From Halobaculum roseum (lineage in GTDB: Archaea > Halobacteriota > Halobacteria > Halobacteriales > Haloferacaceae): a stretch of DNA of 64,000 nucleotides. Made by a program: the position numbers and the translations under genes. A model generated the notes under the pieces. It saw nothing but the letters and a program-made list of their open reading frames with translations. It did not search any database and had not been told where the DNA came from. Shown here in pieces: positions 1 to 64,000 of this stretch; position 1 is the first letter of the stretch; the number at the start of each line of letters is the position of its first letter. Location of the stretch: the NCBI RefSeq assembly GCF_019880245.1, contig NZ_CP082286.1:2188521-2252520 (forward strand), read 5' to 3'.

Positions 1-151
1 CGCCGCCCGCGGCCGCAAGCTCTCGCTGGGACACGACGACGCCCCCGAACAGGCGTGGCGCTCCATCGACGAGTTCGTCGTCGACTCGTTGCTCGCCGAC
101 GCCGAGCGGTCGGACGCCGAGCGGTCCGACCTCGACGGCTCCGACGCCTGA
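1..151 (+). CDS. C-terminal end of an unidentified protein (partial)
   Basis: The reading frame starting at base 2 stays open for 49 codons and stops with TGA at 149-151. The translated tail includes RSIDEFVVDSLLADAERSD and ends in an acidic, repeat-like stretch (AERSDAERSDLDGSDA), typical of haloarchaeal C-termini. The start and most of the protein lie outside the window, so no family can be named. A frame shifted by one base is also open here, but it gives an arginine-rich translation expected of antisense or shadow frames in GC-rich DNA, so it was not chosen. Confidence 0.6.
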   Translation, partial: AARGRKLSLGHDDAPEQAWRSIDEFVVDSLLADAERSDAERSDLDGSDA

Positions 152-180
152 CTGGCCCCGCGGCTCGCTCGCGCCCGCAC

Positions 181-579
181 TCATTTCCCGTCCTCGATCA
201 CGCGGAGTCGCGGCTGGCGCTCGCCGTCGCCCTCCCGGAGGGTGAACGACCCCGCGAACGCGACGCGGTCGCCGACGGCCGCGTCGCCGTCGACCTGCGC
301 GATCAGGCCGACGTCGTCGAAGTCGGCCAGCGCGAGCCGGTTCGGCGAGCGAACGTCGCCGGGCGTCACCTCGACGCGGGTCACGGCCCGCACCTCCCCC
401 GCGCCGAGTTCCTCGGTCCCGTGGACCGACGGGTCGCCGCCGCAGTCGGGACACCGTGGCTTGGTGTAGTACCAGCGGCGCCCGCACTCGCGACAGACGA
501 ACGCGCGGTCGGCCGGCGGGTCGCCGTCGCGGCCGCGGTCGTCGGCTCCCGTCTCCGATCCGCCGTCGCCCCCGCTCAT
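181..579 (-). CDS. DUF35-type Zn-ribbon/OB-fold acyl-CoA-associated protein
   Basis: A 132-residue protein with a rubredoxin-like zinc ribbon near the N-terminus (CRECG, then CPDCG about 14 residues on), followed by a short OB-fold containing GEVRAVTRVEV and VGDRVAFAG. This is the order and size of DUF35 proteins, which bind thiolase-like partners and assist acyl-CoA reactions. The ATG overlaps the stop of the thiolase-like gene by four bases (ATGA), so the two are translationally coupled. In known pairs (steroid side-chain aldolase, archaeal HMG-CoA synthase complexes) the DUF35 subunit helps handle the CoA substrate. A similar role here is inferred from the pairing. Confidence 0.85.
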   Translation of the reverse strand: MSGGDGGSETGADDRGRDGDPPADRAFVCRECGRRWYYTKPRCPDCGGDPSVHGTEELGAGEVRAVTRVEVTPGDVRSPNRLALADFDDVGLIAQVDGDAAVGDRVAFAGSFTLREGDGERQPRLRVIEDGK

Positions 580-1754
580 GCTTCGAGCATCGTGCAGACG
601 CTGTTGTTCCCGAACCCGGCGACGTTGATCGCGAGCCCCCGCGCGGCCCCGTCGACGCGCCGTTCGTCGGGGAGATCGCCCCGGAGTTGCCACACGAGTT
701 CGACGATCTGTGAGATCCCGGTCGCCCCCAGCGGGTGGCCGCGGGCCTTCAACCCGCCACCGGGGTTCACCGGAAGCGCGCCGTCCAGGGCCGTCTCCCC
801 GTCCATCGTCGCCTCCCACGCGGTTCCGGGGTCGTAGAAGCCCAGTTCCTCCAGCTCGATCAGCTCCAGCACGGTGAACGCGTCGTGGATGCACGCCACG
901 TCCACGTCGTCGGGGGCGACGCCCGCGGCGTCGAACAGGCGCTCGCCGGCGACGCGGACGCTCTCGATGGCCAGCGGGTCCGGTCGCTCGGCGACCGGGT
1001 GGGTGCCGGTCGCGCTCGCGTGGGCCGTCACTCGGACGGGGCGGTCGCCACCGCGTCCCTCGTCCGTGCCGCCGGCGCCGTCGCGGTCGCCGCGGGTCAC
1101 GACGACCGCCGCCGCGCCGTCGGTCATCGGGCAGCAGTCGTACAGCCTGAGCGGCTCGGCGACGACCGGCGAGTCGAGCGCGTCGTCGACGGTGACCTCG
1201 CGGCGGAACTGCGCGACCTCGTTGGCGACGGCGTTGCGGTGGTTCTTCGCGGCGACGGCCGCCAGCGCCTCCCGGGGGGCGTCGTGCCGGTCGAGGTACG
1301 CGCCGGCCGCGAGCCCGCCGAACGACGGGAGCGTGAGCCCCTGCGCGTACTCCCGGGAGTGCGTGAGCCTGCTGATGGCGTCGGTCACGGCCGAGGTGTC
1401 GGCCGCGGACATCCGTTCGGCGCCGACGACGAGCGCGACCTCGGAGGCGCCGCTCGCGACCGCCTCGATCCCGCGGTGGACCGCCGTCGCCCCCGTCGCG
1501 CTCGTGTTCTCGACGCGGTCGGCGCTGACGCCCTCGAGCCCGAGCGCGCCCGCGAGGGCGTTCGCGAGCCCCGACTGCTGGCCGAGCGCCTCCGCCAGCG
1601 CCGTCCCCGCGTGCAGGGAGGTCACGTCTCCCCACTCGATCCCGGCGTCGGCGACGGCCCGCCGGCACGCCGTCGCCGCCAGATCGACGAGCGGGCGGTC
1701 GTCGGCGGACGTGAACCGGGTCGTGCCGACGCCGGGCAACGCGATCCGACTCAT
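576..1754 (-). CDS. Thiolase-like (SCP-x/lipid-transfer type) protein
   Basis: A 392-residue thiolase-fold protein. It carries the HDAF motif late in the chain, the glycine-rich NPGGGLKARGHPLGATG with the conserved GHP, and NVAGFGNNS near the end. At the usual nucleophile position the sequence reads NTSATG, so residue 85 is serine where classical thiolases have cysteine. The start ATG overlaps the CoA-transferase stop (TGATG) and the end overlaps the DUF35 gene. Family knowledge: thiolase-like proteins paired with DUF35 include non-classical retro-aldolases as well as thiolases. I infer a C-C lyase or degenerate thiolase role in acyl-CoA breakdown; the substrate is unknown. Confidence 0.85.
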   Translation of the reverse strand: MSRIALPGVGTTRFTSADDRPLVDLAATACRRAVADAGIEWGDVTSLHAGTALAEALGQQSGLANALAGALGLEGVSADRVENTSATGATAVHRGIEAVASGASEVALVVGAERMSAADTSAVTDAISRLTHSREYAQGLTLPSFGGLAAGAYLDRHDAPREALAAVAAKNHRNAVANEVAQFRREVTVDDALDSPVVAEPLRLYDCCPMTDGAAAVVVTRGDRDGAGGTDEGRGGDRPVRVTAHASATGTHPVAERPDPLAIESVRVAGERLFDAAGVAPDDVDVACIHDAFTVLELIELEELGFYDPGTAWEATMDGETALDGALPVNPGGGLKARGHPLGATGISQIVELVWQLRGDLPDERRVDGAARGLAINVAGFGNNSVCTMLEA

Positions 1755-3010
1755 CAGTCGTCGTCGCTGCCGTCGTCGCCGTCCGCGTCGCCGAAGATCC
1801 CCGCGGCCGCCAACTCGTCGAGTTCGGCCTCGGAGTAGCCCAACTCCGCGAACACCTCGCGGTTGTGCTCGCCCAACAGCGGCGGCGCCCGGTCGAAGCC
1901 GCTCTCGCCGTTCGCGAACTTCAGCGGGTGCTCGATCACCGGGATCTCGCCCAGCTCGGGGTGTTCGATCTCGGAGACGGCGCCGCGGGCGTCGACCTGC
2001 GGGTTGTTCAGCGCCTCCTCTACCTCGTACACCGGACCTGCGGGGACGCCGCCCTCCTCGGCGATGATCTCGATCCACTCGTCGGTCGTCCGCTCCGTGA
2101 GCGTCGCCTCGATCTCGGCTTCGAGGGCGTCCTGATGCTCGACGCGGTCGGCGTTCTGCGCGAACCGGTCGTCCGCCGGGAGGTCGGGGCGGTCGATCAC
2201 CTCGCATAGCTCGTGCCACAGCTTCTCGTTGAGGATGCAGACGTTGATGTACCCGTCCTTCGTCTCGAACGTCTGGTACGGGGCGAGGACGGGGTCCTTC
2301 GTCCCCATACGCTTGGGCTCCTCGTCGGCGAAGACCATGCCGGCCTGCTTCGTGAGCCACGGCAGCGTCGCCTCCAGCATTCCCAGATCGATGTACTCGC
2401 CCTCGCCGGTCTGCTCGCGGCGGTACAGCGACGCCATCGCGCCGAAGCCGGCCCACATCCCCGTGATGAGGTCGGTCATCGGGACGCCGACCTTCACCGG
2501 CTGGCGACCCTCCTCGCCGGTGACGCTCATCAGGCCGCTCATGCCCTGGATGAGCAGGTCGTACCCCGAGCGCTTCGCCCACGGCCCGGTCTGCCCGAAC
2601 GCGGAGATCGCGAGGTAGATGAGCTGGTCGTTGTACTCGGAGAGGGTGTCGTAGTCGATGTCGAGACGCTCGGCGGTTCCCGGGCGGTAGTTCTGGACGA
2701 CGACGTCCGCGTGCTCGACCAGCTCGTAGAACGCCTCCTTCGCGCGGTCGTTCTTCAGGTCGAGTTCGAGGCTCTGCTTGCCGTAGTTGACGGTCCAGTA
2801 GTACGGCGACTCCCCCTGGATGAACGGCGGCCCCGAGTGGCGGATCGCGTCGCCGTACCCCGGCTGCTCGACTTTGATCACCTCCGCCCCGAGGTTGGCC
2901 AGCATCGCCGAACTGAACCCGCCGGTCACGAACGTCGAGAGATCGAGGACCTTCACGCCCTCGAGCATCTTCCCCTGCGTCGATGGTGGATCGGTGTCGG
3001 TGTCGGACAT
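1754..3010 (-). CDS. Class III (CaiB/BaiF-type) CoA-transferase
   Basis: A 418-residue protein of normal length for family III CoA-transferases. The N-terminus has KVLDLSTFVTGGFSSAMLANLGAEVIKVE-type sequence, followed by ELDLKNDRAKE, VVVQNYRPGTAERL and SGYDLLIQGMSGLM. The Asp in GYDL matches the position of the catalytic aspartate that forms the acyl anhydride in this family. Such enzymes move CoA between carboxylic acids. It is the first gene of a three-gene overlapping operon with the thiolase-like and DUF35 proteins. Transcription probably starts near the palindrome about 60 bases upstream. The acid substrate cannot be read from sequence. Confidence 0.9.
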   Translation of the reverse strand: MSDTDTDPPSTQGKMLEGVKVLDLSTFVTGGFSSAMLANLGAEVIKVEQPGYGDAIRHSGPPFIQGESPYYWTVNYGKQSLELDLKNDRAKEAFYELVEHADVVVQNYRPGTAERLDIDYDTLSEYNDQLIYLAISAFGQTGPWAKRSGYDLLIQGMSGLMSVTGEEGRQPVKVGVPMTDLITGMWAGFGAMASLYRREQTGEGEYIDLGMLEATLPWLTKQAGMVFADEEPKRMGTKDPVLAPYQTFETKDGYINVCILNEKLWHELCEVIDRPDLPADDRFAQNADRVEHQDALEAEIEATLTERTTDEWIEIIAEEGGVPAGPVYEVEEALNNPQVDARGAVSEIEHPELGEIPVIEHPLKFANGESGFDRAPPLLGEHNREVFAELGYSEAELDELAAAGIFGDADGDDGSDDD

Positions 3011-3067
3011 TTGTGGTGTTCCGTGCCGCGGGGTATCCCGCCGCGTCTTCGTCGCCTCCCGTTTTGC

Positions 3068-3081
3068 TTACCGCTCGGTAA
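3068..3081. promoter_or_regulatory. Candidate operator, TTACCG-N2-CGGTAA palindrome
   Basis: A perfect inverted repeat with 6-bp arms and a 2-bp spacer lies 58 bases before the start of the CoA-transferase gene. The ACCG-N2-CGGT form resembles operators of TetR-family regulators of acyl-CoA genes. No TetR gene is visible in the window, so the regulator would be encoded elsewhere. Binding is inferred from symmetry and position only. Confidence 0.5.
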
Positions 3082-3132
3082 AGGTTTCGGCGACGGCGGC
3101 GGGATCCCTCGCTCACGTTCACCGGTCCATGT

Positions 3133-4419
3133 TCACCGGTCCAAGTGCCACGCGGCCCCGAGCGCCTCGACGATCGGAGCGGGGTCGGACACGTGGGCGA
3201 CCGACAGCGACCGGTTCGCGTTCGCGTCGTCGTCGTTCACTTCCTCGGGGTCGGGCACCGTGAGCCCGACGTCGGGGCCGGCGTCGTCGTCGGCGCCGCC
3301 GATATCGAGCGTCCGGGTGTCGAACACGCGGTCGACCGCGTCGCGGGCGACGCTCGCGTCGGTCACGGCGGTCCCCTCGATGCGCGCCTGCGGCTCGTCG
3401 AGCAGGCGGTCGTACACCACGAGCACGCCGTCGTAGGCGCGGTACTCGACGCTCCCGTAGGCGAGATAGCGTCCGGCCGCTCGGAATCCCACGAACGCGA
3501 CCAGCGCGAGCGCGGGCCAGACCGCCAGCGACCACGCCCCGAGACCCGCGAAGAGGATCACGATCCCCCACACCACGAGCACGGCGCTCGACAGCGAGTA
3601 CGTCAGCCCCCGGACCGCGGCGTCGGCGACGGCGACGCGGCGGGGCGGCCGGACCGTGACGACCGGGTCGCCGTCGGGCACCGCGACCGGCTCCGGATCG
3701 ATCTCGGTCTCGGCGCTCCCGTAGAACCGATAGAACCACCCGCGCCGGTCGGGGTCGCGCTCGATCTGCAGCGTCCGGAGATCGAACGCGAGCTTTCCGG
3801 CGACGACGAGCCCGAGCACGGCGTCGCCGGCGACGCCCGACCCCGCCAGTCCCCCGGCGACGAACACGAGCCCCCCGACGGCGAACAGGTGCATGAACGG
3901 GACCAACAGCACCGAACGCGGGGAGTGATCGCGGTAGCCGCCGCCGCGGAAGTAGTCCGCCCACGTCTCGTATCCGCGGCCGGCGACCACGGCCAGCCCG
4001 CCGAGCAGCAGTTGCTCGGCCACGGCGTCGGTGACCGTCGGGTCCGGCAGCGCGAACACCGTGAACGCGACCACCGTCTCCAGGGGAGCGAGGAAACACG
4101 CGACCACGAGCAGCGTCGGGAGGTTCCGGAGGTAGACCGGCGGGATCGGGCCGGGGAGGGTGATCTCCCCGCGCTTCGTCTGGAACGGCCCGAACAGCCG
4201 CGAGTCGTCGTCGATCGCGTTGTTCGGGCGCTTCGCGGCGAAGGGGACCTTCGGAACCGCCCACCAGACGCCGGCGATCACGTCGACGACGAACACCCCC
4301 AGCAGGACCGTCGTCGACCACCCGAGCGCGAGGACGCCGACCGGGGCGACGAGGTTCGACGCGAGCACCGCGAGGGGACCGGACCGAAGCGCGGGCGGGG
4401 CGGGGAGGGCCGATCGCAC
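3133..4419 (-). CDS. Multi-pass membrane protein (DUF6498-like)
   Basis: A 428-residue protein whose N-terminal half is strongly hydrophobic, with segments such as LAVLASNLVAPVGVLALGW, TVLLGVFVVDVIAGVWWAV and LLLGGLAVVAGRGYETWADYF. Two further hydrophobic stretches follow around residues 225-285, and the C-terminal ~150 residues are soluble and acidic. The aromatic-rich loop after TWADYFRGGGYR is characteristic of a haloarchaeal membrane family that I believe is DUF6498, but the name is from memory. No catalytic motif is seen. It stands alone on the minus strand between the CoA operon and the DUF2249 genes. Confidence 0.75.
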   Translation of the reverse strand: MRSALPAPPALRSGPLAVLASNLVAPVGVLALGWSTTVLLGVFVVDVIAGVWWAVPKVPFAAKRPNNAIDDDSRLFGPFQTKRGEITLPGPIPPVYLRNLPTLLVVACFLAPLETVVAFTVFALPDPTVTDAVAEQLLLGGLAVVAGRGYETWADYFRGGGYRDHSPRSVLLVPFMHLFAVGGLVFVAGGLAGSGVAGDAVLGLVVAGKLAFDLRTLQIERDPDRRGWFYRFYGSAETEIDPEPVAVPDGDPVVTVRPPRRVAVADAAVRGLTYSLSSAVLVVWGIVILFAGLGAWSLAVWPALALVAFVGFRAAGRYLAYGSVEYRAYDGVLVVYDRLLDEPQARIEGTAVTDASVARDAVDRVFDTRTLDIGGADDDAGPDVGLTVPDPEEVNDDDANANRSLSVAHVSDPAPIVEALGAAWHLDR

Positions 4420-4550
4420 ACACGCCCGTCACCGCGGATCGGGAAACGTGCTGTGGTTCGCCTCGACGCCGGGAGAAGCGCTGAACGAGCGGGAGAGACG
4501 GGTGGAAGGAGCGAACGAGCGGGACGGATGAGAGGAGCCGACCGAGGACG

Positions 4551-4784
4551 CTATTCCTTCGGAAGTCGCGCGACGAACTCGCCGGGGCCGCGCTGTTCGA
4601 CCTCGTAGCCGTCGGCGTCGAAGTCGTCGACCTCGGCGTCGAACTCGTAGAACAACGGCTGCGGGTCGTGGTCGTTGATCAGCTCCAGCGACTCGCCGGC
4701 ATCGAGGTCCGCGAACGCGTCGTGGATGGTCGGATGGCGCTTCGCCGGCGGGATGTCTCGGACGTCGATCGTTTCGGCTGGCAT
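4551..4784 (-). CDS. DUF2249 domain protein (first paralogue)
   Basis: A 77-residue protein with the DUF2249 pattern: ETIDVRDIPPAKRHPTI, then LDAGESLELINDHDPQPLFYEF, ending EFVARLPKE. The HDPQPL core is the hallmark of the family, small alpha/beta proteins of the SirA/YeeD-like fold often found near nitrogen-oxide or hemerythrin genes. I chose the ATG at 4784 because the domain begins there; a longer frame upstream is arginine- and serine-rich and looks non-coding. A second paralogue lies 70 bases upstream on the same strand. The exact function is not known. Confidence 0.8.
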   Translation of the reverse strand: MPAETIDVRDIPPAKRHPTIHDAFADLDAGESLELINDHDPQPLFYEFDAEVDDFDADGYEVEQRGPGEFVARLPKE

Positions 4785-4854
4785 GCGTTCGACCGTCGGG
4801 TCGCCATCGGGGTAGCCTTCGCCCCGAACGTCTTCGAACCCGCCCCGCGGTCGG

Positions 4855-5130
4855 TCACGCGTGCTCGACGGCGACGCGCCACTCGTCCTCGCTCGCGTGC
4901 GTGGTCCGGTGGGTGAACCCGCGACGGTCGAGTTCCGCATACAGCGGCTCGGGCTCGAAGCTGTTGACGATCACCAGCGTCTCCTCCCGTCCCAGGTCCG
5001 CCAGCGCGTCCACGATCGGGTCGAACGGCGGCTCGTCGATCTCACGGACGTCGAGGACGTGGGTGTCATCGTCGGACGCCCCGTGTGCGTCCTCCTCGGT
5101 CGGATCGGAGGCGTCTCGCGTGCGTGTCAT
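4855..5130 (-). CDS. DUF2249 domain protein (second paralogue)
   Basis: A 91-residue protein with an acidic N-terminal extension and the DUF2249 core THVLDVREIDEPPFDPIVDALADLG, then ETLVIVNSFEPEPLYAEL. The FEPEPL segment replaces the HDPQPL of the neighbour, so the family His-Asp pair is changed to Phe-Glu in this copy. The ATG at 5130 is the only start that precedes the domain and leaves out low-quality sequence. The two paralogues probably arose by tandem duplication and may be co-transcribed. Confidence 0.8.
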   Translation of the reverse strand: MTRTRDASDPTEEDAHGASDDDTHVLDVREIDEPPFDPIVDALADLGREETLVIVNSFEPEPLYAELDRRGFTHRTTHASEDEWRVAVEHA

Positions 5131-5195
5131 ACCCCCGACTTCGGTCGGGAGAACGGTGGGCGTTCGCCCGATGATGTTCGCGCCGAGTCGGCCGG

Positions 5196-5513
5196 TCACT
5201 CGCGTCGCCGCTTGCGACGCTCCAGATACGCGAGGGCGCCGAGGACGTTCACGACCGGCATCGCCGCGGCGTGGACCCAGATCCCGTCGGGCGGGTCGGG
5301 GAGCCGGCGCATGTCGAGATATATCAGGAGCGGGATCGCCAACTCGACCGCGAGGAAGGCAAGGAGCGCCAGCCTGAGCGGCCGCGACGCCGACGCGAGA
5401 AACGAGCCGTCGCCGAACAGGCCGGCGGCCACGAGCACGAACAGCGCCGCGACGGCCGCCAGCTCCGCCAGGGTCCACCCCCACAGCGCCCGTACCGTCT
5501 CGTCGGAGACCAT
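5196..5513 (-). CDS. Small integral membrane protein
   Basis: About 105 residues with three hydrophobic segments: LAELAAVAALFVLVAAGLF, LRLALLAFLAVELAIPLLIYL and HAAAMPVVNVLGALAYL, with a basic tail (ERRKRRRE) that fits a cytoplasmic C-terminus. I do not recognise the family. The ATG at 5513 (MVSDETV) is preferred over one 33 bases upstream because the extra residues are shadow-like. It is divergent from the sirtuin gene and shares the intergenic space with that gene's promoter. Confidence 0.65.
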   Translation of the reverse strand: MVSDETVRALWGWTLAELAAVAALFVLVAAGLFGDGSFLASASRPLRLALLAFLAVELAIPLLIYLDMRRLPDPPDGIWVHAAAMPVVNVLGALAYLERRKRRRE

Positions 5514-5650
5514 GGAACGACCTGTCGATCCGCCCCACGGGGACAAATCCCTGCCGCCGGGTTCCGATGGACATGCACGTCGACCTCGGCGGCCCCGGGG
5601 CGACGCTCGGTTCGCCGTCCGGCTTTCCCTCCCGCGGTCCGGGGACGCCG

Positions 5651-5657
5651 TATTTAC
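5651..5657 (+). promoter_or_regulatory. TATA box of the sirtuin gene
   Basis: TATTTAC sits 24-30 bases before the ATG at 5681 in otherwise GC-rich DNA, the spacing expected for a leaderless haloarchaeal transcript. It supports the chosen start rather than a longer frame that begins upstream. Confidence 0.55.
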
Positions 5658-5680
5658 TCCTCGCGGCCCGAGGGCGTCGT

Positions 5681-6469
5681 ATGGACGACGCGGACGAGGC
5701 GACGCTCGCGGAGTTGGCGTCGGCGCTGGCGGACGCGGAGACCGCGGTCGCGCTGACGGGCGCGGGGATCTCCGCGCCCTCGGGCGTGCCCACCTTCCGC
5801 GGCGAGGACGGTGTCTGGGGTAACGAGTTCGACCCCGAAGACTTCCGTATCGGTCGCCTCCGCCGTGATCCCGCCGGGTTCTGGCGGGACCGCGTCGACC
5901 TCCACGACCGGCTGTTCCCGGACAGTGTCGAGCCCAACTCGGCGCACGAGGCGCTGGCGTCGCTGGAGGCCGCCGGCAGGCTCGAAGCGGTCGTCACGCA
6001 GAACACCGACGGGTTCCACGCGGCCGCCGGGTCGGAGACGGTCCTCGAACTCCACGGCAACGCCGCGCGGGTCGCCTGCGTCGACTGCGGGGCGACGCGG
6101 CCCGCCGAGCCCGTTCACGAGCGGGTCCGGACGGCGATCGAGGCCGGGGACGGGGAGGCCCTCCCGCCGACGTGTCCCGACTGCGGCGGCCTCGTGAAGC
6201 CGGACGTGGTGCTGTTCGGCGAATCGCTCCCTCGCAGCACGTTTCAGCGGGCACAGGCGTTCGCGGCCGACAGCGACGTCTTCCTCGCGATCGGGTCCTC
6301 TCTGGAGGTCGAGCCGGCGGCGTCGCTCCCGAGGCAGGCTGCCGCGGGCGGGACGCTGGCGATCGTCAACCTCGCGTCGACGCGGGCCGACGGACGGGCG
6401 GACATCCGCTTGCGTGCCGACGTGACGGACGTGTTGCCCGCGCTCGCGGCGCGGCTGGACGCCGATTGA
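5681..6469 (+). CDS. Sir2-family NAD-dependent protein deacylase
   Basis: A 262-residue sirtuin. Visible motifs in order: GAGISAPSGVPTFRG (NAD-binding loop), TQNTDGFH (usually TQNIDxLH), ELHGN with the catalytic His, two Cys pairs of the zinc module (CVDCG and CPDCGG), KPDVVLFGE, and GSSLEVEPAA. Sirtuins remove acyl groups from lysines using NAD+, in archaea acting on chromatin or metabolic enzymes. The length is normal. Odd points are Thr for Ile and Phe for Leu in the TQN motif, which lies close to the nicotinamide/substrate pocket. The gene stands alone behind a good TATA box. Confidence 0.92.
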   Translation: MDDADEATLAELASALADAETAVALTGAGISAPSGVPTFRGEDGVWGNEFDPEDFRIGRLRRDPAGFWRDRVDLHDRLFPDSVEPNSAHEALASLEAAGRLEAVVTQNTDGFHAAAGSETVLELHGNAARVACVDCGATRPAEPVHERVRTAIEAGDGEALPPTCPDCGGLVKPDVVLFGESLPRSTFQRAQAFAADSDVFLAIGSSLEVEPAASLPRQAAAGGTLAIVNLASTRADGRADIRLRADVTDVLPALAARLDAD

Positions 6470-7609
6470 GCGGGGCGCGGATCGAGTGGGGTGTGGAACG
6501 ACACGGACGGTATCGTGAGGTTCGGACCTCGCGGATAGTTCGTGGTCGAATTGGGATCCACAGCTGGTGATCCGTACACCCGAGAATTAGCGGCTATCCC
6601 TGTCGAATTTCCCACTTCTGTTTGTAAGGATCTCGACCCGACACCGGTACGTAACATCCAATACCCGCTTGTATCCCCGCGTGACCGCATGTACGCTCCT
6701 TACGACTTCTGAGGGTCACACCGATACCCAGTCCCTCGTCGTCATCGTGACCAGCTGAGTGCGAAAAAACAGCGGTACACCTTGTCACTCCAGGGGATTC
6801 CTCAGTTCAGTAGACTCTCAGACCACGACGACCGGTACCAGATACCCACGGAATCTGGATACACCGTAGCGAGCGAGCCGTACAACAGCGATTTCATCCA
6901 ATAGCACACGACCCCAGAATGCGAACGACTATCCTGCGAATCCGCAGGCGTTGGACAGTCTACCGCCTGATGTCGCAAGCTCACCCTGACGATCGAACGA
7001 AATCGGAGCCTTCACGAGCGTGATCGAGGACGACAAAGCCAGTCGCTCAACCCCGATACACACCGGATTTCACGATATTCGACAGGAAGGCCGGAGTCAC
7101 TCTCGTTGGTAGGTGTATGATAAAGAGACCGCCGGTGTGGCGATTTCTCTCGGTCTTATTCGGCGCCACGGCGGTCAGTCATCTCGCTCGGATACATCCG
7201 CGCTCACACGCCTCAAAGCGGGGAACGAGCCGTCTGTATCCGGGTGACCTGGGTCCGCTAGCAGTCGAGGTCGTCGATTTTGGTAGCGAACCGTCCGCTC
7301 CGTCGGGTGTACCAACCGGGGCTGCCGAACTATCCCTCTGGTGGTAGATGTCAGGGGCCGTGCTGAACAGCCGACGCGTCTCGGCAACCAGGTTCACACC
7401 TTGAGAGACCCGTTGTGGCACGGGATACATGGGGGTGAGTGTCCGATCCTGAAGAGGGATTCACTGGCTCCGTCTCACAGTGATCACGATGATGGAGAAC
7501 ATTCGATCTCTCCCGACCATACGAAGATCGAAGTCCTGGAGAAGGCGTTTAGGTGGGGGCGGATGGTAGAGGTCAGTGTTAAGAGCCGAGCGAACGTCAG
7601 TTGGCTTGG
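6470..7609. other. Gene-poor stretch, no supported gene
   Basis: About 1.1 kb with clearly lower GC than the flanks and only short open frames (up to about 90 codons) on both strands. None shows a recognisable motif, GC3 bias, or consistent TATA/start arrangement. One + frame at 7117-7347 begins plausibly (MIKRPPVWRFLSVLFG) but turns to low-quality sequence. The stretch looks like decayed DNA between the sirtuin gene and the potassium-transport island. No inverted repeats of an insertion sequence were found. Confidence 0.5.
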
Positions 7610-7756
7610 ATGGGGATTTTGAGTACACTCCGCCACGCTGTCGCACAAAAGCCTACGCTCGTGTGGGAGTGCCGACATTGTGGAGAAACCCTCTCTGAGA
7701 ACACCGACGAGTGTCCAACTTGCGGGTCCGATGAGGTTGCTTGCTACGAAATCTAA
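7610..7756 (+). CDS. Small zinc-ribbon protein
   Basis: A 48-residue protein beginning MGILSTLRHAVAQKP, with the zinc ribbon WECRHCGETL, then CPTCGSDEVACYEI at the end: two CxxC pairs spaced 12 residues apart. Very small proteins with this layout (short amphipathic start, W-E-C-x-x-C, C-x-x-C, aromatic C-terminus) are common in haloarchaea. The role is unknown; a protein- or RNA-binding function is likely. It is convergent with the Lrp/RCK_C regulator gene. It could instead start at the TTG three codons later. Confidence 0.65.
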   Translation: MGILSTLRHAVAQKPTLVWECRHCGETLSENTDECPTCGSDEVACYEI

Positions 7757-7825
7757 CGTGGACAGAGACGCTTACATCTCAGCGTTCCGACAATCGAGTT
7801 CAGTTTCGATATCTCTGGGTGTGTA

Positions 7826-8569
7826 TCAGGCTCCAGTAAAGGCATCGAGTGTGTCCTGGGTGATCCCTGACCGGGAATGGATCGTGACGAAGTCGTCCTC
7901 TTTGATCAGTGTTTGCCCCGTTGGGGTAATCGTCCCTTGATCACGGTTGATTCGAACGACCAGCACATCCGAGGGGATTAACCCATCCTCGTTCGCTTCT
8001 TGAAGCGTTTTGCCGGCGATTGGGGCGTGCTCTCTTACGATGATTTCGATCACGTCGGCGTCGCCCGCAAGCCCCGCGACACCCGTCACTGGTGAGGTTC
8101 CCTCTTCGTCTCGGGGTCCGAATGGGGCGTACGGATGGAAATACTCCCTGTGGACCAGGTCCTCGTCGTCGATCTCGATCCCGAGTGACGTGATCCCCTG
8201 GGCAATTCGCGTGAGGTCATCAGTGTCGGTTCCGACGACCGTAATTCGGAGGTCACCTTTTCCGGACATGATTTCTCGAACGTTGATCACACCCGGAACG
8301 TCGAGTACGCGCTGGGCCATCTCCTCCCGATCTCTATTTCCCGTACTACAGACGTAGTGATTAGTCAACCGTCCACTGACTTTCTGATAATCAATATCGG
8401 CGTGGTACCCTCGAATCACACCGTCTTCTTCGAGACGACGGATCCGATTTCGCACCGTCGGTGGCGAGACATCGACTTTCTCCGCGATATCAGGCGCGGA
8501 GGTATGACGAGCCTCCTGAGACAGATAATACAGAATCTGCTCGTCGATCGAATCGATCTGAATGGCCAT
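7826..8569 (-). CDS. Lrp/AsnC-family regulator with C-terminal RCK_C (TrkA-C) domain
   Basis: A 247-residue protein in three parts: an AsnC-type helix-turn-helix (residues ~5-50, DSIDEQILYYLSQEARH and SPPTVRNRIRRLEEDGVI), a Lrp ligand-binding RAM domain (~66-140, with VPGVINVREIMSGKGDLRI), and a TrkA-C/RCK_C domain (~165-247, containing IIVREHAPIAGKTLQEAN and VLVVRINRD). RCK_C domains bind small ligands such as nucleotides and occur in K+ channels and transporters. It is divergent from the USP-APC-TrkA-TrkH cluster, so I infer that it senses a cytosolic signal and controls that cluster. Confidence 0.88.
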   Translation of the reverse strand: MAIQIDSIDEQILYYLSQEARHTSAPDIAEKVDVSPPTVRNRIRRLEEDGVIRGYHADIDYQKVSGRLTNHYVCSTGNRDREEMAQRVLDVPGVINVREIMSGKGDLRITVVGTDTDDLTRIAQGITSLGIEIDDEDLVHREYFHPYAPFGPRDEEGTSPVTGVAGLAGDADVIEIIVREHAPIAGKTLQEANEDGLIPSDVLVVRINRDQGTITPTGQTLIKEDDFVTIHSRSGITQDTLDAFTGA

Positions 8570-8991
8570 ATTTATACGACATCATTGAATCCGCAGTGAC
8601 TTATATAATTCTGTTAGGTTTTAGTTTGGCTTTTCGGTGAAGTCACTTCATCCACTCCCCATATATTCCTCTGAAACCCCATAAATTCGAAGTATAGACT
8701 ACACTCTAGCAGTCAAACGAACAGAAGGCGAAGCGCAATTCAATTACTGTATCGTTTGCTGAACCGGTGCATACTTATCTTTCCCCAATATGGCTTCGTA
8801 CATGACTGCAGAGTTGCCCCGTGTTGTGTCAGCAATCGATTCGAATTCGCTGACCCGATCGAGTAGTGGAACGGTTCACCGGGTTTCATGTCCGTTCCTC
8901 TCTTCGTTCGAACGGAATTCATTACAGGTCGCGACTGGATGGGCCTGGGAACTCGGAGACCTCACAGATTCATTGGGTTGGGGGTAAAACG
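8570..8991. promoter_or_regulatory. Divergent control region of the potassium island
   Basis: 422 AT-richer bases between the divergent Lrp/RCK_C gene and the zinc-ribbon/USP operon. A strong TATA-like stretch (TTATATAATT, 8601-8610) reads as a promoter on the minus strand about 36 bases before the regulator start. AT-rich patches at 8655-8700 and 8765-8790 could hold the plus-strand promoter and Lrp sites, but no single symmetric operator stands out. Short open frames here have no coding features. Confidence 0.5.
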
Positions 8992-9447
8992 ATGGGAAGT
9001 TCAAATCCAGATCCGACCCCCCCGGAGGATCTCTCCGATTCGCTACTTCAGCGAATTGACGAATTAGAGCTTCGCGAATTGAAATCGCTCTGTTCGTACA
9101 TCCAACAGCGGATCGACGAGTTACAGCCCCTGACCGAGGAAGAGATCAAGGAGGATACGTCAGGGAAAGTCCTTGACGTCGAACGGCACGGTGCCTACAC
9201 GGTAGTTCGAATGCACCCACCCGATCCGGATGGCGGCGGTGTGAATACAGAATTTACATCCCTCTATCATGTGAGTCGGGAGGAGCGGCCTGACGGCACG
9301 GACTCACTGCACTGGGCGTATCTTGGGGACGTTCACAACACTGCGCAGACCCGGTGTGAAACCTGCGGACGGACGCTCGACGACGATGGCGATGGCTGCC
9401 CGCATTGTGGCAGCGACGACGTCGACCGATCTGACACGGAGGAATAA
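8992..9447 (+). CDS. Helical protein with C-terminal zinc ribbon
   Basis: A 151-residue protein. Residues ~10-50 are helical and charged (LLQRIDELELRELKSLCSYI, QQRIDELQPLTEEE), the middle is a beta-rich domain (GKVLDVERHGAYTVVRMHPP), and the C-terminus has a zinc ribbon CETCGRTL and CPHCGSDD. I recognise only the ribbon. It is the first gene of the plus-strand cluster, ends four bases before the UspA gene, and is probably co-transcribed with it. It may be an accessory or sensor of the transport island. The ATG at 8992 follows directly on non-coding-like sequence. Confidence 0.75.
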   Translation: MGSSNPDPTPPEDLSDSLLQRIDELELRELKSLCSYIQQRIDELQPLTEEEIKEDTSGKVLDVERHGAYTVVRMHPPDPDGGGVNTEFTSLYHVSREERPDGTDSLHWAYLGDVHNTAQTRCETCGRTLDDDGDGCPHCGSDDVDRSDTEE

Positions 9448-9450
9448 GAG

Positions 9451-9870
9451 ATGCCAGCGTTACTCACAGCGCATCTCGTCGTCCCAGTTGCGGAGGAAGT
9501 GGATGCACGAGAAACGGCACAAGCACTCGACGCGTACGAATACGACCGCGTCACTGTCGTTCACGTCATCGAGAAAGGGGAGGGAGTCCCTGACAAAATC
9601 CCCGTCGAACAGGCCGAGCAACGGGCAGCAGACGCGTTTGAGGCGTTTCGAGAGGTCATCACCGATATCGAAACGGAAATCGTCTATCGCCGGGACGTGG
9701 TCGGTGCCATCATCGACGTCGCAGCTGATGTTGACGCTAGTGCTATCGCCTTTCGACCCCGTGGCGGGAGCCGGATCGTCAGATTCCTGTCCGGGGACAA
9801 AGCGATGAAGCTGGTCACGGACGCCGATCGGCCAGTCATCGCACTCCCAGAAGAGGACAATACCGAATAA
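9451..9870 (+). CDS. UspA-type universal stress protein
   Basis: A 139-residue single-domain Usp protein: N-terminal hydrophobic strand [27 protein letters not shown], then the helix and strand pattern ending [13 protein letters not shown]. The nucleotide-binding loop is seen as [21 protein letters not shown], a variant of the G-x2-G-x9-G(S/T) signature. Usp proteins bind ATP or other nucleotides, and single-domain forms often bind membrane transporters. It lies between the zinc-ribbon gene and the Usp-fused amino-acid permease in the same operon, so transporter control is likely. Confidence 0.85.
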
Positions 9871-9930
9871 TGGTTGAGTCAACTGGTGTTCTCACGGTCG
9901 GAGCGACATCCACGGCGGAGGTGAGTGCCG

Positions 9931-12270
9931 ATGAGTGAAACCGAGCAGGAACTCGCGCGCGACCTCGGTTTCCTCGAAGCCTACACGATCGGCTTGGGGA
10001 CGATGATCGGGGCGGGGATTTTCGTCCTCCCGAGCATCGCTGCCCAGCAAGCTGGTCCGGCCAGTATGATCTCGTTTTTCGCCGGCGGGATCGTGTCGCT
10101 GTTAGCCGCACTCTCTCTCTCGGAGCTGGCGACGGGGATGCCGAAGGCCGGTGGCAGCTACTACTACGTTAACCGTGCGCTCGGCCCGTTCTTCGGGAGT
10201 ATCGTGGGCTGGGGGATGTGGGCCGGGCTCACCTTCGCGTCGGCGTTCTATATGATCGGCTTCGGTCAGTATCTTCTTCCCGGACTCGGCCAGTACGTCG
10301 GCTTCCTCGCTGGGTGGGGGCAACTCGGGATTACAGTTGCTGCCCTCGTGATGGCGGCACTGTTGACGGCCGTCAACTACTACGGCGTCAAGGAGACAGG
10401 CTCGCTGCAGAACGTCATCGTCCTGACGCTCGTGGGACTCATCGTGGCCTTCCTCGCGCTGGGGTTCATCAGTGGCCCGACTATCGGGGAGTTCAATCCG
10501 AACGGCTGGCCGGCGGTCGCGGCGACGATCGGGACGGTATACGTGACGTTCATCGGATTCGAGGTGATCGCGACCAGCGCCGAGGAGATCAAGAACCCGA
10601 GTCGAAACCTCCCGCTCGCGATGATAGCGTCGGTGGTGACGCCGACGCTGATGTACGTAGGTGTGATGTTCGTCTCGACGGGCACGCTGTCGATCGAGGC
10701 GCTCGCGACCTCCGAGGTTCCGGTGGCCGACGTTGCGACCGAATTCATGGGGTCGATCGGCGCGCTCGCGATGATCGTCGGTGCGGTCCTGGCAACCGTC
10801 TCGAGCGCGAACGCGAGCATCCTGTCGGCCGCTCGGGTCAACTTCGCGATGGGCCGTGACCGGATTCTCGTCAACTGGCTTAACGAGGTCCACGAACGGT
10901 TCCGGACACCCTACCGGGCGATCTCGGCGACGGGGATTATTACGCTCATGCTGATCGCCATCGGCGTCGGGATCGGGACGCTCGCCGAGGTGGCGAGCTT
11001 CATGTATCTCGTCACGTACGCCCTCGTTCACGTCACTGTCGTCGTGTTGCGCCGGGCGAATCCGGAGGCGTACGACCCGGCGTTCCAGATTCCGTCGGTT
11101 CTGTATCCGGTCGTCCCGGTTGTCGGGATGCTGGCGTGTTTGGTCGTCCTGTTCCAGATGTCGGTCGAGTTCGTCCCGGCCGTCTTCACACTCGGACCGG
11201 TCGAACTCGCCCTGCCCGTCACGCCGACGCCGGTCGGTGCGATCGGGACTGTGCTCGTCGCCTTCGGCATCGGCTGGTACTACTTCTATGCGCGAGACCG
11301 CGCCCTGAGCGAGAGTCTCGTCGGCGAGGCGATCGCTCCCGAGCCACCGGCGGTCGCGAACGGTGACGACCGCTACCGTGTGGTGGTTCCGGTTGCCAAC
11401 CCGGAGACCGAGCAGGACCTGCTCCGGATGGCGGCGGCCAGCGCGCACGCCCACGAAGACGAGAACGCCGAGGTCATCGCCGTGAACGTCATCGAGGTCC
11501 CCCGCCAGACATCGCTCTCACAGGACCTCGAGTTTGAGGAGGAACGGGTCGAACGGCAACAGGAACTGCTGGACTCCGCTCGCGACATCGCGGCGGATCT
11601 CGATATCGGGCTGCAGACACGGGCGATCGTCGGTCGCAATGCCGGCTCGGTCATTCTAGACGTCATCGAGGAGGAGAACGCGGATCACGTCCTCCTCGGC
11701 TGGGAGGGGACTCGGAGCCGGCGTGAGCACGTCCTCGGGTCCACGATCGACCCTGTCGTAAGCCGTGCACAGTGTGATGCGACCCTCGTGAAGCTCGGTC
11801 CCGACGGTGGGCGTGGCGAGGGTGACATCATGGTGCTCGCCGGACGAGGTCCACACGCGCCGATTGCGGCCCGACGAGCGTCGGAATTCGTCGCAGCGGC
11901 CGACGACGCCTCGCTGACGCTGCTCAACGTACAGTCCCCGGAAACGGATACTGACGAGGAGAGTTCCCCCACAGAACGTGGTGAAGCGGTGATCGAGGAG
12001 TTAGCCGAACGCGCTGGAATCCAATACATGTCGTACGAGACCGAGATCAGAGTTGCTGAGGATACCGAACAGATGATTCTCGACGCGACGACCGAATACG
12101 ATACGATCTGCGTTGGGGCGACTCGCTCCGGCGCGATCTCGCAGGCAGTGTTCGGGTCGCTCCCGGAGACGATCGGCGAAGAAGTAGACAAGACAGTCGT
12201 GATGGCCCGCGGTCCTGAGGAGTCGGCGATGTCTGTCCGTGAAGCGCTGCTGCGGAGATTGGAGGTGTAA
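9931..12270 (+). CDS. APC-superfamily amino-acid permease fused to two Usp domains
   Basis: A 779-residue protein. Residues 1 to ~450 form a 12-helix APC transporter, with the family start LGFLEAYTIGLGTMIGAGIFVLP and helix 6 region around IGTVYVTFIGFEVIATSAEEI. Two Usp domains follow: ~465-600 (RYRVVVPVANPETEQDLL, then LLGWEGTRSRREHVLGSTID) and ~635-775. It should import cationic or other amino acids with nucleotide-dependent control through the Usp domains. The ATG at 9931 is preceded by a strong Shine-Dalgarno GGAGGTGA, which favours it over a GTG six bases upstream. Five bases separate it from trkA. Confidence 0.92.
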   Translation: MSETEQELARDLGFLEAYTIGLGTMIGAGIFVLPSIAAQQAGPASMISFFAGGIVSLLAALSLSELATGMPKAGGSYYYVNRALGPFFGSIVGWGMWAGLTFASAFYMIGFGQYLLPGLGQYVGFLAGWGQLGITVAALVMAALLTAVNYYGVKETGSLQNVIVLTLVGLIVAFLALGFISGPTIGEFNPNGWPAVAATIGTVYVTFIGFEVIATSAEEIKNPSRNLPLAMIASVVTPTLMYVGVMFVSTGTLSIEALATSEVPVADVATEFMGSIGALAMIVGAVLATVSSANASILSAARVNFAMGRDRILVNWLNEVHERFRTPYRAISATGIITLMLIAIGVGIGTLAEVASFMYLVTYALVHVTVVVLRRANPEAYDPAFQIPSVLYPVVPVVGMLACLVVLFQMSVEFVPAVFTLGPVELALPVTPTPVGAIGTVLVAFGIGWYYFYARDRALSESLVGEAIAPEPPAVANGDDRYRVVVPVANPETEQDLLRMAAASAHAHEDENAEVIAVNVIEVPRQTSLSQDLEFEEERVERQQELLDSARDIAADLDIGLQTRAIVGRNAGSVILDVIEEENADHVLLGWEGTRSRREHVLGSTIDPVVSRAQCDATLVKLGPDGGRGEGDIMVLAGRGPHAPIAARRASEFVAAADDASLTLLNVQSPETDTDEESSPTERGEAVIEELAERAGIQYMSYETEIRVAEDTEQMILDATTEYDTICVGATRSGAISQAVFGSLPETIGEEVDKTVVMARGPEESAMSVREALLRRLEV

Positions 12271-12275
12271 TCACG

Positions 12276-12962
12276 ATGTATATCATCATCATCGGCGCCG
12301 GCGACATCGGCACGCCGCTCATCGATATTGCGACCAAGTCCGGGAACGAGGTCGTCGTCATCGAGCGCGACGAGACCAGAGCGAACCGCGCGGCCGACGA
12401 GTTCGACTGTCTGGTGCTGAACGCCGACGCGACGTCGAAGGACACGTTAGCGGATGCGGGGGCAGCACAAGCTGACGCCCTCATCTCGACGACCGACCAA
12501 GACGCGACGAACGTGATGACCTGCCTGCTCGCGAAGGAGTTCGAGGTGCCTGCGATCCTCTCGGTCGTCCACAACCCCGAGCACATGGGGCTGTTCGAGC
12601 AGATCGGTGTGAACACGATGCAGAATCCCCAACAACTTATCGCCGAGTATCTGTACCGCGCCGTGGCGCGTCCGGCAATTGTCGACTTCATGCGGATCGG
12701 AGAGGACGCTGAAGTGTTCGAGATCACGGTCACTGAAGAGGCACCGATCGCGGGGGAGACACTCAACGAAGCGGCTCAATCGGGCCTGCTCACCGACGAG
12801 ATACTTGTCGTGGCGATCGAACGCGAAGGCAACGATCATCCGATCACTCCGCGCGGTGAGACGACGATCCAGGTGGGCGATCTGTTGACCGTCTACTCCG
12901 GCGTCGGAGCTGACCCGGAGATTACGGACATCTTTGGCCACTATGAGGACCGGGAGGAGTGA
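12276..12962 (+). CDS. trkA: TrkA, NAD-binding regulatory subunit of Trk K+ uptake
   Basis: 228 residues: an RCK_N Rossmann domain at 1-120 (MYIIIIGAGDIGTPL with GxGxxG, acidic VIERDE at the end of strand 2, ALISTTDQDATNV) and an RCK_C domain at ~140-225 (VTEEAPIAGETLNEAAQSG). TrkA binds NAD(H)/ATP and gates the TrkH channel-like subunit encoded 60 bases downstream. This is the short, single-unit archaeal form. A GGAGGTG Shine-Dalgarno lies just upstream, inside the end of the permease gene, so the genes are co-transcribed. Its RCK_C resembles the C-terminal domain of the divergent Lrp-type regulator. Confidence 0.95.
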   Translation: MYIIIIGAGDIGTPLIDIATKSGNEVVVIERDETRANRAADEFDCLVLNADATSKDTLADAGAAQADALISTTDQDATNVMTCLLAKEFEVPAILSVVHNPEHMGLFEQIGVNTMQNPQQLIAEYLYRAVARPAIVDFMRIGEDAEVFEITVTEEAPIAGETLNEAAQSGLLTDEILVVAIEREGNDHPITPRGETTIQVGDLLTVYSGVGADPEITDIFGHYEDREE

Positions 12963-13022
12963 GGCGCCCATGATTCTCTCTGAGTACCGTCCGAGTCAGT
13001 TACTAGTCACCAGAAGGGACGC

Positions 13023-14573
13023 ATGAACGGGGCCGTCGCGACAGTCGGACGGGACCTCGGGCGCATCCTGGAGGCGCTCGGTGGGTTGATCCTCATCTCG
13101 CTCGTCGTGCCGATCGTTTGGGGCGAGTACTTCGCGCTCCCTGCGCTCGTCGTCTCTGCCCTCGTTCCGCTAGCTATCGGCTGGGTGCTCTATCGCCGAT
13201 TCCAGGACGCGGAAGCTCCCGGTCGGTTCCACGGCATGATCGTCGCCGCGTCGGGGTGGTTTTCCGTGGGTATCTTCGGTTCGCTCCCGTTCCTGCTGAT
13301 CGCGTGGAGCGTGCAGCTCGGCGTGCCGGGGTTTACGACGCCGGCGCAGACGGCGACGCTCGCAGCATTCACTGAGCCGTTGAACGCCGTCTTCGAGAGC
13401 ATGAGCGGCTTCACCGGAACGGGCCTCACGATGACCGACAACGAGGAGGTGCTGCCGCGGACGCTGCAGTGGTGGCGAACGTTCACCGAGTGGGTGGGTG
13501 GCGTCGGCGTGATCGTCTTGACGACGGCGATTCTCTCCCGGCCTGGCAGTGGGTCGCTGACCCTCTACGAGAGTGAGGCTCGCTCGAAGAAGATCCACCC
13601 GAGCATCGTCTCGACAGTACGGACGATCTGGTGGATCTTCATCCTGTTCACCTTCATCTCGATCCTCGCGCTGTGGTTGGCGGGGATGCCGATTTGGGGG
13701 GCGATCAACCACGGGATGACCGGACTCGCGACCGGCGGGTTCTCGATTACGGACAACTCGATTGCAACCTACGACAGCGTCGCGATCGACTTCGTGTTGA
13801 TCCCGATCATGCTGCTGGGGAGCATCGCGTTCCCGGTCCACTACCTCATCCTCCAGGGCGACCTCCGGAACTTCTACTCGGATCTCCAGACGCGCTGGGT
13901 GTTCGGCTATATGGGTATCGGGTCGGCAGTATTGTGGGCGTTCCTCTATTTCGCCGGCCCCTATGAGACACCGTTTGCGGCCCTCCGATACGGCCTGTTC
14001 CAGTTCGTCTCGGCGGCGACCTGTACGGGCTTCCAGACGGCCGTCGACGCGACAAACGTCGCGCTCGGTCGGTGGCCGTCGTACGCCCAACTCACGGTGA
14101 CGTTCGGGATGTTCGTTGGCGGGGCAGCCGGATCGACCGCAGGCGGCATCAAACTCATTCGGGGCCTGACGCTCGCGAAGGGGATTCGCCACCAGATCGC
14201 GGACGTGTTCTACCCCGAGAGTGCAGTGCGTCGACTGGAAATCAACAATCGGCGGCTGAACGAGGACGAGGCGAGTCGCGAATTCATGGAGGCGGCGATC
14301 ATCGTCGTCCTCTGGAGTACGTTCCTCGTCGTGGGGACGTTCCTGCTGTTGCTCACACTGCCGTCGGGGGAGTACTCGCTCGCGAACGTCCTCTTCGAAG
14401 TCGCGAGCGCCCAGGGGAACGTGGGCCTTTCGTCGGGGATTACCGGCCCTGACTCGCTGCCCACGATCGGGAAGATCGCGTTCCTCTTCCACATGTGGAT
14501 CGGTCGCCTCGAGATCATCCCGGTCCTCGTGATGCTCCGAACGATCTTCAAGCACGGAGGGGTCTACCGATGA
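13023..14573 (+). CDS. trkH: TrkH-family K+ transport membrane subunit
   Basis: A 516-residue membrane protein with the four pore-loop selectivity motifs of the SKT superfamily: GFTGTGLT (P1), GLATGGFSI (P2), CTGFQT (P3) and NVGLSSG (P4), plus GGAAGSTAGGIK before P4. It forms the K+ path gated by TrkA. In salt-in haloarchaea such systems help hold molar cytosolic K+. The start ATG at 13023 follows AAGGGA. The stop overlaps the next ATG by four bases (ATGA), so the small membrane gene is coupled to it. Confidence 0.95.
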   Translation: MNGAVATVGRDLGRILEALGGLILISLVVPIVWGEYFALPALVVSALVPLAIGWVLYRRFQDAEAPGRFHGMIVAASGWFSVGIFGSLPFLLIAWSVQLGVPGFTTPAQTATLAAFTEPLNAVFESMSGFTGTGLTMTDNEEVLPRTLQWWRTFTEWVGGVGVIVLTTAILSRPGSGSLTLYESEARSKKIHPSIVSTVRTIWWIFILFTFISILALWLAGMPIWGAINHGMTGLATGGFSITDNSIATYDSVAIDFVLIPIMLLGSIAFPVHYLILQGDLRNFYSDLQTRWVFGYMGIGSAVLWAFLYFAGPYETPFAALRYGLFQFVSAATCTGFQTAVDATNVALGRWPSYAQLTVTFGMFVGGAAGSTAGGIKLIRGLTLAKGIRHQIADVFYPESAVRRLEINNRRLNEDEASREFMEAAIIVVLWSTFLVVGTFLLLLTLPSGEYSLANVLFEVASAQGNVGLSSGITGPDSLPTIGKIAFLFHMWIGRLEIIPVLVMLRTIFKHGGVYR

Positions 14574-14791
14574 GATCGCGTGACATCCCCGTCGTGTCCG
14601 CCGTGTTCGAGGCCGGGGCCGACGACCGGATTTTCGACTTCCTCCTGCTCGTCGGGCCCCTCGTCATCGGACTGATCGTCGTCCTCGGGCGGTCGCTCGT
14701 CACCGAGGCAGTTGCGATAGCCTATATCGCCGCCTTCCTCGGGTACACGCTGTATCGCGGCGTTCGACCAAAACTATCCAATACAGGATGA
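14570..14791 (+). CDS. Small two-helix membrane protein of the trk operon
   Basis: A 73-residue protein with two predicted transmembrane helices (FLLLVGPLVIGLIVVLG and AVAIAYIAAFLGYTLYRGV) after a short polar start MRSRDIPVVSAVFEAG. It overlaps trkH by ATGA at its start and the next gene by ATGA at its end, so it is translated with them. No known family. It may be a small accessory subunit of the Trk channel, by position only. Confidence 0.75.
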   Translation: MRSRDIPVVSAVFEAGADDRIFDFLLLVGPLVIGLIVVLGRSLVTEAVAIAYIAAFLGYTLYRGVRPKLSNTG

Positions 14792-15100
14792 CAACTGAGA
14801 TGCCTCCGCGATCAAGGCGAGCGCGATTCGCAGGATTCCTTCAGCGGTGGTTCCACTGGTGTGTCATCTGGGGAATTCGGGGACTGCTCATTAGCGCCGT
14901 TCCGTTCCTGGGATATATCGTGATTGGCGGTGTTTTAACTCTCGTCGAAAGTCGATTGGCACCGGCACATTTCCTCTCGATGACGGCCGATCCCGGGTTC
15001 GTGCTGACGGGTACGCTCGTCTGTCTGTTCATCGTTGAGACGACATCGTCGTTCGTTCTCTACTATTTTCTCACTGGGTTCGAAGACGAACGGTCGCAGT

Positions 15101-15109
15101 TTGTTCTCT
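15101..15109 (+). repeat. Target-site duplication, left copy
   Basis: TTGTTCTCT here is repeated exactly at 16111-16119. IS1595-family elements usually duplicate 8 bp; the match runs to 9 bp, so one base is probably chance or shared with the element's end. Confidence 0.85.
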
Positions 15110-16110
15110 CGCTCTTGTGTAGCACTTTGTTGATCTCACAGCGTAGCTTTGATAGCGTGTTTGAGCGCTTCTCTTCCCGGTTTCCGCAGTAGTTTTCGTC
15201 GAAGCTGGAACGCTCGGAGATACTGTGTGAGCTTATCTTTTGAGACGCCTCGATGAGGCGAGAGCCACGGTCGCAGCAACGATCCGTGGCTCTCGCAGGT
15301 ATTGACGTGGACGTCTTCATTCGCGTATTCGCCGTCGCCGTGGACGACGTATTCGCGGTCGAATGCGTCGTCCTCGTCGAGTGGGTCGTAGGTACGAAAT
15401 CCGTCAGTGTAGACGGTCAGTGGCTCCTTCTCGCGGTTTGCGAGAAGGAGCCGAACCGTCGATTCATCGGCGGATTTCGCGGGGATCACATACCGATTGC
15501 CGGTGCCGCGATCGACGATCGTGAACACCGGCGGTTTGTCCTGCTCGTACGATCCTCGTCCACGCGTGGACAGGCCACGCGAGCGCGACCGACCGTCGCG
15601 CTCGCGGCCTTTCAGCCCTGCAGAAACGTAGACTTCGTCGATTTCGACGGGACCGACGAGGTCGAGCGAAGGCGCGTCGAGCGCCTTCGTGAAGCGCTCG
15701 ACGCGCTGGTAGATCGTTTTGTACTGAACGTCGATTTCGAGCTGAAGTTGGCGAAGACTCGTGTTAAACCGGAGAAACGCGTAAATCGAGAACAGCCACT
15801 TCCTGAGCGCGACTTTCGAATGGGCGAAAATCGTGCCGGTCTTGTCGTTGAATGTGCGGTCGCAATTCTTACAGAGATAGCGCTGAAAGTGCCCATAGCT
15901 GCCGTTCTTGACCGTTCGGTCAGAACGGCAGCGAGGGCAAGTAACACCGTTACGCCAGCGAACCTGCTGCAACAGGTCCGCTGCGACCGATTCCGACCCA
16001 AACACATCTAGCGGAATCATGCCTAACGGACACCGCTGACGCGGTGTCCTTGCTCTCTTCGATTCTACGGCGACAGCTAAGCGCCATCAACAATCTCCTA
16101 CAGAAGAGCG
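15110..16110 (-). mobile_element. IS1595-family insertion sequence, complete
   Basis: A 1001-bp element with imperfect terminal inverted repeats of about 25 bp. The left end reads CGCTCTTGTGTAG and the complement of the right end CGCTCTTCTGTAG; both continue to TTGTTGAT. It encodes one intact transposase on the minus strand and is flanked by direct repeats of the target. It inserted into the last gene of the trk operon. Because the ends, the gene and the target duplication are intact, it looks recently active. Confidence 0.92.
15136..16020 (-). CDS. IS1595-family transposase
   Basis: A 294-residue transposase. The N-terminal zinc ribbon has CPRCRSD and CKNCDRTF, followed by the DDE-type (ISXO2-like) domain: VEIDEVYVSAG holds the first Asp, VYTDGFRTYDPL the second, with HVNTCESHGSLLRPWL following, the stretch that carries the H/E-region of this family. 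It cuts and pastes the surrounding element. The length is normal for the archaeal group of the family and no frame defects are seen. Confidence 0.92.
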   Translation of the reverse strand: MIPLDVFGSESVAADLLQQVRWRNGVTCPRCRSDRTVKNGSYGHFQRYLCKNCDRTFNDKTGTIFAHSKVALRKWLFSIYAFLRFNTSLRQLQLEIDVQYKTIYQRVERFTKALDAPSLDLVGPVEIDEVYVSAGLKGRERDGRSRSRGLSTRGRGSYEQDKPPVFTIVDRGTGNRYVIPAKSADESTVRLLLANREKEPLTVYTDGFRTYDPLDEDDAFDREYVVHGDGEYANEDVHVNTCESHGSLLRPWLSPHRGVSKDKLTQYLRAFQLRRKLLRKPGREALKHAIKATL

Positions 16111-16119
16111 TTGTTCTCT
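16111..16119 (+). repeat. Target-site duplication, right copy
   Basis: Exact copy of the nine bases at 15101-15109, directly after the right inverted repeat of the IS1595-type element. Confidence 0.85.
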
Positions 16120-16413
16120 TGATGAGCTATATCGGGCTTGGGTTCGGTGGGGCCGCCCTGCGAATGCTTCTCCCGTCGTGTCTCGCGTTCCTGTCGAGTT
16201 GGCTCTGATTCGATGCGTAGGTGAACTCGCGCTGTCGTTCAAAATGGGCCAGTTGAGGGCGGGTAAAATCGCAGAGTCGGTCGTAATACTACCGAAGTAA
16301 TCGGTGTGAACAACCATACCCTGTGTCAATGCTCTTTCGATTGACCCCAGACAGTACGGCACCACAGCATGGATTTGGGGTGAATGTAAACCGAACTTGT
16401 TCCGCCGAGGACT

Positions 16414-16422
16414 CAATATAAT
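16414..16422 (+). promoter_or_regulatory. TATA box of the tungstate-type binding protein gene
   Basis: CAATATAAT centred about 23 bases before the GTG at 16441, the distance expected for a leaderless transcript. It supports that GTG over the TTG three codons earlier. Confidence 0.6.
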
Positions 16423-16440
16423 CGAGGATGATTGCCTTGT

Positions 16441-17346
16441 GTGGATCGGCGACAGTATATCCAACTGTTCGGTGCTGGTGGCCTCGGCTCTCTCGCGGGA
16501 TGTAGTGGTGCCAAGCCCGCCTCTGATACGACAACGTTGACTGACGATCCACTGACGCTCGCAACAGCAACGACGGTTCATGACAGCGGATTGCTCGGTG
16601 AATTGACCGCGGGGTTCGAACAGGAGTTCGGCGTAGCGGTGGCTGCGATCGCACGCGGGACTGGCGCGGCACTCGAAACTGCTCGGAACGGTGACTGTGA
16701 TGTTGTTCTCGTCCATGCTCGGCCGTTAGAAGACGCCTTTCTGCGCGAGGGAGACGGAGTCAATCGCCGGGCAGTCATGGTGAACGATTTTCTCGTGGTC
16801 GGGCCGCCGGACGATCCTGCCGATATCGCCGGAACGGGGCCGATCGAAGCGTTCGAGGCTATCGCAGCCACCGGGTCACCGTTTATGTCACGAGGCGATC
16901 GCTCGGGGACACATCTTCGTGAACGTCTGTTGTGGGACGAAACATCCATCGAGCCTGGCGGTTCGTGGTATTCGGAAACTGGCCAGGGGATGGGAGACAC
17001 ACTCACGGTGGCTGCTCAGCGGGGGGCCTACACCCTGTGTGACCGCGGGACGTTTCTCAACGTGATCGAGGACCAATTACTCGTGTACGTCGAAGGTGGT
17101 ATCGAGGACCCTCCACCATTGCTACGGAACGAATACGCAGTCATCCCGGTCAATCCCGACCGCCACGATGTCGCCTATCCGATGGCGATGGCGTTCGTCG
17201 GATATCTCACGGGGTCGGGCCAGGACCGCATTGACGAGTTTCGGGTCGGCGGCGAACGGGCGTTTCGGTCGGTAACTCCGTCTGAAGCCTCGGCATTCGA
17301 GCAGTACGTTCCGAGCGATTGGAACGAAAGTTCGACGGGAAGCTGA
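16441..17346 (+). CDS. TupA-like tungstate/molybdate ABC substrate-binding lipoprotein
   Basis: 301 residues. The N-terminus (MDRRQYIQLFGAGGLGSLAGC) has a twin-arginine-like start and a lipobox Cys, so it should be exported folded and lipid-anchored. Then come the TupA-family motifs: ATATTVHDSGLLGELTAGFE, ARGTGAALETARNGDCDVVLVHA, RRAVMVNDFLVVGPPDDPADI and SRGDRSGTHLRE. TupA binds tungstate (or molybdate) with very high affinity. No TupB/TupC permease or ATPase gene is next to it, so it is an orphan here or works with a distant transporter. It lies just right of the IS-split trk operon. Confidence 0.85.
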   Translation: MDRRQYIQLFGAGGLGSLAGCSGAKPASDTTTLTDDPLTLATATTVHDSGLLGELTAGFEQEFGVAVAAIARGTGAALETARNGDCDVVLVHARPLEDAFLREGDGVNRRAVMVNDFLVVGPPDDPADIAGTGPIEAFEAIAATGSPFMSRGDRSGTHLRERLLWDETSIEPGGSWYSETGQGMGDTLTVAAQRGAYTLCDRGTFLNVIEDQLLVYVEGGIEDPPPLLRNEYAVIPVNPDRHDVAYPMAMAFVGYLTGSGQDRIDEFRVGGERAFRSVTPSEASAFEQYVPSDWNESSTGS

Positions 17347-17410
17347 GCTGTCGTGGTCGGTACGCACTTGCGTCCTTTGGACCGAGCGTCCAGATACTGC
17401 CTGAAGGGTA

Positions 17411-17808
17411 GTGGAAAGTCGACCGATTATTGCTCCAGAGGAGCTATATGGCACTGAGGGGGAGGCCGTGAACCACGCGGTATCCAGTTACTTCGCCAAG
17501 TCGCAACTCCGCCAAGACATCATCATCTTCGAGACACAGGACGGATACAAGAACGATAATGTCGGCAGCAGTGCCGTCGAGATGTTCCGTCAGAAGAACA
17601 CGCCTCCGCGGTTCAGCTTCAGACAGGGGTCACAGGAGACAGTTGGGCACGTCTCTATGTCCGGCGGCTCTATTGTGGCGCGATGGGGACGGACTAGGAT
17701 CTTGACGCTTACTACCGCTATCCAGTTCGGTTTGAGGGTTCCGAAACTGGACGCCCCGACGACGCCGAGGCCTACGAGGGTGCCAGTATCGTTGAGGAGG
17801 ACAACTAA
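17411..17808 (+). pseudogene. Remnant of an unidentified gene
   Basis: Between the binding-protein gene and the FokI-like nuclease gene, several short protein-like pieces occur in different plus frames: EELYGTEGEAVNHAVSSYF and SQLRQDIIIFETQDGYKND early on, and DAYYRYPVRFEGSETG with EAYEGASIVEEDN at 17698-17808. The last piece follows an in-frame TAG at 17695 and its TAA overlaps the end of the nuclease gene by four bases. I read this as one or more decayed genes. The family is unknown; a former partner of the nuclease is possible but unproven. Confidence 0.45.
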
Positions 17809-19445
17809 GCAAATTGTGTTTGAAGGAGTGCATCTGCGTTCTCAACCTCGAATATTTTTGACCCTCGGAAAACCGACAATGGTAGTTTGCGGTCGTCGTC
17901 TGCATACTCCTCTCGCCACAACTCCGCTAATTCTACGAACGCACTCGCCGTCACTAATCGAATGTCCGTCCCAACCTGCATCTCCAGCTGCAAGGCGTTC
18001 TCTTCCGCCTGTTCGGTGAAGTCTGGTGCGATAATTAGGAACCATTCAACGTCGTGTTGGTCATTTTTCGTGTCGATGTAGTTCTTGATCTTGCTCCGAG
18101 CATCACTCCCGAGACGGAATTTCTGGCGGCGACGCTTGTTATCCCAGAGTAACCATTTCCCATCTTGCTCAATTTCTCCGTCTGCAACCACACCCGTCGA
18201 GTGCTGGCCGAGCTGGTTCGTCCCTTCAAGTTTGAACACCTCAGAGAAGATCTCTGTAGTTGCATCTTCAAAGAGCACGTCCAGTTTTTCCTCGGGGTTG
18301 TCCGCGTCGACTTGGTCCTGGAGTTGGGGCGGAACCGACGTTACCGATCCATCTGCGATATCCTTGAACGCATCCAAATAGAGGTCAACTGCGGGCTCTC
18401 CTTCCTCAACGGATTTCTGAGACTGCTCGAAGTACTCGATGATTGCTGACACCATTTCGTCGGTCTTCAGCTTGTGTGCGTCAAGTCCGTATTCGTCGAC
18501 GATATCTTTGAGGTCCTCCTTCGGGACGACTTCTTTTAGCAGTTCGCTGGGGTAGACGCCCGCGGTGACAATGTTCTCTCGGCGGTTCGCGTTCTTCCCG
18601 TAGTTCTTCCCGGTGACATCGAACTTGTCTCGTGCCTCAAGGAGGATTGATCGACGGTCGAAGACATCGAGTGTTTCGAGCATCTGTCGGAAGTTCTCGT
18701 CGGACATCTCGTAGTAGAGCCAGTCTTGGACGATATCGACGTAGTCTTCGGGAATTCCGACGAGCTCGTCGTAATCGTCGTCAGTGACCTCGTACACGAG
18801 TGCTTGCTCTTGGAGCGACCAGAGGCCCTTCTCGATAGTATCGATGGCGTGTTCGGGATTGTCTGATCGGGAAACCTTCGGGAAACGGTCGATAGCTGAG
18901 AGTCGTTGGAAGAAATCCAACCACGTGTAGTAGTCCCGTTTGTTTTCATGAGAGCGGTTGTGGAGCTCAAAGTAGCTGTACACCATGTGGAGTTCAGAAT
19001 CATCAACTTGGTTTTTATAGTCGACAGCGGCCTGCGCAAGGTGGAGAAGTTCGTCGTTCTCGGGGAAAGAGTCGCCGTCGTTAGATTGGATAAGGGTGCG
19101 TTGCCAGTCTTGGACCGCATCTAAAAGAACGTTTTTCGCCATATTGTACTCGGGCTGCTGGATGAGCTGGCGGAGTATCCCGTAGCGAATGATGAGTGCC
19201 TGGTACGGTGAGTTATTTATCGCGCTAAGCCGAGGAGGGGTGAAGTTATTGAGTTCTTGTTTGAGGCGCTCGTGGGCGGCAAGTGCAGGGACGTATTCGT
19301 TGAGATACGCGTCCCGATCACTGAAGCCATCGTGCTTGAAGGATTCAGGATCAAAGTCATCTGTCTTAGTTTTAGTGCTACCTTTGATGAATCGGTCGCG
19401 TTCGTAGCTGTTCCAGTCCCTGTCGATGAGTTCCCGGAGTTCCAT
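17805..19445 (-). CDS. Large putative restriction-type endonuclease with FokI-like cleavage domain
   Basis: A 546-residue protein of lower GC than its surroundings. The first ~400 residues are mostly helical and acidic with no family I know. Around residues 415-500 the pattern ADGE, then WLLWDNK 8 residues later, then GSDARSKIKNYIDTKN and DVEWFLIIAPDF, follows the order of the FokI cleavage domain (PDG, VDTK, dimer-helix region, hydrophobic strand). The Asp of ADGE and the Asp and Lys of WDNK would be the metal-binding PD-(D/E)XK residues. I infer a phage- or DNA-defence nuclease. No methyltransferase adjoins it. A TATA box 26 bases upstream supports the ATG at 19445. Confidence 0.7.
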   Translation of the reverse strand: MELRELIDRDWNSYERDRFIKGSTKTKTDDFDPESFKHDGFSDRDAYLNEYVPALAAHERLKQELNNFTPPRLSAINNSPYQALIIRYGILRQLIQQPEYNMAKNVLLDAVQDWQRTLIQSNDGDSFPENDELLHLAQAAVDYKNQVDDSELHMVYSYFELHNRSHENKRDYYTWLDFFQRLSAIDRFPKVSRSDNPEHAIDTIEKGLWSLQEQALVYEVTDDDYDELVGIPEDYVDIVQDWLYYEMSDENFRQMLETLDVFDRRSILLEARDKFDVTGKNYGKNANRRENIVTAGVYPSELLKEVVPKEDLKDIVDEYGLDAHKLKTDEMVSAIIEYFEQSQKSVEEGEPAVDLYLDAFKDIADGSVTSVPPQLQDQVDADNPEEKLDVLFEDATTEIFSEVFKLEGTNQLGQHSTGVVADGEIEQDGKWLLWDNKRRRQKFRLGSDARSKIKNYIDTKNDQHDVEWFLIIAPDFTEQAEENALQLEMQVGTDIRLVTASAFVELAELWREEYADDDRKLPLSVFRGSKIFEVENADALLQTQFA

Positions 19446-19469
19446 ATGTCGCCAAGTTATAACTATCCA

Positions 19470-19476
19470 ATATACT
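19470..19476 (-). promoter_or_regulatory. TATA box of the FokI-like nuclease gene
   Basis: On the minus strand the stretch reads AGTATAT and is centred about 28 bases before the ATG at 19445, consistent with a leaderless transcript. The divergent TRAM-protein gene shares the remaining intergenic bases. Confidence 0.5.
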
Positions 19477-19594
19477 TCAAGATAGCTCTCGAAGATGTTA
19501 TTAGAAATACAGTAATTCAACCATTGACGGTTTTTCACACCGCTCTTTCGGTAGATAAATCACTACACAGTCTAACTCTTCGACGAGATTGATT

Positions 19595-20023
19595 ATGGAA
19601 ATATCTGATCGACTTCTTACGTTGTACACCGCTGAAGTGATGCAACAACAGGATCAGTACGTACTGGAGGTTCCGAAAGACGAGATAGCTCTTGGAGAGA
19701 TTGAAGACGGCGAGGTGTACCGTGTTGCAGTACTCACTGATGGGGAGGCCGGAGGCAGCTCTGAACAAGCGGTTCGTCCTCAAAGACACGACAGGCAGCG
19801 TCAGCCTCGACCAGCGGAGTTCGATGGACCGCCCGTAGAAGTCGGCGATGAACGTATGGTGGAGATAGAGTCGACAGGTGAGGAAGGAGATGGTATTGCG
19901 AAGGTGGACCGCGGCTACGTTGTGGTCGTACCGGACGCTTCTGAGGGCGACAAAGTCCGAATTGAGATGGATGCGGTGAGAGAAAATGTCGGATTCGCGG
20001 ATGTCGTTGAATATATCGACTGA
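19595..20023 (+). CDS. TRAM-domain protein (predicted RNA-binding)
   Basis: A 142-residue protein. The N-terminal part reads MEISDRLLTLYTAEVMQQQ and YVLEVPKDEIALGEIEDGEVYRV. The C-terminal TRAM/OB domain (~residues 80-140) has VEVGDERMVEIESTGEEGDG, IAKVDRGYVVVVPDASEGD and a final VGFADVVEYID. Small TRAM proteins act as RNA chaperones in archaea and also occur fused to tRNA-modifying enzymes. The ATG at 19595 was chosen over an upstream TTG because the domain starts there. A linker of His/Arg/Gln-rich sequence joins the two parts. Confidence 0.88.
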   Translation: MEISDRLLTLYTAEVMQQQDQYVLEVPKDEIALGEIEDGEVYRVAVLTDGEAGGSSEQAVRPQRHDRQRQPRPAEFDGPPVEVGDERMVEIESTGEEGDGIAKVDRGYVVVVPDASEGDKVRIEMDAVRENVGFADVVEYID

Positions 20024-20172
20024 CTCGCTGACTGCTAGAACCTTACGGCTCTGTTAAAATTCTCAACAGCCACTAAACTCTCCCAAATTGAAGGAAGTAT
20101 TGGAGTCATATCGAACAGGATGTATTTTAATATAGTAGAGCTAATGTATTTTGGATGGGGAATAAGCCGTCC

Positions 20173-20454
20173 TCACGGTGTCACCCTTTCCCCATTCCCC
20201 CTCAGTTTCCCGTGGAAGAACCCGAAATTACTCTGTTCGTAATCTTTCCCATATTTTCGACAATCATCGCACAGATAGCTAGTAAAGTTATCTATGTCAT
20301 ATTGTTCAGTGAGCGCGTCCTCCCCACACAGCTCGCATCTCACATGTTGATCATACATGCAATCATAGAAAGAACTCATGAATAGGTCGTATGCTTGTCC
20401 TGACAGCAGTTTCATCGCTTCTTGAGTGGAACGAACAATAGCCGTGTGCTGCAT
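20173..20454 (-). CDS. Small hypothetical protein with two CxxC pairs
   Basis: A 93-residue protein, MQHTAIVRSTQEAMKLLSG at the start, with CELCGED at about residue 40 and LCDDCRKYGKDY about 23 residues later, a layout typical of a zinc-binding treble-clef or ribbon. Base composition is AT-rich for this genome, suggesting transfer. I do not recognise the family. A plus-strand open frame covers the same DNA but yields a hydrophobic, motif-free translation. The ATG at 20454 is preferred to a TTG at 20466. Confidence 0.5.
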   Translation of the reverse strand: MQHTAIVRSTQEAMKLLSGQAYDLFMSSFYDCMYDQHVRCELCGEDALTEQYDIDNFTSYLCDDCRKYGKDYEQSNFGFFHGKLRGNGERVTP

Positions 20455-20515
20455 AGATGCTCTCAACTCGGCACGCTATCCCTATCAGAACCCGTTGCTC
20501 GAGAGCACTAGGCCG

Positions 20516-23500
20516 CTATTCGAGCCGATTCTGCAGCGTCGAAACCGTGTGGAGTTCGGTGAATCCGGATTCGTCGATCCGCCACGCACTCGGCGGCGAG
20601 TTCTCGCTGTACTCCTTCTCGACCCGCGGCGTCCCGTCGGCCGGTCGGTTCAGCGCCGTCAACACCTCGTGGGCCTCGCTCCGCGCGGTGGCGATCCAGA
20701 TCGCCGCTTCCGGATCCGGCGCCGCGAGTTTGTCGTAGTCCGCGGGGGCCGCCCGGTAGATATCGTGGTTCGTGCGTTCCGCCTCCAGCGTCACGACGAT
20801 CTCGCCGTCCGCGTCGAGCCCGACCGCGTCGTACCGATACTCTCCGTTCGGGTGGTCGTAGTAACGACGTGCCTCGACGGCCGCCGACGAGTCATCGTCG
20901 ACGAACGCCTGCTCGATGTACTCCTGCCCCAGCACCACCATCAGCGTGTGGAGGCTGGATTCAGCCACGTCGCCGACGCCGTGGCCATGGGCGTCTCCCT
21001 CGCGGTGTGGCTCGCGCAACAGCACTCGACCCTCCGGCGTGACCGTGTACAGGGTGTGGGGCGTGTCGCCGTCGTGGCGAAGCAGACCCGCGCCGAGCAG
21101 CTCGTCGACGGCGTCGCTGTCGAGCCCACAATCCGCTCGGAGCGTGTCCATCCCGTCGCGACGCAGGTCGTACGCGAGCGGGTCAAGGCGGCGCTGTTGA
21201 GCCGCATACACCGCCTGCAGGAACAGCAGTTGCGCGTGCGTCCAGTCGGCCGCGTTGCGCTCCCCTTCCGACAGCGTGAGTGGGATCGTACACACCGGCA
21301 CACGCTCTGGGTCGAGGTCGGCGCGGTCCCCACAGCAGTCGACGCCACGTCGGATCCCGTCGACGCTCGGCTCGTAGCGAGCGCCGCAGGTGTCACACAC
21401 GATCGCGTGGGCCTCTTCGGTGTAGGTCACCGCCTCGGGCAGCCGGTCGGTCGTCGGCAGCGCCGAGTCGACCGCGCTCCCCGGCCGGTCGGTGCCCGGG
21501 GCAGGACCGTCGGGATCCCCCACCGTGTCCGCCGTTCCCGCGTCCGCGAGGGTGAGTCCGGCGTCATCCCGCGTGCGGGCGACGCACGTCTCGTGTTCGG
21601 CGCGAAACGCGGCCGCCCGCGCGTCGGAGAGCCCGTCGTCGGCCTCCGGGTGCCCCGGCGGCAGCGGAAGCGACTCGACGACGAACGGCTGTGGCTCGGG
21701 GGCGTCGAACGGCGCGGGCAACGTGGTGAGCCACTCGCCGCGGGAGAGCGCTCGGAGGCGGGTGCCGACCGCCTCGGCGCCCATCGCGTCGGTCGCGAGG
21801 CGTTGCTGGAGGCGGGTGTCCAAGGCGACGTTGCCCGTGACGAGCGTCGAGACGTTGTTCATCAGCTCGCTGTACGCCTCCGGGTCCGTCTCCCGGAGCT
21901 GGCCCGGGAACTGCATCGCGAGCGTCACGCTCAGCCCGAACGCTCGCGACTGCGCGAGCAGGTCGCTCAGAACCTCCGACACCGCGAGATCCGCCGCCTC
22001 CTCGAGATAGAGGTTGACCAGCGGGAGGTCGTCCTCGTCCCGGCGGCGGTGGCGCTGCCGAAGGGCACTCCAGAGGTTCGACAGCACGACGAGCGCGAGT
22101 GACTGTTGGCTCTTCGCTCGGACCCCGCCCGTGTCGATGACGACGAGCGCGTCCTCGTCGAGCACGTTTCCGAGCTCGAACGTCGGCGTGTCCGGGTCGT
22201 CGCCGGCGACGTGGTTGAACACGCGGGCGAGGCGATCATCGAGGGGGACCTTCTCGACGCGGTTCGCGACGCCCTGCATGATCCGGGCGAACGCCTGGGG
22301 GTCGTTCTCGGCGACGCCCGCCAGCATCGCCCGGAGGTCGTCGTCGCTCACCAGAGGCGGCTCCCCCTCCCTGCGGAAACGGTGGACGGCCCGCTCCAGG
22401 TCGCGGTGGGCGAACGCGTCGGCGCCGTACTCGGGGTCGAACAGCGCCTTCACGAGATATCGGATCACGTCCGGCGAGCGGACGGCGCTGTCGAACGCCT
22501 CAGCGCCCGTGATCGCCCGGAGCAGTTCGAGGTAGTGGTCGGTGACGTCCTGCACGGCGGTCGTTCGGGGGACGCCCGCCGCCAGATCGTCGCGGATGTC
22601 GAACAGCGACAGCGCCGGCAGCGTCTCGCTGCAGTCGAAGTAGTAGACGTCGTCGAGGTCGCCGTGTGCGGCGTAGTGGGTTCGGAGGAGGGTCGTCGCC
22701 ATCTCGTCGCCCTTCGGGAGGACACAGATGTCCGCCCCGTCGGTCACCGTGTGGTTCTCGGTGATTGCGCGGACGAGGGCCGTGGATTTCCCGGAGCCGG
22801 TCTTCCCGAACCACGCGACGTGCAACGGCTGCAGGGACGGCGGGAGCGCGACCGTCGTGTCCGTCGCGGTGCCGTCTCTGGTTCGTGGCCGCCCGATCGC
22901 GAGGCCGCGGTCGTACCGGGCGAGCGCGTCCGCCGGCGGCGGCGCGAGCCCCGTTCGCTCGGCGGGGAGCGCGCCGAGTGCGCGGCGGGCCGTGTCGGTG
23001 AGCGCGGCGCCGTCGAGGAGGGCGACGTGGGGGACGGTCGTCGAGTCGGCGACGATCCGCGGCGAGCGGTTGCTCGCCAATGGGAGACGGCGAGCCAGCC
23101 GGCGCGTCGCCGGCGGGTCGCGGAGGGTTCGCTCCCGGATGGCCTCGCGAAGCGCGTCTCCCGGGTCGTCGTGGGTGACCGGCCGCAGGTCGTAGAAGTC
23201 GCCCCCGACGGCGGTGAACGACGCCGCCAGATCGCGGGCGCGGCGAGCGGCGTTCGGGCCGGCCGCGAGTACTCGGGCGTTGAGGTCGTAGCAGTTGCGG
23301 GCGGACTTCGCGAGGATCGCGTCGATCCGGGTGCCCGGGACGCTGCCGGTGTCGCCGCGGCGGTGGGCCGACCGGCGTGGAGCGTGGCGGTCCGTCGCCT
23401 CGGGGTCGTGGTCGTCAGTGAGTGGGAGGAGGGCGCCGGCGAGGCGCTGGCCGACGGTGTCGCGCTCGCGGTCGAGGCGCCGGACGCGAGCCTCGGCTTC

Positions 23501-23992
23501 GCCGCTCCAGTCGGGCTTGGGTCGGAGCAGCGCCTGGTAGGCGGTCGGAAAGTCGGCGGCGGCCAGCCCTTCCACGACGGAGGTGAGCGGGAGCGTGGGG
23601 GCGTCCTCGACGCGGGCGGTGTCGTGTTGCTCCGGCGCATCCGAGAGCGCGGGCGGGCGGAGGCGCGTTTGCCAGTCGTCGCGGCGCTCGCCGACGCCGT
23701 GGATTTCCGCGATCGCGTCGGCATCCGTCGGGAGGTCGGCGAGGGGATCGGCGTCGTGGGCGGCGAGCGCGTAGCTGTCGGGGAGCAGCCGACTCGCGAC
23801 GCGGCGGAGCGCGTCGAACCCCGTCGCCTCAGTCCCGAGGTAGTAGTCGATATCGTCGCCGTCGGTGGTGAGGAGGATCTCGATCGTGTAGTCGTCGAGG
23901 GCGCGGTGGAGCTGCTCGAACTGGTCGGTGATCCGCTCGGCCGGCAGCGGGTCCGGGCTCGGCGTGATCTCGAGGTAGACGCGGGGGGCCAT
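20516..23992 (-). CDS. HerA/VirB4-type ATPase with C-terminal zinc, winged-helix and nuclease-like parts
   Basis: A 1158-residue protein. A Walker A loop FGKTGSGKS sits at about residues 395-402 and Walker B with a double Glu (NLYLEEAAD) near 660, followed by LLAQSRAFGLSVTLAMQFP, the sensor region of HerA/VirB4/TraG ATPases. A zinc site (CDTCGARYE and DCCGD) lies near 865. A helical segment then leads to a winged-helix-like part, and RYDAVG, then TLEAERTN near the end, gives a D...ExE pattern as in PD-(D/E)XK folds. Relatives occur on haloarchaeal plasmids and integrated elements and are thought to pump DNA. The nuclease assignment is inference. Confidence 0.8.
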   Translation of the reverse strand: MAPRVYLEITPSPDPLPAERITDQFEQLHRALDDYTIEILLTTDGDDIDYYLGTEATGFDALRRVASRLLPDSYALAAHDADPLADLPTDADAIAEIHGVGERRDDWQTRLRPPALSDAPEQHDTARVEDAPTLPLTSVVEGLAAADFPTAYQALLRPKPDWSGEAEARVRRLDRERDTVGQRLAGALLPLTDDHDPEATDRHAPRRSAHRRGDTGSVPGTRIDAILAKSARNCYDLNARVLAAGPNAARRARDLAASFTAVGGDFYDLRPVTHDDPGDALREAIRERTLRDPPATRRLARRLPLASNRSPRIVADSTTVPHVALLDGAALTDTARRALGALPAERTGLAPPPADALARYDRGLAIGRPRTRDGTATDTTVALPPSLQPLHVAWFGKTGSGKSTALVRAITENHTVTDGADICVLPKGDEMATTLLRTHYAAHGDLDDVYYFDCSETLPALSLFDIRDDLAAGVPRTTAVQDVTDHYLELLRAITGAEAFDSAVRSPDVIRYLVKALFDPEYGADAFAHRDLERAVHRFRREGEPPLVSDDDLRAMLAGVAENDPQAFARIMQGVANRVEKVPLDDRLARVFNHVAGDDPDTPTFELGNVLDEDALVVIDTGGVRAKSQQSLALVVLSNLWSALRQRHRRRDEDDLPLVNLYLEEAADLAVSEVLSDLLAQSRAFGLSVTLAMQFPGQLRETDPEAYSELMNNVSTLVTGNVALDTRLQQRLATDAMGAEAVGTRLRALSRGEWLTTLPAPFDAPEPQPFVVESLPLPPGHPEADDGLSDARAAAFRAEHETCVARTRDDAGLTLADAGTADTVGDPDGPAPGTDRPGSAVDSALPTTDRLPEAVTYTEEAHAIVCDTCGARYEPSVDGIRRGVDCCGDRADLDPERVPVCTIPLTLSEGERNAADWTHAQLLFLQAVYAAQQRRLDPLAYDLRRDGMDTLRADCGLDSDAVDELLGAGLLRHDGDTPHTLYTVTPEGRVLLREPHREGDAHGHGVGDVAESSLHTLMVVLGQEYIEQAFVDDDSSAAVEARRYYDHPNGEYRYDAVGLDADGEIVVTLEAERTNHDIYRAAPADYDKLAAPDPEAAIWIATARSEAHEVLTALNRPADGTPRVEKEYSENSPPSAWRIDESGFTELHTVSTLQNRLE

Positions 23993-24310
23993 CGGTCAGT
24001 CGTCGCGTGCGAGGGCATCCGGTTCCGAGGTGGTTAGTGTCCGGTGCGGGGCAGCCGTCGGTCGAACGATCTGCATCATACGGGTCGCTCTCGGTGACCG
24101 GCGAAGTACTCACGGCGGGACACAGTGTTCGGTGGGGTGAAACGGGGTGCCCGCCCCCGCCCGCTCGCCCGGCCGGGCCTCGCTGCGCGCCGTGGGTGCT
24201 TGCCTCGGCCGGGCCGGAGCGACCGGTCGGCCCCGGGCGGTCCCGCCCGCGTGGCGGTTTGTCGGCGCCGCGACGGATGCGGCGCGCCCGAGCGCGTGCC
24301 GAGTACGCAC
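23993..24310. other. GC-rich divergent intergenic region
   Basis: 318 bases between the ATPase gene and the two small plus-strand genes. It is very GC-rich, with runs of GCCCGC/GGGCCG able to form local hairpins, and no clear TATA box for either direction. The best candidate is TAACCACC on the minus strand near 24033. No coding frame is convincing. Confidence 0.4.
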
Positions 24311-24601
24311 ATGACCGGACCAGATCGACTCGAGGACATGAGTACAGACGCCGACCGCTTCGAACGCGAACAGCTCGCCCGGGACCGGGATGCCGACCGG
24401 GCCGAAACGGCCGACGTGACCGCGGCGTTCGCTCGGGAGCTCGTCGACGATCTCATCGATGCCGACATCGTCACGGCGTGTCCCGATCCGCAGGTGTTCG
24501 TCCACGACCCGACCGGCGTCGCGTTCCGGTCGCGGCGCCAGTTGGCGGCGTTTCACCGCGGCTGGGCGACCGCACGAACCGGCGGCGGGGTGGACGAATG
24601 A
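24311..24601 (+). CDS. Small hypothetical protein of plasmid-type haloarchaeal blocks
   Basis: A 96-residue acidic protein: DADRFEREQLARDRDADRAE at the N-terminus, VTAAFARELVDDLIDADIV in the middle, and FVHDPTGVAFRSRRQLAAFH near the C-terminus. No enzyme motif is visible. Its stop overlaps the next gene's ATG (ATGA), so the two are coupled. The true start may be the ATG nine codons later (MSTDAD), which begins at the charged helix. The pair lies divergent to the large ATPase gene and probably belongs to the same element. Confidence 0.65.
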   Translation: MTGPDRLEDMSTDADRFEREQLARDRDADRAETADVTAAFARELVDDLIDADIVTACPDPQVFVHDPTGVAFRSRRQLAAFHRGWATARTGGGVDE

Positions 24602-24957
24602 GACGCACCGTGACCGGCTGTGCCTTCTGTGACGCAGGTCCCAGGGTCGATGTCGGGGCCGCGCACACGTGGGGCGTTGACGAACTCGTGACGCATCCGA
24701 TCTGTGTCGACTGTGCGGTTCGCGAGCGGACGGCACAACGGGCAGACCTGGTCGCCTGTGACGGCTGCGGGCTCGGCTTCGATACCGCGGCGGCGCTCAC
24801 GTCGTTCCGCGTCGAGGTCGGCCGTCTCGAAGGTGTGATCCGACTGTGTGGCGAGTGTAGCCCGGACGGGCCGGCGACACACTGGACGCGCGACCCCGAG
24901 GATCATGCTGTTCAGTTCGTGGACGGCTCGACCGCGAACGGCTCCGACCGGCGATAG
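24598..24957 (+). CDS. Cys-rich zinc-finger protein (DUF7558-like)
   Basis: A 119-residue protein with three Cys pairs: CAFCDAGP near the start, ICVDCAVRER and ACDGCGLGF in the middle, and LCGECSPDG late, with AHTWGVDELVTHP between the first and second. This order matches a haloarchaeal family that I recall as DUF7558 (name from memory). It is coupled to the gene before it by an ATGA overlap. Its last 46 bases overlap the 3' end of the convergent DUF429 gene. A nucleic-acid or protein-binding role is likely but unproven. Confidence 0.7.
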   Translation: MRRTVTGCAFCDAGPRVDVGAAHTWGVDELVTHPICVDCAVRERTAQRADLVACDGCGLGFDTAAALTSFRVEVGRLEGVIRLCGECSPDGPATHWTRDPEDHAVQFVDGSTANGSDRR

Positions 24958-25727
24958 ACTATCCGCATCGGTCGCCCTTTTGCGTCGGTTGGGAGCGGAT
25001 CGGCGTTCGGGAGAGTCTGAAACTCGTCAGGACCAGCCCGAGCTGTTAGCGCCAGTCCGAGAGCGTCGATTAGGTCGTCGGTCCCGATACCCGGATTCCC
25101 GTCGAGCTGGCGGGCTAAGTCCCGCCACGTACCCGGTTCGTACTCGGTACTCGCCGCCATCACATCCAATCGCGTAACCATTCCTTGGACGGTCGACTTG
25201 TTGAACTGGAGGTCTTCGTCGGCAAACGCTCTGAAGCAGACTTCTGGATGCCCCTCGACGACCGTCTCGTCTGCGGCCGTGTTCTCCAGCAACGCATCGA
25301 CCTGCTGGATTCCCTCGGTAATGCTTGCGGCTTGTTGCGTGAGGCCCTTTCCCGTGTGGTCCCGGTTCGTCTCACTGAGTTCGCTGTAGGTTGTCGCGTC
25401 ATCGCTCGCCGCGTCGACGGCCGCGCGACAGGGGGACGGGAACACCGACGACGAGCGGGGACCGATCACCTTGCGAGCGAGGCGATCACATCGTCGGGAG
25501 AGCGTTTCGTCATGTTTGAGGCAGTCGCCTGGGTCGTCAAGTGACCCGCACAGACCGATCGGGATGTCGACGACGATCCGGTCGGCGCTATCGCCGTGTT
25601 CCTGCCACAGCTCGTCGATCGTTTCGAAGATCTCGACGGCGGGCTCTCCATCCGTCGGATAGCCGACTGCGACCCACGCTCCAGAGTCCCAGTCCACGCC
25701 GATATGCTGCCATGGTGTCGTCGACAT
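24912..25727 (-). CDS. DUF429-family protein (RNase H-like fold)
   Basis: 271 residues beginning MSTTPWQHIGVDWDSGAW, with the family features GVDWDSG (first acidic position of an RNase H-like fold), VVDIPIGLCG, ARKVIGPRSSSVFPSPCR, ETVVEGHPEVCFRAF and IGTDDLIDALGLALTA. DUF429 members are predicted nucleases or nucleotide-binding proteins of unknown substrate. The start at 25727 is taken because the domain begins at once; the upstream extension is arginine-rich. The 3' end is convergent with and overlaps the Cys-rich gene by 46 bases. Confidence 0.85.
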   Translation of the reverse strand: MSTTPWQHIGVDWDSGAWVAVGYPTDGEPAVEIFETIDELWQEHGDSADRIVVDIPIGLCGSLDDPGDCLKHDETLSRRCDRLARKVIGPRSSSVFPSPCRAAVDAASDDATTYSELSETNRDHTGKGLTQQAASITEGIQQVDALLENTAADETVVEGHPEVCFRAFADEDLQFNKSTVQGMVTRLDVMAASTEYEPGTWRDLARQLDGNPGIGTDDLIDALGLALTARAGPDEFQTLPNADPLPTDAKGRPMRIVYRRSEPFAVEPSTN

Positions 25728-25821
25728 GCGGTGGTTTGCCGACGGCCGACGCAAAGCGGTTCGGGTTCGGACCGGTGACACGTTTTCGGCTCGCGCCGCT
25801 CGCCGCTTCCGCCCTCCGCGC

Positions 25822-25876
25822 CGCTCGCGAACGACCATTCCGGGCGTGCGGGCGCTCTCCGCACCGCCCGCGCCCG
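25822..25876 (+). repeat. 55-bp dispersed repeat, copy A
   Basis: These bases match 33441-33495 at 52 of 55 positions, including CGACCATTCCGGGC and GCGGGCGCTCTCCGCAC. Both copies lie in GC-rich non-coding DNA next to a PQQ-propeller lipoprotein gene. No coding role is seen. Confidence 0.75.
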
Positions 25877-25886
25877 ATCACCAAAA

Positions 25887-27218
25887 TTACGGCTCACGAA
25901 CTGCTAGCAGTCGGCTCTGGTAATTGTGGCCCGGGTTCGTCTGGATGTACGCCGTCTCCCCGACGACAACCGGTGGGCCAGACCGCTCGCCGATCTCCAG
26001 TCGCCAGCGGCGTGTCCCGTCCGCCCGTGCGACGGCTGCAAGTTCCTCACCCTGACCGATGTACACCGTATCCCCCGCGACAGTCGGCGATAGGACAGCC
26101 CCGTTGTCGGTCTCGTATGTCCATATGTTGCTCCCGTCGCTGACGTCAAGAGCGTGTAACCGTCCAGTGTCGGCATCGGGGTACCACTCACTCACGTACA
26201 GCGTCCCGTCCGCGTATGCTGGCGGGCTTAGCGTCTTCTTCGGGAGCGTCCAGTCCCACGCGACCTCACCCGAGGCGGCCTCAAGGGCGAACAGTCGTTC
26301 CGCCCCCGACCATGGGGAGTCATCCAATCCTGCGGACACGTGCGGCCTCAGGGCCGAGACGAAGACGTGGTCGGCGCCGGCGACGGCGTGTGCTTTGAGG
26401 TACCACCCGTCGCCGGCGTCCAACCTGGCGGTCCATTCCCGATCGCCGGTCCGGCGATCTACCGCATACACCTCCCGCGTCGCTCGATAACTCTCGTTCA
26501 TATCGAACGTGAACACACGATCGGCGGTGACTGCCGGCTTTGCCCAGTCGGTGCGCCACGTCGGTCCATTCTCCGTCTCGACGACGTGCGGGCCGAGCGG
26601 TGCCGTCCAGTCGATATCGCCGGTCGCCGCGTCACACCTGATCACCCCACGATTCGAGCCGAGATAGAGGGCGCCATCTCGGACGGTCGGACTGATCGGC
26701 GGATGCTCGCCGCTGGAGGCGGTAATCTCGTGTTCTCGAACCCACTCCTGGTCGCCGCTGGCTACATCCAACGCATGCAGCCGGACGACGTTCCCCGCTT
26801 CCCGTGTGATGACGAGCAGCCGATCGTCGTGGAGGGCCGGCGCCCACCGCATCGGCGGCAGCTCCGAGTTGGACCATTGCTGTTGGCCGTCTTCGGCGGA
26901 GAGTGTAAACGCGGTGCCACCAGTCCACGCTTCGGTTAGATAGAGGGCGTCGTCAACGACGGGTGGGTAGACGGGGCGGTCACCGAGGCTCCGCCATGCG
27001 ATCGTCGCGTCGTCTCGCGGGCCACGTGCATCCGGTGTGTGACGGGTGTGCTGGCTATCATAGCCGATCTGTGGCCAGGTGCCTGCCGGGATCGTGACGT
27101 CGGTGGAGGGGTCCTCCCCGTTCGGGGTGCCGGACCCACGACGGGGAGAGGAGAGACAGCCAGCGATCCCACCCGCGAGACCGCCACCTACCGTCGCGAG
27201 GAGCGTTCGGCGGCGCAT
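25887..27218 (-). CDS. Secreted PQQ-type beta-propeller lipoprotein (first paralogue)
   Basis: 443 residues. The signal MRRRTLLATVGGGLAGGIAGC has an Arg cluster and a lipobox Cys, indicating Tat-dependent export with a lipid anchor. The rest is a WD/PQQ-like propeller with repeating blades such as LHALDVASGDQEWV, YAVDRRTGDREWTA, FALEAASGEVAWDWTL and LHALDVSDGSNIWTYE, each with the A/G-x-D-x-x-T/S-G-x-x-x-W pattern. Such proteins scaffold extracellular complexes or bind quinone cofactors in dehydrogenases; no dehydrogenase residues are evident. A paralogue lies at 31761-33053 and shares an upstream motif. Confidence 0.88.
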   Translation of the reverse strand: MRRRTLLATVGGGLAGGIAGCLSSPRRGSGTPNGEDPSTDVTIPAGTWPQIGYDSQHTRHTPDARGPRDDATIAWRSLGDRPVYPPVVDDALYLTEAWTGGTAFTLSAEDGQQQWSNSELPPMRWAPALHDDRLLVITREAGNVVRLHALDVASGDQEWVREHEITASSGEHPPISPTVRDGALYLGSNRGVIRCDAATGDIDWTAPLGPHVVETENGPTWRTDWAKPAVTADRVFTFDMNESYRATREVYAVDRRTGDREWTARLDAGDGWYLKAHAVAGADHVFVSALRPHVSAGLDDSPWSGAERLFALEAASGEVAWDWTLPKKTLSPPAYADGTLYVSEWYPDADTGRLHALDVSDGSNIWTYETDNGAVLSPTVAGDTVYIGQGEELAAVARADGTRRWRLEIGERSGPPVVVGETAYIQTNPGHNYQSRLLAVREP

Positions 27219-27245
27219 GCGTCAGCATGTTCGGATGGCGGGATA

Positions 27246-27265
27246 CGTTTTCTGGAGACACAAAC
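27246..27265 (-). promoter_or_regulatory. Shared upstream motif of PQQ lipoprotein gene 1
   Basis: The 20 bases CGTTTTCTGGAGACACAAAC (plus strand) match 33081-33100 at 17 positions. Their near edge lies exactly 28 bases from the start codon in both genes. This is where the promoter of a leaderless gene sits, though it is not a normal TATA box. Confidence 0.6.
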
Positions 27266-27414
27266 GATCCCTGAACACTCTTGGTACCCTATCCCTGTCG
27301 AGACCGCCGTATTGAATGCAATACTGAAATCACTCGATTGGATTGTGAATGCTCCGTGAGAACGAGCTTGCGTGTTTGTATTATGGTTGAGGACTTGAAT
27401 GAAATTCGTTGGAT

Positions 27415-27424
27415 TCTATACCTT
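27415..27424 (+). promoter_or_regulatory. TATA box of the HalOD1 gene
   Basis: TCTATACCTT centred 26 bases before the GTG at 27445, in keeping with a leaderless transcript and supporting that start. Confidence 0.55.
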
Positions 27425-27444
27425 AGAGAAATCCATACTTCAGT

Positions 27445-27675
27445 GTGGAATACGAGATTGGTGCAGGGGAGTCGGTCAGCCAAGCCGTTCTTAGGTGTGT
27501 TAGTCAGTTCGAGGACACCGCTATCACTGAGCTTCCGCTACTCTACGAGTCAGTAGATCCTGACGCATTGAATCGGATATTCACAATGCAGTGCAATAGT
27601 CGCGTTTCGTTCGCTTTCAGTAATTCTCTGATTGATGTCTACAACAATGAATACCTCACTGTCGAAGCCGCGTAA
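27445..27675 (+). CDS. Stand-alone HalOD1 output-domain protein
   Basis: A 76-residue protein, MEYEIGAGESVSQAVLRCVS, then FEDTAITELPLLYESVDPDALNRIF and RVSFAFSNSLIDVYNNEYLTV. It is the whole HalOD1 domain (two halves: a helix with a PLYE..DPDAL motif and a beta-hairpin), first recognised as an output module in haloarchaeal signalling proteins. Here it stands alone, as often in accessory regions. The GTG start is supported by a TATA box 26 bases upstream. AT-richer than the neighbouring metabolic genes. The interaction partner is unknown. Confidence 0.85.
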   Translation: MEYEIGAGESVSQAVLRCVSQFEDTAITELPLLYESVDPDALNRIFTMQCNSRVSFAFSNSLIDVYNNEYLTVEAA

Positions 27676-27736
27676 CTCACATCTCGAAATACAACACCTA
27701 TGCTGACCCCAACGGAAAATATGGGTTTTCTGTCTC

Positions 27737-27803
27737 TATTGCTGACTGCTGTTCCGTCCAGAACGGCCCCAAGTAGAACGACTGGCAGATCTAAACTGTA
27801 AGT
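27737..27803 (+). repeat. Dispersed 67-bp intergenic repeat, copy 1
   Basis: The most divergent copy. It keeps GCTGACTGCTGTTCCGTCCA, GAACGGCCCC and GAACGACTGGCAGA but has lost the conserved right end (AAACTGTAAG in place of GGGACTGCGTAT). It lies between the HalOD1 gene and a small membrane-protein gene. Confidence 0.75.
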
Positions 27804-27864
27804 CGGTCAAGTGAATCGGTGATCCTCAAAATAGCTTTACTCTCGTCTGTGTATTGTCATTGAT

Positions 27865-28101
27865 ATGGTTCGGACGCGAGTGCTCCAAGGTCTCGGCGCT
27901 CTCAGTCTCATCGCCAGCATTCCACCCATCTGGTGGGCGTTTCAACGGCCAATGTGTCCGAACCTCAGTTCTGGAGGTTCATGTACTCCGAATCTCTTCT
28001 ACTTGGTTCCAGGACTGCTTGCCGCTCTCATCGGAATCGGCCTCATCGTGTTCGTGTATCGTCGACGCACACAGCAGGATCCGGCGAAGCCACCAGCGTG
28101 A
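27865..28101 (+). CDS. Small two-helix membrane protein
   Basis: 78 residues with two hydrophobic helices (VLQGLGALSLIASIPPIWWAF and LFYLVPGLLAALIGIGLIVFV) joined by a loop with two Cys (MCPNLSSGGSCTP), ending in a basic tail RRRTQQDPAKPPA. The two Cys in an external loop could form a disulphide. The family is unknown. The gene is framed by copies 1 and 2 of the 67-bp repeat, with its stop 16 bases before copy 2. Confidence 0.6.
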   Translation: MVRTRVLQGLGALSLIASIPPIWWAFQRPMCPNLSSGGSCTPNLFYLVPGLLAALIGIGLIVFVYRRRTQQDPAKPPA

Positions 28102-28117
28102 AAGAAATCGTCTGTAC

Positions 28118-28184
28118 TATCGCTGACCGTGCTTCCTTCCAGAACGCCCCCGAATAGGACGACTGGTAGGTCGGGACTGCGTAT
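28118..28184 (+). repeat. Dispersed 67-bp intergenic repeat, copy 2
   Basis: TATCGCTGACCGTGCTTCCT at the left, CCAGAACGCCCCCGAATAGG in the middle, and GGTCGGGACTGCGTAT at the right. Almost identical to copy 4. It separates the small membrane-protein gene from the convergent lipoprotein gene. Confidence 0.88.
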
Positions 28185-28211
28185 CTCACAGCGATAGTGT
28201 GGCGAGACCTT

Positions 28212-28838
28212 TCAGTATTCAGTTTCGGTACTACATCCCATCGCTGTTGAAACAAACGAATGTTCAACTCCTCCATCGGGCTGTACATACACACCGGTTG
28301 CAGAATCGTTACAATCGAATGCTGATTGCGGTACGGTGAGTTCAGTTGTTTCCTTTGAGACAGTAATGGAGTTATCATACGCTGAAGGTACCATAATCCC
28401 GATTTGGGCGATCCCCTGAGAGGGGAACTGTAATTTAGTGTCGATAGCAGGCTGTGAGGCCTTCTCGTCTTGGATTCGGAGTGCAATCTGTCGGGCACTA
28501 TCTTGCTGATTCTCAACCACAACGTAGTGCGGGCGAATCTCGCTTGGGAGGTCCTCCCGATCTCCAACGCGAAACGTGACGAAGGGTTCTTTTGTTGAGT
28601 TTACCTCTAATGGTACTTCCCACTCGCGAGAACCGCCCTCCTTCCGAGTTGAATCCGTCACTCTGGAGTGAGGCGATTGAGCCGTCTCACCGGTCTTCTG
28701 TTCGCTAGTAGTCGGACTTTGAGTATCGGCCAATTCATCAGATGTACCGTTCTCTGTCGGCGTAGTAGCGCACCCGGCAAGTGTACAGACCACTGCTCCC
28801 CCAACCAATCGGAGAGCCGAGCGTCGAGATTGGACCAT
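28212..28838 (-). CDS. Predicted secreted lipoprotein of unknown function
   Basis: 208 residues. The N-terminus MVQSRRSALRLVGGAVVCTLAGC carries an Arg pair and a lipobox, followed by a low-complexity Thr/Ser/Glu linker of about 50 residues, as is usual for haloarchaeal lipoproteins. The C-terminal ~130 residues are beta-rich (WEVPLEVNSTKEPFVTFRVG, HYVVVENQQDSARQIALRI), suggesting an immunoglobulin-like domain. No family is recognised. It lies alone between repeat copies 2 and 3 and on the opposite strand to its neighbours. Confidence 0.65.
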   Translation of the reverse strand: MVQSRRSALRLVGGAVVCTLAGCATTPTENGTSDELADTQSPTTSEQKTGETAQSPHSRVTDSTRKEGGSREWEVPLEVNSTKEPFVTFRVGDREDLPSEIRPHYVVVENQQDSARQIALRIQDEKASQPAIDTKLQFPSQGIAQIGIMVPSAYDNSITVSKETTELTVPQSAFDCNDSATGVYVQPDGGVEHSFVSTAMGCSTETEY

Positions 28839-28880
28839 ATGTCTGATAGCTATCTAATTGGTAAGTGCTTTCTCTGTATC

Positions 28881-28947
28881 TATCGCTGACCGCTCTTCTT
28901 TCCAGAACGCCCCCAACTAAAACGACTGATAGGCCGGGATTGCGTAT
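28881..28947 (+). repeat. Dispersed 67-bp intergenic repeat, copy 3
   Basis: TATCGCTGACCGCTCTTCTT, then CCAGAACGCCCCCAACTAAA, then GGCCGGGATTGCGTAT. Same orientation as the other four copies, lying between the divergent lipoprotein and winged-helix genes. Confidence 0.88.
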
Positions 28948-29066
28948 CCAACGTCGAGGTCATCGCGTCCGGTCACCAAACTCGTTCTAGTGTTACCCAC
29001 TTAATCAGCACTCACAATTGAAGCAATGCTGACGGACTACTTCCGCTTGGGGCGCATTCGGACGGT

Positions 29067-29396
29067 GTGGATAGCGCCCAAGACAAGCGTACACTCGATG
29101 ACAGTCTCGATGCTCTCGGGCACATCCAGCGTCGGAAGTTGCTGCGTGCACTACTCGTTCACAACCCACAGGACGATGAATCAGTAAAGATCGATTCGTC
29201 CGAATCGAACGAGGAAGAAGTTGAACGGCTCATCGGGATGAAGCACGTCCACCTCCCGAAACTGGAGGAGTACGGGTTCATCACGTGGAACCGGGACACG
29301 AACAAGGTTTCGAAGGGTCCGAACTTCGAGGAGATCCGTCCGCTACTGGAGATGCTCGCTGCCCACGAGGACGAACTGCCCGACGGGTGGCTGTAA
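29067..29396 (+). CDS. Winged-helix regulator-like protein (DUF7344 type)
   Basis: 109 residues: LDDSLDALGHIQRRKLLRAL resembles the first helices of the haloarchaeal winged-helix family I recall as DUF7344, followed by HVHLPKLEEYGFITWNRDTN, the usual recognition-helix and wing region, and a helical tail EIRPLLEMLAAHEDELPDGWL. It probably binds DNA as a dimer. It starts with GTG at 29067; no good TATA box is seen at leaderless distance. It lies between repeat copies 3 and 4. Confidence 0.75.
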   Translation: MDSAQDKRTLDDSLDALGHIQRRKLLRALLVHNPQDDESVKIDSSESNEEEVERLIGMKHVHLPKLEEYGFITWNRDTNKVSKGPNFEEIRPLLEMLAAHEDELPDGWL

Positions 29397-29436
29397 CCCA
29401 CACTGTGAATGAGATGACTGGTACATTCACTGTATA

Positions 29437-29503
29437 TATCGCTGACCGTGCTTGCTTCCAGAACGCCCCCGAATAGGACGACTGGTTGGTCGGGACTGCG
29501 AGC
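29437..29503 (+). repeat. Dispersed 67-bp intergenic repeat, copy 4
   Basis: TATCGCTGACCGTGCTTGCT, then CCAGAACGCCCCCGAATAGG, then GGTCGGGACTGCG. The last few bases differ from the consensus. It separates the winged-helix gene from the convergent MFS gene. Confidence 0.88.
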
Positions 29504-29528
29504 CTGGCACTGTTCGCGGACCGCATGG

Positions 29529-30767
29529 TCACCCCGACTCTGCGATGAGGGGCCCTCCCCACAGGAGAATCGCCGCTGCTCCGATGACGAGAACTACTCC
29601 ACCGACTCCGAGCGCAAACAGCGGTGAGACGGCGTCGGAGATGACGCCACTCCCGAGTTGGAAGGGGATGACAGCTAGGCCGCTGACCATCGCCATCGCA
29701 CTCAACACGGTCGCCCGCCCGAGCGTTTCGACGCGGTCGTTGATGTACTGGCCGGCGAACGAACGGGTGACGTCGGACACCCCACGAATGAGGAGGAACG
29801 TCGGGAGCGCGAGGACGGGCAGGAAGTACATCCCGACCAACGCCCCGCCGACAGCGAACGGGATGACCAGAAACCACGTTTGAACGCCGACCGTCTCCTT
29901 GATCGCCCCCGTGTAATAGCTGAGGCCTGCACCGACGAGACTGTACGCTGCATAGAACCACCCCAACAACGCTTCGACCTGCGGCGCTGGGACCCCGAGG
30001 TCGAGGACGACCGTCTCGAAGATCGGTTGGAGGAAGACGAACACGAGGTACGTCACCGCAGCGTACAGTACGTAGTAATACAGCAGGAACGCACGCAATT
30101 GACGACGAGCGAGAACATCCCGCACGATTTGAACAGTGCGGCGAAGACTCAGTGTGTCGGTCGCAGTCTGCTTGTACGTCTCGGGTTCGTCGATCGTCAG
30201 CAGTACCGCGACGCCGATGCTCGTGACGCCCGCCGCGACGAACCACGGGTACGAGAGGTCGATACTCCCGAGATAGCCGCCGAGAATCGCTGCCACCGCT
30301 CCGACAGCCAACGCCGCCGACTCGCCACGGCCTCTGACATGGGCAAACTCGTCCTCCGAGAGGTCGTCGGTAAGGGTGTCGTAGAGCCACGCGTCCTCGC
30401 TGCCGGAGCGGAAGTTGTACCCCATCGACCAGCAGACGTAGAGCCCCGCCAACGGAAGAAACGAGTTTGAAAGCCCGATACCGAACAGCGTCACTGCGAT
30501 CAACGCGGTTCCGAGGAGCAGGCTGTTGCGTCGTCCCACACGGTCGCCGACGTAGCCGGTCGGGATCTCCCCGAGCAGCGTTGTCAAGTTGTAGATCGCT
30601 TCGAGAACCGCGATCTGGGTAAACGAGAGTCCCTGAGCGAGAAAGAAGAGATACATAACCGGCCGGTAAAACTCGACGGCTTTCGTGGATTTGTAGAGAT
30701 AGTATTTCAGGATGGGACCGGAGATCACTCGAGTACTCCAGTTTCCGACACGCCCAGCCATTTCCAC
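29529..30767 (-). CDS. Major facilitator superfamily transporter
   Basis: 412 residues with about 12 hydrophobic helices. The loop 2-3 motif GYVGDRVGRRNSLLLGTALI is the classic MFS signature (G-x3-D-R-x-G-R-R). The N-terminal half starts LKYYLYKSTKAVEFYRPVMYL, and the conserved acidic DAWLYDTL follows helix 4, as in a group of drug-efflux-like MFS proteins common in archaea and Firmicutes. The substrate is unknown. The gene lies alone between repeat copies 4 and 5. Confidence 0.88.
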   Translation of the reverse strand: MEMAGRVGNWSTRVISGPILKYYLYKSTKAVEFYRPVMYLFFLAQGLSFTQIAVLEAIYNLTTLLGEIPTGYVGDRVGRRNSLLLGTALIAVTLFGIGLSNSFLPLAGLYVCWSMGYNFRSGSEDAWLYDTLTDDLSEDEFAHVRGRGESAALAVGAVAAILGGYLGSIDLSYPWFVAAGVTSIGVAVLLTIDEPETYKQTATDTLSLRRTVQIVRDVLARRQLRAFLLYYYVLYAAVTYLVFVFLQPIFETVVLDLGVPAPQVEALLGWFYAAYSLVGAGLSYYTGAIKETVGVQTWFLVIPFAVGGALVGMYFLPVLALPTFLLIRGVSDVTRSFAGQYINDRVETLGRATVLSAMAMVSGLAVIPFQLGSGVISDAVSPLFALGVGGVVLVIGAAAILLWGGPLIAESG

Positions 30768-30859
30768 CTCGGCCGATGGCGAGCCGACACGTATGTCCTG
30801 TTATTATCGATTCGCCGGGAGGGAAATACGGGGACGATCGAGGTGACGGGCCCTTGATC

Positions 30860-30925
30860 TCTCGCTGACCGCTCCTCTTGCAGAATGGCCACAAATAACC
30901 CGACTGGTACGCCGGGACTGCGTAT
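30860..30925 (+). repeat. Dispersed 66-bp intergenic repeat, copy 5
   Basis: TCTCGCTGACCGCTCCTC at the left, CAGAATGGCCACAAATAACC in the middle and CGCCGGGACTGCGTAT at the right. It is one base shorter than the others. It lies between the MFS gene and a small membrane-protein gene, all copies reading in the same direction. Confidence 0.85.
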
Positions 30926-30933
30926 TGAACGTG

Positions 30934-31119
30934 CTATGGAAGCCGTTTAGCAGTAAGGTACGCCACGACAATCGCAACCATCCCACCGATCACGAACCCG
31001 GCAGCGGATTCAAACACGACGTATAGGGTGTATCCAACGCCGAAAAACGCCAATCCGGTAGTGGCGAGGAGGATTCTAAACTGCATATCGAGAACCGCCA
31101 TTTCCTCGAACCGGCTCAT
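30934..31119 (-). CDS. Small two-helix membrane protein
   Basis: 61 residues: a short charged start MSRFEEMAVLDMQF, then helices RILLATTGLAFFGVGYTLYVV and AAGFVIGGMVAIVVAYL, with a basic end TAKRLP. A good TATA box sits 27 bases upstream, so the gene is probably expressed as a leaderless transcript. The family is unknown. Its 3' end lies nine bases from repeat copy 5. Confidence 0.6.
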   Translation of the reverse strand: MSRFEEMAVLDMQFRILLATTGLAFFGVGYTLYVVFESAAGFVIGGMVAIVVAYLTAKRLP

Positions 31120-31431
31120 ATTCTATACTACTTGAGACTTCTCTATAGTGCTTGGGTTGGTCAGTTCACTCTCTGTCTCGGTCACGGGATTCTGACGAGA
31201 ATCAGAGATGTTGCGACCTAACTCTCTCCATCGTTCATCTGTCCTTCCCACTTCGATCGGGATGTGACAACTTCTATACAAAATTCGATTCCGACTCTGC
31301 GGTTCGGTGGTGCTTTTTTGCGCCTTCACAGAGTGCAGGCGCACTCGGTCGTGCCTGCACAGCACAGGTGATTCGAGATGTGATACCACTGCCAGCGACA
31401 GGTGAACCGTCAGATGGAAGCTCGATGACCG
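31120..31431. other. Intergenic stretch before the TnpB remnant
   Basis: About 310 bases holding the minus-strand promoter at 31144-31152 and otherwise no supported gene. Near 31330-31370 one plus frame reads TAQVIRDVIPLPATGEPSDG, faintly like the N-terminal part of IS1341-type TnpB proteins. Some of this may therefore be decayed transposon sequence belonging to the fragment that follows. Confidence 0.35.
31144..31152 (-). promoter_or_regulatory. TATA box of the small membrane-protein gene
   Basis: On the minus strand the bases around 31144-31152 read ACTATAG and are centred about 27 bases before the ATG at 31119. Confidence 0.55.
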
Positions 31432-31731
31432 ATGGCGGTCTCCGAGGCTGAACAGGTGACGCAAAGGGGGATGGACATCCTCGCCCTCGATATCGGCGCG
31501 AACGCCCTCGTGGGGTGTACGACGATCGCGGGCGACCAGTACTGGGACAGTGGCCAGGACCCGTTCCGACAGTTCCGTGAAGCGACCGAACGCATCGCCC
31601 ACGCCAAAGCGAAGCTGCCGGATGGACAGCACACCAGCGAGCGGACGCTCCGTGAACGCGGAGTGGATATCGATCCGCTGGTCGCTCGCTTTTTGAACAG
31701 ATACGCGGAGCCCGACGATCACGGGGTGTAG
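31432..31731 (+). pseudogene. Fragment of an IS200/IS605 (IS1341-type) TnpB nuclease gene
   Basis: About 99 codons. ILALDIGANALVGCTTIAG matches the RuvC-I region of haloarchaeal TnpB (DIGAN with the first catalytic Asp), and FRQFREATERIAHAKAKLPD continues the usual alpha-helical insert (ERTLRERG follows). The frame ends at 31731, before RuvC-II, the zinc finger and RuvC-III. The N-terminal recognition lobe is missing too. TnpB is an RNA-guided nuclease of IS605-type elements; this piece is non-functional. No TnpA gene or intact element ends were found nearby. Confidence 0.7.
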
Positions 31732-31760
31732 CTAGTTTCTTGCCAGCCACCGTTGCGCTG

Positions 31761-33053
31761 CTACTCGCGGCTCCCGATTGCGTAGATCCGCCCATCAGCG
31801 ATTCCGACGTAACACATCCCGTGTGCCAGTGCGACCTGTGTGTCCATGACGTAGCCAGCCATCCCGATATCGGGGACGGTGATCTCGATGGTCCACGCTC
31901 GGCTGTCACTCGTCTCGTAGGCAACGACGGAGTCATTCCGTGGAACGATCACACCACCGTCGCCGGCGGCAGGCGGTTGGTTATCGCCGCTTTCGGCCGA
32001 GCGCCACCGAATCGAGCCATCAGCAGTGTCGATCGCGACGACGCCACCGTGATGGGTGTTCACGTACGCTGTCTCGGCGGTGACGACCGGTGACGGGATC
32101 GCGTTGCCGTAATCGTCGTCGACCACCGTCGTCCGCCACAGCACGGTTCCATCGGTGGTCTCGGCGGCGACGAGTTCCTCGGCGATGCCCGGGACGTACA
32201 GACGGCCGTCGGCGACCGTCGGGGTGCCCTGAATGTCCGGACAACACTCGTCTGGGGTGGCGATCTGTTTGCTCCACCGTCGATCCCCGGTCGTCGCATC
32301 GAGTGCGGCAATGCGGCCGTCAGTTAATCCGACGTAGACTCCCTCGCTGTCGGCACAGGGTGCCGTGTAGCACTCGCCAGCGATGGCTGTACGCCACTGT
32401 TGGGTGCCATCCAGCGTATAGGCGTACACCGCGTTATCTTCGTCTCGCGTCGCCAGGTAGCACGTCTCGTCCACAACTGCTGGCGAGCCAGTTACATCCG
32501 GAATCGTGTCCGTCCACTGGGTCGACCCGTCGTCGCGGGCAAGGGCTGTTAGCGTCGCCTGCTCGTAGTCCGGGCCGCGGGTGACGGCCAGAAGTGTCTC
32601 GTCAACGAGCGCAAGGCCGACGGCACGGCCGATTCCGAGATCCACGTCGAGTTGCTGCTCGCCGGATTCGGCGTCGAACCCTGCAAGGTGGGTTGTCGAG
32701 TACTCGGCATCATCCGGTGATTCTACATAGGCGATGTAGACTCGGCCCGAGCCGGCGATCGGTGCCGTTGAGCTATGGGGGTCGGTCCCTGGACGGCGAA
32801 GCCAGGCAATGTCGATGTCGCCCTGTGGGACTGTGGTGGCGGCGTTTCCGGTTCGACCGCCATCGTGACCGTCCTGCACCCAGCGGCCGGCCGTCGTGTA
32901 GCTCCCAGTGTACGCGTCGTTCGTGAATGGTTTCGGAACTGACTCTCCGTCAGCGATTCCGGGAACGTTCGGGGTGGTACAGCCGGCGAAGGCTAGGACA
33001 CCTCCACCGGCTACCGTCTGTTGGAGGAGCTGTCGACGCGTCAGCGGAGCCAT
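31761..33053 (-). CDS. Secreted PQQ-type beta-propeller lipoprotein (second paralogue)
   Basis: 430 residues: MAPLTRRQLLQQTVAGGGV leads to the lipobox Cys (LAFAGC), a Tat-like lipoprotein signal. Propeller blades follow: LAGFDAESGEQQLDVDLG, LTALARDDGSTQWTDTIP, AYTLDGTQQWRTAIA, IAALDATTGDRRWSKQIA and VAIDTADGSIRWRSA. The ATG at 33053 is chosen because the signal peptide starts there; a longer frame upstream has no signal. A motif upstream is shared with the first paralogue at 25887-27218. Several extra Cys pairs (DECCPDIQG, GECYTAPC) may form disulphides outside the cell. Confidence 0.88.
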   Translation of the reverse strand: MAPLTRRQLLQQTVAGGGVLAFAGCTTPNVPGIADGESVPKPFTNDAYTGSYTTAGRWVQDGHDGGRTGNAATTVPQGDIDIAWLRRPGTDPHSSTAPIAGSGRVYIAYVESPDDAEYSTTHLAGFDAESGEQQLDVDLGIGRAVGLALVDETLLAVTRGPDYEQATLTALARDDGSTQWTDTIPDVTGSPAVVDETCYLATRDEDNAVYAYTLDGTQQWRTAIAGECYTAPCADSEGVYVGLTDGRIAALDATTGDRRWSKQIATPDECCPDIQGTPTVADGRLYVPGIAEELVAAETTDGTVLWRTTVVDDDYGNAIPSPVVTAETAYVNTHHGGVVAIDTADGSIRWRSAESGDNQPPAAGDGGVIVPRNDSVVAYETSDSRAWTIEITVPDIGMAGYVMDTQVALAHGMCYVGIADGRIYAIGSRE

Positions 33054-33080
33054 ATTCTCAGTGGCTCGAGCTGGGAGAAA

Positions 33081-33100
33081 CGTCTTCTGGAGGGACAAAC
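33081..33100 (-). promoter_or_regulatory. Shared upstream motif of PQQ lipoprotein gene 2
   Basis: CGTCTTCTGGAGGGACAAAC matches the first paralogue's element at 17 of 20 positions and has its near edge at the same 28-base distance from the start codon. A common regulator or promoter form is inferred. Confidence 0.6.
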
Positions 33101-33440
33101 AGTTGTTCGCGTCAATTGGGACCGCCTCGAAAGCTCCCGGACGCTCGCCGGCCGCGAACCGCTGCACGCCTCGTTCCTACGGTGCTTGCGTCGTGGGGGC
33201 ACGTCGAACGCCCGGCCCCTTTCAGTCCCACCCGGAACTGTTGTGGGGCCAGCGCTCTCAATCGGTTGGCTAGTGTGATTGATACGGCCCGCCCCGCTCG
33301 CCGCTGCCGCCCTCCGCTTGGCTCACGGCTCCCTGCGGTCGCCGTTCGCATCGAGGCGCTCCCTGCTCGCGGGTCGCGGTGCTCCCCGCTCGCTGACGTG
33401 GTCTCCCGTCGGTCGACCACGCAACGGTCGTGCCTCGCTT

Positions 33441-33495
33441 CGCTCGCGACCGACCATTCCGGGCATGCGGGCGCTCTCCGCACTGCCCGCGCCCG
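33441..33495 (+). repeat. 55-bp dispersed repeat, copy B
   Basis: Matches 25822-25876 at 52 of 55 positions in the same orientation. Flanking sequence (CCGCTCGCCGCTGCCGCC at 33295 onward) also resembles DNA just left of copy A, with about 120 extra bases inserted. Confidence 0.75.
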
Positions 33496-33525
33496 TTCCG
33501 GGCTGAAGTGCATGTGCCCTCGGCG

Positions 33526-33588
33526 CCAGCGGGAAAGCGTGGGGGGTTGCGCGGCGTGGCTGCTCACCCCCCACGCTTTCTCCGCTGG
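33526..33588. repeat. Long inverted repeat (hairpin 1)
   Basis: The left arm CCAGCGGGAAAGCGTGGGGG pairs with the right arm around CCCCCCACGCTTTCTCCGCTGG with a single one-base bulge, giving about 22 paired bases and an 18-base loop. Confidence 0.8.
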
Positions 33589-33641
33589 TCGCTCGCTCCG
33601 GGCGGGTCGGCGCGCGGCGCTGGGTGGGGTCGCCGTCGCGG

Positions 33642-33696
33642 GCGCGCTCTCGCTCGCGCCCACAGGGCGCTCGCGAAGGCGCGAGCGAGAGCGCGC
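33642..33696. repeat. Perfect 19-bp inverted repeat (hairpin 2)
   Basis: GCGCGCTCTCGCTCGCGCC at 33642-33660 is exactly complementary to 33678-33696, with a 17-base loop. Confidence 0.85.
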
Positions 33697-33725
33697 AGTC
33701 GTGACTGGTCGGTTTGTGAGGAAAT

Positions 33726-33745
33726 CCCCGTGCTGGAACACGGGG
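33726..33745. repeat. Perfect 7-bp inverted repeat (hairpin 3)
   Basis: CCCCGTG-CTGGAA-CACGGGG, a short stable hairpin. Hairpins of this form occur at the right ends of haloarchaeal IS605-type elements, but no transposase gene adjoins it. Confidence 0.7.
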
Positions 33746-33780
33746 TGTCGGGCGCGTCGTGAGCGCCTTCGGAGACAGCA

Positions 33781-34641
33781 GTGGAACGTAATCGTGTCTT
33801 CGATGAAAAGGATTCGGCAGTATCGAGCGGGAATCAGGACATCGCGGACGAGAGCCCGGAGCTGCAGGCGACGGTCGAGTTGCGGACGCAGGCGAAAGTC
33901 GATTCGGAGGCGATCGAGAAGGTCGCCGACACGGACGAGCTGGATCACCCGTACGGGATGACGCTGGAAGCCGAGGAGAAGTGGGAGGCCCGGGAGGCCG
34001 AGAAGGAGCGGACGCGCGAGCGACGGCGGACGCAGTCGTCGCTGCGCGAGCAGGGCAGTCGGGTGAGCGCGGGCCGGCGGGCGACACAGAGCCAGCGCGC
34101 GTTTCGCGAGCGGGCGGCGAGCGTGGATCCGGCGTTCGACCCGACGACGGACCCCCGGGAGGAACTGGAGCGTGACCAGGTGGCGGCGGTAAACGAGCAA
34201 GCCGAGCGGATCGCGAGCGAGGTGCGCGAGAGCGGGACGCGAGCGGCCGTGAGTCGGCGGCTGGCCGAGCAGGTGCACCGCGGGAAGAGCGTCCTGAGCG
34301 CGAGCGTGGCCGTAACCGAGGCCGAGCGGCGCCGGCCCGGGACGGTCGTCCCCATCGACGAGTTGGAGGCGGTTTCGCGCACGGAGGTGAGCATCGCGGG
34401 TCGCGTCGAGGAACTGTGGGATCCCTCCCATCCGAGCATCGCGCAGGTCGGGCTCGTCGCGGACGACACGGGAAAGACCCGTGTGACGGTGTGGAAGAAA
34501 TCGAACGCCCCCCGGATGGACGAGGGCGAACGGGTTCGGATCCGCGGTGCGGCCCGGAACTGGTACGAGGGGCGCGTCTCGCTGGCCGTGACCCGGTCGA
34601 CATCGATCCACTTCCCCGAGCGCGGTCGCTGGTGGGAGTAG
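33781..34641 (+). CDS. Coiled-coil/OB-fold protein, probably DNA-binding
   Basis: 286 residues. Residues ~1-150 are highly charged and helical (EEKWEAREAEKERTRERRRT, EELERDQVAAVNEQAERIA), likely coiled coil. The C-terminal ~100 residues look like an OB fold of the RPA/SSB type: EVSIAGRVEELWDPSHPSI, VGLVADDTGKTRVTVWKKS, GERVRIRGAARNWYEGRVSL. That pattern (nucleic-acid-binding strand, DxTG turn, VTVW) is seen in archaeal RPA-like proteins. It starts with GTG. Similar proteins occur on haloarchaeal plasmids; single-strand DNA binding is inferred. Confidence 0.75.
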   Translation: MERNRVFDEKDSAVSSGNQDIADESPELQATVELRTQAKVDSEAIEKVADTDELDHPYGMTLEAEEKWEAREAEKERTRERRRTQSSLREQGSRVSAGRRATQSQRAFRERAASVDPAFDPTTDPREELERDQVAAVNEQAERIASEVRESGTRAAVSRRLAEQVHRGKSVLSASVAVTEAERRRPGTVVPIDELEAVSRTEVSIAGRVEELWDPSHPSIAQVGLVADDTGKTRVTVWKKSNAPRMDEGERVRIRGAARNWYEGRVSLAVTRSTSIHFPERGRWWE

Positions 34642-34804
34642 GCTGATCGGGAGACTCTCTTTTTATTGTGGGCCGGACCAACCCAAGCCCCGCCGCCCCG
34701 CCCACCGCTCCGTGCTCGCTCCCTCCGGTCGCTGTGCGCGCAGCCACGACCCTGAGCTGTCGACTTATCCTTTCGCATAGAATCAGCTTGTCCGGGCACT
34801 ACCC

Positions 34805-34812
34805 ATCTCACC
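34805..34812 (+). repeat. Target-site duplication of IS6-type element, left
   Basis: ATCTCACC, repeated exactly at 35510-35517. 8 bp is the usual duplication length for IS6-family elements. Confidence 0.9.
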
Positions 34813-35509
34813 GGTAGTGTTCAGATAAGCTGGTTCCATGCGAAGGCGAACGCTTGAAGCCAATTTTCGACGGTGTCTGCTTCGGCGTGGCTAAAACAGT
34901 TTGAGAACTGGTTAGTTCGTCGTTTTAGTTCTCTGAAGACACGTTCAACGGCATTCCGATTACCATGTTTTTCGTATCTGTAATCGAGGCCGTGTCGGTG
35001 AAGTGCCGCTTGCAGCCACGGTGCGGAATCGACGAGAAAGAGCGCGTCATCGACGAGATGTTTGTCGCGGAGTTCCGCAAGAAACATCTCGGTAATCGCT
35101 TGATTTCTCGTCGGAGAGAGCTTCACGTGCAACAAACGATTCGTGTCGGGATCGACGGCAGCGTACAGCCAGAACCGTTGGTCGTTGAGCTGGATCACGG
35201 TCTCGTCAACCGCGACGTGATCCGGATTGGCGCCATCGAGGGGCTGTAGATCGGCCTTCTGAACCCAGTTGTGAACGGTCGTTCGACAGCGGTCGACACC
35301 CAACCTATCGAGAATTGAAACGGTATCCGAAAGTGATAGTCCAGCCAAATGGAGTCGGATACCGAGCTTCATCGCCGGCTCGGGTGTCGCCTCTCGCTCC
35401 ACAAAATCTAACTCGAAGCAATCGCTACCTCCGTCGAGGCGGGCGATTTCGAGCATTGATCACTCAAAAATCGTTCCGCCTCACTCTTCATCCTTATCTG
35501 AACACCGCC
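34813..35509 (-). mobile_element. IS6-family insertion sequence, complete (697 bp)
   Basis: Terminal inverted repeats: the left end reads GGTAGTGTTCAGATAAG and the complement of the right end GGCGGTGTTCAGATAAG, 15 of 17 matching. One transposase gene fills the element, and 8-bp direct repeats flank it. The right end lies about 20 bases before the TATA box of the downstream regulator gene, so the element may alter that gene's expression. Confidence 0.93.
34821..35456 (-). CDS. IS6-family transposase
   Basis: 211 residues, normal for the short haloarchaeal IS6 group. An HTH-like N-terminal part (LSLSDTVSILDRLGVDRCRT, TVHNWVQKA) is followed by the DDE domain: VAVDETVIQLNDQRFWLYAA (first Asp), ALFLVDSAPWLQAALHRHG (second Asp), and HGNRNAVERVFRELKRRTNQ (Glu). 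It catalyses replicative transposition of the element. The frame is intact and its stop lies within the left inverted repeat region. Confidence 0.95.
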   Translation of the reverse strand: MLEIARLDGGSDCFELDFVEREATPEPAMKLGIRLHLAGLSLSDTVSILDRLGVDRCRTTVHNWVQKADLQPLDGANPDHVAVDETVIQLNDQRFWLYAAVDPDTNRLLHVKLSPTRNQAITEMFLAELRDKHLVDDALFLVDSAPWLQAALHRHGLDYRYEKHGNRNAVERVFRELKRRTNQFSNCFSHAEADTVENWLQAFAFAWNQLI

Positions 35510-35517
35510 ATCTCACC
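35510..35517 (+). repeat. Target-site duplication of IS6-type element, right
   Basis: ATCTCACC, identical to 34805-34812, directly after the right inverted repeat. Confidence 0.9.
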
Positions 35518-35526
35518 CGCCGGCAG

Positions 35527-35537
35527 TTTTATAAAAC
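35527..35537 (+). promoter_or_regulatory. TATA box of the HTH regulator gene
   Basis: TTTTATAAAAC centred about 41 bases before the ATG at 35573. It predicts transcription starting near 35557, inside the palindrome that follows, with a leader of about 15 bases. Confidence 0.65.
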
Positions 35538-35546
35538 TCCACACAG

Positions 35547-35572
35547 TGTTTGCTACTGTACGGTAGCAAACA
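35547..35572. promoter_or_regulatory. 26-bp palindromic operator
   Basis: TGTTTGCTAC-TGTACG-GTAGCAAACA: perfect 10-bp arms around a 6-bp centre, starting 10 bases after the TATA box and ending directly before the ATG at 35573. A dimeric repressor bound here would block initiation. Autoregulation by the downstream HTH protein is the simplest reading but is inferred. Confidence 0.75.
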
Positions 35573-36211
35573 ATGAAAACGAGATTACCGAACCGAGACA
35601 CGCCGAGGGAGTTGGCGAATCGAGTGCGAAGCAATCTGGGCAAAAGGGTTAATACCCTGTCAGAGATACGGAACCGACATGGATTGCCATTCAACGGTGG
35701 CAAGGGTGGGGGCATGATCGACGGGACCGCCCTCGGTGGGTTCCCGGAGTACCTCGCGAAACAGGAGGCCGTCCTGATCGGAACCGTCGAGAACGAGCAA
35801 CTGGAGAGCGATGTCGCGTACTACCTCCACGCACGCGGCGAGCTCGCGCTCGGGGAGTACGACCGATCCGAGGAGCGGTTCATCCCGAAACGGACGGTCG
35901 AGTCGGATTCGAGTATCATGAGCGACACCGTCCAGGCGCTCCTCGAGTCGGGAGTGGAGGTCACCCTCTCACCGATCGGCGAGGCCCTCAACGACGCCGC
36001 CCGGCTGTCGGGGGACGACGTCCTCGGGAAGAAACAGGCCCACGTGTATGCCCTGCGTGAGATCTATGGGTTCAGCCGTGGGGAGGCGGCAACCGTCCTC
36101 AACATCAGCCCGAGTACCGTCGATTCACAGCTGTACAGCGCCCGCGACCGGAAGAACTCCGCCGAGTCGTTCGTCGATACGCTCGATGAGATCGTCTCCG
36201 AAATGAACTAA
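35573..36211 (+). CDS. HTH regulator with sigma-70 region-4-like domain
   Basis: 212 residues from the ATG at 35573. The N-terminal ~47 residues are basic. The middle reads FPEYLAKQEAVLIGTVENEQ and LHARGELALGEYDRSEERF. The C-terminal ~70 residues (LGKKQAHVYALREIYGFSRG, EAATVLNISPSTVDSQLYSA) match the helix-turn-helix of sigma region 4 and related LuxR-like folds. An ATG at 35714 (MIDGTALGG) is a possible alternative start, since the first 47 codons have weaker GC3 bias. Eighteen bases separate it from the metallopeptidase gene, so the two form an operon behind the palindromic operator. Confidence 0.75.
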   Translation: MKTRLPNRDTPRELANRVRSNLGKRVNTLSEIRNRHGLPFNGGKGGGMIDGTALGGFPEYLAKQEAVLIGTVENEQLESDVAYYLHARGELALGEYDRSEERFIPKRTVESDSSIMSDTVQALLESGVEVTLSPIGEALNDAARLSGDDVLGKKQAHVYALREIYGFSRGEAATVLNISPSTVDSQLYSARDRKNSAESFVDTLDEIVSEMN

Positions 36212-36229
36212 GCACGGATCCCACCGCCC

Positions 36230-37003
36230 ATGTACACACTCGACCGCGACCTCGAAGAACACATCACGGAACTTCCAGATGGATTCATTCGACTCGGCGG
36301 TCGGGACACGCCGTTCACCCTCCAGGGCGGCGGTGACAAGCGGATCGAGGCAGCACAGTTCCACCAGACACGGGACGCGAACATTCAGGAGCGAGACGAA
36401 CTCCGGAACGACCCCGTAACACGCGATCTCGACGAATGGAAAGACGATCCAGGAGGGTACGACTTCCCGCACGTCGATACGATCCGCCACGAGGAACTCA
36501 AGGACCGTGCCACGCAGGCCGAGCAGTTCATCAGGGATATCGATCTGATCTCCGAAACCCGATTCGGCATCGATTTCCGGACCGACGGGCTGTATGGGCA
36601 GTACCTTCCGGGGATCGAGATCATCGAGATCGGGCAGGACTCGTTCGACTTCCTCGGCTACCGAACCGGTCCCGTCCTCGCTCACGAGGTCGGACACGTG
36701 TTCTACGACGCTGTCACACCGGATGCGGGTCATGCGGACAGCGACCCGATCTTCGAGACCGATCAACAGCGTACCGAAGCACAACGGATCAGCGAGCGGC
36801 TCCACGGACCGATCCCTGAATCGGACATCGACGGGATCTCCAGTTCCCGCATGAGCGAATCCGAGTTGTTCGCGGAGGTGTTCACCTCACTCGTCATCGA
36901 AGGCGAAGCCGCGGATCGGATCGCGCCGAACGCGAGCAAGCGCGTCCGTGACACGCTCATCGACCACTTCGACTACCGGATCCGATTGCTGTTCGACGGG
37001 TAG
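36230..37003 (+). CDS. Predicted zinc metallopeptidase (HExxH), partner of the HTH regulator
   Basis: 257 residues. VLAHEVGHVFYDAV at about residue 150 is a HExxH zinc site, and SESELFAEVFTSLVIEG near residue 210 supplies a Glu in the position of the third ligand, as in ImmA/IrrE-like peptidases (HExxH ... E-x-x-A/F-x-x). The N-terminal ~100 residues are charged and of no known family. Known ImmA/IrrE enzymes cleave the repressor encoded beside them to switch on mobile elements or DNA repair. By analogy this protein may cleave the upstream HTH regulator. Not secreted: no signal peptide. Confidence 0.75.
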   Translation: MYTLDRDLEEHITELPDGFIRLGGRDTPFTLQGGGDKRIEAAQFHQTRDANIQERDELRNDPVTRDLDEWKDDPGGYDFPHVDTIRHEELKDRATQAEQFIRDIDLISETRFGIDFRTDGLYGQYLPGIEIIEIGQDSFDFLGYRTGPVLAHEVGHVFYDAVTPDAGHADSDPIFETDQQRTEAQRISERLHGPIPESDIDGISSSRMSESELFAEVFTSLVIEGEAADRIAPNASKRVRDTLIDHFDYRIRLLFDG

Positions 37004-37017
37004 CCAGCCCCGTTCAG

Positions 37018-37389
37018 TTACTCCTCTCGGCGTTCCTCGTCCGTCCGATCGTCCGCGGCTTCGATTTCCGCATCAGACACTGACAGATTGATATCGCCGG
37101 ATCCGGTGTGGGTGATGGAGAGACCCTCGCTCACACGAACGGACTCCGTTTCCGGTGTGTCGGAGAGTGCATCGTAGATCGCCTGTGCAGCGACTTTGCT
37201 TGCGACGCCGACAACGAACGAGACGACGACCGTCTCGGGGCCCGTCAGCGGGCGGACTTCTCTGTACTCGATCTCCGAATCGGTCTCCGAAGCGACCTGG
37301 TCGGCGAGGGACTCGATGATCGCCCCCGCTTCGTCCGTGGACAGGGTTCCTTCTTCCACCTCCCAGATGAGGTATTCCTCATGCTCCAT
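37018..37389 (-). CDS. Small acidic protein with a hydrophobic helix
   Basis: 123 residues: MEHEEYLIWEVEEGTLSTDE and AGAIIESLADQVASETDSEI, then LTGPETVVVSFVVGVASKVAAQAIYDAL (a hydrophobic, possibly membrane-associated helix), then a beta-rich end SVRVSEGLSITHTGSGDINL and a charged tail. It is reminiscent of small constant components found with conflict-system effectors, but I cannot assign a family. It is convergent with the metallopeptidase gene, 14 bases away, and has its own TATA box. Confidence 0.6.
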   Translation of the reverse strand: MEHEEYLIWEVEEGTLSTDEAGAIIESLADQVASETDSEIEYREVRPLTGPETVVVSFVVGVASKVAAQAIYDALSDTPETESVRVSEGLSITHTGSGDINLSVSDAEIEAADDRTDEERREE

Positions 37390-37411
37390 TGGATTTGTCT
37401 CCGTTCACAAC

Positions 37412-37422
37412 GATATTATTAC
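37412..37422 (-). promoter_or_regulatory. TATA box of the small acidic protein gene
   Basis: On the minus strand GTAATAATATC is centred about 27 bases before the ATG at 37389, as for leaderless transcription. Confidence 0.6.
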
Positions 37423-37654
37423 TACCGCCGACATCCCTCAGATAATCCGGTCGTTCGTTCGACGGGGATAGTTGCATCTCTCATACCACGTGAGCGTTCA
37501 CCGAGTGTGAACTGCGGGTTGGTATCGTCTTCGTGTAGGAGAGGATGAGCACGATGAGCCCCTCGCAGCCAGTGGTTTCGTGAATCACTGCTCAGTGGGC
37601 GTTTTATCGGCCCCTGACGGGTGCGGGGCGATTCAGCTTGCCTCGCGTAGACAC

Positions 37655-38329
37655 ATGGGACATCGAGCACTCGTCGCATACGAGCGACCTGACGGCACGT
37701 ACAACCTGCACTACACCCACTGGGGCGGCTGCAACCTCAGGTTGAAGCATCGGATCACCGAAGCGACGCCCTTCGGCGAGGAGTACGAAGGGAGCCAAGC
37801 GATCTACGAGGAGCTCGGGACGGCCGCCTCGACGTACGTTCCCGAGGAGCACCGACACACGCAGACCGAGGTCCGGCTCGAACCGACCGCGGTCGGAGTC
37901 ACTGTCGAAGCGGCGCTCGCCGACCACCTCGACTTCCAGATGCACGAGGCGTTCTACATCGTGACGAGGGAGTTCCAGGTGACGGCGTTCCGGACGTTCT
38001 GGTTGGGGTTCCATTCGGAGGCAACCTCGGTCGAGGAGAGCCCGTCACGCGGCCACGGCGTGATCTGTACGGTTCGATGGTACGACGGCGACCCGGTCGG
38101 CGACGGGTTCCTCCGGGGGAGGTTTGCAGGTGCAAAGGAGGTGACCGCGGAGTTGATCGACCGGGACGTGTTCAGCGAGGTCCAAGCGACGACGTTCCTC
38201 GTCGAGCGCCTCCTCGGGAACCGTCAGGGTCGGTACGAGGCGTACGTCCAGCGGGCGGACACGAACGAGCGTCGGTGGTATCCGTCCCACTACACCGCTT
38301 CGCCGAGGACGCCGAGATCACGAGAATAA
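37655..38329 (+). CDS. Haloarchaeal hypothetical protein (DUF6735-like)
   Basis: 224 residues beginning MGHRALVAYERPDGTYNLHY, then THWGGCNLRLKHRITEATPF, continuing with VEAALADHLDFQMHEAFYIV and ending VQRADTNERRWYPSHYTAS. The opening (RALVAYER, YNLHYTHWGG) is a recurring haloarchaeal family that I recall as DUF6735; the function is unknown. The ATG at 37655 is at the conserved start; a GTG 75 bases earlier would add unrelated sequence. A TATA-like GTTTTATCGG lies about 53 bases upstream, suggesting a short leader. Confidence 0.78.
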   Translation: MGHRALVAYERPDGTYNLHYTHWGGCNLRLKHRITEATPFGEEYEGSQAIYEELGTAASTYVPEEHRHTQTEVRLEPTAVGVTVEAALADHLDFQMHEAFYIVTREFQVTAFRTFWLGFHSEATSVEESPSRGHGVICTVRWYDGDPVGDGFLRGRFAGAKEVTAELIDRDVFSEVQATTFLVERLLGNRQGRYEAYVQRADTNERRWYPSHYTASPRTPRSRE

Positions 38330-38396
38330 TCGCAGTTCGAGCGAATTCTCCACCGACTGAGGGCGTCGGTGTGGGGTGATACGTACGGAACAGCAG

Positions 38397-38936
38397 TTAG
38401 CTATCGGCAGTGTCCTCTGTGAAGTCCCGATGGAACATTTTGTAGGAGTTCGTAATCGGGACGACGCTGTAGGAATCGACTACGTCGTTGTCGTGGAGAT
38501 GGCGACGAACGTGCGCGTTAATTTTATCGAGTGAGGACTGCCAAACCCGTATCATCAGGTCGTGTTCGCCCATACACTCGGCTACCTCGTACACGAGCCC
38601 ATCGTCGAGCAGCGTCCGAATGAACTCGTCAACACGGTCAGCGCTTGCTGAGGTGTCGTAAGTGATCTGAACCTCCGCATACGAGTAATCAGCCTGTTTG
38701 AACACGAGGAGCGCGAATATCTGGAGGATCCCGTCTTCTTGGAGCTGCTTGCGGCGCCGTCGTGCCGCCGTCCGCGACAGATCGACACGCTCGGCCAGTT
38801 CCGTATCGGACAGCCGGCCGTCCTCGTTGAGTTCCCGAAAGATTAGATAGTCCTTGTGGTCCATTCGGTCTTCCAACAGCTCAACGACTCTCGGATCCTC
38901 TATCCATTCCTTCGACTCGGGTGTTTCAATGCTCAT
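38397..38936 (-). CDS. Lrp/AsnC-family transcriptional regulator
   Basis: 179 residues. The HTH (residues ~25-75) shows DHKDYLIFRELNEDGRLSDT and ELAERVDLSRTAARRRRKQLQ, and the RAM ligand-binding half follows with YAEVQITYDTSASADRVDEF and VYEVAECMGEHDLMIRVW. It lies 121 bases downstream of the 13-gene transport/catabolic operon on the same strand and seems to have its own promoter. I infer that it senses an amino-acid-like product and controls that operon. Confidence 0.88.
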   Translation of the reverse strand: MSIETPESKEWIEDPRVVELLEDRMDHKDYLIFRELNEDGRLSDTELAERVDLSRTAARRRRKQLQEDGILQIFALLVFKQADYSYAEVQITYDTSASADRVDEFIRTLLDDGLVYEVAECMGEHDLMIRVWQSSLDKINAHVRRHLHDNDVVDSYSVVPITNSYKMFHRDFTEDTADS

Positions 38937-39057
38937 AACAGTCGTACATTATTGGGGTATTTGAATCCTTTACGTTTTGTTACTTATACGGCCGGGAATC
39001 GCGCCCGTTCGGCGGTAACGGAACCCGATTCGTAGGTCGACCTGTTCCAATTCGTTT

Positions 39058-40128
39058 TTAGTTTGGATCCGGTTCGTGGGTGAAGGCGTAGACCACCTTC
39101 CCGCCCGATTCGATCGTCTGCATCGCGCCAGAAGTAGCGAACTGCTGTGCACCAGCGTAGGCCCAGAGATACCCGTCGACCGGCATTTCGACGTGTTCGA
39201 CGAGTTCGCCGTGAAGATCGACAACGTCCGCGACGACTTCACCGGCCTCGACGAACTCGCCGGTCGATTGACGGGGATACAGAATACCGCCGTGGTCGTT
39301 CCGGAGCATCCCGTGTGCTCGGTTCACTCCGCTTCCACCGGTGTACTTGCAGGGAACGACGGTAATCCCCTCTTGTGGACCCTCGGTTGGATCACCGCCG
39401 AGTACGTCGAACTCTTTCAACACGTTGAGAGTACCGTCGACACCGACTCGGAGACTCGTTTCATCGAGGTACCGACCGTCGATAAACTCGACCATGAGTT
39501 CCGGGATCCCCTCGGCCGCCCCTTTGTTACTGAGCGTCGGCACGGTGTCCGAGCCGACAGGGCTCGGTCCTTGGTCTACGCGGTCGTCTCGACGGATCGT
39601 GGTGACGCCGAACGCCTGTGCCGCTCGTTTCAGATCAGCCTCAGTCTCGTCGGTTGGTTCGATGATCTGGAAATACAGCGAGTCGGGATGGTCGTTACAG
39701 TGATAGTTGAGCACGAGGTCGGCTTGACTCCACGCCTCACTCCAGATCGCGTTGGCGAGTCGCTCGGTCGTGTTCCCCTCCGGATTGTCCACATTGACGT
39801 ACCCGACATCGCGGTTGTCGATCCACGACCGGTACGTGGCATGCATGAACGCCAGCGGATTCGCGACCGGAATCGCGATGACGGCACCACGGACACGTTC
39901 GGGGGAGAGTTCACGATGCATGATCTCGTGAACCACCTCCGTGCCCTGGAGTTCCTTGCCGTGTTGAGTCGAGAACAACAGCGCGGTCGGTCCGTCCTCG
40001 ACACCGTTGAGGACGAGCGCCGGGATGTCGATACTGTCTCCGGTCGTCAACTCGACGCCGTCGATGTACCCCGTTTCTAACTCGCCCGGTTCGGCCTTCA
40101 CGTCGCCGACTTCGATAGTGTTACTCAT
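39058..40128 (-). CDS. Succinylglutamate desuccinylase/aspartoacylase-family deacylase
   Basis: 356 residues with the M14-like zinc-hydrolase pattern of the AstE/ASPA family: ALLFSTQHGKELQGTEVVHE (His and Glu ligands where H-G-x-E is the family motif), VIAIPVANPLAFMHATY, DNPEGNTTERLA, LVLNYHCNDHPDS (third ligand His) and ELMVEFIDGRY (catalytic Glu). The C-terminal domain is a beta barrel with a swinging-loop-like VPCKYTGGSG. It removes an acyl or amide group from an amino-acid-like substrate. Last gene of the operon, seven bases after the racemase gene. Confidence 0.85.
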   Translation of the reverse strand: MSNTIEVGDVKAEPGELETGYIDGVELTTGDSIDIPALVLNGVEDGPTALLFSTQHGKELQGTEVVHEIMHRELSPERVRGAVIAIPVANPLAFMHATYRSWIDNRDVGYVNVDNPEGNTTERLANAIWSEAWSQADLVLNYHCNDHPDSLYFQIIEPTDETEADLKRAAQAFGVTTIRRDDRVDQGPSPVGSDTVPTLSNKGAAEGIPELMVEFIDGRYLDETSLRVGVDGTLNVLKEFDVLGGDPTEGPQEGITVVPCKYTGGSGVNRAHGMLRNDHGGILYPRQSTGEFVEAGEVVADVVDLHGELVEHVEMPVDGYLWAYAGAQQFATSGAMQTIESGGKVVYAFTHEPDPN

Positions 40129-40135
40129 CGTTGAA

Positions 40136-40810
40136 TCACTCCGGAACTGCCGTGACCGGATACACTGCGGTAGTTCCGATTGCCGCCATCGCGAGGACGG
40201 GATCGACGATCGGGATCTCGAGTGAGTCGCCGAGGTCAGCAAGCACTCCCGATGTCGTGAGTCCGGTACAGCTCGGCGCGACCACGTCACAGCCGGCATC
40301 CGCGAGTCGTTGGACCGACGCGCGGATCGCGTCGTGGCCCTCGCTCGTCGTGAGGTAATTCGTCGTCTCCGCTCCCTCGACGACCGCACGTGCCTGTAAA
40401 TTATCACCGAGAAGCTCACGAACAACCGGTGCCGTCCCGCTTTCGAGACCGAGCGTGCCGACGCGTTCACCCCGAGCACGTGCAGCGGCCGCCACGCTTG
40501 CACCGGCCCCGATTACAGGCACGTCCAGTTCCGCATCCAATGAGTCGACCGCGGGATCGAGTGCGCAACTGATTCCGACCACGTCGACATCGGCCGCCAG
40601 CTCCCGACCCAACTCTTCCACGTAGGGCAATGCGTCCGCCTCGGCATCGACCGATGGGATCCCGTCCGGATGGTCCGGAATACACTGGGATATCGTGTCG
40701 ATGTTCGGGAAGTGTGACTCGATTATCTGTCCGTGGAGCGATACCGCCTCGGGATCGTCCTGTGTCAGTACACGGAGGACGCCCATCTCGATTTGTTCTG
40801 GTCTCGTCAT
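40136..40810 (-). CDS. Asp/Glu/hydantoin racemase-family protein
   Basis: 224 residues. The two catalytic cysteines of the family are visible as GISCALDPAVDSL in the N-terminal half and VVAPSCTGLTTSG in the C-terminal half, with PVIGAGASVAAAARARGERVG between. Members racemise aspartate, glutamate or hydantoins without cofactor, or act as maleate isomerases. The ATG overlaps the nitroreductase stop by four bases. Presence of a racemase suggests the operon handles both D and L forms of its substrate. Confidence 0.87.
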   Translation of the reverse strand: MTRPEQIEMGVLRVLTQDDPEAVSLHGQIIESHFPNIDTISQCIPDHPDGIPSVDAEADALPYVEELGRELAADVDVVGISCALDPAVDSLDAELDVPVIGAGASVAAAARARGERVGTLGLESGTAPVVRELLGDNLQARAVVEGAETTNYLTTSEGHDAIRASVQRLADAGCDVVAPSCTGLTTSGVLADLGDSLEIPIVDPVLAMAAIGTTAVYPVTAVPE

Positions 40811-41742
40811 TGTTCTGTCTCCGATTGCCGATCGCATTCGCATTCGTCCGCACTGCCGGACGCACTATCTCCGTCTCCGGTCGATTGAGCTCGCTTCGTG
40901 TCCGAGGCCTCGTGAACGCCACGCGCCGCGAAGAAGCCTTGCTGACGGAGCGCCGCCAGCACCGTCTCCTCTCGCCGATTCATGAACCCGTCCGGACCCC
41001 AGTACCGTTCGAGGGTTTCGTCCCATTCGCGGCTGGAATCCCCGTAGACGCTCTCACCGTACATCCCGTTCATCGCGTCGTAACACTGCTCAAGGATGTC
41101 CTCGCTCAGGGTGGTGTACCCGTCCTCGTGAAGGACGGCCTCGAGCGGTACGCGTGGGGCGTTCTCGGTTGCCTCGCCGTGGCGAGGGATCCCGAGACAC
41201 AGCCCGAAGACAGGCAGCACGCCTGCCGGAACATCAGCGACCTCGGCGATCTCCGGGAGGCCGTTGAGAATGTTTCCGATGGGACACACACCGTAGCCGC
41301 GGCTTTCGGCCGCTGTCATGATACCCATCGCGGCCAGCGAGGCGTCGATTGCTCCCTCTAGGAGCCCCATCACGGGAGTGATGCGGAACGCCCGCTCGCG
41401 ATGGGCAAGCAACTGCTTGATCCGTTGCAGGTCGATACAGACTAACAGGAAGTGACTAGCCTCCTCTATCTGCTCAGTACCCCGATCGCACAGATCGTGA
41501 ATCCGTTCTCGGTCCGCGGGATCACGAATCCACACGAAGCTGTACATCTGGGCCGTCCCGCTCGTTGGGGCCTTCCGTCCAGCATCGACCAGTTCGCGAA
41601 CCTCCGCGTCCGGAATCTCCGCGTCAGTATCGAACTCCCGAACGGTCGCTCGGCGGGCGAGCCATCCCGTCAGATCTGCCACCGGCGATGGCTCCCCTGC
41701 GAGCGCGGGCCGATGCTCGCGGTCTCTCTCGATGTCGCTCAT
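40807..41742 (-). CDS. Nitroreductase-family flavoprotein
   Basis: 311 residues: LTGWLARRATVREFDTDAEI (FMN phosphate-binding R-R-S/T-x-R), VRELVDAGRKAPTSGTAQMY, LLEGAIDASLAAMGIMTAAESRGYG and CPIGNILNGLPEIAEVADVP, LGIP. These mark the NfsA/FRP group that reduces nitro- or quinone compounds with NAD(P)H. A C-terminal low-complexity acidic tail of ~40 residues (GDGDSASGSADECECDRQ) is typical of halophiles. ATGA overlaps join it to both neighbouring genes. In this operon it may carry out a redox step on the imported compound. Confidence 0.88.
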   Translation of the reverse strand: MSDIERDREHRPALAGEPSPVADLTGWLARRATVREFDTDAEIPDAEVRELVDAGRKAPTSGTAQMYSFVWIRDPADRERIHDLCDRGTEQIEEASHFLLVCIDLQRIKQLLAHRERAFRITPVMGLLEGAIDASLAAMGIMTAAESRGYGVCPIGNILNGLPEIAEVADVPAGVLPVFGLCLGIPRHGEATENAPRVPLEAVLHEDGYTTLSEDILEQCYDAMNGMYGESVYGDSSREWDETLERYWGPDGFMNRREETVLAALRQQGFFAARGVHEASDTKRAQSTGDGDSASGSADECECDRQSETEQ

Positions 41743-42686
41743 ACCACGACGTCGCCTCCACTTACGACGAGTTCGTCATCGAGATACACCTCGGGTTCGA
41801 GGACGATCCCGTCGAGGTGTGAGTCGCACTCGATGGTCCCTCCGAAGCCGTGATTGTCGCCGAAGGCCACGTGGCAGGTTCCGTACACCTTCTCGTCCTC
41901 GAGTACGGTTCCGATGATCTCGGCGGCCGGGTTGGTGCCGAGACCGAGCTCAGCCACTCGGCGGGCACACTCGTCGTCTCCGAGTGCGTCACGGAACTCC
42001 TCGGTTGAAGGCCCCTCGATCGATTCGATACTGCCGGACTCGATCCGGACCACCAGCGGGTCGTCGAGTTCACCGACGCCCACGAGCCCGCCATCGAACG
42101 CGATGGCACCCTCGGCCGTCCCCTCGACCGGCGCGATATAGCTTTCACCTGACGGGAGGTTTCCCGACTCACCCGGTTCCGTGATCAGCCCGTCGCTCGG
42201 GATCCCATCGCGGCCCGACAGAGACACGGTCAACGTCTCAGTGGTCGATTCGATCCGGGCCTCATCGGCTGCTGTGAGCCGTTCGGTGAGTGCGGCAGTA
42301 AGCCGTTCGACCTCGGCGTAGTCAGCAGTGATCGCCCCCTCACTGAACATGTGTTCGGTGATACCCGGCATGGTCGCGACTCGCGCACCCGCGTCCGTCG
42401 CATCCTCGCGTGCTCGAGTGTGGGTCAACGATGCGCTGGTCGGACAGACGACGACGTCAGCAGCGGCCATGGCAGCCGAGACATACGCCGGCGGCTCCAT
42501 GCCGCTCCGTTCCATCGGGCGAGTTTCGATCACCCCCGCCTCGAGGCCGAGGTCGTCACCCGCCTCGAAGAGCGCGTGGCCGATTGCACGCTTGTCGGTG
42601 TCAGTCACGACCAGCAGGCTCTCGCCGGGCTCGACAGCCATATTTTCTTCAAGGACACGGCTAGCCACTGACTCGAGGTCCGCCAT
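41739..42686 (-). CDS. M29-like (aminopeptidase T) hydrolase
   Basis: 315 residues. Family features: ENMAVEPGESLLVVTDTDKR, AAADVVVCPTSASLTHTRAR, and the metal-site region ELGLGTNPAAEIIGTVLEDE, then GTCHVAFGDNHGFGG and SHLDGIVLEPEVYLDDELV. M29 enzymes are two-metal aminopeptidases; this shorter version is common in operons with DUF1177 and AroM proteins and may act on a non-peptide amide. It starts one base after the AroM gene ends and overlaps the nitroreductase gene by four bases. Confidence 0.83.
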   Translation of the reverse strand: MADLESVASRVLEENMAVEPGESLLVVTDTDKRAIGHALFEAGDDLGLEAGVIETRPMERSGMEPPAYVSAAMAAADVVVCPTSASLTHTRAREDATDAGARVATMPGITEHMFSEGAITADYAEVERLTAALTERLTAADEARIESTTETLTVSLSGRDGIPSDGLITEPGESGNLPSGESYIAPVEGTAEGAIAFDGGLVGVGELDDPLVVRIESGSIESIEGPSTEEFRDALGDDECARRVAELGLGTNPAAEIIGTVLEDEKVYGTCHVAFGDNHGFGGTIECDSHLDGIVLEPEVYLDDELVVSGGDVVV

Positions 42687-42687
42687 G

Positions 42688-43353
42688 TCACACCACCTCC
42701 GTGGCAGTTTTCGCGAGTACCGACCGGCCGAGGAGCACGCTCGTGTCCGTCATCTCCTGGACTCGCTTTTTCATCTCGAACGAGTAGCCCATGCAGTCCA
42801 TCACGACCAGGTCGGTTTCGGTGCCGATCGCCTCGGCAGCCGGCGAGATCTCGTCGTCCTCGGTGTACGGTGAGCCCGCCGCAGGGACGATATCGAACCC
42901 GTTCCACTTCTCGAAGGTCTGATCTATTTGTTCCGGCTTGGGCAGCAGTACACCGATCGTGCCGTCTTGGACGATGCTTGAGGCCCACGCGTGCAACAGA
43001 TCACTGGGCTCGAGAATCGGCACATCGGACTCAAAGGCCGGGAAGTCGCCGGTGCAAAGGACTCCGATAGTCGAGACGCCGTGGTCGTCGGTGAGCTCGT
43101 CGATACGAGCCTGCATTAGCTCAACCACGGAGTTTCGGTCGACCGTGACCGAGCTGCCGTCCCTGAGTCGAGTAACGAAGATGGGCTCCCCCTCCCGCGG
43201 TCCGACTGCCTCACGCACTTCGTCCGCCGAGTCGAACTCGTCGAGTGCGCCCGCCTCGATGAACTCGACATCGTCCGGGAACTGGTCGATGATGTCCGGC
43301 GTGATGTCGGTGCGTGGCGACTGCCCGATGGTGACGAGTCCGATCGTCTTCAT
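42688..43353 (-). CDS. AroM-family protein
   Basis: 221 residues: the start MKTIGLVTIGQSPRTDITPD is diagnostic of AroM, followed by FIEAGALDEFDS, LRDGSSVTVDRNSVVELMQA, VLCTGDFPAFES and VVMDCMGYSFEMKKRVQEMT. AroM was named from its place near aroL in E. coli and has no proven function; it resembles the Asp/Glu racemase fold, and the Cys residues in LLCTG and MDCMG match the spots where racemases have theirs. ATGA overlap with the DUF1177 gene. Confidence 0.9.
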   Translation of the reverse strand: MKTIGLVTIGQSPRTDITPDIIDQFPDDVEFIEAGALDEFDSADEVREAVGPREGEPIFVTRLRDGSSVTVDRNSVVELMQARIDELTDDHGVSTIGVLCTGDFPAFESDVPILEPSDLLHAWASSIVQDGTIGVLLPKPEQIDQTFEKWNGFDIVPAAGSPYTEDDEISPAAEAIGTETDLVVMDCMGYSFEMKKRVQEMTDTSVLLGRSVLAKTATEVV

Positions 43354-44267
43354 GCTTCCTCCCCCGGCGTCTGGAGCCGATCCATCGAGCCGTACAGCGA
43401 CCGGAGGCGTTCGAATTCCCCTTCATCGTAGAACTCGGCGCGGTCGCGGGTGAAGTCTTTCGCGACCTCGAGTACGAACCCGGTCGCCTCCGTGAGTTCA
43501 GGGAGATAGTTCGCACCCGTCCCGGACCCGGGAACCGGGTTCACGCTCGTCGTCGCGACGCCGACGACCGGTGAGTCGGTTGCTGTCGCGGGTTGGAGAA
43601 TGCTGTTGATGTGATGGAGATCGTTCCCGTACGGTGTGATGTCCTGCGTGGTGAGGGTGAGCGTGGACGGTGGTTCACCAGTCACACGCTCTTGCGCGTC
43701 GAGGAGGGTCTCGCTCGGCGGGAGAATCCACCCCTCTTTGACCGTGGGAGACACCGCGAACCCGCGCTCGCAGTGGACGCGGTTTCCCTTGGTCGCGTCC
43801 ACGGACAGCACGGCATCCATCTCGTCGTCGACCTCGTGTTCGTTCATCGTCTCCATGTCGACCGGGCTTCCCATGAACGGAACCGGGTCGTGCGGCTGCG
43901 TCGGCGCGTCCGGACAGACGTGCGTCGCGATGCGCACCTCGCCGGCGAGCGCGTCGTCTCGGTCGGCCATTTCCGCGAGTTGGAACGCCGTGGCGAGCGC
44001 GACGATGGCTCCGTCGGCGTCGGAGACCATTCCGATCTCGGCAGGGCGTGCGCCGACCCCACCGAGGCGTCCGACAACACCGAGCGTCTCGGCGTCCGGA
44101 TCGGTGCCTGGGACGATGATCTTCACGAAATCCGTCGTCCCGTCATCGCTTGAAATGGTAGTCACATCCACATCGACGGGAGTATCGGCGAGTTCGTCGC
44201 GAACTGATTGACCGTCGGCTTGCGGATGGTCGAGAACGTCGTAGGCTTGCTGAATTTTGTCGAACAT
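43350..44267 (-). CDS. DUF1177-family protein
   Basis: 305 residues beginning MFDKIQQAYDVLDHPQADGQ, with VVGRLGGVGARPAEIGMVSD, TQPHDPVPFMGSPVDMETMN, VLSVDATKGNRVHCERGFAVSPTVKEG and VGVATTSVNPVPGSGTGANYLPELTEA. These are the DUF1177 landmarks; the function is not established. The conserved His and Asp residues (HDPVPFMGSPVD, SVDATKGN) suggest an enzyme. The gene lies between the DUF917 and AroM genes, an association also seen in bacteria. Confidence 0.9.
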   Translation of the reverse strand: MFDKIQQAYDVLDHPQADGQSVRDELADTPVDVDVTTISSDDGTTDFVKIIVPGTDPDAETLGVVGRLGGVGARPAEIGMVSDADGAIVALATAFQLAEMADRDDALAGEVRIATHVCPDAPTQPHDPVPFMGSPVDMETMNEHEVDDEMDAVLSVDATKGNRVHCERGFAVSPTVKEGWILPPSETLLDAQERVTGEPPSTLTLTTQDITPYGNDLHHINSILQPATATDSPVVGVATTSVNPVPGSGTGANYLPELTEATGFVLEVAKDFTRDRAEFYDEGEFERLRSLYGSMDRLQTPGEEA

Positions 44268-44302
44268 AGTATCAGGTAATGTGTTTGGGATTCGTTTGCT
44301 CG

Positions 44303-45388
44303 CTATTCCTCGAACGCGTATTCGATGACCGGCTCACCGACTGCTTCCTCGACAGGCTCGAACAGTTCGGGTCGATGCATTCCCGCTCCGAGGGCCAACG
44401 AGGACGCCGGAGCGACAACGACCGATACCGACTGCCCCTCCGAGAGTTCCGCCGTCGAGATCGGCTCGCCGGTCTCGGCGTCAAGCGTAGTGATCAGGTC
44501 AGGGAAGGTCGCGAGACGCTCGCCGTCCCGGTCGAGTGTCATGTACTCGTTCCAGAACGTCAATTCGTGTCCGTCGACGGTCACGGTCCCCACGTCGAAC
44601 CCCCCGGTTGTCTCCAGCGCCCACGACTCGACAGTGCCCGTAACCGCGACCTCGCCATCGAGCACGTTCGCGACGTCGTCGACCGCAGTCGCGCCATCGG
44701 CGGCCGTCCGGACAGCTCGGCCGACCGCCTCGGCCTGGTCGTAGACGGTCACCGCGGCATTGGACGCTGCATAGTCGGCGGACACGGGATTGCGTGCGAC
44801 CGCGACGAGCCCGCCGGCGGCCTCGGCCGTCTGGCGAATGGTCGAGGCCGCAGATCCGAGCTGGGCCTCCACGAGTAACTCGTGATGTCGCTCGCTGCCG
44901 GGTTCGCCCCCGACGCCGACCTGCAGAACCACTTCGTCCTCCGAGAGGCCGATCGATCCCATCGGCCCTGTCGGATGCGCCCGGCCGTTACATGTTGCAT
45001 CGACCAACGGGAGGCCGGTGACCGCAGACTGAAGCAGGCCGTTGACCGCCGCGAACCCACCCATCTCGTTGGTCATCAATGCGCCAACGGTTGTCCCGCG
45101 AGCGTCGAGCCGATCGACAGCCAGTTCCACCGCGCGGACGTAGTCTGCCGGTCGAACGTGACTCTCCGTCGCGGCCGGCGCACCGACCCCGCTTACCGTC
45201 AACACGACCTCCGTCGGATCGAGTTCGGAGATCGGGACTATCTCCGGGTCTCCGTACTCGACCGCGAGGTGTCCGAATTCGATCCCTTCGTCGAGCGAGC
45301 CGCCGCCGCCCCCGCCGAGGACAGCGCCCCCGACGGCGACGTGCTCAACCCACTCTGCAGTGATGTCGTCGTATCCGTGATTACTCAT
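44303..45388 (-). CDS. DUF917-family (hydantoinase-like) protein
   Basis: 361 residues: AVGGAVLGGGGGGSLDEGIE is the glycine-rich start of DUF917, followed by VPISELDPTEVVLTVSGVGAPA, VGALMTNEMGGFAAVNGLLQ, LPLVDATCNGRAHPTGPMGSIG and ALETTGGFDVGTVTV. The family is related to the HyuA hydantoinase subunit and occurs in hydantoin/lactam utilisation clusters. The first eight coding bases overlap the upstream Cys-rich gene's end. The ATG at 45388 fits the conserved start; a longer frame upstream is Ser/Arg-rich. Confidence 0.9.
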   Translation of the reverse strand: MSNHGYDDITAEWVEHVAVGGAVLGGGGGGSLDEGIEFGHLAVEYGDPEIVPISELDPTEVVLTVSGVGAPAATESHVRPADYVRAVELAVDRLDARGTTVGALMTNEMGGFAAVNGLLQSAVTGLPLVDATCNGRAHPTGPMGSIGLSEDEVVLQVGVGGEPGSERHHELLVEAQLGSAASTIRQTAEAAGGLVAVARNPVSADYAASNAAVTVYDQAEAVGRAVRTAADGATAVDDVANVLDGEVAVTGTVESWALETTGGFDVGTVTVDGHELTFWNEYMTLDRDGERLATFPDLITTLDAETGEPISTAELSEGQSVSVVVAPASSLALGAGMHRPELFEPVEEAVGEPVIEYAFEE

Positions 45389-45842
45389 TGATATTCTCTC
45401 TCGCTTGGTGTTCGAACTGCTGATCCGGTCGGCCGCCACTCCGCTCGTCCCGAGCTGGCTCATCGTCGCTCTCGCGCTCCACCGGTTCCTCCGCTCGCAG
45501 TGCCACGAACGAGTTCGGGCGCTCGCTATCGGTGTCCCGGTATTCGGCTTCGCCTCGGGTGCGAAGCCGCTTCATCGCGCTTTCGACGAGATGGTAGGCC
45601 TGCTGGCGGCTCATCGACTCGAAGAGCCGCTCCGATTTCGCGACCGCCGTTGCACACACTTCGTCGGCCTCGCATGGCTCAGAGCAGGCGGTGCAGGCGG
45701 GGAGCTGGTCTTTGAATCCGACCGGGTTCGACGCACACTCGATTACGAGCTCGTCTGTCCACGGCCGCCGCTTTCGTGCGCGTTTGAGTGCCTCAAGTCG
45801 GGACGTCTCCGCGTCTCGGCCCGAAGATGTACCGTCGACCAT
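45381..45842 (-). CDS. Small Cys-rich protein of the Dpp operon
   Basis: 153 residues. A central segment has LPACTACSEPCEADEVCATA, four Cys in a tight cluster that could hold zinc or an Fe-S centre, then ERLFESMSRQQAYHLVESAMKRL, a helix. Both ends are polar, and the tail is acidic with repeated Glu/Asp/Arg. No known family. It sits between the DppF-type ATPase and the DUF917 gene with a two-base gap and an eight-base overlap, so it is part of the operon. Possible role: regulatory or coupling protein. Confidence 0.7.
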   Translation of the reverse strand: MVDGTSSGRDAETSRLEALKRARKRRPWTDELVIECASNPVGFKDQLPACTACSEPCEADEVCATAVAKSERLFESMSRQQAYHLVESAMKRLRTRGEAEYRDTDSERPNSFVALRAEEPVERESDDEPARDERSGGRPDQQFEHQARENINE

Positions 45843-45844
45843 CG

Positions 45845-46900
45845 TCACCAGCCCGGTCCCTCCTGATACTGGTCGTCGTGCAGGTAGCACCGGGAGTCGT
45901 GATCGTCCCCGAGTTCATACATCGGCGGTTCGTCGCCCGAACAGGCGTCGAACGCGTACGGACACCGAGAACGGAACGCGCACCCGCTGGGTTTCTCCCT
46001 CGGATCGGGGATTTCGCCTTCGATCGGTTGCTGCTCGGGTTTGAGCTGCTCGTCCGCCTCGCTGACGGTGGAGATCGCCGAGAGCAACGCTCTGCTGTAT
46101 GGGTGCTCGGGTGTCTCGAACACCGACCCGACGTCTCCGGTCTCGACCAGCCGACCGAGGTACATCACTCCGATGCGGTCGGCGACGTTCCGCAACAGCG
46201 AGAGGTCGTGCGTGATGAACAGGTACGTAATGTTGTACTCCTCCTGGATATCCTCCAGAATATCCACGATACGGGCCTGTACACTCACGTCGAGTGCACT
46301 CGTCGGCTCGTCGAGGACGACGAACTTCGGGTTAAGCGCGACGGCCCGAGCGATCCCGACCCGCTGTTTCTGTCCGCCCGACAGTTGTCCCGGGTACCGG
46401 TAGAGGAACTCCCTCGGGAGATCGACCATCTCTAGCAGTTCCTCGATCCGGTCGAGCCGTTCGTCGGCGCTCCCGTATCCGTGGATCTTGAGCGGAGCCT
46501 CGATGATGGTCTTGACTCTGTGGCGGGGGTTCAGGCTCGACGTCGGGTCCTGATGGACGATCTGCATGTTTCTGCGGAACCGCTTGAGTTCCTCATCGGA
46601 GAGGTCGACAACGTTCTGTCCGTCGATCTCGATGGTCCCGCCCGTCGGTTCGGTAAGCCGGAGCAGCGAGCGACCGGTCGTGGTCTTGCCGGACCCGGAC
46701 TCGCCTACGAGTCCGAACGTCTCGCCCTGCTCGATCGAGAAACTGACCCCGTCGACGGCCCGAACCTCGCCGGTCCGTCGTTGCAGAACCCCCTCGTGGA
46801 TCGGGAAGTGTTTCTTGAGGTTCTCGACCCGTACCATCGGCTCGTCAGCGTCGGAATCGGTCTGGGTCGCCGCATCGCTGTCTCTATTCAGTAGGCTCAT
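45845..46900 (-). CDS. dppF: DppF/OppF-type ABC transporter ATPase
   Basis: 351 residues with Walker [19 protein letters not shown]-loop [18 protein letters not shown], signature [18 protein letters not shown], Walker [18 protein letters not shown] and His switch LFITHDLS. The C-terminal oligopeptide-transport domain has [20 protein letters not shown] and further Cys that in relatives bind an Fe-S cluster. It pairs with the DppD ATPase. Its start overlaps the dppD stop (ATGA). A good start at 46900 is followed by a short acidic linker before the ATPase domain. Confidence 0.93.
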
Positions 46901-48024
46901 GTCTGGGACCCTCCATCGGCAACAGCGTCCGATTCTGACCCCGCGTCCGTCGCCTCCCACGGCGGCGGACCGATGTCGACGGTTTCGGCTCCGAGGTCGA
47001 CATGGCGTTCGTGTGCCGGCGGGCCATCGAAGAGATGACAGGCAGCGTTGTGGTCGGACTCGACCTCCCGTGGGTACGGATACGTCTCTCGGCACTCGGG
47101 TTCGGCATGTGGACAGCGGTCGGCGAACCGGCACGCCCTCGGCGGGTCGGTGTAGTCGGGGAGGTGCCCCTCGATGCCTTCGCCGATCCCCGTGGCCAAC
47201 GTGGGGATACTCCTGAGCAGACCGCGTGTGTAGGGGTGGTGCGGGTCCGCGAACAGATCGGCTGTCGGTGCCTGTTCGACGATCTCGCCGGCGTACATCA
47301 CGTTGATGTAGTCGCTCACCTCCCGGGCCACGCCGAGATCGTGGGTGATGTACAGGACGCTGGTGTCCCGTTCCTCGACGAGCTCATCGAGTAAATCGAG
47401 TACCTTCTCCTCGGTCGTGACGTCGAGGGCGGTCCCCGGCTCGTCCGCGATGAGGAAATCCGGTTCGGACAGAAGCGCGATCGCGATGAGTACGCGCTGG
47501 CGCATCCCCCCCGACAGCTCTACCGGATAGCTCTCGAACACCCGCTCGGGTGCGGAAATCTCGACCTCACTGAGCATCTCGACGGCCCGTTGGCGGTACT
47601 CCGCTTCAGAGCCGCTCTTGAGCTTGTCTCGGAGCCACTCGGTGAGCGACATTCGTGGTTGGCCCTGCCACTTCAGGACGTCGACCATCTGCTCGCCGAC
47701 CGTGAGAACGGGATTGAGACTGGTCATCGGGTCCTGCATGATCATGCTCATCTCTCGGCCGCGGCGAGCGTGGATCTCGCTTTCCGAGAGTTCGAGCATG
47801 TTCTGGCCCTTGTAGATGATCTCCCCCTCGGGAATGGTCGCCGACGGCAGCAACCCCATGAGGGACTTTACAGTGACACTCTTTCCACAGCCGGTCTCAC
47901 CGACCAGCGCCGCCGTTTCACCCTGTTCGATGGTGAAATCGACGCCGTTGATGACTTCAGCTGTGCCTTCGTGCGTGTCGAAGTTGACGTGGAGGTTCCG
48001 AACCTCGAGTATTGGGTCACTCAT
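46897..48024 (-). CDS. dppD: DppD/OppD-type ABC transporter ATPase
   Basis: 375 residues: Walker [21 protein letters not shown]-loop [18 protein letters not shown], signature [20 protein letters not shown], Walker [20 protein letters not shown], and switch [13 protein letters not shown]. The C-terminal [19 protein letters not shown] is the Cys-rich oligopeptide-domain motif. It powers import with DppF. It begins one base after the end of dppC and overlaps dppF. Confidence 0.93.
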
Positions 48025-48025
48025 G

Positions 48026-48931
48026 TTAGTTCACATCCACGTCGAAGACGTCGCGTAGCCCGTCTCCGATGAAGTTGAACCCGAGGACAGCGAACGAGAT
48101 CGCCAGTCCCGGGAACACCGCGATCCACCAGTAACTGGTGACGTAGTTGCGACCCTGTGCGATCATCGCCCCCCACGTTGGAGTCGGTGGCTGCGCGCCT
48201 AACCCGAGGAACGAGAGGCCCGCACCGACGAGAATGACGAACCCCATGTCGAGCGTGGCCTTGACGGTGATGGGGCTCACGACGTTGGGGAGTATCTCTT
48301 TGAACGTGGTTCGGAGCCAGCCAGAGCCCAACGCGCGGCTCGATTCGATGAATTCGTCCTCTTTGATCGAGAGCACTTCCCCTTGGACGAGCCGGGCGTA
48401 CCACGACCACCAGGAGAACGCGATAGCGACCATGACGTTGAACAGCGACGCGCCGGTCGCGGCCACCACCGCCATCGCTAGCAATGTCGGTGGTATCGCG
48501 AGGAAGATGTCGGTCACTCGCATGATAACCGCGTTGGTCGCCCCTCCGAGGTAGCCGGCGACCAATCCGAGAGTGACACCGACGCTGATCGCGATCGAGA
48601 GCACCACGATCCCCATCAACAGCGAGAGCCGCGCACCGAACAGCACCCGACTGAAGATGTCACGGCCGGTCGTGTCGGTTCCCATCGGATGTTCGAGGCT
48701 CGGCGGTTCGTGTGCGCGGTCGAAGTGAACGCCGGGCCCCGAATCGCTTGGATACGGTGCAATCACTGGCGCGAAGATCGCCGCGAACACGAGCGTCAGG
48801 ATCATCACCAGTCCGACTATCGAGAGCTTGTTCTGGGCGAAGCTTTGTGCGCCACGTTTGAGTTGCTCGATCCGCTGTTGTCGGGCGGTATTGTCGGATT
48901 CGAACGGTCGATTGTCTGTTTCAGTAGCCAT
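48026..48931 (-). CDS. dppC: DppC-type ABC transporter permease
   Basis: 301 residues with six hydrophobic segments. The N-terminus has a cytoplasmic tail then SIVGLVMILTLVFAAIFAPVI; HPMGTDTTGRDIFSRVLFGARLSL is the family motif; and the EAA loop reads FIESSRALGSGWLRTTFKEILPN, with the conserved G that contacts the ATPases. It starts directly after the dppB stop without a gap. It forms the channel with DppB. Confidence 0.93.
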   Translation of the reverse strand: MATETDNRPFESDNTARQQRIEQLKRGAQSFAQNKLSIVGLVMILTLVFAAIFAPVIAPYPSDSGPGVHFDRAHEPPSLEHPMGTDTTGRDIFSRVLFGARLSLLMGIVVLSIAISVGVTLGLVAGYLGGATNAVIMRVTDIFLAIPPTLLAMAVVAATGASLFNVMVAIAFSWWSWYARLVQGEVLSIKEDEFIESSRALGSGWLRTTFKEILPNVVSPITVKATLDMGFVILVGAGLSFLGLGAQPPTPTWGAMIAQGRNYVTSYWWIAVFPGLAISFAVLGFNFIGDGLRDVFDVDVN

Positions 48932-49951
48932 CTATTCTTCCCCCAATCTGACACGCGGGTCGAGGTACCCGTACAGGAGGTCCACGACGAAATTGGCGCT
49001 CACGAACGCCACGCCGACGACGATAGTGACGCCGACGATGGCGTTGAAATCCTGATAGAGGATGGACTCCACTCCGTACCGAGCCATCCCCGGCCACGCG
49101 AACACGATCTCCACGAGGAACGCGTTGCCCAGCAGGAACCCGAACGCGAGTCCGATAACCGTAAGCGAACTCGTGAACGCGTTGCGGAGCATGTACTTGT
49201 ACTCGATGAGGTTGTTCGGAAGCCCGTACGCCCGCGCAGCCAGTACGTAGTCCTTGCGCTGTTCGTCGATCATGTCCGAGCGAATGAGTCGCATCACCTG
49301 CGCCAGCGTCGCCAGTCCGAGCGCGAACGAGGGCAATACCAGATGTGTTGCCGCATCCACGAACGTCCCGAACTGACCCGCGATCAGGCTGTCGACGAGG
49401 TACAGATGGGTGACCGCCGGTGGTGGCGCGACGCCGTCACTGAGCCGACCTGACAGTGGAAGCAACCCGAGCGACACCACGAAGATGATCTGCAACACGA
49501 TAGCCACCCAGAATCGAGGCATCGACACGCCGAACAGGGCGGTGATACGTGAGACGTGATCCTGCCAGCGGTCCTTGTTCGTGCCCGCAATAACGCCGAA
49601 CGGGATCGCGAGCAGGACCGCGAACACCAGTGTCACGACCGTGAGCTCGAACGTCGCGGGGAGGCGTGCGATGATGTCGTTGAATACGTTGTTGTTCGTC
49701 CGTAGCGACATCCCCCACTCACCCTGCAGGACGCCTATCAGCCAATCGACGTACTGGACCGGCAACGGCTGATCGAGGCCCATTTCGGCCCGCAACGCCT
49801 GGACCTGCTGATCGCTCGCCTCCGGTCCGAGCGCGAGGCGGACTGGATCCCCCGGAATGACCCGGGAGATGACGAAGATGAGCACGGAGAGCCCGAACAC
49901 AACGGGAACGGACTGGAGTGCTCGCCGAGCGAGGTAGTCAACGTATGACAT
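48932..49951 (-). CDS. dppB: DppB-type ABC transporter permease
   Basis: 339 residues with six hydrophobic segments: LARRALQSVPVVFGLSVLIFVIS at the start is the family N-terminus (R-R-x2-Q-x-V-P), then IPGDPVRLALGPEAS, LGMDQPLPVQYVDW-type sequence (here MGLDQPLPVQYVDWL), and the EAA loop DYVLAARAYGLPNNLIEYKYML. It pairs with DppC. The start lies 52 bases after the dppA stop. Confidence 0.93.
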   Translation of the reverse strand: MSYVDYLARRALQSVPVVFGLSVLIFVISRVIPGDPVRLALGPEASDQQVQALRAEMGLDQPLPVQYVDWLIGVLQGEWGMSLRTNNNVFNDIIARLPATFELTVVTLVFAVLLAIPFGVIAGTNKDRWQDHVSRITALFGVSMPRFWVAIVLQIIFVVSLGLLPLSGRLSDGVAPPPAVTHLYLVDSLIAGQFGTFVDAATHLVLPSFALGLATLAQVMRLIRSDMIDEQRKDYVLAARAYGLPNNLIEYKYMLRNAFTSSLTVIGLAFGFLLGNAFLVEIVFAWPGMARYGVESILYQDFNAIVGVTIVVGVAFVSANFVVDLLYGYLDPRVRLGEE

Positions 49952-50003
49952 TGTGTGTGCGTAGTGGTGTACACAACTGCACGCAACTGGGAGGCGACAC
50001 GAG

Positions 50004-51692
50004 CTAGTTCGCCCGGCCGTCGCCGTCGCGATGCATCGAATGCACGTCCCAGTCGAAGGACATCACGCCCTGGTATTCCCAGCCACCAACGTTTTCGTTG
50101 ATGCCGATGCGGTAGGGCGGGTTGGCGATGTAGACGCTGGGCATTCCCTCGACGACAAGCTCCTGGGCCTCCCGATACCGGTCGAGACGCTCCTGAAGAT
50201 CGGTCGTGCCCCGGGCCTCTTCCAGTACCGAGGTTATCTCGTCGGTCGTGTAGAACGACTGAGAGATGTACGACCCGAACGACGACGGGTGGTACATCAG
50301 ATACGTGTGGCTGTCGGGCGACGGCATCTTCGCGGTGTGGAAGATGTTCGTCATGTGGGCGGTCTCCTCCGGATCGGTTGCGCGATCGGTGATCGTGGCC
50401 CACTGCTGGGGGTTGATCTCGACCTCGATCCCCAGCTCACTGAGACCGGATTGGTTGAGCAGACCGATCTGACGCTGCAGCTCCGTCCCGGCGACCACCA
50501 CGTGTTCGAGGCCGATCTCGTTGATCTCCTCTACCGTGTAATCCGACTGATCAAGGAACTCTTGGGCCCGCTCGAGGTCCTGCGACATCGGCGAGAGATC
50601 GCCGTTGTGTCCGGCCATCTCGCGAGGAACCGGACCCGCAGCGACCGCGCCGCCGCCGATGATATCGTTGACCGCGCTTTCGTAATCGAAGGCGTACGCG
50701 ATAGCCTTCCGAACGTTGACGTCGTCCGTCGGCGCCTTCTGCGTGTTCAGCGGGAGGTGGAACAACTGGAGCTGCGGCACCTCCGGGACCCGCACGTTGG
50801 ACATCGAGTCCATCTCCTCGTAGGCCTGCGTCCCCATGTACTGGTCCGTCATGTCACCGTTCCCCTCACGCATCGTGTTGATGATGGTCGACTGCTCGGT
50901 GATGACCGTCGACCGGAACGTGTCGAAGCTGTTGTCGTCCCAGCCCTTCCAGTAGTCCTCGTAGGCCGTCGTCTCGATGGACGTGCCCTGACTCCAGTTC
51001 TCGAGTTCGTATGCCCCCGAGCCGGCGGAGTTGTCTTGAAGGTAGGCGTTGCCGTAGTCGCCGTCCTGTTCGTTCTCTTGGACGACGGCACTGTTGACGA
51101 TGTAAAATTGGACGAACGTCGCGAGCGCCGGACCGTACGCTTGGCTGAATTCGAACGCTACCGTCCGCTCGTCTCTGGCGGTTACGTCCGAGGGGTCGAT
51201 GTAATCGAGCCAGAAGGACGAGTATCCCGCCTCCATGTTGAGCATCCGGCGCATGGAGTAGACGACGTCCTCAGCCGTCATGTTCGATCCATCCGTGAAT
51301 GTCACATCGTCCCGAATGGTGAACACCCACGTCGAGCCGCCATCTTCGGTCTCCCAACTATCGGCGATATGATTGGTGGGTTCGAGCGATTCGGGGTCGA
51401 CGGTGACGAACTCGTCGTAGAGGTTTTGAGCGGCTAACCCCTGCGTGTAGTCCACCTGTTCAGCCGGGTCGAGGGTCCCGAATACCTGGCCGGCGATGAA
51501 GTGGAAGTCGTTCGTTCCGTCACCACCATCGTTCTGTTGTTGAGAGCTCCCGGAATCATCCGAGTCTGCAGTTGTATCTCCCGTTTGGTTGGTTTGGTCA
51601 CCACTTCCGGCACAGCCAGCGAGCACAACGCCGGTCGAACCTGCGCCCACTAACTTGAGGAACCGCCGACGATCTGTGTTGCTAGTCCCCAT
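50004..51692 (-). CDS. dppA: DppA-type (SBP family 5) substrate-binding lipoprotein
   Basis: 562 residues. The signal is MGTSNTDRRRFLKLVGAGST, with twin arginines, then a lipobox (VLAGC) and a Ser/Asp/Gln linker. The family-5 motifs FGTLDPAEQVDYTQGLAAQN, LADSWE-like IADSWETEDGGSTWVFTIRD, VTFTDGSNMTAEDVVYSMRR and APTDDVNVRKAIAYAFDYES follow. It captures the ligand (oligopeptides, glycosides, or amide-like compounds) outside the cell and delivers it to DppBC. First gene of the 13-gene operon, with a TATA box 27 bases upstream. Confidence 0.93.
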   Translation of the reverse strand: MGTSNTDRRRFLKLVGAGSTGVVLAGCAGSGDQTNQTGDTTADSDDSGSSQQQNDGGDGTNDFHFIAGQVFGTLDPAEQVDYTQGLAAQNLYDEFVTVDPESLEPTNHIADSWETEDGGSTWVFTIRDDVTFTDGSNMTAEDVVYSMRRMLNMEAGYSSFWLDYIDPSDVTARDERTVAFEFSQAYGPALATFVQFYIVNSAVVQENEQDGDYGNAYLQDNSAGSGAYELENWSQGTSIETTAYEDYWKGWDDNSFDTFRSTVITEQSTIINTMREGNGDMTDQYMGTQAYEEMDSMSNVRVPEVPQLQLFHLPLNTQKAPTDDVNVRKAIAYAFDYESAVNDIIGGGAVAAGPVPREMAGHNGDLSPMSQDLERAQEFLDQSDYTVEEINEIGLEHVVVAGTELQRQIGLLNQSGLSELGIEVEINPQQWATITDRATDPEETAHMTNIFHTAKMPSPDSHTYLMYHPSSFGSYISQSFYTTDEITSVLEEARGTTDLQERLDRYREAQELVVEGMPSVYIANPPYRIGINENVGGWEYQGVMSFDWDVHSMHRDGDGRAN

Positions 51693-51714
51693 GTCTAACG
51701 GACACATACCAATA

Positions 51715-51724
51715 TGTTATAAAT
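51715..51724 (-). promoter_or_regulatory. TATA box of the dpp operon
   Basis: Minus strand CATTTATAAC is centred about 27 bases before the ATG at 51692, the best leaderless promoter in this part of the window. The DNA beyond (51725-51800) is AT-rich and could hold Lrp-type sites. Confidence 0.7.
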
Positions 51725-51939
51725 GCTTCGCAGAATGTAGTTTATTCGGGCGTGAGATGTGGTAAATCAATTACTAAAACTTGAATCACAACCATTATGC
51801 AAGTATGATCGTAGAAACACGTCTCGCTGCCTCCGATTCGACCACGGTATTCTGTAGGGGCAACAACATGACTGGTCGCGAGCCCAGCGCAGAAAAGCTG
51901 TCGAGCAACTGTTTTGTCATCGCCCTTTGAATCGCACGA

Positions 51940-52419
51940 CTACTGGATAAATAGCTCCGGTGTGTCGTGGAAAAACACGAATTCCCGGGATTTATTTAGA
52001 TCAGTGACAGTCGTATGCAGTACGTCCGAGTCCTGGACATCGTCGACAAATTGTATGTCGACAGCCGGGTCGTAGTACACTGGATAGAAGACCGCTCGCT
52101 CGAACGTCGTCGATTTCAGAATAATGAGGAACAGGTTCACCTCGTCGGCCGCTGCCTGGTGCGTCTCGTACTCGTCGAACTCACTGTCGTCCTCGCCCAC
52201 GAACTCGGACAGTGCATCGAGTTCCGAGTCCGGTACCGTAAGTCTGAATGCTGGGTTCGAATCGTCCTCAGCCGGCTGTGGAACGACATCGCCAGGGTGG
52301 AGAACGAGTGTCTCCCAGCCCTCCGCATCGTACTCTTGTGTGAGTCGCTCGATCTCATCGGTCATCTCATCCCACCGAACCAGCGCCTTGTTCATCCGAT
52401 TAAACTTGTCTCGGCTCAT
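51940..52419 (-). CDS. Haloarchaeal hypothetical protein
   Basis: 159 residues: MSRDKFNRMNKALVRWDEMT, EIERLTQEYDAEGWETLVLH, PGDVVPQPAEDDSNPAFRLT in the first half, then FLIILKSTTFERAVFYPVYYD and DVLHTTVTDLNKSREFVFFH. The N-terminal helix followed by an alpha/beta domain with W-E-T-x-x-x-x-P-G-D-V recurs in haloarchaea, but I do not know a function. The ATG at 52419 is preferred to one 24 bases upstream (MLDFGSRK). No operon partner; it lies between the dpp promoter and the MBL-fold gene. Confidence 0.72.
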   Translation of the reverse strand: MSRDKFNRMNKALVRWDEMTDEIERLTQEYDAEGWETLVLHPGDVVPQPAEDDSNPAFRLTVPDSELDALSEFVGEDDSEFDEYETHQAAADEVNLFLIILKSTTFERAVFYPVYYDPAVDIQFVDDVQDSDVLHTTVTDLNKSREFVFFHDTPELFIQ

Positions 52420-52704
52420 CTTCCTAGAGCCAAAATCTAACACCTAAAACGCCTTGCCCATGTGTGAGCAAGTGTTCGAATAAGAATTGGAGATGAGCGG
52501 GCGTGTTTTAAATTATCAGCGGACAACGTATGATATCCAGCGGATCCCCTGCCGGGCAACCACCGCGGGATGACTGTGTGAAGCGCCACGTCCTCGACAG
52601 TCCGCTGCCTGTGGCGGCGAGATCTACTGAAGGTCATAGGGTCGATACTCCTCCAACGGGCCCCACCGGACACGTTTTGTAGGGCCTCACCGAAGGAGAA
52701 ACAA

Positions 52705-54156
52705 ATGCATCGACACTGGCACATCGCCCTCGTCGCCGTGGTCATCCTCCTCGCGGGCTGTACCGGGGGAACGCCGGGTGCCACTGTCGACACCGAGTCG
52801 CCAGTGTCGCCGTCGCCTACAGCATCCGCCACGGCTCAGTCACAGGCCCCGTCTCCCGAGGGAACGATGGAGATCCACTTCATCAACGTGGGGCAGTCTG
52901 CGAGCACGCTCATCATCGGGCCCACGGGCGAGACGATGCTCATCGACACGGGCGATTTCCGCACCGACGGCGAGCACGTCCTCGCGTATCTCAAAGCGAA
53001 CGATATCGAGCGAGTCGACCATCTCGTCGTCACCCACAACGACGCCGACCACATCGGGGGGAACGCCGCTGTGATCGAGTATCTCGAAACCGAGGGTGAG
53101 GGGGTCGGCGCCGTGTACGACCCCGGGATCGCCGCGAGCACGCAGACGTACGAGGCGTATCTCGACGCCGTCGAAGAGTACGATGTCACGCTGTATGAAG
53201 TGCGTGAGGGTGACCAACTCCCGTTCGAGGGCGTCGAGACCCGCGTGCTCGGGCCGCCCGATCCCTATCTGGATGTCGACGGCCGCAACGAGAACGGCAT
53301 CGTGCTCCACCTCACGTTCGGGCAGACGAGTTTCCTCCACACGGGTGACGCCGAGGAGCGCCAGGAGGAGTACCTCGTCGACGAGTACGGCGCCTCGCTC
53401 AACGCGACCGTGTACAAGGCGGGCCATCACGGGAGCGATAGCAGTTCCAGTAGCGAGCTACTGGATCTCGTCTCGCCGAAGGTCACGGTGATCTCGAGTG
53501 CGTACGACTCGCAGTACGGCCATCCGCATGAGGTCGTGCTCGAACGGTTCGCCGAACGCTCGATTCCGGCGTATTGGACGGCAACCCACGGGACCGTCGT
53601 CCTCGAAAGCAACGGCTCGGCGGTCACAGTCAAGACCCAAGCCCGTGCCCCGACGAACCCCCTCGAACTCCGCGAAGGGGACCCGATCGAACCGGGGACG
53701 ACGACACCCGTCGAGGACCGCGCTGTGATTGCCGCTGCGGACGGAGGCGTCCAAACGGTCACCCCGGGTACGACCCCGACCGCGACACCCATGGCGACGG
53801 CTACCGACGGCGGAACTGACTCCGGTGCGCTCGTGCTCGCCGAGGTCCACGCGGACGCGGAGGGCGACGATCGAGAGAACCTGAACGACGAGTACGTCGT
53901 CTTCGAGAACACCGGCGACAGTACGCTGGATCTCTCCGGGTGGACGGTCGCGGACAGCGCCGACCACGTGTACACGGTGCCCGAGGGGACGACGCTTGCA
54001 CCCGGCGCTCAGATCACCCTCCACACGGGGAGTGGCTCGGACACCGACACGGACCTCTACTGGGGCGCATCTGCACCGGTCTGGAACAATGGTGGGGATA
54101 CAGTAACGGTCCGAACGGAGGATGAGACGATCGTGCTGCAGGAGGAGTACACCTAA
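52705..54156 (+). CDS. Secreted metallo-beta-lactamase-fold hydrolase with C-terminal lamin-tail domain
   Basis: 483 residues. A lipoprotein signal (MHRHWHIALVAVVILLAGC) and Ser/Thr/Pro linker precede an MBL-fold domain at ~residues 55-310 resembling the ComEC C-terminal domain: MEIHFINVGQSASTLIIGP, VTHNDADHIGGN (the H-x-D-x-D-H metal motif, here HNDADH), SFLHTGDAEERQ and YKAGHHGSDSSSS. A lamin-tail-like beta domain ends it (LVLAEVHADAEGDDRENLND, EYVVFENTGDSTLDLSGWTV). It is likely an extracellular nuclease or phosphodiesterase. Its stop overlaps the DUF3006 gene start. Confidence 0.9.
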   Translation: MHRHWHIALVAVVILLAGCTGGTPGATVDTESPVSPSPTASATAQSQAPSPEGTMEIHFINVGQSASTLIIGPTGETMLIDTGDFRTDGEHVLAYLKANDIERVDHLVVTHNDADHIGGNAAVIEYLETEGEGVGAVYDPGIAASTQTYEAYLDAVEEYDVTLYEVREGDQLPFEGVETRVLGPPDPYLDVDGRNENGIVLHLTFGQTSFLHTGDAEERQEEYLVDEYGASLNATVYKAGHHGSDSSSSSELLDLVSPKVTVISSAYDSQYGHPHEVVLERFAERSIPAYWTATHGTVVLESNGSAVTVKTQARAPTNPLELREGDPIEPGTTTPVEDRAVIAAADGGVQTVTPGTTPTATPMATATDGGTDSGALVLAEVHADAEGDDRENLNDEYVVFENTGDSTLDLSGWTVADSADHVYTVPEGTTLAPGAQITLHTGSGSDTDTDLYWGASAPVWNNGGDTVTVRTEDETIVLQEEYT

Positions 54157-54464
54157 TGACGGATGATACCGCCGACGTTCCCGACGGGAGGCACACGGCA
54201 GTGGTCGATCGCTTCGAGGGCGACCTCGCCGTGCTGGAGGTGACGACACCGGATGGGCTTCGAGAGTTCGTCGTCGACGAGCAGGAGCTGCCCGAGGATG
54301 GCCGACACCAGGATGCCGTCCTCGAAGTAACGGTGAAATCGCAGGAGCTGGTGGACGCCATCTACAACGAGCGGGAGACCGAGTCGCGAGCGGGGTCGGC
54401 ACAAGATCGGTTCGACCAACTCTCGAATCGGCTCGGGTCGGAGCGTTCAGACGACCACTCGTGA
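54156..54464 (+). CDS. DUF3006-family protein
   Basis: 102 residues: HTAVVDRFEGDLAVLEVTTP is the DUF3006 core (x-V-D-R-F-E-x-x-x-A-V-L-x), followed by FVVDEQELPEDGRHQDAVLE and VTVKSQELVDAIYNERETE. Proteins of this family often accompany ComEC-like MBL hydrolases, as here, where the ATG shares its A with the preceding TAA. The role is unknown; it may modulate the hydrolase. Confidence 0.85.
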   Translation: MTDDTADVPDGRHTAVVDRFEGDLAVLEVTTPDGLREFVVDEQELPEDGRHQDAVLEVTVKSQELVDAIYNERETESRAGSAQDRFDQLSNRLGSERSDDHS

Positions 54465-54525
54465 ATCGCCTTGGTAAGGACCGAGCCTCCCCGTGATTTC
54501 TCCTCTCTACAACATTGTTGAAGCA

Positions 54526-55926
54526 TTAATTGTCTGAATAGTCGTACTCCGCTTCCAGTGACTCGCAGAAGATCGAATCGATCTCGGTGACGAGGTCGTT
54601 GTTGTCGCCGATGAGATCGACGTACGCCGTCTCGAGCGCATCGATGTACGCGGTGAAGAAGTCCCGATCCTCGGCGTCGATGTCGTACGGGACAACGATC
54701 TTGTCTTTCTTGTTGCCAGTGATCGTCGCCCGCCCGGGGAGCGCCTCGGCGATCTGGGGTTCGTTGGCGTCGAATGTCCTGGAGAACGTGTCGATGAACC
54801 GCTGATCGTTCGCCCCCATATTCCGGAAGTACACCTTCAGCGTCCGCTCGCCGATGGCGAGATCCCTGTTTCGCCCCAGTCGGTGGTGAAAGCCGATCCG
54901 GACGTCGTTGCGGTCGTCGGGACGGCTCTGAATCGTCCCCCCGAGATCATCGAGGTGTCGCCACCACCCGTCTTTGAAGATCATCCCCCAGTCTGAGCTG
55001 TTCGAACGGAAGTTCCACGGTTCGGCATCACCCCCCGTCCGAGTGAGGATGAACCGGGTGACCTGTTCGTCGTCGTGATTCGGCACCGAGCCGTGGCCGT
55101 CTTCTGCAAGGGCGTTCCCGAGCCTGGCGCCCCACTCGCCAGTAAACCGGTCCCACGCCTCGTCAAAGGTGTCGGTAACGTCGCTGATAGCATCGTAGTG
55201 GTCGAGAAACAGTGCGATCTTCTCTCGCTCGTTCTCCTGGTGTTCGGTCATGCCGGTGATGTTCGCGATGTCGTCGGTGAACTCGTGCAGCTGTGCGACC
55301 GTCCGCTGTGATAGCCGCGAGCCGTTGTCGAGGATGAACGGGTTCAGCACGTCCCGACACAACTCCTCCCACGTCCAGTTGGAGAACTCGGGCTCGTTGG
55401 CGGTGGGTCGATCCCGTGGACGGAGATAGACGTAGTACGCTCCAGACTCGTAGGTTTCCTGGGGATCACCGCCGAGGTGCGTCACATCGCGGTAGTAGAA
55501 TTGCGTCTGGGTGTCCTCGGCGCCGAATTTCAATTCGACCATGAGGAACCACTCGTTGGGAACCTCGATGAGGAGATCAACGATCCCTGAAGACACCACG
55601 GTGCCGTCTTCTTCTTCTTGGGTTACCCTGGCCTGTTCGTCGACGACGATGTCGGAGAGGTCGTACGTGTCCTCCTGAAACCCACACTCCGCAGGCAAGC
55701 CGTTGAGAAACGTACGGAGGAGGTCTGAGTCCATTCCATGTGGCTCCTCCGGGTCAAGGAGGTACTTGAGGAACCGATTGACATACACCTCGGCCTTTCG
55801 CTGCGTTCCGAGCGAGTATTCGATGACGCTCATCAGGGTCCGCGGGGATTCGGGAACGGCGGTCATCTGCTCCCAGCGGTGCTGAACCGTGTCGAGTTCC
55901 TCGCTCAGTGTCTGATCGGGGCCCAT
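54526..55926 (-). CDS. PD-(D/E)XK nuclease-superfamily protein
   Basis: 466 residues. Near residues 110-135, SGIVDLLIEVPNEWFLMVELKFGAED gives an Asp, then Glu-x-Lys 15 residues later (VDLLIE / VELK), the core of PD-(D/E)XK folds, with a downstream Gln-rich helix (TQTQFYYRDVTHLG) as in this superfamily. The N-terminal SVIEYSLGTQRKAEVYVNRF, with FLKYLLDPEEPHG, is a shared lead-in of a family of stand-alone PD-(D/E)XK proteins found in defence islands. The C-terminal ~250 residues have no recognised domain. It may be a defence nuclease. Confidence 0.75.
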   Translation of the reverse strand: MGPDQTLSEELDTVQHRWEQMTAVPESPRTLMSVIEYSLGTQRKAEVYVNRFLKYLLDPEEPHGMDSDLLRTFLNGLPAECGFQEDTYDLSDIVVDEQARVTQEEEDGTVVSSGIVDLLIEVPNEWFLMVELKFGAEDTQTQFYYRDVTHLGGDPQETYESGAYYVYLRPRDRPTANEPEFSNWTWEELCRDVLNPFILDNGSRLSQRTVAQLHEFTDDIANITGMTEHQENEREKIALFLDHYDAISDVTDTFDEAWDRFTGEWGARLGNALAEDGHGSVPNHDDEQVTRFILTRTGGDAEPWNFRSNSSDWGMIFKDGWWRHLDDLGGTIQSRPDDRNDVRIGFHHRLGRNRDLAIGERTLKVYFRNMGANDQRFIDTFSRTFDANEPQIAEALPGRATITGNKKDKIVVPYDIDAEDRDFFTAYIDALETAYVDLIGDNNDLVTEIDSIFCESLEAEYDYSDN

Positions 55927-56038
55927 CGGATGTTCACTCGAATAACCTGATTGTCACGTGACTTAACGTTGGCCGGCGGAGGAATGCACCCGAACACTGG
56001 TTTGGAGAGGCTTGGAGATGGCGGATTCCCCACTGTAA

Positions 56039-56673
56039 TATTATCGCGCTTTCGATACGGATCTAACTTTCTCAGAGTACGACGCTGCAGACAAGAAGGC
56101 AGCCTGGAATCGCGGCAACAGCGGCGCCGCGATCGCGACCGCAGTGCGAGAGCTCGGGCTTGCAGATCGCGTTGGTGACGCAGCGAGCGACCAGCTCGTC
56201 GTTGCCCACGAGCACGACCGATTCCGTGGGCGTGGGCTTCGACCCTTCGCTGCCGCCGCACTCCGGATCGACAGCATCGTGGCCGGACTCGCACGACTGT
56301 TGTGTCGGATCGCTGCCGCACTCGATGTCAATGAACTCGCTGCCCGAGAGGCGGTCAAACAACTGCAGGGGACGGGCGAGGTACCGCTCGAGCTCACGGA
56401 TGTTGAGACGGTGCTCATCCAACTGTGCTTCGAAGCAGATCCACCCGACGCTGTGGCGACGGAGGCGTTCGCTTGTCTCGAAGCACTCGACGATGCGGGC
56501 ATGACGATCAACCGATCACGGGCATGAATCGCCGCCGCGTGTCTCGTGTACGCGTACGATCAGGTCGAACTCGCCTCATCACCAATACACGAGGAGATCG
56601 CCACGATGGCGGGGACAATCATGACACGTACACGCGTCGCGATGAACTGGAGGCTGTCCTCGAGGCGGAGTGA
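56039..56673 (+). pseudogene. Decayed TFB-like (transcription factor B) gene
   Basis: The frame from 56039 reads as a cyclin-fold protein: YYRAFDTDLTFSEYDAADKK, GAAIATAVRELGLADRVGDA, FRGRGLRPFAAAALRIDSIV, resembling the first cyclin repeat of TFB, then a second repeat ending ALDDAGMTINRSRA. A TGA at 56525 interrupts it, yet the same frame continues as IAAACLVYAYDQVELASSPI, the typical start of the last TFB helix bundle. A frame change near 56620 is then needed to reach YTRRDELEAVLEAE (TGA 56671). No start codon or N-terminal zinc ribbon is found. At least three defects, so it is not functional. Confidence 0.7.
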
Positions 56674-56693
56674 TGAGATGAGTTGGACGTCAG

Positions 56694-57030
56694 TCAATTA
56701 GCCTCGATTTCAAACCGGACACCGTCGAGCACCTGAGCGTCTGAAATGCTGATCTGCCATCACTGGGCAGCGACAACCTGGCGGACAGTTTCCATACCCA
56801 TCCCGTTTCCTTCCGTCTCGTCTTTTGTGAGAATCCCGGTTTGAATACGTCTTCACGGTCCGCAGGATCAATACCGTGGCCGTCATCCTGGTAGTTGAAT
56901 CCGTCCTCAGTCTCGCTGATGTGTACTTGGATTTTCTCCTGGGAGTTCAGTACTCCACGTGGCTGCGCGGTGGTGTGAGTGCTCCGAATCAATGGCCTCC
57001 AGAGTCTACAGTTAGACCTGGAGGGTGCGC
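56694..57030 (-). pseudogene. Remnant of a histidine-kinase ATPase domain
   Basis: The minus strand encodes pieces of a HATPase_c domain: VHISETEDGFNYQDDGHGID (G1/N box, D-D-G-H-G-I), PADREDVFKPGF, then in another frame ILTKDETEGNGMGMETVRQV (G2 box, G-N-G-M-G), a stop at 56760-56762, and finally ISDAQVLDGVRFEIEA with TGA at 56694-56696. One frameshift near 56838 and one in-frame stop separate the pieces. The start and sensor part are absent. It is convergent with the TFB-like pseudogene, so this corner of the window is decaying. Confidence 0.65.
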
Positions 57031-57601
57031 TGGTAACTCACATCAGGCGGGCGCTGAGGAATCAAACAAGCAATGAGATATATCTAATTTCTAGTATATA
57101 CTATAATTTGTTAATTCGGATATCGTGAACCATTCTAGACGGTTGTACGGTGGCCAAAAATCATTCCTACAGGTCCCCCGGGTGCAAATCGAGAATAAAG
57201 GCTTTTAGCGGCTACAGAACTATAGAATTTGATTTCTGTCCCAAAGCGTCGTCGAAGTGCATAGAAATAGTTAATATTCAAAAATAGACCCTTCAATAAT
57301 TGTGGCGTGGCTTGGTATCGGTACACCCTCATCACAAGTTCCGTGACCCATGTAATCGCAGCTCGAGTGCTACACCCAGAAAAATTTATATCTGGATTAT
57401 TATGGTAGCACTATTATATCAGACTTCAATAAATTTAGAGAACGGTTTCGATAGGACCGGTTTCAAGCACGACACGAAGTCGGTGGTACCCCTAGAGACG
57501 CCGCAATGGTTGTCGCAGTGAGTCGTGCTCGCGACGGGTTCAAAACCGAGGTCGGTGGGGAGTGGTTCGTGCGGGGGTGGTCGGGCGTGGTGGCGCCTTG
57601 G
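57031..57601. other. AT-rich stretch without a supported gene
   Basis: About 570 bases with marked AT content (for example around 57070-57115 and 57390-57430, where TATATC, TATATACTATAA and TTATATC runs occur) and only short open frames with no motifs. Candidate TATA boxes exist on both strands but lead to no gene. It separates the decayed TFB/kinase genes from the SMC-like gene. Confidence 0.45.
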
Positions 57602-59554
57602 TCAGATCTCAGTGAGGATTGGGTAGGTGTCTTCGACTGCCGCAGCGTCCTCGGGCAGCAGTGCGGCAACGAGGTAGTCGGGGTATGACTCGAAGTGCGA
57701 GATCAGTCGGGCGATACGGTTGGAGTCGATGGCTTCCAGTGAGTCCAAGAGCATGAACGGCACCTCCTCGTGTACGTCGTGAACGAGGTAACCCGCGAGT
57801 GCGAATACCAATCCGGTTACCTCGCGCTCACTCTCGCTGAGATGGCCGAGCTGGTCCTCGTAGGCCGCGCCGTCCTCGGATTCACGGACGATGTGGAGGG
57901 TGAATTCGTCCTTGGATACCTTTCGACGGCCTTCTTTCACCTCGGTCTCGGTACGCTCGATCCAGATGCGCGCGAGATTGTCGTACTCCAGCGCCGACAG
58001 TACCGTGTCCATATGGTCGTTGAATGCTTCGACCGCCTCCGCTTCGATCTGGTCGATGCGCGTTCGCATGTCCGTCAGCTCCGACGCGAGCGCCTCGCGT
58101 CGCTCCCGCAACTCCGCACGCCGGTCCAGCTCTGCTTCTATCGCTTCGATCTCCTCCGTGAGGTCCTCGCGCTCACGCTCCAGGCGGTTCAGGTCGACTT
58201 CTAACTGGTTGGCCTCCTTGTGCAATGCGAGCACGGTCTCGTCGTGCTGTGTCTGCAGCGTCTCGATCTCATCCTCGACCGCCGAGATGCGGTCCTCGAG
58301 CGTCGCCCGACGGTCCTCCAGTTCATCGATACGGTCCTCGCGCGACTCGATCTTGGACTCTGTCTCGCGAAGTCGACGCTTCACCTGCTCGCGCTGGCGC
58401 TGCTGCTCCTCGAACGTCTTGCGCTCCGCTTCGAGGTCGTCGATTCGGTCCTCGATGTCGTTGCTCGCCTGAAGCTTCGATTTCCGGCGGTCCCGGAGCC
58501 GCTCGAGTGTCTCTTCGATGTGCTCGCGGTCGGCCTCCCGCCCGCACGTCCAGCAGACAACCGACATCGAGTCCTCGACGAGCTTGTCGGTGACGTCCCC
58601 CGACTCGTCGTTCGACGCCGACGCCCCGACGGCGTCGAGGTCGCCGGCCCTCTCTAGGTTATCCTCGTTGAACTGGATGATGCGCTGGAGCGTGTTCAGC
58701 TCGGATTGAAGTGATTGTTTCTCCGCCCGTAGGTCATCGATCTGGGCGTCGATCTCCTCGATCTCGCCGGCTGGCGCATTGGGAAGGTCCGCTTCGTCGT
58801 CGGCGAGGTCATCACGGCGGGCGTTCAGGGAGTCTAGGCTCTCGCGCTGTGCCCGAATCTCCTGACGGACGCTCTCCAGTTCCGAGCGGATGTCGCCGAG
58901 CTCGGACATCTTCTCCTCGACTGCGCGCTTGTCCTCACGGGTCTCGTCCACGGACGCTTCCGCGTCCGCCAGCTCCTCGCGTTTCGCCGCCAGTTCTGCC
59001 TCCGTCTCTTCGATCTGTTCGGTGAGGTCCGCGCGTTTGCTCTGCAGTTCGGGGAGTTGCTGTTCGAGCGTCGAGAGTTCCTCAAGTTCCTCGTCGAGCC
59101 GGGCCCTCTCGTCCTCGAGGGACTCGATCTCGCGCTGGATGGAGGCCGTGTCGACGGGCCGCATGATTATCTCGCGGAGGTCCTGTTCGGTCAGGACGGC
59201 AGTTCGGGTCTCGTTGGTCGCGAGCAGGAACGCGAACAGGTCCGCGAGCTCCGGGTCGTCGAGGTACGGGTCGCCGTACATGTTGACGGTGCCGTTCGAC
59301 CGCGTGAGTCGTCGGGTGTACGTCTCGCTGCCGACCTCCAGTTCGATATGGCCTTCATCGGCGTCGCTCTTGAGGGAGACATCGTCGCTCCCGAGCGCGC
59401 CCATGATGGCGCGAAGAAGGGACGTCCGGTTCGTAGCGTTTCGCCCCGAAAGGGCGTTCACGCCAGGTTCGAACGTCACCGTCGTCTCGTCGATACCGCC
59501 GACGTTCTCGACGGATAGACGGACTGGTTGGTCTAGAGTCGTGGAATCGTTCAT
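57602..59554 (-). CDS. Archaea-specific SMC-related (Sph-type) ATPase
   Basis: 650 residues with Rad50/SMC-like layout. Walker A is ALSGRNATNRTSLLRAIMGA (G-x-N-x-T-N-R-T-S, typical of the archaea-specific group), followed by two long coiled-coil arms, a CxxC hook (MSVVCWTCGREADREHIEET, ~residue 335), the signature-like LGHLSESEREVTGLVFALAG, and Walker B FMLLDSLEAIDSNRI (~600). The usual Glu after Walker B Asp is replaced by Ser in LLDS. The gene follows rdfA on the same strand; in Haloferax rdfA also neighbours a Sph-type gene (recalled). It may organise DNA or membrane during shape change. Confidence 0.9.
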   Translation of the reverse strand: MNDSTTLDQPVRLSVENVGGIDETTVTFEPGVNALSGRNATNRTSLLRAIMGALGSDDVSLKSDADEGHIELEVGSETYTRRLTRSNGTVNMYGDPYLDDPELADLFAFLLATNETRTAVLTEQDLREIIMRPVDTASIQREIESLEDERARLDEELEELSTLEQQLPELQSKRADLTEQIEETEAELAAKREELADAEASVDETREDKRAVEEKMSELGDIRSELESVRQEIRAQRESLDSLNARRDDLADDEADLPNAPAGEIEEIDAQIDDLRAEKQSLQSELNTLQRIIQFNEDNLERAGDLDAVGASASNDESGDVTDKLVEDSMSVVCWTCGREADREHIEETLERLRDRRKSKLQASNDIEDRIDDLEAERKTFEEQQRQREQVKRRLRETESKIESREDRIDELEDRRATLEDRISAVEDEIETLQTQHDETVLALHKEANQLEVDLNRLEREREDLTEEIEAIEAELDRRAELRERREALASELTDMRTRIDQIEAEAVEAFNDHMDTVLSALEYDNLARIWIERTETEVKEGRRKVSKDEFTLHIVRESEDGAAYEDQLGHLSESEREVTGLVFALAGYLVHDVHEEVPFMLLDSLEAIDSNRIARLISHFESYPDYLVAALLPEDAAAVEDTYPILTEI

Positions 59555-59579
59555 ACTCCAGGGCAACGCCCGTTCACGC

Positions 59580-59588
59580 CTAAAGTGT
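59580..59588 (-). promoter_or_regulatory. Possible TATA box of the SMC-like gene
   Basis: Minus strand CACTTTAGG centred about 29 bases before the ATG at 59554. It suggests that the SMC-like gene can be transcribed separately from rdfA, whose end is 148 bases upstream. Confidence 0.4.
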
Positions 59589-59702
59589 TCGTACTGTTGC
59601 GGCGGGTGCGAGTGACGGCACGCGTCTCAACCGCGTCGCTCAACGAGTGACCAGTGGGGGTTCGCCGAGGTGAGGCAGGCCGTGGGGGGACCGGGGCGGT
59701 GG

Positions 59703-60314
59703 TCAGTTCTCGGTCGCGCACTGGCAGCCGTCGCGCTCGATGAACGTGGTCACGTCGTAGCTGCGCCCGCAGTTCTCACAGAGCACCTGGATGTCGTTGA
59801 GGATGCTGAACTGGCCGACGTCGAGGATGTCGTTGTTCGCGAGGGATTCGATTGTCTGTTCGGCGACGGCCGTGGTACGGCCGCGGAGTCGTTGGACCGT
59901 GTCGACGGCCGAGGCCTTCCGGTCTTCGGGGGTTTGTTCGGGGCGTTCGAGCTCGCGGTGGTTCTTGAGGTACCGGTGGATGGTCTGGTGAGAGACGAAG
60001 TCGTCGGTGACCGCGTCGACGTCGACGCCGTGTTGTTCGAGTCGCGATCGGACGAGGGCAGCGTCGCCCGTGTCGTCGTCGGTGAGCCGGCGGTATAGTT
60101 GGTCGACGGTGCCGGTGAACGTGAAGGCGTCACTTCGGTCGACAGCCGCCTCCAGCACGCGCTTGTTGAACAGGGTCGCGAGGTCGCGGGTGCTCGATTG
60201 CTCGCCATCGACGCCCAGCCAGCGCGCCTCGAGTTCGGCTCCGAGGTCATCGAGGCCGTACGCCTGGGCGACGCGGTCGACCTTGTTTGAAGGCGTCGTG
60301 CGCTCTCCGGTCAT
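59703..60314 (-). CDS. rdfA: RdfA, rod-determining factor
   Basis: 203 residues matching the haloarchaeal RdfA family as I recall it: SNKVDRVAQAYGLDDLGAEL, EARWLGVDGEQSSTRDLATL, FNKRVLEAAVDRSDAFTF, LTDDDTGDAALVRSRLEQHG, VDVDAVTDDFVSHQTIHRYL, and a C-terminal zinc-binding CENCGRSYDVTTFIERDGCQC. In Haloferax volcanii RdfA is required for the rod shape and counteracts a disk-determining factor. It lies directly upstream of the Sph-type gene. A TATA box 27 bases before the ATG supports the start. The disk-determining partner gene is not recognised in the window. Confidence 0.88.
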   Translation of the reverse strand: MTGERTTPSNKVDRVAQAYGLDDLGAELEARWLGVDGEQSSTRDLATLFNKRVLEAAVDRSDAFTFTGTVDQLYRRLTDDDTGDAALVRSRLEQHGVDVDAVTDDFVSHQTIHRYLKNHRELERPEQTPEDRKASAVDTVQRLRGRTTAVAEQTIESLANNDILDVGQFSILNDIQVLCENCGRSYDVTTFIERDGCQCATEN

Positions 60315-60337
60315 AGGTGAGAGTCTCGCCGCCGAAA

Positions 60338-60346
60338 GTTATAGCT
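60338..60346 (-). promoter_or_regulatory. TATA box of rdfA
   Basis: Minus strand CTATAACTT is centred about 27 bases before the ATG at 60314. Confidence 0.65.
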
Positions 60347-60657
60347 GTGCACTGGCGGGCATCGAGGCACATCGACGGTTCCGGGTTCATCGGAGGTGGA
60401 GCGAGCGCGTGGATACCTCCACGTCAACATCTGTGTTACAATTATAGAATCGTAACGCAAGGGTGGTTCGGTGTCGTTCTGCCTCGGTGGCGGCGTTCAC
60501 GCTCAGTGAATACCTCCGATGACGTGGCCGGAACGTCGACGCAGTCTCGGGGTCGAGGGAGTTGGACTGCATGGTTTCGGCGGGTCTGTGCAACGGTTTG
60601 AAGGCAATGTGTGGCGGCTGGGTCGCCTTCGCGTACACCATCGGTGAACGAGGTTGG
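60347..60657. other. Intergenic stretch between the rdfA promoter and the IclR gene
   Basis: About 310 bases without a supported gene; short open frames in both directions lack motifs. It receives the 3' end of the IclR gene, and no strong terminator hairpin is visible. A long 5' upstream region for rdfA would be one use. Confidence 0.4.
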
Positions 60658-61425
60658 TCAACTGTGGGTGAGCTGGAGTGAGAGTTCGCTCGCGGCGCGC
60701 TGGACGGCCTGAGCGTACTCGTCATCGAGGTTGTCGACGGCCGGCGAGCCGGTGGGAACGGAGATGCTGATGGCGCCGACGTCGCCGGTCACGTCGTCAC
60801 GAATCGCAGCGCTCACCGCTTGGATGCCCGTCTCTCGCTCCCCTTGGTTTCGAGCATAGCCCCTAGAGCGGATGGCTTCGAGCTCGTCGTGGAGGGCGTC
60901 CGGTTCGGTGATGGTGTGGGGTGTCTCCGCGGGGAGGCCGGTGATCTCGACGTAGTTCTGAACGAATTCGTCGTCTGAGGCGGCGAGCATCGCTTTTCCG
61001 GCGCCGTTCGAATGCAGATTGAACCGAGCACCCATCGAAAGCGAGGCCTTGAGATTGTAGCGGTCGTTCGACCGGAAGAGGAAGACCCCCCGGTCCTCGT
61101 CTCTGATGGAGAGCAGCGCCATCTCACCGACGTCGGCGACAAGTTCCTCGATCTTGGGGCGGCCGTACTTGTAGATACGACAGCGGTCTCGGACGACGCC
61201 GCCGTGTTCGAGGAGTTTGAACCCGACGCGGTACTGGCCGTCGCACTGACGGACGTAGCCGAGATCGACGAGCGTCCGGAGGTGTTTATGGACGGTACTT
61301 TTGGGAATCCCGAGGGCAGTGGCGAGTTCGGAGACGCCACACGCCTCCTGGTCTTGGAGTTCTTGGAGGACCTCATACGAGCGTTCGACAGATCCGATCG
61401 TTCGCTGCGACCCGTTGTTTGCCAT
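60658..61425 (-). CDS. IclR-family transcriptional regulator
   Basis: 255 residues. The winged HTH (~10-70) shows SVERSYEVLQELQDQEACGV, SELATALGIPKSTVHKHLRT and LVDLGYVRQCDGQYRVGFKL; the effector domain follows with ARFNLHSNGAGKAMLAA, IRSRGYARNQGERETGIQAV and AAIRDDVTGDVGAISISVPT. IclR proteins sense small carboxylic or amide metabolites. It is divergent from the hyuAB-type genes and probably controls them. Weak TATA-like CTATTAG (minus strand) lies about 28 bases upstream. Confidence 0.92.
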   Translation of the reverse strand: MANNGSQRTIGSVERSYEVLQELQDQEACGVSELATALGIPKSTVHKHLRTLVDLGYVRQCDGQYRVGFKLLEHGGVVRDRCRIYKYGRPKIEELVADVGEMALLSIRDEDRGVFLFRSNDRYNLKASLSMGARFNLHSNGAGKAMLAASDDEFVQNYVEITGLPAETPHTITEPDALHDELEAIRSRGYARNQGERETGIQAVSAAIRDDVTGDVGAISISVPTGSPAVDNLDDEYAQAVQRAASELSLQLTHS

Positions 61426-61455
61426 GTCAGGGAGTGTGGAGTCTTAGCACTAATA

Positions 61456-61472
61456 GTTCACTCCTGATGAAC
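61456..61472. promoter_or_regulatory. Possible IclR operator
   Basis: GTTCA-N7-TGAAC, an inverted repeat with 5-bp arms just upstream of the IclR gene's TATA-like site. Position fits autoregulation. The arms are short and chance occurrence is possible. Confidence 0.3.
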
Positions 61473-61678
61473 GGCCGATCCTTGCAGACGACTCGGTCCA
61501 GTACCACACAGAAGCAAGCAAACAACCAAAGATTGGAAGTACTTCTATCAGCTCGTATTATTATATCCTCTTATCCTGTGCGATAGTTTGTTTCTCTTCT
61601 GACGCCATGAGTGGCCGGACGTACTGGATTCTGGACTTTCGAGCCGTGGAACGACTGTTCTAAGAATCCTACACAAAC

Positions 61679-61685
61679 TTTATGA
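61679..61685 (+). promoter_or_regulatory. TATA box of the hyuA-type gene
   Basis: TTTATGA centred 30 bases before the ATG at 61712, consistent with a leaderless or nearly leaderless transcript for the hyuAB-type operon. Confidence 0.5.
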
Positions 61686-61711
61686 TGTGTTAGTAAGGAT
61701 GAGCGCATGGT

Positions 61712-63805
61712 ATGCCTTACCAAATCGGTACAGACATCGGTGGGACTCACACCGACACCGTCGTCCTCTCGTCGGACGGGGAGCGCTACCTCGCCAAGGC
61801 GCCATCGACGCCCGACGACTTCAGCGTCGGCGTCATTGAGAGTCTCAAGGTCGCAGCCGACGAGATCGGCATCACGCTGGACGAACTCGTCGACAACACG
61901 GAACGGTTCATCAACGCGTCCACAGTTGCCACGAACACCATCGCCGAGCTCCAGGGCGCAAAGACCGGGCTCATCACGACCAAGGGGTTCGAGGACACGC
62001 TCCGCATCGCGCGGTCGCCGCGCAAGATACGCGAGTATGACCCGCACAAGCAGACCGGCGTCCCGGAAGTCGTCGACCGCGAATGCATCGAAGGCCTCGC
62101 GGAGCGAATGGACTACGACGGGAACGTCGTCGTCTCGCTTGACCGCGACGAGGCAGAAGCAGCCGTCGACCGACTCGTAGACAAGGACGTCGACACCATC
62201 GCCGTCTCGTTCCTCTGGTCATTCGAGAACGACGCCCACGAGAAGATCATCGGGGAGATCATCGAGGAGAAGTACCCCGAGATGCACTACTCGCTCTCCC
62301 ATGAGATCTTCCCAGTCATCCGCGAATACGAACGCACGGTCACGACCGTGTTCAACTCCTACGCGGGCCCGAGCGTCGTCAAGTATGTCGAGAACCTCAG
62401 CGAGCGCCTCGAGAACCACGGGCTCGACTCCAAACCGCTCATCATGCACTCTGAGGGCGGCTACAGTACGCCTGAGGAAGCCAAGGAAAACCCGGTGACG
62501 CTCGTCAACTCCGGGCCCGCCGCGGGCGTGACCGGCGCGAACGAACTCGGGAAGCAACTCGGCGTCAAGAACATCCTCACCGCCGACATGGGGGGCACAA
62601 GCTTCGACACCTCCATGATCTACGACAATGAGATCCAGATGCGGAATCGCGCGAAGATCGGTGACTTCGACACCGGTCTGGACATCGTCGACGTCGAAGC
62701 CATTGGGAGCGGTGGCGGCTCCATCGGCTGGATCGACGATCGTGGCCAACCACAGGTCGGGCCCGAATCCGCCGGCGCCGACCCTGGGCCGGCCTGCTAT
62801 GGCAAGGGTGGTACTGAACCGACGATCACGGACGCCGCGCTCACGCTCGGCTACCTGAATCCCGACTACTTCCTCGCCGGCCGCGACTCGCTCGACGAGG
62901 ACGCAGCCCTCGAAGCCATCGAAACGCACCTCGCAGACCCCCTCGGGTACGACACCACCGAAGCGGCGTCGGCAATGATGAACCTCGCCATCGCGAAGAT
63001 GAGCAACGCCGCACGCGCTGTCTCCGTGGAGCGAGGGTACGATCCCCGCGAGTTCGCCATGCTCGCGTACGGCGGAACGAGCCCGCTGTTCGCACCGATG
63101 ATCTGTGGCGACATGAACATCGACCACATCATTATCCCCGACGAAGCCGCGAGCTTCTCCGCACGTGGCCTGCTGTCGGCGGATCATAAGCGGAGCTACT
63201 TCCGCACCCACCACACCGTTCTCGACGAAGACTCCGTCGTCGATATCTCGGGGATCTACGAGGACATGGAGGCCAAGGCGCGTAAGGACTTCGAGGACGA
63301 GGGCGTAGAGACCGAGAATCTCATCATGAACCGCCGGCTCGACCTCCGGTTCTCCGGACAGGCCGAAGAGTACCCCCTGAACGTCGAACAGCGCGGGTTC
63401 GAACCCGAGGACGCGAGCCGCATCGAGGAGCGGTTCATCGAGGATTACGAACGCCGGTACGGGTCCGGGACCGCCTGGATCGAATCCGACGTCGAGATCC
63501 AGAATCTCCGGGTCGAAGCGACGGCGCCGGTCCCGACACTCGAGACCTCTGGCGACGACGGCGTTCGCGCCGACGGCGGCGCCGACCCGGCGGACGCACT
63601 CAAACACCACCGCGAGGTCTACGTCCTGGAGGAAGACGGGTACCGTGAGCTCCCGATCTACGACGGGCGAGCGCTCTCGGCGGGCTTCGAACTCGACGAG
63701 CCCGCGATCATCGAACGTCCGTACACGACCGTGTACGTGCCGCCGGGCGCGTCTCTCTCGGTCGACGAGCACGAACACACGCACGTCCATCTCGGAGCGA
63801 ACTGA
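61712..63805 (+). CDS. hyuA: Hydantoinase/oxoprolinase (HyuA)-type or acetone-carboxylase beta-type subunit
   Basis: 697 residues. Actin-like ATPase motifs: QIGTDIGGTHTDTVVLSSDG (phosphate 1), NASTVATNTIAELQGAKTGL, VTTVFNSYAGPSVVKYVENL, MHSEGGYSTPEEA, NSGPAAGVTGANELGK, ILTADMGGTSFDTSMI (phosphate 2) and AIGSGGGSIGWID. The C-terminal region ends with a His-rich tail (EHEHTHVHLG), unusual and possibly metal-binding. With the B subunit it performs ATP-dependent ring opening of hydantoins or 5-oxoproline, or carboxylation of ketones. Substrate type cannot be settled here. Confidence 0.9.
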   Translation: MPYQIGTDIGGTHTDTVVLSSDGERYLAKAPSTPDDFSVGVIESLKVAADEIGITLDELVDNTERFINASTVATNTIAELQGAKTGLITTKGFEDTLRIARSPRKIREYDPHKQTGVPEVVDRECIEGLAERMDYDGNVVVSLDRDEAEAAVDRLVDKDVDTIAVSFLWSFENDAHEKIIGEIIEEKYPEMHYSLSHEIFPVIREYERTVTTVFNSYAGPSVVKYVENLSERLENHGLDSKPLIMHSEGGYSTPEEAKENPVTLVNSGPAAGVTGANELGKQLGVKNILTADMGGTSFDTSMIYDNEIQMRNRAKIGDFDTGLDIVDVEAIGSGGGSIGWIDDRGQPQVGPESAGADPGPACYGKGGTEPTITDAALTLGYLNPDYFLAGRDSLDEDAALEAIETHLADPLGYDTTEAASAMMNLAIAKMSNAARAVSVERGYDPREFAMLAYGGTSPLFAPMICGDMNIDHIIIPDEAASFSARGLLSADHKRSYFRTHHTVLDEDSVVDISGIYEDMEAKARKDFEDEGVETENLIMNRRLDLRFSGQAEEYPLNVEQRGFEPEDASRIEERFIEDYERRYGSGTAWIESDVEIQNLRVEATAPVPTLETSGDDGVRADGGADPADALKHHREVYVLEEDGYRELPIYDGRALSAGFELDEPAIIERPYTTVYVPPGASLSVDEHEHTHVHLGAN

Positions 63806-63827
63806 AATCGAACACTGATACCAACAC

Positions 63828-64000
63828 ATGAGCCTCAAATCCACAGATGAACCGTCCGTCGAGGACGTCATGAACAACGACGAGCGGAAACGACTAGCCA
63901 GAGCGTGGGTCGACAGCGGCGACTTCGACCAGGTGACCGCGGAAGTCACCCAGATGCGCAACACGAACATTACGCACGAGATGGGTGAGACCCTCAAGCA
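63828..64000 (+). CDS. hyuB: HyuB/acetone-carboxylase alpha-type subunit (partial, 5' end)
   Basis: 57 codons are inside the window, starting with ATG 22 bases after hyuA: MSLKSTDEPSVEDVMNNDER, KRLARAWVDSGDFDQVTAEV, TQMRNTNITHEMGETLK. No catalytic motif has been reached. The call rests on gene order (B-type subunit follows A-type) and on the ITHEMGETL segment, which resembles the opening of acetone-carboxylase alpha/hydantoinase B proteins. The rest lies beyond the window edge. Confidence 0.65.
   Translation, partial: MSLKSTDEPSVEDVMNNDERKRLARAWVDSGDFDQVTAEVTQMRNTNITHEMGETLK

Follow-up and report, generated by a model that had tools for sequence, protein, structure and literature searches.

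The 64,000-nucleotide stretch of Halobaculum roseum DNA analysed here (“the window”, G000:C1:2188521-2252520) encodes a protein that joins a C-terminal cleavage domain of the FokI type to an N-terminal region of unfamiliar type and has no constant methyltransferase partner. We assign it to a new family, a novel variant among solitary, type IV-like nucleases; none of the papers listed in literature searches on FokI-like, type IIS, solitary or modification-dependent nucleases and haloarchaea described this family. The evidence consists of the fold, the invariant catalytic residues, purifying selection, mobility and the lack of a constant methyltransferase. As to function, we see about an even chance that the protein works as a nuclease on its own, leaves self DNA intact by acting on modified, structured or otherwise foreign DNA, and is carried as anti-virus cargo.

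A FokI-type cleavage domain and an unfamiliar N-terminal region

The coding sequence is read on the minus strand from an ATG at 19445 to a stop codon at 17805-17807, which is included in its extent, and encodes 546 residues. Start and length are common to the homologues: 21 full-length proteins, the window protein included, align from the first methionine and almost gap-free, in an alignment that is shallow (59-80% identity to the window protein). The L017 row was omitted from A2 and A3, being identical to L003. The Halobaculum roseum assembly (3.72 Mb) has a second full-length copy, 74% identical to that in the window. The gene described in the earlier note is thus real, but its extent of 17411-19445 has to be corrected to 17805-19445. 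The “decayed gene” said to abut the 3' end was not confirmed: one frame is open in 17411-17804, and no frame there gave a match, whether to plasmids or to the homologue loci. An IS1595-family transposase gene lies ~1.8 kb from the 3' end of the nuclease gene.

Table 1. Coordinates of the nuclease gene, its parts and other genes mentioned in the text
Feature	Sequence	Positions	Strand	Basis or remark
FokI-type nuclease CDS	window	17805-19445	-	reading frame; 20 other full-length homologues aligned; dN/dS 0.04-0.10 in homologue pairs
N-terminal region, residues 1-380; putative recognition or sensor part	window	18306-19445	-	no match to a curated family above the cut-off
Residues 80-244, possible core of winged-helix type (confidence low to middling)	window	18714-19208	-	model m44ac453f98bc; VIA
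Cleavage domain, PD-(D/E)XK fold of FokI type, residues 384-546	window	17808-18296	-	pLDDT ~90; VIA Z 16.7
D422, equivalent of FokI D450	window	18180-18182	-	invariant 21/21; mapped through L053 protein
D435-N436-K437, equivalent of FokI D467-T-K469	window	18135-18143	-	invariant 21/21; mapped through L053 protein
IS1595-family transposase	window	15136-16020	-	
TRAM-domain gene	window	19589-20023	+	divergent from nuclease
HerA/VirB4/TraG-like ATPase, 1158 residues	window	20516-23992	-	beyond TRAM gene
Six-transmembrane ion channel	L003	22151-22990	-	within two genes of nuclease
Six-transmembrane ion channel	L031	11204-12019	+	within two genes of nuclease
Six-transmembrane ion channel	L047	8277-9101	+	within two genes of nuclease
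~450-residue protein with FokI-type cleavage domain	L053	640-1977	+	
~450-residue protein with FokI-type cleavage domain	L054	622-1971	+	
~450-residue protein with FokI-type cleavage domain	L055	1069-2433	-	
Large secreted protein	L130	3460-6471	+	Halorubrum CBS-YdjM...DUF7115 interval
Large secreted protein	L138	8694-11534	-	Halorubrum CBS-YdjM...DUF7115 interval

The C-terminal ~165 residues are confidently predicted to adopt a FokI-type PD-(D/E)XK fold. An AlphaFold2 model of the full protein was of poor quality overall (pLDDT 65.6), with high values from residue 384 onward. The best Foldseek matches in the PDB were N.BspD6I (E 1.6e-4) and FokI (E 3.5e-4). VIA ranked FokI (2fok_B) at the top, with an rmsd of 2.4 over 160 aligned residues; N.BspD6I reached Z 15.8 over 187 residues, and beyond the FokI/BspD6I group the highest Z was 9.9. 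The motifs read VAD422GE ... LLWD435NK437 in the window protein, and G423 is as invariant as the catalytic residues listed in Table 1, E424 being replaced by Q in one homologue.

At the level of sequence, the Pfam family PF09254 (FokI_cleav_dom) matched 4 of the 21 members weakly (best E 0.013, below the curated cut-off), and no match to it was found in the window genome (G000) at E 0.001. This failure to reach the cut-off counts against the reading as a stand-alone type IV-like enzyme. On the other hand, profile-profile comparison of the cleavage domain with two haloarchaeal FokI-domain proteins (L053 and L054, 445-449 residues) gave a score of 41.2, against 32.7 for the best of 100 column shuffles and 12.6 for the reversed profile, which makes their C-terminal domains homologous to that of the nuclease; their profiles did not match its N-terminal region. 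Against the Pfam FokI cut-off of 25 bits, one of these bridging proteins scored 30.7 and the other 24.0, and an alignment of one of them to FokI puts D450, D467 and K469 on D422, D435 and K437. The predicted structure thus assigns the C-terminal domain to the FokI cleavage-domain superfamily, with weak but independent evidence from sequence. The earlier note had recognised this domain from an ADGE/WDNK pair; the predicted fold, the invariance of the motif residues and the profile comparison all bear it out.

Proteins of ~450 residues with FokI-type cleavage domains, as in L053, L054 and L055, occurred in 3 of 194 genomes, two of them above the Pfam cut-off. L053 and L054 have a common N-terminus that is unrelated to that of the nuclease family.

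The nuclease resembles FokI in its cleavage domain, which has the same fold and order, in its catalytic residues, in the C-terminal position of the domain and in the similar size of the N-terminal part. It differs in having no linked methyltransferase, in falling below the Pfam cut-off and in an N-terminus that is not recognisably that of FokI. Since N.BspD6I was the top Foldseek match and some copies lie in proviruses, it could be speculated that the protein is a subunit that nicks DNA or depends on a partner, in the manner of N.BspD6I, or a nuclease that processes viruses or mobile elements, and not a defence enzyme. N.BspD6I works with a small subunit, however, whereas the haloarchaeal gene has no conserved small nuclease gene next to it, and most copies are outside virus genes; we regard this explanation as highly unlikely.

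Residues 1-380 matched nothing in Pfam, NCBIfam or PADLOC above the cut-off and had no credible PDB match by sequence, and searches of these four collections with the whole protein gave chance-level matches only (0 families at E 1 in PADLOC-DB 2.0.0). In PHROGs the one match below 0.001 was phrog_34709, a family without annotation, for 2 of the 21 members (E 9.9e-5). The N-terminus is therefore of an unfamiliar type, as the earlier note had it, with ~380 residues and not 400. Models of this region are poor (pLDDT 61-66, with a mean of 61 for the dedicated model), which counts against the type IV-like reading. The best VIA rows for the dedicated model were mostly winged-helix DNA-binding proteins at Z 6-9, where the tool warns that similarity can be mere common arrangement; the best E was 0.31 with Foldseek and 0.023 in BFVD. 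The N-terminal core may be a winged helix, so a distant modification-reading winged helix is possible. None of the known modification-reading domains (SRA, EVE/PUA, DpnI-type winged helix) was found in the 21 members with Pfam, which likewise counts against that reading. The recognition part of FokI is described as a module of three winged helices with a relationship to DndG and SspB (PMC10853773), so a distant relationship of the N-terminus to that part is plausible.

Patchy spread, mobility and selection

The nuclease gene was found in 23 of 391 genomes of the haloarchaeal class, the window genome included: 18 copies are intact, one is split over two contig ends (G362) and four are broken (G263, G096, G072, and G228). 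It was present in 6 of 99 closer relatives (window genome included) and in 3 of 294 genomes of the phylum, all of the same family, while none of 10 other genomes of the window genus had it. No relatives outside the haloarchaea appeared in the collections searched (a phylum sample of 294 genomes, with patterns that reach close relatives only). GC content is 0.517 for the gene against 0.621 for the window, and 0.44-0.58 across 20 family members. In the tree, the window copy groups with the copy of Humcor1 (support 89/86) and with copies from another family (support 96/90), apart from the second copy of its own genome. The patchy spread, the low GC and the tree indicate that the gene has moved horizontally among haloarchaea.

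Humcor1 (L003), which carries one family member, is an induced provirus that was found in a virus stock (PMC7911831). A related provirus, L041, has a 73%-identical nuclease in the same slot between the same flanking gene families. In Halorubrum, L127 has an empty site of 72 bp where L044 has 3.27 kb and L043 has 3.07 kb; both inserts contain the nuclease, with different neighbours, in one case an Mrr gene and in the other a gene without assignment. This CBS-YdjM...DUF7115 interval holds the nuclease in two genomes and large secreted proteins, presumably S-layer-like, in others (L130 and L138), and it is therefore a general variable site and not one for defence only.

Selection was estimated for six pairs in each of the two domains, and 9 of the 12 comparisons had usable dS (three were dropped for saturation). 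The range given in Table 1 applies to both protein parts, with the N-terminal dN/dS equal to or below the C-terminal one. These ratios point to strong purifying selection on both parts and to a function that has been kept. Conservation peaks in the N-terminal region: residues 181-210 are the best conserved 30-residue stretch of the protein, with 20 invariant positions.

Methyltransferases and short sites in host DNA

Lone restriction-like nucleases pose the question of how the host avoids being killed. We searched 20 carriers (the 18 with intact copies, G362 and G263) genome-wide for the methyltransferase families D12, PF01555, PF02384, and PF00145. In line with the earlier note, which saw no methylase, the window had no match to any of the four. 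All 20 carriers have some methyltransferase, but none of the four families is common to all: D12 was found in 10, PF01555 in 16, PF02384 in 16 and PF00145 (C5) in 12, in assemblies that include drafts, which may miss methyltransferases. Of the four, G284 has PF01555 only and G382 has D12 and PF00145 only, with zero overlap between them. Carriers and non-carriers were alike in D12 (10/20 and 14/30) and PF01555 (16/20 and 25/30), a similarity that counts against the type IV-like reading.

A methyltransferase lies within 10 kb of the nuclease in five of the 20 carriers (G020, G185, G284, G333, and G410), belonging to several different families. This count combines a motif scan with the family searches, and one flank of G362 ends at a contig end. 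Only in G020 is a methyltransferase adjacent (D12 at 88 bp); this carrier also has a C5 gene at 4.3 kb, seen in the family search only. Homologues that always stood beside a methyltransferase would have contradicted the earlier note, and they do not. No constant methyltransferase partner emerged from the families searched, and we do not place the nuclease among FokI restriction-modification systems. Working without a cognate methyltransferase is a type IV trait, which the nuclease has as far as these four families show, although the trait is necessary and insufficient for assignment to type IV.

One alternative is an ordinary type IIS enzyme whose protecting methyltransferase is encoded elsewhere in the genome. 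The FokI-type domain and the presence of some methyltransferase in every carrier would fit, and unlinked restriction-modification pairs exist (PMC3488263). None of the four families runs through all carriers, however, G284 and G382 share none of them, and the nuclease crosses families and viruses without a methyltransferase; we consider such an arrangement rather improbable.

Protection by a near-universal CTAG methyltransferase was also considered. This enzyme, which we take to fall in PF01555, would be missing from the 4 of 20 carriers that lack the family. A CTAG methyltransferase is moreover reported in only 21 of 56 Halorubrum (PMC6471742), and on these two grounds the candidate was rejected. 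We likewise rejected a requirement for G6mATC of the kind seen in DpnI and HHPV4I, because half of the carriers have D12, although D12 does not prove GATC methylation, and because the Humcor1 host is reported to be dam-methylated (PMC7911831). With Dam-like D12 and C5 enzymes at these frequencies, dependence on their marks in the usual contexts would be self-harmful, which counts against the type IV-like reading.

HHPV4I (HhiV4I) offers a haloarchaeal precedent: it is an m6A-dependent, winged-helix, methyltransferase-free nuclease of Haloarcula hispanica pleomorphic virus 4 (PMC10101028). Like the present family it is haloarchaeal and virus-borne; it bears a winged helix, as the present N-terminus may do, and it has been proposed to exclude other viruses (PMC10101028, PMC11037411). 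Its HNH cutting domain, SRA domain and DpnI-like winged helix, in contrast, were not found in the FokI-type nuclease, and its G6mATC specificity would be unsuited to carriers that bear D12.

All 256 4-mers and all 1,024 5-mers were present in 83.7 kb of host DNA, and a 510 kb sample of carrier DNA contained each of the 4,096 6-mers and every gapped word of 3+3 bases with a gap of 1-10. Contiguous sites of six bases or fewer and 3+3 split sites would therefore need protection, which makes it unlikely that the nuclease cuts at a short unmodified site that the host leaves unprotected. This strengthens the argument of the earlier note that a restriction-like nuclease without a methyltransferase needs another way to spare self DNA. 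As a separate observation, Humcor1 is strongly depleted in TGCA (26 seen, 117 expected) and moderately in CTAG (42 seen, 87 expected).

A rare cutter like PacI, with a long site of at least 7 bases that is absent from host genomes, has a precedent in PacI itself (PMC3488263). Ten of the 16,384 7-mers were indeed missing from the 510 kb, all of them AT-rich or CTAG-like. Viruses of GC-rich hosts would also be without such sites, however, leaving small defence value, and FokI-type enzymes usually read shorter sites; we think this explanation very unlikely.

Neighbouring genes and a proposed mode of action

Of 90 listed neighbours within two genes of the nuclease, 75 were scanned; left out were those of L042 (the same provirus as L003), L050, L051, and L052 and one short frame of L031. 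The 75 included two Mrr-type endonucleases, one D12 methyltransferase and three ion channels. Type IV-like Mrr genes adjoin the nuclease in two loci, and in a third (L051) an Mrr gene and a remnant of the ~450-residue FokI-domain type stand beside a nuclease remnant; the Mrr genes speak for the type IV-like reading. At a few homologue loci PADLOC reported helicases, type IIG-like enzymes and type IV-like Mrr proteins, and UvrD-like, PD-(D/E)XK and PLD-SNF2 proteins flank the nuclease of L033. The other loci look unremarkable and most neighbours are not defence genes, which counts against the type IV-like reading. No partner gene is conserved across the homologue loci. A fixed operon with YdjM or an ion channel was rejected, as the empty Halorubrum site, which lacks the nuclease, also has YdjM. 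The six-transmembrane ion channels occur in three different contexts, by chance or as associated cargo.

In the window, a TRAM-domain gene is divergent from the nuclease gene and, like it, low in GC (0.53; GC3 0.50); a TRAM piece was also seen near the broken nuclease copy of L050. The ATPase beyond it gave a weak PADLOC match (mads_8, E 4.4e-11), and its GC of ~0.72 against 0.52 for the nuclease suggests a separate origin.

Another possibility is a triggered abortive-infection nuclease that would stay inactive while the cell is healthy and whose N-terminus would sense a viral protein, a nucleotide signal or a replication intermediate and release broad DNA cutting. The high conservation of the N-terminus with its invariant residues, its low dN/dS relative to the C-terminal part, the absence of any avoided short target and the cargo-like distribution are consistent with this. 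However, the gene stands alone, as neither a sensor nor a cyclase or antitoxin is conserved beside it, and its nearest structural matches are restriction or nicking enzymes guided by sequence. We judge this explanation unlikely.

We favour the stand-alone nuclease that distinguishes foreign from self DNA. The N-terminal recognition part, probably made of winged-helix modules, would place the cleavage domain on target DNA, and this domain would cut through a predicted metal site formed by D422, D435 and K437, probably once two copies have paired, by analogy with FokI. Because no methyltransferase is fixed, the N-terminus would have to discriminate: it would respond to something absent from host DNA and so spare the cell without a partner methyltransferase. 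The most likely trigger would be a base modification of incoming DNA, that is, type IV-like behaviour; a DNA structure or another infection signal is less likely. Viruses, plasmids and genomic islands would carry the gene as cargo from one haloarchaeon to another, and there it would exclude competing viruses. The earlier note had suggested modification-dependence or a sensing N-terminus in place of a methylase, and this interpretation withstood both the fold prediction and the survey of adjacent methyltransferases. More tentatively, and at somewhat less than even confidence, this may be the first FokI-type, methyltransferase-free enzyme that reads modification or viral DNA structure through a new N-terminal sensor and thereby excludes rival viruses.

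Solitary endonucleases are a recognised puzzle (PMC3488263). How self DNA is spared can now be tested on this family, which is conserved, mobile and virus-borne, keeps its catalytic residues intact, has no common methyltransferase and occurs in hosts that lack no short site. If triggered, the protein would be a single-protein abortive-infection system in archaea. If it reads modification, it would add a FokI-type member to type IV restriction, with a new sensor domain joined to a cleavage domain that is already widespread in genome engineering.

Follow-up and report, generated by a model that had tools for sequence, protein, structure and literature searches.

Plasmid dif (pdif) sites are about 28 bp long, a 6-bp spacer separating their two 11-bp Xer arms, and their modules lie in alternate orientation. 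Integrons, another of the systems closest to the locus described here, were believed to be confined to bacteria before a 2022 paper reported canonical examples from archaeal MAGs; its text does not mention Halobacteria under that name (PMC9668308). We analyzed a 64,000-nucleotide stretch of the Halobaculum roseum genome (contig NZ_CP082286.1, positions 2,188,521 to 2,252,520; hereafter the window), for which a preliminary description had proposed a gene-cassette array. Unit gain or loss between species, recurring units, an attI-like site and a second repeat type largely support that proposal. The repeats probably belong to an integron-like system of gene cassettes and serve as its recombination sites, on which a tyrosine recombinase would act in trans while the sites are double-stranded.

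The preliminary description had reported five direct copies of a 66-67-bp repeat, all intergenic and on the plus strand. A profile search confirmed the copies, their positions and their strand; the repeat is real but longer than had been thought, the full unit being about 70 bp (CTGTATCTATCG…GGGACTGC, starting at CTG) and extending 6-7 bp further to the left. Without filtering, the search returned exactly five matches in the window (59-74 bits), the next-best score of 5.9 being at chance level. Five successive intergenic gaps each contain one of these putative recombination-type sites: copy 1 at 27730..27798 (profile R1, 64.4 bits), copy 2 at 28112..28180 (70.2 bits), copy 3 at 28874..28943 (74.1 bits), copy 4 at 29430..29499 (70.0 bits) and copy 5 at 30854..30921 (59.3 bits). 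As previously noted, the right end of copy 1 has decayed, ACTGT replacing GGGACTGC. When the conserved columns were turned into a degenerate pattern, it matched four copies with no mismatches and was not found in 100 shuffled windows; it missed copy 5, which has an indel (a one-base deletion) and an altered left end. Copy 3 lies within a 71-bp stretch that is 100% identical to one about 1 Mb away in the same genome (G000:C1:1251632-1251702). As the genes to the left and right of the two copies differ, repeats can evidently move or convert without the genes.

Left of copy 1 is a HalOD1 output-domain gene (27445..27675, plus strand; PF18545, E=7e-16). The unit between copies 1 and 2 (27799..28111) contains an ORF for a 78-aa small membrane protein (27865-28101, plus strand) that matched no Pfam family above the cut-off, and the unit between copies 2 and 3 (28181..28873) contains a lipoprotein gene (28212-28838, minus strand). 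The block spanning the lipoprotein unit (28173-28878) has a homologue (95%) at G000:C1:1500922, within an integrative element of tRNA-Gly. Between copies 3 and 4 (28944..29429), the gene previously read as a winged helix (29067-29396, plus strand) encodes a DUF7344 protein (PF24035) instead. The unit between copies 4 and 5 (29500..30853) contains an MFS transporter gene (29529-30767, minus strand; PF07690), and a block of H. halobium homologous to this unit ends at 30859, at the beginning of copy 5. The region right of copy 5 (30922..31119) contains an ORF for a 61-aa small membrane protein (30934-31119, minus strand). A 7.6-kb segment bearing the array (25858..33435) is missing from the congener G005, in which its flanks are contiguous with an overlap of about 40 bp. 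Consistent with the earlier statement that the window lacks an integrase gene, tblastn with two tyrosine recombinases as queries identified no homologue in the window, none of about 10 window proteins scanned was an integrase, and neither an attI-like site nor an integrase was found beside the array.

Each site of about 70 bp has imperfect inverted ends, with C' (CTG|TATCTA(T/A/C)C) on the left, C (approximately TAGCCGATAGGnAGGnnCTG|C) on the right and a middle that varies by site type; the ends read CTGTATCTA(T)C and GATAGnnnGGnACTGC. The arms are inverted-similar (5.25/11, compared with 2.78, sd 0.31, in shuffles, a statistic that overstates independence because the copies share descent). 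The complementary ends had been taken to be CGCTGACCG and CGGGACTGCG, and the repeats had been likened to gene-cassette recombination sites. A likeness to folded cassette sites through these sequences is not supported: the conserved inverted parts are the outermost 11 bp or so, CTGTATCTATC and GATAGGTACTG, and almost all tested copies of both repeat types folded as single strands no better than shuffles, the exception being copy c1252919 (z about -3). The repeat alignment gave no covariation support for a conserved RNA structure. The attC core boxes RYYYAAC/GTTRRRY were not found in these sites, whose junctions lie at CTG(C). ATCTAAC, a near match to the attC box, occurs in only a few solo C' ends. 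The right-flank motif CGAGCGAAGCGAGCGG was rejected as part of the site, being a multi-copy repeat. A reverse-strand peptide, read by eye, was also rejected as coding; the stops reported in copies 1 and 3 are present, the G008 copy has stops as well, and copies 2 and 5 contain one-base deletions.

A second 70-bp repeat is present in G005 in six plus-strand copies and one minus-strand copy, with a single GNAT gene between two of them, and it aligns with the window-type repeat at the ends. There are two site types, and probably a third, with common ends and an intergenic location. In 698 kb with a coding share of 76-84%, all 15 of the C sites scoring at least 16 were intergenic; column-permuted profiles gave a mean of 0.07-0.5 matches per source. 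The right end of copy 3 scored 17.2 with a site profile whose training had excluded all repeats of its type. A comparison of the consensus with other genomes, as had been suggested, extended the window-type (type-1) repeat to eight copies in the window genome (five in the window and three elsewhere) and to orthologous copies in five Halobaculum congeners; searches of other genera and of plasmid, phage and viral-contig sequences yielded no copy. The general site pattern was likewise absent from the viral contigs searched, and weak family-level matches beyond the genus (E of about 0.008) were treated as chance.

Comparison of 11 genomes, one per species, shows, at the level of sequence, that unit boundaries are exact, that units are gained or lost and that they recur at unrelated C sites. 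In six species, the conserved spacer between the CDC48 and PhoU genes has an attI-like site on the left, with CTGC as its last bases, and an orthologous repeat, and the cargo that these enclose differs; a seventh species (G010) has two genes between C and C'. The precise gain or loss of a gene plus its repeat, which the preliminary description had envisaged between strains, was seen between species: at this locus the window genome (G000) has exactly one more unit than H. magnesiiphilum (G009), a 652-bp lipoprotein gene with its repeat. The junction suggests precise insertion at the attI-type site, exactly at CTGC^GAACGTATCGG, and is followed by a 97%-identical block. The difference could also be a loss in G009. 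The last repeat at this locus is orthologous and static, whereas its left-hand gene varies, which a strict integron would not show. In both G009 and G002, the segment is inverted.

The attI-like site (LE) is a separate element of about 50 bp with the same C core at its end, and it marks the first position at some loci. Among 1,598 CTGC positions, the LE profile scored highest (27.4; mean 7.8, sd 1.9) at the left edge of the moved lipoprotein unit of the window, followed by a site ahead of a NUDIX gene and by the right end of a repeat; a search of the genus added further sites. The attI-like site thus recurs where units begin. Several units also recur, with the same ends, at loci that are unrelated to one another. 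Two loci of H. gomorrense share a 131-bp non-coding unit (99% identity), which at each is cut at CTG on both sides and follows unrelated C sites. The lipo2 unit was found in five contexts, with both edges read in four and one truncated, and units also recur at C cores that lack the repeat body (L098, L122 and L027). The starts of cassettes share little conserved sequence.

A more specific form of the cassette explanation is that the sites are of the Xer/dif type and the units are counterparts of the dif modules known from Acinetobacter plasmids. Single-gene modules would then be moved by an ordinary Xer-like recombinase, belonging to the secondary replicons, from one of its own resolution sites to another. 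We consider this form possible but rather unlikely. At locus L157 of G005, a seemingly contiguous core, CCGATAGGAAG-GGTCTGA-CTTTCTATCAG, has inverted arms and a 7-bp centre. A 381-aa recombinase whose sequence shows the catalytic residues expected of such an enzyme (R-K-H-R-H-Y) is encoded in 10 of the 11 genomes, mostly on Halobaculum secondary replicons, and matches XerC/XerA models and no model specific to integron integrases; in two genomes a C site lies 196-600 bp downstream of its gene. This conserved protein is a weak candidate for the driver of the cassette system. However, a strong C site lies within 600 bp downstream at only 2 of its 12 loci and its relatives occur in 244 plasmid records, so it may serve another role, for example in multimer resolution. 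A search for a tyrosine recombinase near other copies had been another earlier suggestion; no recombinase gene adjoins the window array or most sites, and neither the array nor most of the LE sites read have an IntI beside them. Inverted arms and one seemingly contiguous core are present, but site length and arrangement differ from pdif, a 70-bp module having a site at each end instead of 28-bp dif sites. The sites are on the main chromosome too, and their association with the recombinase gene is weak. The integrase of the tRNA-Gly element (L098) was rejected as the cassette recombinase; it appears tied to its own tRNA attachment site.

An improbable alternative is that the 70-bp repeat is one of the small non-autonomous transposable elements (MITEs, PATEs or small mobile repeats), with inverted ends of about 11 bp, and inserts between genes by means of a transposase in trans, such that gene units are carried between two copies and their motion is only apparent. 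Such elements abound in haloarchaea (PMC3119063), the ends are inverted-similar, the 71-bp copy is identical in two unrelated contexts, and GTA..GTA flanks are seen at copies 2, 3 and C2. The target duplication is inconsistent, however, as GTA is absent at copies 4 and 5 and at the CDC48-PhoU copies. No repeat-only insertion was seen in comparisons within the 11 genomes, the differences, including that between G000 and G009, consisting of a gene or a gene plus repeat. The recurrence of units at C cores lacking the repeat body also argues against this alternative, and five of the eight genomic copies lie within 3.2 kb in one direction, which is unexpected for scattered insertion. An IS200/605-like PATE was considered because copy c1252919 folds, and was dropped because other copies do not.

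It is very improbable that the variable loci are homologous-recombination hot spots between conserved flanks, with passive repeats. The CDC48 and PhoU genes and the flanking inverted repeats could supply homology, and the inversion in two species would fit, but the few junction bases common to the left site and the repeat (GGG.CTGC) are too short a stretch for homologous exchange, and junctions are exact despite this, also at unlinked loci. Least probable is that the repeat is a regulatory or RNA element common to several genes (a terminator, a promoter element or a small RNA) and was duplicated along with them. CTGTATCTATCG does lie upstream of several minus-strand genes, but there was no Rfam match at E<=1 over 26000-33000 and no fold or covariation signal, the copies occupy convergent, divergent and tandem gaps alike with no fixed gene orientation, and exact unit junctions are left unexplained; the MITE, terminator and small-RNA options of the preliminary description are the weaker ones.

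Under the cassette explanation, a mobile unit would usually be one gene, in either direction, from a C end to the next C' end, joined at or a few bases from the shared CTG. A trans-acting tyrosine recombinase would excise units as circles and insert them at C cores, and the window array would correspond to a cassette cluster without its integrase. We tentatively propose, with slightly more doubt than confidence, that Halobaculum, perhaps together with other haloarchaea, has a native system for gene capture that arose independently of integrons. In it, a trans-acting haloarchaeal tyrosine recombinase would shuffle single-gene cassettes genus-wide by means of double-stranded C/C' sites that cross over at CTG, species-typical attC-like repeats of about 70 bp, and fixed chromosomal loci, such as CDC48-PhoU, that offer attI-like sites for entry. 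A Halobaculum system working like bacterial integrons looks previously undescribed. If it exists, a non-attC cassette system in cultured haloarchaea would mean that single-gene capture evolved in another form, would explain why small lipoprotein, membrane and regulator genes turn over in these genomes, and would open the mechanism to laboratory testing.

Like the PATEs, MITEs and SMRs of Haloquadratum (PMC3119063), the Halobaculum repeats are short, non-coding, multi-copy and transposase-free, and some of those elements also lack target duplication; unlike them, the Halobaculum copies form one-direction arrays, are few per genome, and have genes between them that move with exact ends. The dif modules of Acinetobacter plasmids (PMC6449649, PMC12907356) are similarly small gene modules without a recombinase of their own, on plasmids and the chromosome, bounded by inverted arms of an apparent tyrosine-recombinase core site, whereas the Halobaculum modules are 70 bp long and two-ended, stand in a tandem array, have other arm sequences and belong to an archaeal host. 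Compared with integrons, the Halobaculum sites have no RYYYAAC/GTTRRRY boxes, no foldable hairpin and no IntI model match, cross over at CTG rather than at G^TT, and accompany genes in both directions and a last repeat that is static as the neighbouring gene changes. What they share with integrons is single unrelated genes in arrays, sites of about 70 bp between them with conserved ends and divergent middles, a partly species-specific site type, a first-position attI-like site with a related core, a conserved crossover triplet and integrase-less clusters.

In the window (G000:C1:2188521-2252520, G000 being the H. roseum genome), five gaps between consecutive genes each contain one copy of a repeat, all on the same strand; noted at 66-67 bp in the preliminary description of this DNA, the copies were recovered at positions 27730, 28112, 28874, 29430 and 30854 (+). 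The repeat unit itself held up, whereas alignment with copies elsewhere revised its length to ~70 bp, with CTGTATCTATCG at one end and GGGACTGC at the other. An unfiltered profile scan found exactly these five copies in the window (59-74 bits), the next score being 5.9, and a degenerate pattern matched four of them with no mismatch and gave 0 matches in 100 shuffles. The genes separating the copies encode a small membrane protein, a lipoprotein, a DUF7344 protein and an MFS transporter. An N-terminal remnant of OrfB/TnpB (IS605) at 31432-31731 lies directly right of the array within a 7.6-kb island. The island flanks (24030-25857 and 33436-34699) are contiguous on C3 of another Halobaculum genome (G005), and sequences related to them occur on several other secondary replicons (C2, C4); together this suggests a plasmid-like region integrated in the chromosome. 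Pfam matches also identified an ISXO2/IS1595-type transposase at 15136-16020 and an IS240/IS6-like transposase at 34821-35456.

Outside the window, the H. roseum genome contains three further copies; those at C1:1251632 and C1:1252919 flank a single PLP-enzyme (threonine-synthase-like) gene, and the third is on C2. Among 170 genomes of the family, convincing copies were confined to members of the genus Halobaculum, and no match was found among plasmids, phages and viral contigs.

We compared one genome per species and found that six species have one repeat copy in the spacer separating PhoU from a gene for a CDC48-type AAA ATPase. A conserved ~150-bp left site (LE), which is attI-like and ends in CTGC, precedes a cargo that differs between species, after which come the orthologous repeat and a right flank that is likewise conserved. 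H. roseum has a lipoprotein gene with repeat plus a PLP enzyme as cargo, H. magnesiiphilum the PLP enzyme and H. halobium other small genes; in G008 the cargo is another lipoprotein, in G007 it is a membrane protein, and in G002 the unit is non-coding. H. roseum and H. magnesiiphilum differ by exactly one unit, here a gene with its repeat; units generally lie between a right-end site (C) and the next left end (C'). In H. magnesiiphilum LE ..AAGGGCTGC runs directly into GAACGTATCGG, whereas in H. roseum a 652-bp lipoprotein and repeat segment lies between LE ..GGGGGCTGC and GAACGTATCGG; beyond this point the next block matches between the two genomes at 97% identity. Because LE and the repeat have few bases in common at this junction, homologous recombination is an unlikely cause. 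The entire cassette segment, which is edged by long inverted repeats (AACCTCTTTT..AAAACCCGTTCATGCCAAAAGGCCG), is inverted in H. magnesiiphilum and G002 relative to the other species (loci L018, L037 and L038). At the same spacer, G010 has two genes lacking Pfam matches that together form a unit, with a C end on one side and a C' end on the other (L051:4881-6552).

Several units recur with exact ends. A 95% copy of the window lipoprotein unit, starting GGGACTGC^GTAT and ending CTCTGTA, lies within a tRNA-Gly integrative element of ~3.4 kb (L098:4310-7710; G000:C1:~1500309-1503709). This element carries a Zn-ribbon tyrosine integrase (PF00589) and two lipoprotein units, and is absent in congeners. 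For the neighbouring lipo2 unit there are five contexts, every join being at or near CTG. In H. gomorrense, two loci share a 131-bp non-coding unit at 99% identity; the two copies follow unrelated sites, and each is cut at CTG at either end. The block homologous to the MFS unit in H. halobium ends where copy 5 begins, and a relative of the small membrane gene adjoining the C2 repeat starts at GCGTAT in G006.

A profile built from the final 60 bp of the six LE sites was scored at 1,598 CTGC positions spread over 15 loci. The best score (27.4; mean 7.8, sd 1.9) fell on the left edge of the moved lipoprotein unit, the second on a previously unrecognised site before a NUDIX gene (G008:C2) and the third on the C2 repeat, at its right end. 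Searching the genus with the LE model gave more sites, one of them weak and lying upstream of the gene on the left side of the C2 repeat; two matches in G005 were right ends of another repeat. G005, in which no window-type repeat was found, has seven copies of this different ~70-bp repeat (CTGTATCTACCAGTACG..TAGCCGATAGGAAGGTACTGC). Six of these point the same way, and two copies enclose a single GNAT gene. The ends of the two types align, whereas their middles differ, and a 66-bp sequence (G005:C2:144553-144618) is probably a third type. A profile trained without window-type repeats still detected window copy 3 and the C2 copy, each by its right end. In 698 kb, 15 C sites exceeded the threshold and every one was intergenic; column-permuted profiles averaged 0.07-0.5 hits per source. 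The repeat ends are inverted relatives, with 5.25 agreeing positions out of 11, compared with 2.78 (sd 0.31) in shuffles, the related copies not being independent. One G005 locus has a contiguous core, CCGATAGGAAG-GGTCTGA-CTTTCTATCAG, as would be expected of an unoccupied tyrosine-recombinase site.

At the sequence level, these comparisons establish the boundaries, recurrence, gain and loss of units, and two or three types of site whose ends are shared. In the simplest reading, site-specific recombination on double-stranded DNA at the C cores, with CTG as crossover region, would insert single-gene units between C and C', presumably through circular intermediates and with a tyrosine recombinase acting in trans. 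A 381-aa PF00589 protein present in 10 of 11 genomes, closest to XerC/XerA models, is a tentative candidate. C sites lie downstream of its gene by 600 bp in H. magnesiiphilum and 196 bp in H. halobium; our confidence is low because this association is weak (2/12 loci) and the family is widespread on haloarchaeal plasmids. A decayed fragment of a relative of this protein lies ~9 kb beyond the right-hand edge of the window (G000:C1:2261491-2261709; L172:9222-9553).

The nearest analogue is provided by Acinetobacter dif modules, which lack their own integrase and are moved by host-type recombinases; such a reading is a narrower version of the integron-like cassette system, and its likelihood overlaps with that of the latter. 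It is also possible that the 70-bp modules originated as MITEs or small mobile repeats (cf. PMC3119063). Window copy 3 (28874-28943) is identical over 71 bp to a copy in another context ~1 Mb away (L018:8633-8702), where the neighbouring genes differ, which leaves room for such an origin; the repeat may have moved recently by itself or undergone gene conversion. Against this origin, no repeat-only insertion was seen in the genomes compared. Two of the features that define integrons are attC boxes and attC folding, and archaeal integrons have been reported as canonical attC/IntI systems in MAGs (PMC9668308). Since the Halobaculum repeats showed neither attC feature and no integron integrase IntI was found next to the array or to most LE sites, we do not call this system an integron, yet it appears to work like one.
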